From positions 1-24,406 of IMG/VR virus record IMGVR_UViG_3300036851_000059: DNA of 24,406 bases. One strand, written 5' to 3'. The DNA is from a virus. Within the stretch, counting starts at the first letter, position 1. Each line of letters begins with the position of its first letter. A program made the position numbers and the translations under genes. Of the stretch, positions 1 to 24,406 are shown one piece after another. The notes below the pieces were generated by a model that saw only the letters and a list, made by a program, of their open reading frames with translations, did not search any database and was not told where the DNA came from.

Positions 1-125
1 AGCACGCGCAGGAGCTCCACGAGCACGAGCAGCAAGACCGCGGCCCAGAGCGGCGCCTTATTCATGGCGCTCGCGATCGTCAGCGCGAAGGCTACCAGCA
101 CCAACAGCAGCGTGATCGTCAGCAT
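1..125 (-). CDS. Small hydrophobic membrane protein, holin-like (partial, runs off left edge)
   Basis: The frame opens with ATG at 125 and stays open for 41 codons to the window edge, so the C-terminus is missing. The peptide is almost entirely hydrophobic: a first membrane segment at about residues 2-20 (leucine, valine and alanine rich, starting MLTITLLLVLVAF), a short polar break containing NKAP, and a second segment at about 26-40. A purine-rich AAGAGGG Shine-Dalgarno-like site lies just upstream. It starts 13 bases after the stop of the preceding small membrane gene. Tiny two-helix membrane proteins at this place, after the ejection proteins, are common in phages and are often holins or holin-associated, but no specific family was recognised. 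The function is inferred from size, topology and position only. Confidence 0.6.
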   Translation of the reverse strand, partial: MLTITLLLVLVAFALTIASAMNKAPLWAAVLLLVLVELLRV

Positions 126-138
126 TGGGGTTTCCCTC

Positions 139-444
139 TTACCGTTTCCGCCGTTCGTTACCGTCCCATGTGAGTTGCTGTTCCGCTTCGTGGCGCCCGA
201 TCAACCGCTGCAACGTGCCGTTGAGCGAGTTCTGCCCGGTCTCCAGTTTTTCGGCGACGGCGATCAACCTCGACTCGTTCTGCAGAAAGCGGTTCGAGTG
301 TGCCTCCAGCGCCGCCGCGTGCGTCTCGAGCATCGTCTCCATATGGGAGAATCGCGCACCTAGCCACAGCAGGCTCCCGATGACGGTCAGGATGAAGCCG
401 CCGAGGGCCACGGTCACACTCGCCGCGATGGCCCAGGACGGCAT
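139..444 (-). CDS. Transmembrane plus coiled-coil protein, holin-like (101 aa)
   Basis: The protein has one strong N-terminal transmembrane helix (about residues 5-29, including ALGGFILTVIGSLLWLG) followed by a long polar helical region (about 32-95) rich in E, A, H, L and Q that looks like a coiled coil, and a basic end (NERRKR). The start codon overlaps the stop of the upstream gene by one base (TGATG), indicating translational coupling. The architecture of an inner-membrane anchor with a helical stalk is repeated in the upstream neighbour. Phage lysis cassettes often contain such proteins as holins, antiholins or inner-membrane spanins. No lipobox or endolysin is visible here, so the lysis role is inferred from position. 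No family was recognised with certainty. Confidence 0.65.
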   Translation of the reverse strand: MPSWAIAASVTVALGGFILTVIGSLLWLGARFSHMETMLETHAAALEAHSNRFLQNESRLIAVAEKLETGQNSLNGTLQRLIGRHEAEQQLTWDGNERRKR

Positions 445-752
445 CAGACACCGTTTCGCAGCGTGACGAGCCGCAACAGTTCTTGCCGCAAATCGTCATT
501 CTCGCGGCGGATATCTGTGCGCAATCGATCAGGCAATCCCTGCACTTCGCTGGCAAGGTCTGACACCTTCCCGCCGCCCTTATCAATGCGCTGGTCGATC
601 GCGTCGCAGCGCTTCTCCAGGCTGTCGAGCCGATGGATGACCAGCGCTTCTCGACGTCCGGAGATGTACAGGAAGACACCAACGGCTGAGGTGATGACAA
701 ATTGCCCGATCGCAAGCCAATTCGCCAGCGTCACCGAATGGCCCACTCCCAT
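444..752 (-). CDS. Transmembrane plus coiled-coil protein, holin-like (102 aa)
   Basis: A membrane helix at about residues 10-30 (ANWLAIGQFVITSAVGVFLY) is followed by a charged, heptad-like helical region to the C-terminus (for example SLEKRCDAIDQRIDKGG and later RRENDDLRQELLRLV). The open frame extends upstream to 935, but the extra N-terminal part is Arg/Cys-rich and antisense-like and overlaps the preceding gene deeply. The start is therefore placed at ATG 752, which overlaps the 78-aa gene by 22 bases. A GTG at 734 is an alternative: it overlaps the previous stop as GTGA and has a GGGAG upstream. The protein has the same plan as the next gene but no clear sequence identity to it. It is probably part of a lysis or holin group, inferred from architecture and position. 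Confidence 0.6.
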   Translation of the reverse strand: MGVGHSVTLANWLAIGQFVITSAVGVFLYISGRREALVIHRLDSLEKRCDAIDQRIDKGGGKVSDLASEVQGLPDRLRTDIRRENDDLRQELLRLVTLRNGV

Positions 753-967
753 GCGCCAAGAATCAGGGTGACCACTAAAAATCCCCACGCGATCCGCTTG
801 CTCCGCCTCACGCCGCGCATTAGGGCCACATCCTCGACAAACTTGCACATGTTCAGTACTCGATTCCCCATTCGGCGCACGAATGCACCGTGATTGCCAA
901 CAAGGTCTGTCACGATCGCGCACCATCCGCCACAATACGCGTAGGCAGGAAGGGCGCGGGTGTTCAC
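731..967 (-). CDS. Small protein with C-terminal transmembrane helix (78 aa or shorter)
   Basis: The only clear feature is a hydrophobic C-terminal segment at about residues 59-75 (IAWGFLVVTLILGAWEW), preceded by a basic stretch (RGVRRSKR) that would stay in the cytoplasm by the positive-inside rule. The longest start is GTG at 967. Internal ATG codons at 871 and 850 are alternatives that would give 46- or 39-residue proteins, and no Shine-Dalgarno site clearly decides among them. It is the first gene after the 2360-aa ejection protein and overlaps the following gene. No family was recognised. A single C-terminal membrane anchor next to two membrane/coiled-coil genes suggests the same lysis-related group, but this is only positional inference. 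Confidence 0.5.
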   Translation of the reverse strand: MNTRALPAYAYCGGWCAIVTDLVGNHGAFVRRMGNRVLNMCKFVEDVALMRGVRRSKRIAWGFLVVTLILGAWEWAIR

Positions 968-984
968 CGCGTCACTCTTGCTTA

Positions 985-1020
985 GGGTGACCGGCCGCTC
1001 TCATCAGTTGCCGGTCGCCC
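985..1020. repeat. Inverted repeat between ejection and small-membrane gene blocks
   Basis: Two 10-base arms, GGGTGACCGG at 985-994 and CCGGTCGCCC at 1011-1020, are complementary except for one position, with a 16-base loop. The position is a G-T wobble on the plus strand and an A-C mismatch on the minus strand. The repeat sits just past the stop of the 2360-aa gene. On the transcribed (minus) strand it is followed by TAAGCAAGAG rather than a T-run, so it is not a typical intrinsic terminator. It may be an mRNA-stability or processing hairpin. Confidence 0.4.
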
Positions 1021-1029
1021 GCCTCGTCG

Positions 1030-4000
1030 TTACTTCCGTGGCGCGCCCGTCATAACCGCGCCGGGATTCTGTGTCTTCCCCTCTGCGAGCGCCGCGATCC
1101 CCTCGATCGTGCGCTTGACCTGTCCGGCCGGATAGTGGAGCAGCACGCCGCCGACATCGTTCAGCGCGCGCCAGAACGCCGCATCTGCCTCACCCTGCCG
1201 TGCCTGTTGCCCGAGTCGTGCGAGCGATGCGAACGCGCGAGCCCCGGCCGGCCCTTCGTACCCGAATGCACCGGTCAGCGCGCCGGACACTTCGCGCAGC
1301 CCAAGCATCGTCCCCGCAACGTAACTGGCATTCTCCCAAGCGATTTTGGTCGCGATATCGTCGTCCTCATCGCTGCCAGGACGGAGCCCTTCGCGTACGA
1401 GATAACCGAGCGTCGCTGGCACGATGAACAGCATCATGTAGTCCGCGGCGAGACGTCCGACCTCGACAGGATTCCGGTAGTGCGTCCGTCGCTGCGACTC
1501 GACGGCCTGGTTATAGAGCACGTTGAAGAAGCTGTAGAAGTTCGTCCAGAGCCGCATCATCGGCCCGCCGCGCTGCACTTGCGCGAGGTCCTTGATCTGG
1601 CCGCCACCCTGTGAATCGAGGACCGCCTGGTCCGCCCGAGCAATCGCCCGCGTCTCCGTGTCACCCGCAGCCGTCGCCTTCTCGTACTCGCCGAGCCAGG
1701 TCGGGACGTCCGCGACGCGTTGCATTTGCTGGATCATCCAGAAGTACGAATCAGCGACGCCCTGCCGCGTGACGTGATCGGCCGTGATGGTTGAGAGCGC
1801 CTCGTCGATCCAGCCGGAGAGGCTCGACGTCTCCACGCCGACTCTGTTCCGGATCTCGTTGATCTCGCGATTGAACGACCGGCCACGCGCCCGCATGAAC
1901 GCCGACCGGTCCTCGATCCAGCCGACCGTCTCAGTCATGGCCTGCGGCGACCGCAGCCAGCGCACGACGCCCCGCGCGATCCAGGTCGGCCCGACGCGCA
2001 CGATCGAGTTCGTCAGCCCGAGCGGTTGCAGCGCGGCCGTCGTCAGGTTCCACCCGAGCCCGGCGACCGTCGCGCCGGCGCGGACGTGATTCAGCGCGCG
2101 CTCAAATCCGTTGACGGCTGGCACGTCACCAAATGCGATATCCCGGATCGTTCCGCGAATCTGTTTGTAGACGATATCCCCGCGCGTCTCGAGGATCGCC
2201 GTCTGCACGTCCTTGTGACCGAGGATCCGCCCGACGTCGATCAATGTTTCGTGATGGGTGAGATCGTGAATGACTTGGTCGACGTGCTCGAACATCGTGC
2301 CGAAGTCGAGCCGGACAGGCATCTTGACGCGCTGGGCCCGTTCTTTCGTGTGCCCGCGCTTTGTCGTCGCCTGCGTGTAGGCGGCATTCCGTGCGAGGTT
2401 CGCGGCTTCGAGGTCGAGCTTCGCGATGGCCCCAGCCGAGAGCCGATCGTCGTAGCGGAGCGGGAAGTAGCCGCCGCGGATGTCTCCATTCGCGGCATGG
2501 ATCGGGACCGCCTCGACCCAGGTCGGCTCAATGCCATACACGCGCTTTTGCTTGTCACCGATCGCCGGGCGGAACGATTCGAATAGATCAAAGACACCCT
2601 GCACGAACTGCAGGTCGGCCGCGCTGAGCGTGTCGAGTACGGCCTGGGCCTGCGCATCGGTCCAGCCTTCGGCGAGCCGGATCCGGTCGCGGTTGCCTTC
2701 GTTGCCCCAATTCATCGCGACCATGATCCGCTCCATCCGCGACATCGCCCGGCCGACCGCCGGCACCATGCGCCGCGTGTAGAGTGTCCGCTTCTCGCGA
2801 CCTGGAAAGGCGCGCTCGACCAGTTCTGCAAATCGCTTCGTCGCGTCCGCCATCATCTCGGACTCGCGCGCCGCAGCGTCGTTCAGGCGGAACATGATCG
2901 CTTCGACCATCGGCCCGCCGTCCTGGAAGCCGTCCATCTCCCGGAGGAGGCTAGCGAGCTTGCGATGCCCGCCGAAGAAGTCCGCCACGGTCCGCCGGCT
3001 CTCTTCGGACGGAGGACGATCGCGGCGTGGCGCTCGACGCCTGGACCGTGCATTCGCCCGGATGGACTCGGCCAGCCGCGCCGCCTCGTCGTCGAGCGTG
3101 CGCTTCGCCTGCGTCTTGAGCAGCCGATTCTTCAGCCGCGCCAAGTGGACGATCTGGTCGAGCCCGTCCGAGACGCCTTCGAGTTCGGCGACCGTGATCT
3201 GCTGGTAGTTGATGCGCCGGGCATCGTTGAGCACCTCGTCGGGCAGGTCGACCGGCAGCCCTTCGCCTTCGAGTCCGGCGACGAAGTCCCGCACATTCGC
3301 GCGCCGTTCGAGCACCGTCCGGGACACGCGCGCAAACTCGTACCGCTCGAGCACGCCCAGAATCTGATCGAGATACGGCCCGCCAGCCAACCCGATCCGC
3401 GCCTGCGTCTTCGGCTTCGCGAGGTCGCGCGCCTTGCGGACGCGGTTCTCGACGTCTTCTTTCGCGCGCTCAGATTCGCGGTAGAGCGCCAGGTTGATGA
3501 GTTCCTGCGTCTTGGCCTGCACCGCCCCGGCGAAGTCCTGCCGCGCTGACCGTTCGAGGGCCTGCTGTGCCGCGCGTCGTGAGGCCGCCCAGAATCGCGC
3601 CGGTTCGAGGTCGATGATGCGCGTTGCCTGGATCCGTGTCCGCGCCGCGTCGCGGATGGCGCTCTGCGACGGGATGCCGCGCGAGAGGCTTCGCACCTCC
3701 GCGGCACCGCCCCGCGCTCGCGCCTTCAGTTCCTGAACCTGCTGTTCTAGCCGATCAATCTCGACCTGCTTCCGTCCTTCAGCGATGGCGATCCTGAGCT
3801 TGGCTTCGGCTTCGAGCCATCGCCGCTCGTAATCGCGCTCCGCCTGTTCCTCCCGGCGCGCCTGTGCGACAAACGGCGCCGCGGTCTGCTGCAGGTCCCA
3901 GAGCGCACGCAGTTCGGCACGGACCACCCCTTCGCGGACCTCGTTCGCTGTCGATGCTTGCGCTTCAGCCGGGAGCGTCCCATCGAGCAGCATCGAGCCG

Positions 4001-7000
4001 TGCTCGACCAGCATGCGGCGATCGGTCTCCGCGTCGATAGCTTGTTCCATCGGCTGTGCCGTGCTGATGGCCGTCAGGAGTTCATCGCCGCTGCCGAAGC
4101 CGAACTGCGTCGCGAGCACGTCCGGATCGAGTCCACCTTCGCGCGAGTAGGTGAACGGCGGCAACGTCTTGAGGCGTTCGATGCCGAACCGCTCGACCAC
4201 AATCGCGCGGGACAGTCGGAGCGGTGGCGTATCGATGCCCTCGACCAGTACCGAGCCGTCCGGGTTGGTGCCGCGCCTGATGGCGGCCAGCGCGCGATAG
4301 ACCGGCGCCTGATGTGCGGCCTGCTCGACATCGGTCCGCATCTCCACGCGTCGCGCCTTCCACGCGCGCTCACGTTCGCGCTGGACCTCCGCCGCGAGCT
4401 TGCGATCGAGGTCCTCCCGTGCGGTCCGTGACGCGTCCTCGATCGCGACCCGATATAACTCGAATCGCTCCGGCGTCATGCCTGCGGCTTCCGGCGTGAG
4501 GAACATTGGATCGAAGCGGCCGGAATCTTCTGCTTGCCGGATCGCCTGCTCCCCCGCAAGCATCCGGTCGAATACGCCGCGGACCTCGGCGGTCAATGGT
4601 GCTCGGAGTGCGCGCATGTGACGGTACACGCCGAGCAGCCAGGCGCGAAACTTCGCAAAGATAGAGCGCAGTTCAAGGGATGGCGCCTTGCCCTCAAAGA
4701 GATACGCCTCGAACATCCGGGCGAATTGTTCGTGCTGCTCGGTGCCAATTTGCTGGCGAGTCTCTGCGCCGAGCGCCTCAAGGAGCGCCGCGTAGTCCGT
4801 CGCGAGCTGTGCCTGCTGCGCCGTGCGGCCCTCGATCGGGATCTGCTCGACTAGGTCGGAGAAGACCTCGAGGAAGAAATGCCCGCTTTCGTGGAGGAAG
4901 GTGGATAGATCCGCGTTCTCGAATAGTCGTATCGTGAAGTGCCGATCGGACCCGAACGTGATCGCGCCACGCCGCCGCTGAAACAGCGTGGCCTGCTTTC
5001 CGCGACGTCCTGTCTCGCCTTTAGGTGGTGTGAGCGCGAACGGCGCCTCAAACTCCGGCGTCGCGATCTCCTGCTCGCGAACCTGCTCCGCACCAGGAAG
5101 CCGCGGCTGAACCTCACCGGTTTCGAGCACATCGACGGCTTCGCCAGCGAGCGCATCTTCGAGCGCGTCGAAGAGCCCTTGCCCAAACTCCGTCACGTCG
5201 AACGAGGTGTCCCCCTCGTCGGTCTCGACCGTCTCTTGCTGCTCGTCTGTCTCGAGCGCACCGGCGACGAGTTCCGCGTCGATCGCTTCGCTCAGCGCAT
5301 CTGTAAACGCTTCGCTCGCGACAACGCCCCAGGACGGCGGCATGAGCGGTCGGCCGATGTGACGGTAGTCTCCAGCCTCGCGACGCTCCGCAACGCGCAC
5401 AGCGCCTTCGGCAAGATTATTGTGAATGGTCCCCGACTCGAGCGCCTTACGGATCGCTTGCTCGACTTGTGCCCGTGAGCCGCGGACCTGCGTCGCGAGC
5501 GACATTCCGCGCCCCTTGTTCAGTGGTGCGAATGTGAGGACGTCGTTGTAGACCGGTGCACCAGGCGCACCGCCGACAACGTTGGCTTTGCCGCCGGCCG
5601 CGTTCCCGACCTCCGCACTCTCTGCGGCGATCCAGGACCACGTCTTTTCGATGAATGGAAATTCGCGGAGTTCGTCCGCGATGCGACTGAGCTCGCGGGT
5701 TACTTCTGGCGTGAGCCGCGCTTGGTCGGCTTCTGGCGTCGCGCGTTCGAAGGCTCCTTCGCTGGCGTAGTCGATGGGGGACGGTAGCCGGCGAGGTTCA
5801 ACGACTCCGCCATCGCCTGCCCCTTCGACACCCCGCTCCGCATGAGCCGCAGCGAGTTCTCGAGCACGGTCGGAAAGGATTGACCCTGGAGCAATTCCGG
5901 ATTCTGCTGTGGCATGGCTTTGCTGCTCGGGAGTATACGCGCCTCCGCGGTCTTCGATCACGCGAAATCCGCCGGCCGCTTCGATGCCGAGCGTTTCGCC
6001 CCGTTGCGGCCGGTAGTCGACCGCCTCCGGGCCGGTGAGCACACGCCGGGTGCCTTCGCGATCAAACACGACCCGCTGCTCGCGCGCTCCAGACCCTAGC
6101 CTCTGGGCTCTGGGCTCTGCCGCCAGTTCAAGCGGCGCATTCTCCGGCGCCGCTGATGCGATGTTCGCTTCGGCCGGCCCGGTTGTTTCCACAGGTGTAG
6201 CCGCTGTCCCGCTAGCTTCAGCCTCCGTCGTGCGCTCGATCTGCAATCCGTAGCGCTCAAAAACCTGCATCGCGTCGAGCCCAGCCGCCTCCGCGAGCGT
6301 CCCGACCCCGGCTTCGACCAGCGCCGCATAGGACTCCGCTGTCTGTCGTGGCACGGCCGCCGCTTCAAGCTGTTCGGTGAGCTGCACGCGGATCTGCTCA
6401 CGAGCCGTTGGGACACGTTCCGCCGCCGCCTGCTCCTGTGCAATGGCCGCCTGCTCCTGCTGGAACGCTTGCGCCTCACGGGCGTTCATTTCGTCCGGCG
6501 CGAGGCGAAGCTCCTGCGCGAAGAACGCGTTATGCGTCGTGCCGGCCAGAGACGTCGCGTAGCGCGCGGTCGGGATCGCGAGGTCGATACCGGTCGCCTG
6601 CGCCTCTTCGAGCGCGTTGCTGTTCCCCGTGACGGCCGCCGCCATCTCCGCCGGATCGACGCCCTGCGATTGCCAATAGGTGGTCCACGTCTCGACCGGC
6701 GCGTACACATTAGGGACGCCGCCCACCTCGCCCGCCTGCTGCAGGAGGGCCTGGACCGCTTCCGGTGCCCGCTGTGTGGCTTTCGAGTTCGTGACACCCT
6801 CGCCCAAGGCTTGGAAGAACGCGACGTTCTGGGCAGCCCTGCGCGCCTGCTGGACGTCCTGTGTCAACCGGACTGATGGACCCGGCGCCGATAGCAGCGA
6901 GAAGGAGAGGAGCGCCCCGATCGCCTCGTCCTTCAGGTCGTTCGCGACGTCTGAGGGGGACCGAAGTGGAATGCTCGACCCGTCCGCGACTTTTGCGAGC

Positions 7001-8112
7001 TCGCCCGACAGAATCGTCACGGACCGCTGCGCGACCTCGACGGCCGTTTCGGCGGTCAGTGTGCCCGCATAGCTCTTGACCGCCTGAAACAGTGCGCCGC
7101 GGATCGAGGGGTTCAGAAGCGCCTGTCGCACAGCCCCCCGGGTAAGAGGCTTCGTGAGCTTGTCGAGCCCTGGGATGGACCGTGCCAGCGCGCCGAGCCC
7201 GATCACCTCCAGCCCACCGTTGAGCGCCCCGGTGGCGAGCGCCGCCGCCCGGGCGACGTCCGGATCGAGCGGCTGGCCGAGTTCGTCCTTCAGCTTCGAA
7301 TACTCATCGAACGCCAGCCCGCTTTCGAGCTGGAAGCCAAACGCCGCACCGCCCGTAATCACGCCCGCCGTCATGCCGCCCGCGAATGCCGCCGGGACGG
7401 TGAGAATCTCTTCGGGCGTGGCAATCTGCGGCCCGACCTGTCCGAGGAGTGCCGCACCGGTCCCAGCTGTCACACCGGCCGGTATGCCGTAGCGCGCCCC
7501 GGCAATCGCTGCGCCGAACGTGATCGGGAGCTGTCCGGCTGCGCCCGTGACGGCCTTGCGGAACCAGGATTCACCAGCCCCGAGCGCGCCGCCCTGTTCC
7601 ATCTGCTGCCGCAACTGCTCGAGCCGCTGCCGTTCGTCTGCTGTCAAATCGCGGAAGATCGAGGCATTCGACAACTGCCCGAACTGGACCTGTGCGATCC
7701 CGCGGTCCCACGCCCGCCGCGGTGCGGTCATCAGCCACTCGAGCGCCCCGAGCGGTTCCAGGTCATCGTGCGCGACCGCCGCGTTCGACTCGCCCTCCAG
7801 CCAGAACGCGAGATGCGGGGATTGCTGTTGAATCTGATCGACGGGATGCTCGACTGCTGCGCGCTGGCGATAGACGTCGAGGTTGCGTCCAATCTCTGTC
7901 GGAGGCACACCGAAGCGCAGCGAAAGCCGGCGCGCCTCTGCGGCCTGCTCTGGGCTCTCGGTGCTGGTCTGTGTCAGGGTCCGGCGCATCGCGAGCGTGC
8001 TCGCCTGATCCATCCGGTCGAGTGCTGCGTCGTAGGCATCACGAGCAGGAGGCGTCGCGACGGTGGTTGGTTCCGTCTGGTCGAGCGCCTCGTCAAAGGG
8101 ATTCAGCGCCAT
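1030..8112 (-). CDS. Giant polyvalent internal virion/ejection protein with HExxH metallopeptidase motif (2360 aa)
   Basis: This last and largest of three core-type genes starts on the upstream stop (TAATG). Residues ~61-83 contain RLSLRFGVPP with a following NLDVYR, a pattern seen near the start of many phage internal proteins. Residues ~184-270 are Gly/Ala-rich and hydrophobic and may insert into a membrane. A low-complexity linker lies at about 620-680. HESGH at 1074-1078 fits the zincin HExxH motif, and HEQFARMFEAYL (from 1127) could supply the third, Glu ligand. Long charged helices follow (~1420-1750). The C-terminal third contains GGYFPLRYDDR, LDSQGGGQIKDL and RLWTNFYSFFN (~2185), then a hydrophobic stretch (~2222-2246), resembling the large polyvalent protein-associated domains (LPD38-like). 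The likely role is as a structural core protein ejected into the host, with protease activity inferred. No lytic transglycosylase motif was recognised. Confidence 0.85.
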   Translation of the reverse strand: MALNPFDEALDQTEPTTVATPPARDAYDAALDRMDQASTLAMRRTLTQTSTESPEQAAEARRLSLRFGVPPTEIGRNLDVYRQRAAVEHPVDQIQQQSPHLAFWLEGESNAAVAHDDLEPLGALEWLMTAPRRAWDRGIAQVQFGQLSNASIFRDLTADERQRLEQLRQQMEQGGALGAGESWFRKAVTGAAGQLPITFGAAIAGARYGIPAGVTAGTGAALLGQVGPQIATPEEILTVPAAFAGGMTAGVITGGAAFGFQLESGLAFDEYSKLKDELGQPLDPDVARAAALATGALNGGLEVIGLGALARSIPGLDKLTKPLTRGAVRQALLNPSIRGALFQAVKSYAGTLTAETAVEVAQRSVTILSGELAKVADGSSIPLRSPSDVANDLKDEAIGALLSFSLLSAPGPSVRLTQDVQQARRAAQNVAFFQALGEGVTNSKATQRAPEAVQALLQQAGEVGGVPNVYAPVETWTTYWQSQGVDPAEMAAAVTGNSNALEEAQATGIDLAIPTARYATSLAGTTHNAFFAQELRLAPDEMNAREAQAFQQEQAAIAQEQAAAERVPTAREQIRVQLTEQLEAAAVPRQTAESYAALVEAGVGTLAEAAGLDAMQVFERYGLQIERTTEAEASGTAATPVETTGPAEANIASAAPENAPLELAAEPRAQRLGSGAREQRVVFDREGTRRVLTGPEAVDYRPQRGETLGIEAAGGFRVIEDRGGAYTPEQQSHATAESGIAPGSILSDRARELAAAHAERGVEGAGDGGVVEPRRLPSPIDYASEGAFERATPEADQARLTPEVTRELSRIADELREFPFIEKTWSWIAAESAEVGNAAGGKANVVGGAPGAPVYNDVLTFAPLNKGRGMSLATQVRGSRAQVEQAIRKALESGTIHNNLAEGAVRVAERREAGDYRHIGRPLMPPSWGVVASEAFTDALSEAIDAELVAGALETDEQQETVETDEGDTSFDVTEFGQGLFDALEDALAGEAVDVLETGEVQPRLPGAEQVREQEIATPEFEAPFALTPPKGETGRRGKQATLFQRRRGAITFGSDRHFTIRLFENADLSTFLHESGHFFLEVFSDLVEQIPIEGRTAQQAQLATDYAALLEALGAETRQQIGTEQHEQFARMFEAYLFEGKAPSLELRSIFAKFRAWLLGVYRHMRALRAPLTAEVRGVFDRMLAGEQAIRQAEDSGRFDPMFLTPEAAGMTPERFELYRVAIEDASRTAREDLDRKLAAEVQRERERAWKARRVEMRTDVEQAAHQAPVYRALAAIRRGTNPDGSVLVEGIDTPPLRLSRAIVVERFGIERLKTLPPFTYSREGGLDPDVLATQFGFGSGDELLTAISTAQPMEQAIDAETDRRMLVEHGSMLLDGTLPAEAQASTANEVREGVVRAELRALWDLQQTAAPFVAQARREEQAERDYERRWLEAEAKLRIAIAEGRKQVEIDRLEQQVQELKARARGGAAEVRSLSRGIPSQSAIRDAARTRIQATRIIDLEPARFWAASRRAAQQALERSARQDFAGAVQAKTQELINLALYRESERAKEDVENRVRKARDLAKPKTQARIGLAGGPYLDQILGVLERYEFARVSRTVLERRANVRDFVAGLEGEGLPVDLPDEVLNDARRINYQQITVAELEGVSDGLDQIVHLARLKNRLLKTQAKRTLDDEAARLAESIRANARSRRRAPRRDRPPSEESRRTVADFFGGHRKLASLLREMDGFQDGGPMVEAIMFRLNDAAARESEMMADATKRFAELVERAFPGREKRTLYTRRMVPAVGRAMSRMERIMVAMNWGNEGNRDRIRLAEGWTDAQAQAVLDTLSAADLQFVQGVFDLFESFRPAIGDKQKRVYGIEPTWVEAVPIHAANGDIRGGYFPLRYDDRLSAGAIAKLDLEAANLARNAAYTQATTKRGHTKERAQRVKMPVRLDFGTMFEHVDQVIHDLTHHETLIDVGRILGHKDVQTAILETRGDIVYKQIRGTIRDIAFGDVPAVNGFERALNHVRAGATVAGLGWNLTTAALQPLGLTNSIVRVGPTWIARGVVRWLRSPQAMTETVGWIEDRSAFMRARGRSFNREINEIRNRVGVETSSLSGWIDEALSTITADHVTRQGVADSYFWMIQQMQRVADVPTWLGEYEKATAAGDTETRAIARADQAVLDSQGGGQIKDLAQVQRGGPMMRLWTNFYSFFNVLYNQAVESQRRTHYRNPVEVGRLAADYMMLFIVPATLGYLVREGLRPGSDEDDDIATKIAWENASYVAGTMLGLREVSGALTGAFGYEGPAGARAFASLARLGQQARQGEADAAFWRALNDVGGVLLHYPAGQVKRTIEGIAALAEGKTQNPGAVMTGAPRK
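6101..6119. repeat. Short heptanucleotide tandem repeat inside linker
   Basis: CTCTGGG is repeated 2.7 times (6101-6107, 6108-6114, then CTCTG). It lies in frame within the Ala/Glu/Pro-rich linker of the 2360-aa protein, encoding part of AEPRAQRLGSG. Slippage would change linker length only in multiples of three repeat units without breaking the frame. It may simply be low-complexity coding sequence. Confidence 0.5.
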
Positions 8113-9908
8113 TACCGGACCTGCGACTCGAGCCAGACGTCGAGCACGGTCGCGTTCGTCACGGGCCGCCCGCGCTGGCGGAGTTTCTGTTCGATGATGG
8201 TGCGCTGGTCGCGCGGGACGTCATCGATCGTCATGTCGATCAGTCGCCGCGCATCGTCGAAGAACGGACGTCCGCCGGGGAAGATGTTCCACCACGAGCC
8301 CGGCGTGGTGACGCTCTGACCGAGCAAGCTATCGATCGTGTCCTGGATTTCCGTGTTCGTGATCTTGGCGCCTGGCCCGAGCGATTCGAGACGTCGATCG
8401 AGCATCCGCTGCAGCTGGGCGACCGCCGACCGCTCTGCGGCGCTCTGCTCGCTGGGCCGCGTCTCGATGCCATACTGCGAGAGCGAATCATTGAGCAATT
8501 GCGTCTTGGTCCTGAAACTCTCGACGTCCTTCTCGGCTGCCCGGAGTGCAGCGGCCGCTGCCGCTTTCTGGGCCTGATCGAGATCCGCACGCGCCGCATT
8601 GGTGATCGAGAGTTGCAGTCCGGCGAGTTGCTGAAAATCCCCGCTCGAGAGTCGCGATCGGCTACTGAGGAGATTCACCTTCGCGAACGCCTCCGGATTC
8701 TCCATCGCTTGCCGCATCAGTCCGTAGAACGTGACGTCATCTGTCTTGACCGGCACCCCTTCGGCGAGTTGCCGCGCGTAACTGCGCGCATTCGACCGTT
8801 CGGCCGGATCCATCGTTGCCCAGACCGTTGACGGAATCGCGCGCACCCCTCGACCGCTGTCGAGGATGTCGTAGACGCTGCGGAGTGTCTCGCGCTCCGC
8901 CTCGCGCTCCGTCCGGTCACGCACGACTGCTTCGTGCTCGATGCGGCTCATGACGTCGTCGCGCACCTTCGGATCGTCGATGGCGCGCGCCTTCTCGCGT
9001 TGTTGGGTGAGCGTGCCGCCTTCGGTCAGGATGCGATCGGCGAGCGTCTGTCCCTGTTTCCGGATCGCGCCCTCTTCGAGCGCCTTCGTGATGTCGTCGA
9101 GCTTGTCCGCCTCTATTTGGTCGCGTGTCGCTTCGAGGTAGTCCTTCGCCTTCCCGGTCTGCTCGTTGGCGAGCAGTTGCGAGATCACGCCGACGTGTAC
9201 ACTCGACGTGACGGTCCGCACTTGCGCGTCGACGGCTTCCGTCCCCATGCCGAGCCGTGGCGCGTTCGTGCGGATCTGCTCGATGACCTTTCCGAGCGAC
9301 TGTCCGACCAGGCGCGGATCAGCGTAGTTGCGGATCGCCTCGTCGACGCCGTTCGCGACGCCCTTCTCCAACTCATTCTGCCGGAACGTCTGCATCTCGC
9401 CATACACATGCCGGCGCACTTGCAGGTCGATGGTCTGCGCTTCCTGCGATCGAAGTTTCTGCCAGGCGAGTCGCTGCTGGTCGTTCCCGAGGCCTTGCTC
9501 GATTTCAGCCGTGACCCGCTCGAAGTCTCCGGCGATCAGCTCTGGCAGCGCGAAGGCTGTCTCGCCGCGCTTGGTGAACGCGCCATTCTCCGGGTGATAG
9601 AGGGTCTCACTCTTCCACGCGGCCAGCTGGTTCGAGGCCTTCAATAGCGCGACCTGGTCGGCATCCTGCCGCGCCTCTTCCGCGTAGCGACGTCGCTCCG
9701 CCTCCAGGCCGGCGACCATGCGGAACCCGAGTTGTGCGACCGGCTCGCCGAGTTGCCCGATCGCGGTTGAGACCGCTACATCCGCATCGCCACGCGCCGC
9801 CGCGAGTCCAGCCCCTTGTGACAGCGGTGTCTCCGCGGCCGTCCGGCGAGCTCCAGGAAGCGGAGCTATCGCGACGCGTCGTCGCGTGTACCGCTCAACG
9901 GTAGGCAC
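8112..9908 (-). CDS. Internal virion (ejection) protein, middle core protein (598 aa)
   Basis: The protein begins MPTVERYTRRRVAIAPLPG when read from GTG 9908. That start is preferred over ATG 9977 because it shortens the overlap with the upstream gene to 14 bases, has a G-rich ribosome site (AGGGGGG, 8 bases away), and gives an N-terminus of the form common in podovirus internal proteins. The body is almost wholly helical and rich in A, E, Q and R, with no membrane segment. A motif around residues 104-122 (HPENGAFTKRGETAFALPE) resembles the conserved patch that marks this protein class in many short-tailed phages. Its place between a gp14-like protein and the giant polyvalent protein mirrors T7 gp14-gp15-gp16, so a role in the ejectosome core is likely. 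Sequence homology to T7 gp15 itself is not obvious. Confidence 0.8.
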   Translation of the reverse strand: MPTVERYTRRRVAIAPLPGARRTAAETPLSQGAGLAAARGDADVAVSTAIGQLGEPVAQLGFRMVAGLEAERRRYAEEARQDADQVALLKASNQLAAWKSETLYHPENGAFTKRGETAFALPELIAGDFERVTAEIEQGLGNDQQRLAWQKLRSQEAQTIDLQVRRHVYGEMQTFRQNELEKGVANGVDEAIRNYADPRLVGQSLGKVIEQIRTNAPRLGMGTEAVDAQVRTVTSSVHVGVISQLLANEQTGKAKDYLEATRDQIEADKLDDITKALEEGAIRKQGQTLADRILTEGGTLTQQREKARAIDDPKVRDDVMSRIEHEAVVRDRTEREAERETLRSVYDILDSGRGVRAIPSTVWATMDPAERSNARSYARQLAEGVPVKTDDVTFYGLMRQAMENPEAFAKVNLLSSRSRLSSGDFQQLAGLQLSITNAARADLDQAQKAAAAAALRAAEKDVESFRTKTQLLNDSLSQYGIETRPSEQSAAERSAVAQLQRMLDRRLESLGPGAKITNTEIQDTIDSLLGQSVTTPGSWWNIFPGGRPFFDDARRLIDMTIDDVPRDQRTIIEQKLRQRGRPVTNATVLDVWLESQVR

Positions 9909-10500
9909 TCGTGGCGCCCCCCTGCCTTCCGAAGCCGTAGCGTTGCTGCAACAGACTGGAGCCGGCGCCCAGCCCAATCCTGATCGCCCCGAGCGTGCCG
10001 GCGGCTCGCTGCCCAGCCGCTTGTGTGCGGCCGGCTTCTTCGAGCATCACGCCCTCGCTGCGAGCAATCTCTGCCCGCTGGCGAAGGTCCTGTGCCTGCA
10101 CTTGGAACCCCCAGGCTTCCCGCGCCGCATTTGTCCGGATCGTGAGCGCATCGAGCTCGCCGAGCATCGCCGCGTCCGCTTGGACCTCGAGTGCCGAGCC
10201 GAACCCAACATCGACGTTCGCCGCGGCGAACCCGGCCCGCTGCGACCCGACCATCTGCCGCACATATTGGCGAAATCGGCTCTCGTCCTCCGCCCCGCGC
10301 TCGATCGCATCTTTCGCTTGCAGGTCGGCGATGCCCGCGTTCCAGTCGGCGAGCGCGGCCTGCGACTCCGCCGCACGACGCTCCGCAGCACCGGCTTCCT
10401 CCGAGGCGCGCGCCGCTTGCCTCGACGCCCGCCAAGTGCCGTACGCCTGCACCCCCGCGCCAATCGCGAAGATGAGACCCGCGGTCGTGAAGCCGGCCAT
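9895..10500 (-). CDS. T7 gp14-like internal virion protein (201 aa)
   Basis: A hydrophobic N-terminal helix (about residues 4-20, TAGLIFAIGAGVQAYGTW) is followed by an Ala/Glu/Arg-rich helical region. Then comes a diagnostic stretch: VGSQRAGFAAANVDV, ADAAMLGELDALTIRTNAA and REAWGFQVQAQ (about 85-135). This pattern is characteristic of gp14-like internal virion proteins of podoviruses. In T7, gp14 is ejected first and forms a pore in the outer membrane for DNA entry. The length is close to T7 gp14 (196 aa). The gene starts 3 bases after the staple-like gene and overlaps the 598-aa gene by 14 bases. The C-terminus is Gly-rich (GLGAGSSLLQQRYGFGRQGG). Confidence 0.88.
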   Translation of the reverse strand: MAGFTTAGLIFAIGAGVQAYGTWRASRQAARASEEAGAAERRAAESQAALADWNAGIADLQAKDAIERGAEDESRFRQYVRQMVGSQRAGFAAANVDVGFGSALEVQADAAMLGELDALTIRTNAAREAWGFQVQAQDLRQRAEIARSEGVMLEEAGRTQAAGQRAAGTLGAIRIGLGAGSSLLQQRYGFGRQGGATSAYR

Positions 10501-10503
10501 GCG

Positions 10504-10836
10504 CTACGCCTTGTCCCCGTTGTAGAGCGCGCCGGCTGTATCGCTTTTCTTTTCGTCGTACGGGGCGAGCGCCATTTCTTTGATCTGGAGCGAGACCGAG
10601 CGCCGATGCGAATCGCCTTCGGTCTGCCGGTCCTCGCTGGACGTCACGCACGCGTAGGCGTGAATCATGACTTCCGCGCCGACGGTCATCGGCACGTTGC
10701 CGAGCTTCTCGATCGTGGCGTCGTCGAGATTCACGGTTAGGCCCCACGGGTAGATCGGCGCGTCCTCCGCCATCTTCGACGGCTCGTACTGCTTCTCCCG
10801 CTCCGCCTTCGTCATCTTCAGCGAGACGAGCTTCAT
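10504..10836 (-). CDS. Small capsid staple/stabilising-like protein (110 aa)
   Basis: The start MKLVSLKMTKAE and the following APIYPWGLTVNLDDATIEKLG, V-G-A-E-V-M-I-H-A and RSVSLQIKEMALAP elements match the layout of a widespread family of roughly 100-aa phage proteins annotated as capsid staple or capsid stabilising proteins, predicted to be small beta-barrels. The assignment is from memory of the family pattern. A clear AAGGGA Shine-Dalgarno site precedes ATG 10836 by four bases, and the stop lies 3 bases before the gp14-like gene. The gene sits between the tail fibre and the ejection proteins rather than beside the capsid genes. If it is a virion stabiliser, its distance from the head block is worth noting. 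An alternative is a small tail- or core-associated beta-barrel protein. Confidence 0.6.
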   Translation of the reverse strand: MKLVSLKMTKAEREKQYEPSKMAEDAPIYPWGLTVNLDDATIEKLGNVPMTVGAEVMIHAYACVTSSEDRQTEGDSHRRSVSLQIKEMALAPYDEKKSDTAGALYNGDKA

Positions 10837-10847
10837 CGCGTCCCTTT

Positions 10848-13592
10848 CTACGTAGTGGTTTCGAACGTGATCGAGGCGTTAACGACGATGTCATCGACGG
10901 CCGCGGTCCAATTGGCGAGGGTGGCAATCTGCACACGCATCTCGGTCGTGCCACCCGCCACCAGGAAATGCCCGTGCCCATAGACCGCATTGTTACGAAT
11001 GAGGCATGAGGTAAAGACGGTGCGTGTCGCGGTGAACCCGCCGGGAATCTGAATGATGAGCGTGCTATCCGGTGTGCCCGCGATCGTGGCGCCCTCGATC
11101 CGGATTGACACGGTCATCGTGCGACCGTTCTTCGTATACGCGAAATCGGCAAGGTCTCCGGCTGCAACCGTGAAGGTCATCGCGCCATTGGCCGAGAAGT
11201 CTCCGGCGTTATAGGCGACTTGCGTCCAGGCGAGATCGTCCCCGACCGGCTTCCATCCGGTGTTTCCCGTGCCCGATTCTTTGATATAGAAGGTCGTCCG
11301 TTGTCCGCCGTCGGTCCGCCTCGCGGTCGACCCCACCGGCCCGGTGATCTGCCCCTCCGGAGTCCCGATGCAGACCCAATCCGCCCGGCCATCCACGATA
11401 CCTGCCTGAATGTAGGCGCGGTCCGTCGAGATCCCTGCACCCGCCGGCACATTCGGCCCCATCGTATTTGGACCGATGACGAGGTCTGTCAGCCAGGACC
11501 CATTCGCGAGATAGATGCCGTTGACGCTGCCATCGACGAGGTTGCCCGAGAGGATCAGGCCGGCGAGAGTCGTCGCCCCGAAGTTCTCGACGAGGATCCC
11601 GTAATCCAAACCCCCTTTGCAGAGATTCCCTGTAATGACGATGTGCGTAATCGAGATCGAGGCGAAGACATAGATCCCGCCGAGGGCCGACGCGTCCCCA
11701 TCGACGATATTAGCCGTGACCGCGACGTGACTGACCCCTTGCACGCGGATGCCGTAGGACGCCCCGGTCACCCGCACCATATTGCCCGTGATGGTGCCGT
11801 GCGCCGGCAGGAACCCCAGCGTCGCGACGATCTGAATCCCCGGCATCGCGTTGACGACGACGCGGTTATCCGCAATGACGAATTCCTCGTTCGACGTGTC
11901 GCCGTAGATCCCGCTGTCAAGCGTGCCAAGGATCTGATTGCCGATGACCGTGACGCGCTTCGTCCAGGTCATCCGGATCGAGCCGCCGCACCGGTTCCCG
12001 CTGATCACCCAGCCGGTTGTTGGATTGACCTGACTGACCCCGCCCACCTCGATCGCGTCGAATCCGGCCGGCCGATCCTCGATAAAGTTCCCGATCACGA
12101 GGACGTCGCCATTCGTGCCCGTGAGCGGCTCGCTGTCGATCGCCTGTGCTTGAATGTTCGACTTGAAGTAGTTGTTGAGGATCCGGACCCCGAAATAGCC
12201 ATCGAACAGCGTGATCCCGTTCCGACGATTGTTGTCGAAGAGACAATCGCGAACCGTGATCGCGTCACAGTCGGCCGTGGCCCCCATAATGAGGACACCA
12301 TCACCGCCCGTATTCTGCAATCGGAGCCCGTCGAGCAGGACGTTGCGCGCCCCATCACAGAACACGCCGTGCTTTTGATCGATGTCGGCCGCTGGCGTCG
12401 GATTGTTCCCCTCAATCGTGAACCCGCACAGTTCGACGTTATCGACGTCGACGAGCGAGAACACCCGGACGCTATTCGGCGTACCGCTGGCGAGCGCGAC
12501 GGTGGCCGATCCCTCAATCCGCACATTCGACGGCACCAGGATCGCCCAGGCATTCGAGCCCGAGCGCGTCACCCGGTGTGTGCCCGTCGGCATCAGCACG
12601 CGGCCATAGCCGGCGTCGGACGCCACGTCGAGCGCCCGCTGGATCGCTGCCCGATCATCGGTTGCGCCGTCCGCCACAGCCCCGAACCAGCCGACCGGGA
12701 GCTGTGCACCTTTCGCAAACGCGACTGTCCCGGCCCCGGTAAAGACATGCTGCGTGGCCGGTGCGTCGAGATTGCCGTTGATCGTCAGCGTGAACCCGCC
12801 AGAGATCGAGAGTCGTGCGCCTGCGTCGAGCTTCAGCGTCTTGCCCGCCGGGATCGTGACGTTGCTTGCGATGATGTAATCGCCGCTTGAGGGGGGCACG
12901 ACCATGCCTTGAAACGCCGCAATCGCCGTTGTAAACGCCAGCGCGTCATTGGTCGCCCCGTCGCCAACGGCCCCGAAGTCCTTCACGGAGACCGCGTCGC
13001 GGAGCTTTGCCCGCCCGGTACGCGAGACCGCCCCAGTTCCGCCCTGCAGGAACGTCAGCGCGGTGTCAGCCAGGCTCAGGACCGTTTCGACGACCCCGGC
13101 TGTCAGCGTCGCCCACGTCCACCCCGTGCCCGCCACGTTGACGATCGGCACCTTGTTGGCTTCCGGCATCGGGAGCAACGGATTGAAGCTTCCCGGCACG
13201 AGCGACTCCGGCACTCGCACTGAGCGATCGACCTCATCGTCGAGTTGCTGATCGACCATGCGGGCATCGTCGAACGCGTCCTCGTGCACCTCCGGAAAGA
13301 ACGCTGCCTGATTGCGCAGGTCCGTCGACTGCAAGAGCGGCACGAACCGACGGATTGACAGCCGGTAGCCGCTCGTCAGATTGCCAGCCGTCAGCGTGAT
13401 CGACCCGCCCAGCGCCCACGGCCCCGCGCTCACTGTGTAGTCGACCCCACGCACGAGGATCGTTTCCAGATTCGTCGTATCGCGCCGAATGACTCGCAAA
13501 TCGTCATCGTCGCGAATCTTGAACGTAAATGGATACGTCGCCGTCCCGCCTGTCCCGAGGTAGTCGTTGCGACTCCCGATCCCGATCGTCAT
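10848..13592 (-). CDS. Beta-helix tail fibre/tailspike with T7-fibre-like N-terminus and pectate-lyase-3 domain (914 aa)
   Basis: ATG 13592 overlaps the upstream stop as ATGA. The longer open frame from 13682 adds 30 Arg/Ala-rich residues antisense to nothing useful and overlaps the nozzle gene, so it is rejected. Residues ~1-125 (YLGTGGTATYPFTFKI, VRGVDYTVS, LSIRRFVPLLQSTDL) match the T7 tail-fibre N-terminal adaptor that binds the tail. VKDFGAVGDGATND at 203-216 is the hallmark opening of the pectate-lyase superfamily domain, and a second copy, WFGAVADGATDD, starts at 302. From ~350 to ~720, repeated V/I-N-N-G-F/Y-style rungs indicate a right-handed beta-helix. The C-terminal ~130 residues form a separate beta domain (GHGHFLVAGG), probably for receptor binding or trimerisation. 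The inferred role is receptor binding and possible depolymerase activity; the substrate is unknown. Confidence 0.88.
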   Translation of the reverse strand: MTIGIGSRNDYLGTGGTATYPFTFKIRDDDDLRVIRRDTTNLETILVRGVDYTVSAGPWALGGSITLTAGNLTSGYRLSIRRFVPLLQSTDLRNQAAFFPEVHEDAFDDARMVDQQLDDEVDRSVRVPESLVPGSFNPLLPMPEANKVPIVNVAGTGWTWATLTAGVVETVLSLADTALTFLQGGTGAVSRTGRAKLRDAVSVKDFGAVGDGATNDALAFTTAIAAFQGMVVPPSSGDYIIASNVTIPAGKTLKLDAGARLSISGGFTLTINGNLDAPATQHVFTGAGTVAFAKGAQLPVGWFGAVADGATDDRAAIQRALDVASDAGYGRVLMPTGTHRVTRSGSNAWAILVPSNVRIEGSATVALASGTPNSVRVFSLVDVDNVELCGFTIEGNNPTPAADIDQKHGVFCDGARNVLLDGLRLQNTGGDGVLIMGATADCDAITVRDCLFDNNRRNGITLFDGYFGVRILNNYFKSNIQAQAIDSEPLTGTNGDVLVIGNFIEDRPAGFDAIEVGGVSQVNPTTGWVISGNRCGGSIRMTWTKRVTVIGNQILGTLDSGIYGDTSNEEFVIADNRVVVNAMPGIQIVATLGFLPAHGTITGNMVRVTGASYGIRVQGVSHVAVTANIVDGDASALGGIYVFASISITHIVITGNLCKGGLDYGILVENFGATTLAGLILSGNLVDGSVNGIYLANGSWLTDLVIGPNTMGPNVPAGAGISTDRAYIQAGIVDGRADWVCIGTPEGQITGPVGSTARRTDGGQRTTFYIKESGTGNTGWKPVGDDLAWTQVAYNAGDFSANGAMTFTVAAGDLADFAYTKNGRTMTVSIRIEGATIAGTPDSTLIIQIPGGFTATRTVFTSCLIRNNAVYGHGHFLVAGGTTEMRVQIATLANWTAAVDDIVVNASITFETTT

Positions 13593-15931
13593 CCGCCTAT
13601 CCCTCCGTGCGACAGAATCCCGAGCAGCGAGAGCGGGAGCGGATCGCGCTGCCGGATGAACACCCGGCCGTGATCGGTCCACGTTCCCGGAATCGTGACC
13701 TCGATCTTGCCGGTCACCAATGGCGGAGGCGAGTCGTAGCCCGGTAACGGAGACGGTTGATACTCCCGGAGTTCACTCGCGTCGATGCCCGCCCACACGC
13801 CACGCGAGGACTCGACCAGGAGCGCGACCGACTGGATCGCTTTTTTGCGATCGCGCACGTCGCTCTCGGGCGCATCGAGGTCGAGCGTTTCCGCATCCGC
13901 CTCGATCGGTAGGCCCACGTGCGTGACGACGTACGCACGAGGCAATGTGATCGAGCCGCCGACCGACACGCGGAATGTCTCCGAAACCGGATGATCCGGA
14001 TTGCCGTTGAAGACGACCGAGCCATCCCCCAGAACACTCACGATCGCGCCGCGCAAATGGGCGAGCCCGGAGACATCCCGCCGCGCATGCCCCCAGGTCG
14101 AGCGCCCAGCGCCATCCTGGAAGACAGTCGGCACGGTCTGCACGGGATAACCGCGCACCTCCGCGAAGTCGACGAGCACCTCAACTGAGACCCGAATGCT
14201 GTCGAGTACGAGACCGTCCGCATCGCGCTCCTCGATCACGATCGCGTCACCGACCGCGACATCCTCAAACGTCGACGTGTTCGCACTCACCGTCAGCAGG
14301 TCGTTAACCGTCCATCCGCCAGACGTCTCGAGCGTGAGCACGACAGCGGTATCCGTGTTCCAGCCGTTCTGCGTGCGTCCGCCGTCGACGAAAAAGGCGT
14401 CTGTGGCGAGTGTCCGGATCGTGCGGGACGCGAGTTGCTCAAGCGTGCGACGTGTTGAGCCGTCGATCGTGCGCCGGATGACTGCATAGAGGACATCTTC
14501 CGCCTCTTCCTGCACCACACACACCGACTCAAACGCCCCGTATTGCGTGTCGTGCCGAGACCAGCCGTACTCGTCTCGCTGCTCGCGTGGACGATCGAGG
14601 ATGTAGGTCAACGCCAAGAGCGTCCCGTCGGAGCGCACCGACCAGACGATCGAATGTGGGGTCTCCGCGTAGGCGAGCTGCTCGAGCGTGTAGGCGTCGA
14701 AGAGGTGATTCGCGAACATGGTCAGGTCACGACCAGCGAACCCCTCAACCTGCTGATCGAATTGCAGGTCGCGCAGAATCCGGCCGCGCACCTGGACATA
14801 GACCACGGTCGACCCGACGACGATTGGAATCGTCGAATGGGCCCCGTGATAGTCCACTTGATCGGGACGGATCGATGACGGGATGAGCGCGCCTGACTCG
14901 TCCCCTTTGACCAGCCAGACGCCAGACGTCGTCAGGATCACCAGCGTTTTGAGCGGGAGAATATGTTGCGGGATCTGCGCCTCTGTCCCGAAGATCCGCC
15001 AGGTCAGCGCGTCATCGTCCTGGAGCGGAGACGAGAGTGAGAAATTGCGCGGAAACCCTGTCTTGGACGCCCAGATCGTTTGAGGGTCGTTCGTCGATGC
15101 GCCGAAGATGCGCCGCTGCTGCACGTGCCCGACGATCGCCGGATAGTTACCAGCCGACGCGAACAGCGTCCGCGCCTTCGGCGGTGTCAGGCCGAAGTCA
15201 GGAGGAGCCCCGACATCCCTGAACGAGAGTCCCGAAGCCGACCCGATGAACCCGTAGACTCCGTTCGCGTAGGGATCGCAATAGACGTTGTATTCGGCCG
15301 CCCCCGAAACCGCCGCCCAACTCACCACATGCGGAAGCTCCTCTGTCGGGAGGTCTGCCAGCGTGACGCCAACGGCCGCGCTCGCAATCGACTCCTCGAG
15401 ACTGTCCGTCATTGCGGTCACCTGATACGACCGCGAGAGCGTCCCTGTTGACCCCTTGACCGCCCCGAGCCCGCCCGGCGGAGACAACGTCGGTGCGGTC
15501 GTCACCACAACGAACAGCCAGTCGCTATCACCGCTGCGCGTTAGTTCTCGCGGCGCATGATTCGGATGAGTGAACGTCATGACCCCGAGCGCAGCTTGCG
15601 GCTGCAGTTCGAGCACCTCCGCCGCGGAATACGGCGTGACGATGGTTTCGACGACCGACCCGTTGCGATAGATCGTGAACAAGCCCGCCGTGGCGAGAAT
15701 CAGATAGCCTTGTGTCGCGTTGAGGACGAATCTGAAGAGCCGAGGCGCGTCATCCGCATCGACGACTTCGAGGAAACGGAACCCCGCGCGATTGACCAGC
15801 CCGCCGGCGCGCTGAATCAGGAAGTTCCGACACGTGCGGAGCGCACCGTAATACTCGGCCCGGTCCGCCCGGCCGGCCCGCTCCGGGGACCATTCCCCGT
15901 ACGCGAAGGCTCGCTGCACGCGTGTCGGCAT
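13589..15931 (-). CDS. Tail nozzle-like (tail tube B-type) structural protein (780 aa)
   Basis: The N-terminus RAFAYGEWSPERAGRADRAE with CRNFLIQRAGGLVNRAGFRF matches the opening of a large family of phage tail proteins (F..GE.SP...GR.D...Y....R..RNF...GG..NR.G) that fill the nozzle or tail-hub position. A fibronectin-III-like insert lies at about 146-245 (ending ...AEYNVYCDPYANG). It is followed by the family's central block: QQRRIFGASTNDPQTIWASK, LTWRIFGTEAQIP and LVILTTSGVWLV. The rest is beta-rich. The gene starts 3 bases after the adaptor gene, and its stop overlaps the fibre start by 4 bases, fitting the T7 order gp11-gp12-fibre. Direct similarity to T7 gp12 was not established; the nozzle role rests on family pattern and gene order. 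Confidence 0.8.
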   Translation of the reverse strand: MPTRVQRAFAYGEWSPERAGRADRAEYYGALRTCRNFLIQRAGGLVNRAGFRFLEVVDADDAPRLFRFVLNATQGYLILATAGLFTIYRNGSVVETIVTPYSAAEVLELQPQAALGVMTFTHPNHAPRELTRSGDSDWLFVVVTTAPTLSPPGGLGAVKGSTGTLSRSYQVTAMTDSLEESIASAAVGVTLADLPTEELPHVVSWAAVSGAAEYNVYCDPYANGVYGFIGSASGLSFRDVGAPPDFGLTPPKARTLFASAGNYPAIVGHVQQRRIFGASTNDPQTIWASKTGFPRNFSLSSPLQDDDALTWRIFGTEAQIPQHILPLKTLVILTTSGVWLVKGDESGALIPSSIRPDQVDYHGAHSTIPIVVGSTVVYVQVRGRILRDLQFDQQVEGFAGRDLTMFANHLFDAYTLEQLAYAETPHSIVWSVRSDGTLLALTYILDRPREQRDEYGWSRHDTQYGAFESVCVVQEEAEDVLYAVIRRTIDGSTRRTLEQLASRTIRTLATDAFFVDGGRTQNGWNTDTAVVLTLETSGGWTVNDLLTVSANTSTFEDVAVGDAIVIEERDADGLVLDSIRVSVEVLVDFAEVRGYPVQTVPTVFQDGAGRSTWGHARRDVSGLAHLRGAIVSVLGDGSVVFNGNPDHPVSETFRVSVGGSITLPRAYVVTHVGLPIEADAETLDLDAPESDVRDRKKAIQSVALLVESSRGVWAGIDASELREYQPSPLPGYDSPPPLVTGKIEVTIPGTWTDHGRVFIRQRDPLPLSLLGILSHGGIGG

Positions 15932-15934
15932 CGG

Positions 15935-16576
15935 CTAGCGCCCCGCAATCCACGGGGCATCCTGATCGGCCCGCGGCGCCTGCTGTTCATTCGCCGCCAC
16001 CGAGGACGCCCATGGATGCTCCAGCAGGAACCCACGCAGTCCGGTGTCCGCGATCTTTTCGAGCCGCGAGAGCGCCGGTCCGACCGCCATGACCAGCCGC
16101 CAGGCCAGCAGCGAGACAAACAGTGGATCGAATTCCTCGACGTCGGTGACCCGCACCGTATATTCGAGAACCGCGTCCGCCTCGTTCGAGTAGAGCAGCC
16201 GGCCTTGCGCGTCCCGCCCGACGCGGAAATCCGGCGGTCGTGACTCGCCCCAGATAAGCGCCTGATCCGCCGACGACGGCAGCCGCCCCGCTGACGTGAC
16301 GAGGCGCCGCGCGAAGAGGCAATCGGACGGATACCGATACGCGTAGATCCAATCATCGTTGAAGGGATCGTCGGCGCTCCCGTCGACCAGCGCCAGCGTC
16401 GCGTAGGCCGTCGCCCACGGCCAGAACCAGGACCGGAGGACGAGGTCGCGCTCGTGGTCGAACACGGCCGCGATCGAGATCGCCTCTTGGCTCTGCTCCG
16501 TGTCGACGTTCGCGATGATGCGAGAGATCCCCATTCGGTGACAGGCGACGTTCGCAATGAGCGCTTTGGAGGCCAT
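15935..16576 (-). CDS. Tail adaptor, T7 gp11-like (213 aa)
   Basis: The protein has the length and motifs of the short-tail adaptor/tail tubular protein A family. These are an N-terminal helical part (MASKALIANVACHRMG), VLRSWFWPWATAYATLAL at about residues 46-63, DDWIYAYRYPSDCLFARR at about 74-91, a beta region, and the C-terminal helix DPLFVSLLAWRLVMAVGPAL. Proteins of this family form the ring that joins the portal to the nozzle and closes the filled head. An AAAGGA ribosome site lies 4 bases before ATG 16576. It is the first gene of the conserved tail block and follows the 230-aa accessory gene after 8 bases. Confidence 0.85.
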   Translation of the reverse strand: MASKALIANVACHRMGISRIIANVDTEQSQEAISIAAVFDHERDLVLRSWFWPWATAYATLALVDGSADDPFNDDWIYAYRYPSDCLFARRLVTSAGRLPSSADQALIWGESRPPDFRVGRDAQGRLLYSNEADAVLEYTVRVTDVEEFDPLFVSLLAWRLVMAVGPALSRLEKIADTGLRGFLLEHPWASSVAANEQQAPRADQDAPWIAGR

Positions 16577-16584
16577 ACAGTCCT

Positions 16585-17277
16585 TTAGGCGGAAATCGTC
16601 GTACCGCTCATTGCGACCGTTGCTTCATGCGTCGATGGGATCGCCGCCGTGGTTTCGAGCGTCATCGCGGTATCAAGGCTGCCTTCGATCCAGCACGGGA
16701 GCGTGATCACCTTGCTGTCGCCGCTGAAGTCGCCTGAGGTCCCACCGCTCACGTCGATCCGCGGCAATGAGAGTTTGGCTCGCCATTTGATGGTGCCCGC
16801 CCCGGACGCACCATCGCGCAGGACGAAATTCACAATCGCGAGATCCGAGAGCGCCGACGACGTCGCGAGCGTGACCGTGATCGACGTGCAGACATTCTTC
16901 AGCGTCCCTCCGGCGGATCCTTGCGTGCAGGAGGGTTGCTCGCTATTCCCCGCATCATCAGAGACCGCCCACGGCGATCCGTGTGGCCGCGTGGAGACCC
17001 GGAGAAACCCGCGCTGGGTCACCGATCCCGGCTGTCGATCGCCAGGCGTGTAGGTCGGATCGGATGAATTGACCGAGAACGGCGCCAGCACGAAGGCCCG
17101 GATATCCACCGTCAGTGCATGGATTAACGTCGTCAGCGCATGAATCAGGGCCGAGGTATCTCGGATCTGCTCCGTCGTCCCCTTCACCGACTTCACGAGC
17201 ACTCGGATCGCCCCACGGACGGCGCTATCTCCGAGCCGTCCTTGTGCCTCGCGTCGATGCGCGTCACGATCAGCCAT
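16585..17277 (-). CDS. Beta-rich phage structural-type protein with N-terminal helical stem (230 aa)
   Basis: ATG 17277 overlaps the upstream stop as TAATG; a longer reading from 17358 would run into the neighbour and is rejected. Residues ~1-60 are helical (MADRDAHRREAQGRLGD, then a near-duplicated LIHALT-LIHALT), suggesting a short oligomerisation stem. Residues ~70-230 are beta-rich, with three cysteines (PSCTQG, KNVCTS, LPCWIE). The block LSDLAIVNFVLRDGASGAG with IKWRAKLSLP and GSLDTAMTLE is a beta-sandwich pattern often found in predicted phage structural proteins. Unlike the three genes upstream of it, it has no signal peptide. The function is unknown; a fibre- or decoration-type virion protein is the best guess from composition and position beside the tail adaptor. 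Confidence 0.65.
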   Translation of the reverse strand: MADRDAHRREAQGRLGDSAVRGAIRVLVKSVKGTTEQIRDTSALIHALTTLIHALTVDIRAFVLAPFSVNSSDPTYTPGDRQPGSVTQRGFLRVSTRPHGSPWAVSDDAGNSEQPSCTQGSAGGTLKNVCTSITVTLATSSALSDLAIVNFVLRDGASGAGTIKWRAKLSLPRIDVSGGTSGDFSGDSKVITLPCWIEGSLDTAMTLETTAAIPSTHEATVAMSGTTISA

Positions 17278-17984
17278 TAATTCACGCCAGCTCCGAGCGT
17301 GAGGATGCGGCTCGATGTACCGCTCCCGCCACCAGCGGAGACGTCCCCACCCTCCCAATTGTCGAACCGCTCCCCACCAGTGGACGATGTGAGGAACCCT
17401 ACCCGCGCGTCCGTCAGCGTCGTGTCTGTCGCCCCAAGGCCGCTAATTGGCGTGCTATTGACCAACCCAACCAGCACCCCGCTGCCTTGGTTCTCAAATC
17501 GCAAGACGTCGCCGTTGGCCAGCGATACGCCCGTGACGGAATCCAACGACGTGCCAGAGCCGTTCACATGCTCGAAAATCTCGATCGTGTAGCTGCCACC
17601 AACCTCCTCGAAGTTCAGCTGGTAGTAATCACGATTGGCGTCTGTGTCTGTGCTGACATTAATGATGACCGCGAACTCGGCGCCGCCGGCCGTCGTGGAA
17701 TAGACGATCTGGGAGTACACCGCCGAACTGGCGTAGGTGACGTTATAGCGATACGGCGAGTCGAACGTGCTTCCGCCTGCCAGTTGATTGCTGCTGACAT
17801 TGGCAACCTGTCCGCCGGTACGCAGCGCGATCCAATCTCCGCCACTCGTCGCGCCCAATTCCCCATCCGCGTAAGTGAACGGATCGGTGTCGGTGACCGC
17901 GTGCAGCGTGATCGTCGCGAGCGCGAGCGCCGCCGCGAAGACACAGAGCCGATTACGGAATGTCGAAGACCAGCACCCAATCAT
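17277..17984 (-). CDS. Exported concanavalin/LamG-like protein (235 aa)
   Basis: ATG 17984 is chosen because an AGAGGGGG Shine-Dalgarno site lies just upstream; a TTG one codon earlier is less likely. The first ~29 residues look like a Sec signal peptide: a basic n-region (FRNR), a hydrophobic core (LCVFAAALALATITL) and a possible cut after LHA. The mature part has no cysteine and alternates short beta strands: DPFTYADGELG, DYYQLNFEE, YTIEIFEHVNG, VLRFENQGSG and ERFDNWEGG. This is the look of a LamG/concanavalin-type jelly roll, often carbohydrate-binding. The C-terminus is a Gly/Ser-rich tail. It overlaps the glycoside hydrolase gene by 32 bases, so the two are probably co-translated and may act together on a glycan. 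Binding is inferred; no ligand residues were identified. Confidence 0.7.
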   Translation of the reverse strand: MIGCWSSTFRNRLCVFAAALALATITLHAVTDTDPFTYADGELGATSGGDWIALRTGGQVANVSSNQLAGGSTFDSPYRYNVTYASSAVYSQIVYSTTAGGAEFAVIINVSTDTDANRDYYQLNFEEVGGSYTIEIFEHVNGSGTSLDSVTGVSLANGDVLRFENQGSGVLVGLVNSTPISGLGATDTTLTDARVGFLTSSTGGERFDNWEGGDVSAGGGSGTSSRILTLGAGVN

Positions 17985-19356
17985 CAAAGGCCCCCTCTGC
18001 GTTGTTGCCAGGCACGGTAAACGCCTGTGTGCCGGAGTTGGAAATGCCGGTGCCGATGGCCGTATACGTTTCGTCAGTCGGATCGAACCAGCGTGCGCGG
18101 AACGCCGCGCTCATCACGTTGCGGTTGATCGTGACGGAGCCGTCGTCCGCGGTCGGGATGTAGCACCACGCGAGCGTGCCGGCGTCGTCGGAGACGCAGG
18201 CGACATAGTCGGCAGCCGTGAGCGTCCCGCCGCCAGCGTTGACCATCGACGGCCGAGGTTCTAAGGTGTGCCACGGATAGGACGTCACGAACCGATTGCG
18301 ACGGGCCATGTCCATGGCCATCGTCGAGTGCATGTCGTTCTGCCAACCCGAGTTGAACAAGAACTGCGTGGCGTGCCCCATCGAGAAGTCGCCGCCGATG
18401 ACCGACAACCAGCCCCACCAGCCGTAGCGGCGGTAGGGCTCCCCGCTCTGGCCTTCGAAGGGTGTCTCCTGCACGAACGCTGGTAGCGTTGGCGAGTAGG
18501 CCCAGGCCCGTGCACCCTGATTATTGATATCGGTCGCGTTGGAGTAGGTGCCGTTCAGGGTGATGTAGCCGCCGAACACGGGCTGGTCGGTCGTGATCGA
18601 CCCGCGTCGCCATTCAGCCGAGACGAGTGTCTGAGGTTGCGGGAGGACTGAGAATAGCCCGTCGAGCAGGGCCTGTTCGGCATCCTCCTGTTCAGCCGTG
18701 AATTGCTCACTGCCGCCACCGCGGTCGCCACCAATCATCCAGATCAGGTTTTTCTGGTTCCGATAGCGGTTCGCGACCCACGAGCCGTACGTCTCCATCT
18801 TGGTCGTCCCGTTGGCGACCATCTCGTCCATCCAGCCTTCGATTGGCGTGGTGGGGAATCCGACGTAGGCCGGGAAGAAAAACACGGCGAGGCCGAACCG
18901 CTCACAGTCAGCGAAGAAGCGATCGACGAACGCCCAGTACGCTTCATTCGGTGTCGTGAAATCGGGCGCGTCGGTGTTGATATTGGCGTAGGAGAGCGAC
19001 CCATTCCACGCCGATCCGTCGAGTTCGTCCTCGAACGGTAGGTTGTTCTCGCCATCGCGCGGGACGTTGACGCTCGTCGCGTAACGGCCGGGGATCCACA
19101 CTTCGACCGCGTTGAACGCCTTCGACACCGTATCGCCGAGGAACCACGCCGTGTCAGCCCGCGACAAGCCAATGATCGACCACGCGTTGTGCCCGAGGAC
19201 GGTGAATGGCGTGCCGTTCGCTTCGACGAGATACCGATTCGAGGCATGCGCGCTCAGCGGAAACGCCACGGGCGGACGCACGAAGCGGACGCGATCCTGG
19301 GCGATTGCGGTCAGTGACAGAACGCAGAGGAGAACGACAGACCAGAATCGGCGCAT
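17953..19356 (-). CDS. Exported apiosidase-like glycoside hydrolase, DUF4038/GH140-like (467 aa)
   Basis: ATG 19356 starts a clear signal peptide (MRRFWSVVLLCVLSLTAIAQ, cut probably after AIA). The frame extends to 19551, but that part is Arg-rich and overlaps the upstream gene. The catalytic domain shows the DUF4038 signature: N-R-Y-L-V-E-A-N-G-T-P-F with VLGHNAWS, a FNAVEVW strand, YWAFVDRFFADCERFGLAV, RYRNQKNLIWMIGGD (D211) and LPAFVQETPFEGQ (E297, E301). D211 and one of the two Glu residues are candidate catalytic acids. The last ~80 residues (LAWCYIP, ARWFDPTDETYTAIG, DDWVLVFDI) match the collagen-binding-type beta domain that often follows DUF4038. GH140 members cleave apiose from plant pectin; the substrate here is unknown. 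No good Shine-Dalgarno site is seen, so translation may depend on the upstream gene. Confidence 0.82.
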   Translation of the reverse strand: MRRFWSVVLLCVLSLTAIAQDRVRFVRPPVAFPLSAHASNRYLVEANGTPFTVLGHNAWSIIGLSRADTAWFLGDTVSKAFNAVEVWIPGRYATSVNVPRDGENNLPFEDELDGSAWNGSLSYANINTDAPDFTTPNEAYWAFVDRFFADCERFGLAVFFFPAYVGFPTTPIEGWMDEMVANGTTKMETYGSWVANRYRNQKNLIWMIGGDRGGGSEQFTAEQEDAEQALLDGLFSVLPQPQTLVSAEWRRGSITTDQPVFGGYITLNGTYSNATDINNQGARAWAYSPTLPAFVQETPFEGQSGEPYRRYGWWGWLSVIGGDFSMGHATQFLFNSGWQNDMHSTMAMDMARRNRFVTSYPWHTLEPRPSMVNAGGGTLTAADYVACVSDDAGTLAWCYIPTADDGSVTINRNVMSAAFRARWFDPTDETYTAIGTGISNSGTQAFTVPGNNAEGAFDDWVLVFDIP

Positions 19357-19361
19357 GGAGG

Positions 19362-21230
19362 TTATCGCTGGACGTAAGTGAGGAGGCCATCGACCTGCAC
19401 GGCCGCAGAGAGTTCGATGCACATCGCCTCGCCGGCCGCGCCCTTGAATTGTGTCGCCCCGCCATTGGATCGCACGATGCCACGCATGCCAGCACCAGCC
19501 GCGGCGGAGAGGTTGTAGACGCCGGTCTTGTTTGTCTCGCCGGTCGCACATGCGGTACCAGTACCGCTCACGAATTGAATAGAGACGTCCGCGACTGACG
19601 TGACATCGAAGCCGCAGACGTAGACGATCGTCGAGCCTGAGATCGCGACGAGTTCCACGTTGCCAGACGTCGCCGTGGTGATTGGGATGCCGATCACCTG
19701 CGAGTCGTCCGCGCAGGCGTTCTTGTCAGCGGAGAGCGCGACGCTGATCGAATTCGCCGCGGTCTGCTGGCCTTCGTTCGGCAGAGCGGTGACAACGCTG
19801 TTGGCATTGAGCCGCCCGTTCGTGTCGCACCAGAATGCGATGTTGCGACCGTCCGCACCAACGGCCGTCGGCGTCGCGGTCGAGGCGTTACAGAAGACGC
19901 CCGGGCCGGTCGTTTGCGTCGTGGTGTTCGTGGTCGCGTCACTGCCAACTGTCAACGCTGTTCCAGCGGCATCGACGGGAAGCGTCTTGACCGCGTTCGC
20001 TGTCGCGTCGGTCACCTCATCGCCGGCTGAGTCCCGTAGCCGGACCGCGCCGATGGTGTTCGTGCCTGCTGGAATGGCTGACGCAAGGTCGACGTTGCCG
20101 ATGTTGTTGTCGCCGGCCGCGATCGAGGTGACCTGTGTCGCAAAGGTCCCGGCGTTGGTAACCGCGTGGCTATTAACCGTCAACGCGTCGACGTGCTTGA
20201 CGTAGAGCTCGCCGTTGTTCGTGCCCCGCGCCGAAACGTTGTCACCATCGGCCGACGTCACACCGGCCAGCGTGTCTGCCCTCACCAGATTCAGCGCGTT
20301 CCCAACAGGATTCGCGGCGGCCGCGGCATCCTCGGTGTATTGCGTGCCCCCACCCACCGACAACTCCGCGCCAGCGGCATCGCGCAGGTTGACGTGAATC
20401 GCGCGCTGCGGCGTAAGACTCACCGCGCAGGTGTCACCGTCCGTACAGGCCGTAACGGTCGATTGGTAGAATCCGCCCACGGGTGTGAAGCTGGTGGTAC
20501 CGGCCGTGAAATCCGCGTCATCAGCGAGCGACGTGCCGCCTGAGCCGCCGCATCCGCTATCACAGATCACATTGAGCGCCCCGGCACCATCGGTCACCGT
20601 GACCGCATTGGTAATCGCGGTGACCGCCGTCAACGTCCCGCTGTCAATGATCGCGTTGAGCGCCCCGGCGCCGTCTGTGACCGTCACGGTCCCATCCACC
20701 GTGAGCGGCCCGGTGCCGTCTCCCACGAGACAGGGCGCCGCCACAGCACTATCCGAGCACCGCACAAAATGCGGATCGTTCGCGGGTTGTGCGCCGGCCG
20801 TGATACCGCCGACCGAGACGGACCCTGTCGCTGCGACCTCAACTGGCGCCGGCTGGAGCGGCCCGCGTGAGCACGTGATTGCTACTGACGCATCGCTCGC
20901 CGTGGAGCGAATCATCGAGAATTGCGAGAGATTGTTTGCCCCGCGAATGTTGAAGGTCGTCCCCGGCGGAACCACATGATCGGACGCCGTTGCCGCGACG
21001 CCATCAAAACGGAAGGCAATGCCGTTGGTATTGACGCTGATCGTGCAGGATGTCGCCGCCGGTTGTCCGGTTGGCGTGATCGCTGACGATGGGAACGATT
21101 GCGCCGTCGTTGAAACGGTGACGACCGAATGTGTATAGCCTTGCCCGGTGGTGTTCTGTGCCCGTGCGAGCGGTGCGGAGACGACCAGCGCCGCGACCAG
21201 CCCGATCCAGACGAATGTTCGTCTCCGCAT
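19362..21230 (-). CDS. Exported cysteine-rich phage structural-type protein (622 aa)
   Basis: A strong AAGGAG site lies 7 bases before ATG 21230. Residues 1-24 form a textbook Sec signal peptide (MRRRTFVWIGLVAALVVSAP, then LARA, cut before Q25). The mature protein is Ala/Thr/Gly/Val-rich and low in charge. It has VTDGAGALN repeated twice (about residues 180 and 212), then QYTEDAAAAANPVGNAL with DGDNVSARGTNNGELYV (about 297-345). The last block is a pattern I associate with repetitive head- or tail-fibre proteins of environmental phages. The C-terminal ~110 residues (VELVAISGSTIVYVCGFD, GETNKTGVYNLSAAAGAG) also match a recurrent phage beta domain. There are 14 cysteines, many in close pairs, suggesting disulfides formed after export. 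The exact function is not recognised; it could be a virion fibre or a protein secreted from the infected cell. Confidence 0.7.
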   Translation of the reverse strand: MRRRTFVWIGLVAALVVSAPLARAQNTTGQGYTHSVVTVSTTAQSFPSSAITPTGQPAATSCTISVNTNGIAFRFDGVAATASDHVVPPGTTFNIRGANNLSQFSMIRSTASDASVAITCSRGPLQPAPVEVAATGSVSVGGITAGAQPANDPHFVRCSDSAVAAPCLVGDGTGPLTVDGTVTVTDGAGALNAIIDSGTLTAVTAITNAVTVTDGAGALNVICDSGCGGSGGTSLADDADFTAGTTSFTPVGGFYQSTVTACTDGDTCAVSLTPQRAIHVNLRDAAGAELSVGGGTQYTEDAAAAANPVGNALNLVRADTLAGVTSADGDNVSARGTNNGELYVKHVDALTVNSHAVTNAGTFATQVTSIAAGDNNIGNVDLASAIPAGTNTIGAVRLRDSAGDEVTDATANAVKTLPVDAAGTALTVGSDATTNTTTQTTGPGVFCNASTATPTAVGADGRNIAFWCDTNGRLNANSVVTALPNEGQQTAANSISVALSADKNACADDSQVIGIPITTATSGNVELVAISGSTIVYVCGFDVTSVADVSIQFVSGTGTACATGETNKTGVYNLSAAAGAGMRGIVRSNGGATQFKGAAGEAMCIELSAAVQVDGLLTYVQR

Positions 21231-21234
21231 AGCC

Positions 21235-21810
21235 CTACTCCTTGTCGTCGAGATCCGCGTCGTCGTCGCCGAGCGGATTCGCTTCGCCTGTGGGCCGGCT
21301 TGTCACCGATCCGACCGCACCCGGATTCTGCTCAACCATCCGCTGTCGGAGGATCTCGTCGTGCTGCTGCGCGATGGCTTGGTTCGGCGTCGTCGTGCGC
21401 TCCGGTGTCTGCGGATCGACCAGGCGCATCCAGCCGCGTTGCAGCCGGCGCCGGCGTGTCCGGATCTTCGCGGTCGCGCTGCCCACGACACGCCCGTAGT
21501 CGCCGGTGACTTCCTCCTCAACGAAGCGATCGTGATCGGCGTCGGAGAATTCATCCATCGACGCAATCGTGAACACGTCGCCGACGCGTTTCCGCTCGTG
21601 CCCGTAATAGCCCACATTGACCGCTTCGACGCGAATCCCACCGGCCGATCCGCGCGCCGCTTGCCGGTTCGTCGCGTTCTCAGCCGCGGAGGCTCGGCCC
21701 TGGTCTGGACCTGTTGCTGGCCCGCGCGGGATCGGCGGCTGTGTGGACGTGACGGACGGAAGCGGTGCGGATTCTCCCGGTCCGCGGGCGTGCTGCTGCG
21801 ATTTCGCCAT
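21235..21810 (-). CDS. Unrecognised head-block protein (191 aa)
   Basis: The N-terminal ~55 residues are disordered (Pro, Gly, Ser, Gln rich). A compact central motif follows: IRVEAVNVGYYGHERKRVGD, VFTIASMDEFSD and later RRLQRGWMRLVDPQTPE. The GYYGH, GDVFTI and WM-x-VD elements recall small phage proteins found near capsid genes whose function is unknown. The C-terminus is acidic and probably flexible (NPLGDDDADLDDKE). A GGAGAAAG site precedes ATG 21810. It lies directly downstream of a terminator-like hairpin that follows the cement gene, so it should be expressed less than the capsid genes. Possible roles are a minor head protein or head-tail accessory; neither is supported by a recognised domain. 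Confidence 0.65.
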   Translation of the reverse strand: MAKSQQHARGPGESAPLPSVTSTQPPIPRGPATGPDQGRASAAENATNRQAARGSAGGIRVEAVNVGYYGHERKRVGDVFTIASMDEFSDADHDRFVEEEVTGDYGRVVGSATAKIRTRRRRLQRGWMRLVDPQTPERTTTPNQAIAQQHDEILRQRMVEQNPGAVGSVTSRPTGEANPLGDDDADLDDKE

Positions 21811-21830
21811 TGCTGTCTTTCTCCAGAAAG

Positions 21831-21859
21831 GCGCCGGCCGCCTCGATGACGGCCGGCGC
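21831..21859 (-). terminator. GC-rich hairpin after capsid/cement genes, terminator or attenuator
   Basis: A perfect 10-bp stem (GCGCCGGCCG at 21831-21840, CGGCCGGCGC at 21850-21859) encloses a 9-base loop. In transcription direction it begins 17 bases past the cement stop and is followed by CTTTCT, a short imperfect pyrimidine run. It could act as a leaky intrinsic terminator that gives capsid and cement mRNA in excess over the downstream genes, or as a 3'-end stabiliser. Confidence 0.55.
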
Positions 21860-21876
21860 GGTTAGCCGCTGATCGC

Positions 21877-22317
21877 CTATGTCGCGTAGCCCTTCGCGTA
21901 CGCGGTCCACTCCTCGAAGAACGACCGCGGCATCAGACCGGCCGTGACCGTGATCGTCGGCGTGGTGCCGCCCACGTCGTAATTGAGGCCGATATAGCGC
22001 TGCACCGGCGTGCCGATCGGTACTTCGATGAAGTGCCGTGAGCCCGCCGTCAGGCTCGCCGCGAGGATGACGCGACGGCTGAGGACGGTTGGTGTCGACA
22101 GGTCCGCGCTCGCGCTCGAGATGACCTCGAATGCGTAGGTTTCATCTCCTGTCGTGCTGTCGGCGGCGACGTCGACGGTGATGCCGAACCCAACCGGCTC
22201 GCCAGTGCCGATCTTGTTCTTCACCGTCGGGTTGCCGAGATCGATCGTGTTGGTGCTGACTGCGTCGGCCGCGATCGCCTGCGCGTCGGACACCAGCAAC
22301 AAAGCATCCATGAACAT
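21877..22317 (-). CDS. Bbp16-type capsid cement protein (146 aa)
   Basis: The opening MFMDALLLVSDAQAIAADAV followed by STNTIDLGNP, IGTGEPVGFGITVDVAA, RHFIEVPIGTPVQRYIGLNY and DVGGTTPTITVTAGL closely matches the capsid cement family named after Bbp16 of Bordetella phage BPP-1. Those proteins are small beta folds that sit at capsomer junctions on the outside of the shell and stabilise the expanded head. The length is typical. An AAGGAG site lies 6 bases before ATG 22317; a second ATG two codons on is less well spaced. The gene follows the major capsid gene by 39 bases, as expected, and is followed by a terminator-like hairpin. There is no cysteine. Confidence 0.88.
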   Translation of the reverse strand: MFMDALLLVSDAQAIAADAVSTNTIDLGNPTVKNKIGTGEPVGFGITVDVAADSTTGDETYAFEVISSASADLSTPTVLSRRVILAASLTAGSRHFIEVPIGTPVQRYIGLNYDVGGTTPTITVTAGLMPRSFFEEWTAYAKGYAT

Positions 22318-22356
22318 TGCTGACTCCTTGGCTATGCCCGGAATTGGGCCGACGAA

Positions 22357-23493
22357 CTAGACGACGCGCGCCTCTGTGTTGAGAATCGCGTCCACCCGCC
22401 GGATCGGCACATCGCCGAACATGAGGACGCGCTTCCCTGCGAAGTTGTCGTAGGTGAGCCCGCCGCCGGCCGCGACGTCGGTGCGTGCGATCTTGCGGAG
22501 AATGCGTCGCGCCCGACGGTTCATGTAGAAGACGCGCGTCCCGAGATCGTTCGGGATCAGTTCGTCCGCCTGCTCCATGAAATCCACGAGGTCGGGAGGG
22601 GTCGCGCCGAGCAGATCGCTGGCATCGATGTTCGCGATCCGGATGACGTAGCGCCAGTCCTTGACCACGAGTCCCGTCTGCCAGACGTACCGCTCCTGAA
22701 GCGCGCGCATGCGGTTACCGGCGATCCCGGCAGTGACCTCGACGGTCGTCTCGCCGAAATCCTCATGCGTGAGCCCGGCCTTGCTGCCCTTCGGGAAGAT
22801 GCCGTGTACGGTCTCTTCCCCCCAAGCCACCAGCCAGATGCTCGTGTTGTCGCTGCCCGTGCCGCCGCCGTCAACGATGTTGCTGCCGTTGCCGGCCGAG
22901 AGCAGTGAGTAGCGCGGGGCCAACCCGGTGAACTCTTCCGGCGCGAGGCCTGAGTTGCCATAGATCAGCGTTTGCGCGACCTCCTGGTTCATCGCCTCCA
23001 GGAAGGCTTTCGACTCGGAGAGCCGGAACGAATTGACGTTGCCGTTGAGTATCGCCAGCGCCTTGTCGACCTCCGACCAGGCTTCGAGCATGCCGGCCTG
23101 CTCGTCGATCTGCGCGGTCTGCGACTTACTTGGCGGTACGCCCTGGTTGAGCATGCGCCAGTAGACGGTGGGCAGTCCGGTCCGGACCGTCGTGCGGTGC
23201 CCGGTCGGGAGGTTGCCTTCCTTGAATTGCGCGTCGAGCAGTATCTCGTTGGTCTGCGAGAGCAGTTCGACGATCTTCGGGACCTTACCATCCGGATCGA
23301 GGCGCTTCGCCCAATCGTTGAGGGTCAGCGCGCCCGTGGAGAGCGTTGCGCCGATGACTAGGAGCTCGATACCGTGCCCGCTCAGCCATGCGCCAATATC
23401 CGGAGCGTGGGCCAGGACTGGAGACGAGGCCGCGCTGAGCGCATCCGAGAGCGCCAACACGCACGCCGCGATGAACAGTGCCAATCGAAACAT
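22357..23493 (-). CDS. Major capsid protein (BPP-1-like family) with hydrophobic N-terminal leader (378 aa)
   Basis: From about residue 50 the protein matches the major capsid family found with Bbp16-type cement proteins. The matching blocks are ALTLNDWAKRLDPDGKVPKI, VELLSQTNEILLDAQF, EGNLPTGHRTTVRTGLPTV, LNQGVPPSKS, GMLEAWSEVDKALAILNGN, SESKAFLEAMNQEVAQTLIY and the C-terminal VFYMNRRARRILRK with FAGKRVLMFGDVPIRRVDAI. Homologues as I know them start close to the LSTGALTLNDWAK region. Here about 48 extra residues precede it. They start MFRLALFIAACVLALSDALS, which resembles a Sec signal or membrane anchor. The ATG at 23493 has a strong GGAGGAG site 7 bases upstream, and no in-frame ATG or GTG lies at the expected short start, so the leader seems genuinely translated. 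The core has no cysteine; the only one is in the leader. Confidence 0.93.
   Translation of the reverse strand: MFRLALFIAACVLALSDALSAASSPVLAHAPDIGAWLSGHGIELLVIGATLSTGALTLNDWAKRLDPDGKVPKIVELLSQTNEILLDAQFKEGNLPTGHRTTVRTGLPTVYWRMLNQGVPPSKSQTAQIDEQAGMLEAWSEVDKALAILNGNVNSFRLSESKAFLEAMNQEVAQTLIYGNSGLAPEEFTGLAPRYSLLSAGNGSNIVDGGGTGSDNTSIWLVAWGEETVHGIFPKGSKAGLTHEDFGETTVEVTAGIAGNRMRALQERYVWQTGLVVKDWRYVIRIANIDASDLLGATPPDLVDFMEQADELIPNDLGTRVFYMNRRARRILRKIARTDVAAGGGLTYDNFAGKRVLMFGDVPIRRVDAILNTEARVV
23350..23493 (-). other. Signal-peptide-like leader of the major capsid protein
   Basis: These first 48 codons encode a hydrophobic helix (residues 4-19), a small-residue stretch with possible signal peptidase cuts near LSA-AS (after residue 21), a polar linker (HAPDIGAWLSGHG) and a second short hydrophobic segment (IELLVIGA). 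No counterpart is expected in the capsid family core. It is read in frame with the capsid body without any stop. Confidence 0.6.
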
Positions 23494-23503
23494 AGCGTCA
23501 CTC

Positions 23504-23517
23504 CTCCGCGTGCGGAG
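23504..23517 (-). promoter_or_regulatory. Hairpin overlapping the capsid gene ribosome binding site
   Basis: On the transcript the scaffold stop codon is followed at once by CTCCGCACGCGGAG, whose ends pair (CTCCG with CGGAG, loop CACG). The 3' arm contains the first GGAG of the GGAGGAG site for the capsid start at 23493. Ribosomes finishing the scaffold would open the hairpin, which could couple capsid translation to scaffold translation. The stem is short, so the effect is uncertain. Confidence 0.4.
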
Positions 23518-24207
23518 CTAACCGGCTTTCGCCGCCTCTTCCTGGACCTTCTTCGACGAGGGATGATCGTAGAAGCCGTCCGCAGTCGAGCCGCTCACGC
23601 GTGGCGCTTGTCGGCCACGCACCGGTGTGTCCTCCGCCGCCAGTTTGCCGACCGTCGCGAGAAACGCGACGATCGAAAGTTCACTCCCGAACCCTGTCCG
23701 TTTCAGGTTCCCCATGAACCGCTCGCGGAGCCGATGTCCTTCCGGAAAGACCTTGTCGATCGCGAGGTTCGCGAGTCGTTGTGTCTCCGTCAGATGATCG
23801 CCACCGAAATCGGCGTCGCCCTTCGTCTCCGTCTCGAACGTGGCAATCTGGCCCTGCCGAAGCTCGTCATCGAACTTCAGCATGTCGGTCAGTTCCGCGT
23901 TCGCCTCGTCGTTGGTCCAGTCGTTCGCGCGCGCGATCGACTCGACGCGTTCGAGGAGTTTTTGAGGAACCGATGCTTTGCGGTCGTCCTGGACAGTGAA
24001 CGCGTACTTCTCAGGAGCCTTCGGCTGAGGCTTGACCTCGCCGTCCTTGCCCTTGGGTTCCGCTGCTGCCGCTGCCGCCGCTGCCGCTTGCTCTTCCGCC
24101 GTGCCCTGTCCGCCGGTTTTGGTCTCACCGGGTTTCGGAGCCTCGCCCGCCTTCACTGCGCCTGACGCGTCGGGTTGCACCTGTGCGCCGGCTGCTTCAT
24201 TCGCCAT
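23518..24207 (-). CDS. Capsid scaffolding protein (229 aa)
   Basis: This is a typical scaffold layout. Residues 1-65 are disordered and low in complexity, with a run of nine alanines (AEEQAAAAAAAAAEPKGKDG). A short PEKYAFTVQDD motif follows at about 65-75. A charged helical middle contains LLERVESIARANDWTNDEAN, FETETKGDADFGGDHLTETQ and LANLAIDKVFP. The region GFGSELSIVAFLATVGKLAAED is the short conserved block near the end of many scaffolds of this class. A basic, Lys-rich tail probably contacts the capsid protein. The protein directs procapsid assembly and is lost on maturation. ATG 24207 has a GGAGGG site six bases upstream and overlaps the preceding gene by 11 bases. It lies immediately upstream of the capsid gene. 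Confidence 0.85.
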   Translation of the reverse strand: MANEAAGAQVQPDASGAVKAGEAPKPGETKTGGQGTAEEQAAAAAAAAAEPKGKDGEVKPQPKAPEKYAFTVQDDRKASVPQKLLERVESIARANDWTNDEANAELTDMLKFDDELRQGQIATFETETKGDADFGGDHLTETQRLANLAIDKVFPEGHRLRERFMGNLKRTGFGSELSIVAFLATVGKLAAEDTPVRGRQAPRVSGSTADGFYDHPSSKKVQEEAAKAG

Positions 24208-24406
24208 TGGTCCCTCCGCTTGCTGCCGCGGCTGGCGTATGTACCGCCGCGTTCTCCGTCTCTTCGAGGCGTCGCCGCGTGCGCCGTTCGCGTTCCAGCC
24301 AGTCGAAGAGTTTCTCGTCGGCCGCGATGCATTCGGCCTGAATCTCCAGCGCGAAGTTCCGTCGCCCTTCGCGGAAATACACGACCGAGCCCGAATGGTC
24401 GAAACT
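24197..24406 (-). CDS. Unknown protein upstream of scaffold (C-terminal part only, 69 aa visible)
   Basis: The frame is open from the right edge to a TGA at 24197, so the N-terminus lies outside the window. A GTG at 24382 is probably internal, because the reading continues upstream with SFDHSGSVVYFREGRRNFAL. The visible part has an N-terminal beta-like stretch, a helical segment (ALEIQAECIAADEKLFDWLE), an Arg-rich patch (RERRTRRRLEE) and an Ala-rich flexible end. It overlaps the scaffold start by 11 bases. Small proteins between portal and scaffold genes are common in related phages, and this is probably one; no function was recognised. Confidence 0.6.
   Translation of the reverse strand, partial: SFDHSGSVVYFREGRRNFALEIQAECIAADEKLFDWLERERRTRRRLEETENAAVHTPAAAASGGTNGE

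Follow-up and report, generated by a model that had tools for sequence, protein, structure and literature searches.

The major capsid proteins (MCPs) of tailed phages are, to our knowledge, regarded as soluble and cytoplasmic. In HK97, the delta domain of gp5 is removed by the phage prohead protease. In T4, the N-terminal pro-piece of gp23 is likewise removed by the phage prohead protease, and proheads initiate on a membrane-bound portal, which gives a precedent for head assembly linked to the membrane (PMC9958956). In BPP-1, the MCP has both termini on the outside of the capsid, and its N-terminal peptide adds to a sheet of the cement protein (PMC3863775).

The MCP gene considered here belongs to a 24.4-kb virus record, hereafter the window (the whole stretch of DNA that was analyzed), in which one MCP gene is seen. 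This gene (22357..23493, minus strand) is a long form coding for 378 amino acids followed by a stop codon. Its ATG start codon (23493, minus strand) is separated by 7 nt (spacer TGACGCT) from a GGAGGAG Shine-Dalgarno sequence (23501..23507, minus strand) and is the only start with a good Shine-Dalgarno sequence. Residues 1–48 form a leader (MFRLALFIAACVLALSDALSAASSPVLAHAPDIGAWLSGHGIELLVIG; 23350..23493, minus strand), and the family body begins at residue 50 by comparison with the BPP-1 MCP (3j4u), 53 with PHROG 212, and 66 with Pfam GP7. Four in-frame start codons precede the body, namely ATG1, TTG4, GTG12, and TTG13; from residue 14 onward, no ATG, GTG, or TTG occurs in frame until the body. 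The sequence-only reading, which had described a leader of about 48 residues and the lack of a usable start at the body, is thus borne out on both points.

Upstream of the MCP, the stop codon of a Bbp18-type gene (23518..24207, minus strand; PHROG 458) ends 24 nt before the leader ATG. The gene of a Bbp16-type cement protein (21877..22317, minus strand; Pfam PF21190, E = 4.4e-19; PHROG 427) has a normal start, PHROG 427 being matched from profile position 1. The order on the minus strand, Bbp18-type gene, MCP, and Bbp16-type cement, is identical to that of BPP-1. Both PHROG 458 and several phage records label the Bbp18-type gene “protease”; its product in the window, charged, of low complexity, and without Pfam match, looks like a scaffolding protein. 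At some distance, a 2360-aa protein with an LPD22 polyvalent-protein domain (1030–8112, minus strand) is likely a large internal virion protein.

The window protein is a GP7/BPP-1-type MCP in every test but that of its start. It covers positions 1–313 of the 313 positions of Pfam PF20911 (E = 9.9e-129), also matches PHROG 212, and matches 3j4u_A with E = 1.1e-103 (phmmer). An AF2 model of moderate confidence (pLDDT 66.6) has an HK97-like fold as in BPP-1, with 3j4u as best Foldseek match, followed by 8cjz and 3j40. Family and fold match Bbp17 of BPP-1 (PDB 3j4u), gp7 of epsilon15 (3j40), and the MCP of Carin1 (8cjz) over the whole body. The full-length profile, the HK97-like fold, and the order of scaffold-like gene, MCP, and Bbp16 cement gene all correspond to the GP7/BPP-1 family. 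The start at the body (M-A-T/A-L) is what differs: the window MCP starts 48 residues upstream, with a Gly at the position of the Met. Because a body start typifies the known members and is not in the defining profile, the window MCP is considered as a variant of the family; the BPP-1 MCP begins at the body without leader, whereas that of the window bears one.

The comparison set contained 212 MCP loci from IMG/VR, GTDB genomes, and phage records, 209 of which had a callable start. Starts were called from the codon and the choice of Shine-Dalgarno sequence, and positions were counted from Asp60 of the window protein. Two classes emerge. The start is exactly at −12 in 135 of the 209 loci and at −15 to −7 in a few; 57 loci start at −69 to −45, and none between −16 and −44. 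These 57 long-form loci represent 44 distinct leaders, including that of the window, some loci being the same contig fetched twice. In short-form relatives, the Shine-Dalgarno sequence is mostly found before the −12 ATG. In 52 of the 53 long-form loci measured, the gene starts 12–37 nt past the upstream stop codon; short forms start similarly near it, usually at a few tens of nucleotides or less in both classes. The leader thus takes up the usual start position, and the body is displaced. Among 141 distinct short-form genes, two are open for at least 45 codons upstream of the body and none hides a leader, no ATG being present in the leader range and nothing there being signal-peptide-like.

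The proposal that a small membrane-protein gene had been fused to the MCP fared less well and was abandoned. No separate small leader gene was seen, and the MCP of short loci starts just as near the upstream stop. Most gaps in short loci are too small for a separate small gene, and the 12 short loci whose gap exceeds 60 nt revealed no ORF that was both small and strongly hydrophobic.

Most of the near relatives of the window MCP (L002, L003, L136, L138, and L004–L009) carry the same kind of leader. Thus, they do not start at about residue 49, which would have spoken against the sequence-only reading, nor was the leader found to be the product of an indel. Long forms also occur at two divergent loci from genome assemblies (L109 and L115). 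In contrast, the 12 phage records that were read individually among 91 matches are all short and devoid of leader (BPP-1, Tyrion, Tr60_Ab31, BcepC6B, Jess A, Vibrio 1.185.O, UFJF_PfDIW6, vir555, ctQRb9, ctEw122, DC33, and zth2-2). The short form follows from the annotated start in 11 of the 12, and from start calling as well for BPP-1 and Tyrion; the zth2-2 record is unannotated and its MCP match merely begins at the body. One of these records, Limnohabitans phage DC33 (PQ492659.1, L216), is 39 kb long and contains a GP7-type tailed-phage capsid gene, and its taxonomy line, which says Inoviridae, looks wrong.

At one contig represented twice (L019/L147), a leader-like frame (MRTRLFSFLTLAIALVLVPLDLYAATLTHAP...) lies just upstream of the MCP body and out of frame with it, owing either to an assembly indel or to decay of the leader. 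Such errors or decay do therefore occur, and the leader of the window could in principle be an artefact of assembly or annotation, either an indel or a chimera. The occurrence of 44 distinct leaders in many independent records, including the two genome assemblies, contradicts this explanation, whose probability we regard as negligible.

Leaders of the long class have a common layout, in which a basic start precedes a hydrophobic core. Most then show a site resembling that of signal peptidase I. A loop and a second apolar stretch follow, together with a Gly. In the window, the hydrophobic h-region (residues 4–15, LALFIAACVLAL; 23449..23484, minus strand) is preceded by one basic residue, R3, and has a Kyte-Doolittle mean of 3.03 over 12 residues; 12-residue cores range from 2.3 to 3.45 across the class. 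The most likely signal-peptidase-I site, predicted by motif, is ALSA|A after residue 21 (23428..23442, minus strand), and an alternative predicted site is VLA|H, after residue 28. The positive n-region, the hydrophobic h-region, and a small-x-Ala site at the right distance, as expected for Sec and signal peptidase I, are all recognizable, in the window with ALSA|A. In the class, the usual predicted site is D-[LIV]-x-A|A or a similar small-x-Ala. The strict motif [AVLIST]xA|[AV] is present in 26 of the 44 leaders (shuffled mean 8.9, maximum 19, 500 shuffles), whereas the loose small-x-Ala motif (33/44 against a shuffled mean of 26) is uninformative. About 10 leaders have no clear site by eye (L002, L007, L025, L027, L045, L047, and kin) and may be uncleaved anchors. 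A crude signal-peptide rule, used along with hydropathy, was passed by 54 of the 57 long-form loci, by 26 of 1252 upstream genes, and by no short MCP. The idea of a Sec-type or membrane-anchoring leader on an MCP whose body normally starts with M-A-(T/A)-L is thus strengthened.

After the core, the loop is variable and fairly polar. Positions −16 to −13 are hydrophobic, and positions −16 to −1 hold one charged residue across all 44 leaders. In the window, the second apolar stretch (residues 42–58, IELLVIGATLSTGALTL; 23320..23370, minus strand) extends into the body and is possibly either a weak second membrane segment or an N-arm strand. Over 19 residues, the hydropathy of this stretch has a median of 1.51 in the long class and 0.25 in short forms; it is 1.32 in the window and reaches at least 1.6 in 14 of the 44. 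In the AF2 model, residues 2–23 form a helix (mean pLDDT of about 79 for residues 1–10 and 61 for residues 11–20), and confidence is low across residues 18–52, a span including part of the second stretch. When compared with PHROG, the leader peptides gave no match below E = 0.07. Two leaders share an NPR-[IV]-QM n-region (L048 and L109) and belong to MCP bodies far apart in the tree, a likeness that hints at leader exchange.

In the window, Gly48 (codon GGC, 23350..23352, minus strand) is aligned to the initiator Met of short-form relatives. A Gly (GGN) is found at this −12 position in 40 of the 44 leaders and, by eye, at −13 in the other four. The sequence-only reading had taken this place for an altered short start. 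A Gly codon is indeed present where the Met used to be, but its conservation across the 44 leaders makes it a feature of the long class and not recent damage at one locus. One locus (L154) still has a short-form ATG at −12, straight after the Gly (..ICFG-MAALGTSN), and resembles a transitional form linking the two classes.

Selection on the leader can be read in close pairs only, since the leader is near saturation in distant ones. The leader dN/dS is 0.14 (L035/L037), 0.20 (L027/L052), and 0.37 (L044/L156) and, with a neutral synonymous share assumed to be 0.29, the excess of synonymous changes has binomial P values of about 0.001, 0.003, and 0.07, respectively. These pairs point to purifying selection acting on the leader, which evolves faster than the body. 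Such data also bear on the possibility that an unusual codon at the body is the real translation start, the leader being either not made or a separate overlapping peptide. A few members have kept an ATG near the body, at −12 (L154) or at −13 or −14 (L002, L025, L027, L029, L047, and L052), as this possibility would have it. Nevertheless, the Gly codon at the short-form Met position in most leaders, the location of the Shine-Dalgarno sequence at the leader ATG, and the maintenance of the frame and of the amino-acid pattern, with synonymous change favored in close pairs, leave it a very faint chance.

We give even chances to the view that a genuine, translated Sec-type leader tethers the MCP to the inner membrane for head assembly and is then cleaved or withdrawn. 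The sequences themselves give good support to the presence of the leader, to a pattern kept throughout the class, to selection in close pairs against changes of amino acid, and to its having been repeatedly gained or lost, whereas we infer membrane insertion, cleavage, stop transfer, the place of assembly, and release. The hydrophobic N-terminus of the MCP would insert into the inner membrane via Sec, and host signal peptidase I would cut the leader in most members. The loop would then sit on the periplasmic side, and the second apolar stretch, together with the adjoining basic DWAKR of the body, would stop transfer, keeping the capsid body in the cytoplasm on a weak tether. As this stretch is only marginally hydrophobic, it may fail to stop transfer and could be a β-strand arm instead. 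A leader attached to an outer-face N-terminus projects outside the shell, so that a tether to the membrane is possible on geometric grounds, which would not hold for a pro-piece facing inward. Since the N-terminus is outside in BPP-1-type shells, head assembly would take place against the inner membrane and be followed by release. Release might occur by pulling out of the weak tether. Alternatively, as the alignment leads us to guess, the protein might be cut again at the conserved Gly, which would restore the short-form N-terminus (A-T/A-L); the cement protein would then occupy the freed N-terminal site. The complete scheme, in which an HK97-fold MCP would be a membrane protein precursor inserted by Sec, processed by the host signal peptidase, and built into heads at the inner membrane, its leader being repeatedly switched on and off, is proposed more tentatively, at somewhat less than an even chance.

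The main rival is that the leader is a cytosolic pro-piece, a signal-peptide look-alike that Sec does not use. It would slow the folding of the MCP, or shield the outer N-arm or the cement site until the shell is formed, and would then be trimmed or kept. N-terminal pro-pieces are used by HK97-fold MCPs of other phages, but the known delta domains are long and polar. Moreover, a soluble piece would have no evident reason to keep the pattern of basic start, hydrophobic core, and small-x-Ala. The weakness of the second apolar stretch as a membrane segment suits a cytosolic role, as does its point of attachment, which lies on the outer face at the place bound by the cement protein (PMC3863775). 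On balance, we consider this explanation improbable.

A leader kept on the virion would be another way to use an outside N-terminus as in BPP-1. The second apolar arm, or the whole anchor in some members, would bind lipid or the host surface from the outer face, giving a lipid or hydrophobic coat. The several leaders resembling uncleavable anchors would fit this idea. On the other hand, virions exposing hydrophobic arms by the hundreds should aggregate, the site is normally contacted by the cement protein, and no such tailed virion was found in the open-licence literature; we regard this explanation as unlikely.

Whatever its role, the leader is inessential to this capsid type, since short-form relatives, some of them nested among long ones, manage without it. 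On a careful tree of 65 MCP bodies, 12 long/short changes are found, at least nine of which are forced by well-supported branches; a 181-row tree needs 16. By this tree-based estimate, the leader has been gained or lost at least nine times, and a single origin followed by simple descent is ruled out by these forced changes. For example, short L012/L140 adjoin long L006 and L004, short L159 adjoins long L153/L154, and, with weaker support, short L011 adjoins the window MCP. The long/short label requires 11 changes on the MCP-core tree (3 of 500 shuffles as low), 12 on the cement tree (11/500), and 14 on that of the upstream gene (100/500). Co-inheritance with the upstream gene was rejected, as the label fits the MCP-core and cement trees better.

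Simple ORF calls in nine long and seven short records of 44–49 kb revealed no clear partner gene tracking the leader. A 125-aa family flagged in this gene-content comparison was too poorly conserved to be used. Downstream signal-peptide-like genes do not track the leader either (4 of 46 long loci and 10 of 127 short ones). Three further signal-peptide-like starts are located between the cement and tail genes of the window. The first one (19362–21230, minus strand) begins at the first ATG (MRRRTFVWIGLVAALVVSAPLARA|QNTT). The second one (17953–19551, minus strand) begins at an inner Met (MRRFWSVVLLCVLSLTAIAQ), in a protein with an apiosidase-like catalytic domain and a putative collagen-binding domain. 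The third one (17277–17987, minus strand) is RLCVFAAALALATITLHA.

That other window genes also have such starts, together with the Sec-like pattern of the leader itself, could suggest that the leader sends a share of the MCP across the inner membrane for a non-capsid job. The apolar stretch and the K-R pair before the body argue instead for retention. In addition, because the leader is on the only MCP gene seen and most members have no second start, export would rob the capsid pool. Partial export is in our opinion very unlikely and, like retention on the virion, less likely than the cytosolic pro-piece.

We return to the membrane-tethered MCP as our preferred reading. What is new is the leader at the start of the MCP, the GP7/BPP-1-type MCP itself being already known. 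The leader-bearing MCPs belong to a group of uncultured, tailed-phage-like viruses whose known relatives have no leader, and the open-licence papers searched yielded no account of an HK97-fold MCP with a signal peptide. If true, the conserved leader would mean either that heads assemble at the membrane or that a signal peptide has been reused as a capsid pro-piece. Repeated gains or losses also provide natural long/short pairs with otherwise similar capsids.

Several known systems resemble the long-form MCPs in part. The Sec signal peptides that bacteria process with signal peptidase I have the same basic start, hydrophobic core, and small-x-Ala site within about 20–26 residues; in contrast, the putative signal peptide of the MCP is carried by a cytoplasmic shell protein and is followed by a second apolar stretch. 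The inovirus procoat is made up of a cleavable leader, a short loop, a second apolar segment, and a basic cytoplasmic part. This likeness in layout is by analogy only, the inovirus coat being an unrelated small helical protein whereas the cytoplasmic part of the long-form MCP is a full HK97-fold capsid protein. The delta domain of HK97 gp5 and the pro-piece of T4 gp23 are also extra N-terminal pieces on an HK97-fold MCP. However, a delta domain is polar, helical, internal, and cut by a phage protease, whereas the MCP leader is hydrophobic, a separate scaffold-like gene lies upstream, and the N-terminus in the family structure is on the outer face (PMC3863775). Finally, the gp20-gp40 membrane initiator of the T4 portal shares with our proposal a head assembly linked to the inner membrane (PMC9958956); in T4, the contact with the membrane is made by the portal and not by the MCP, whereas the contact proposed here would be made by the MCP itself.
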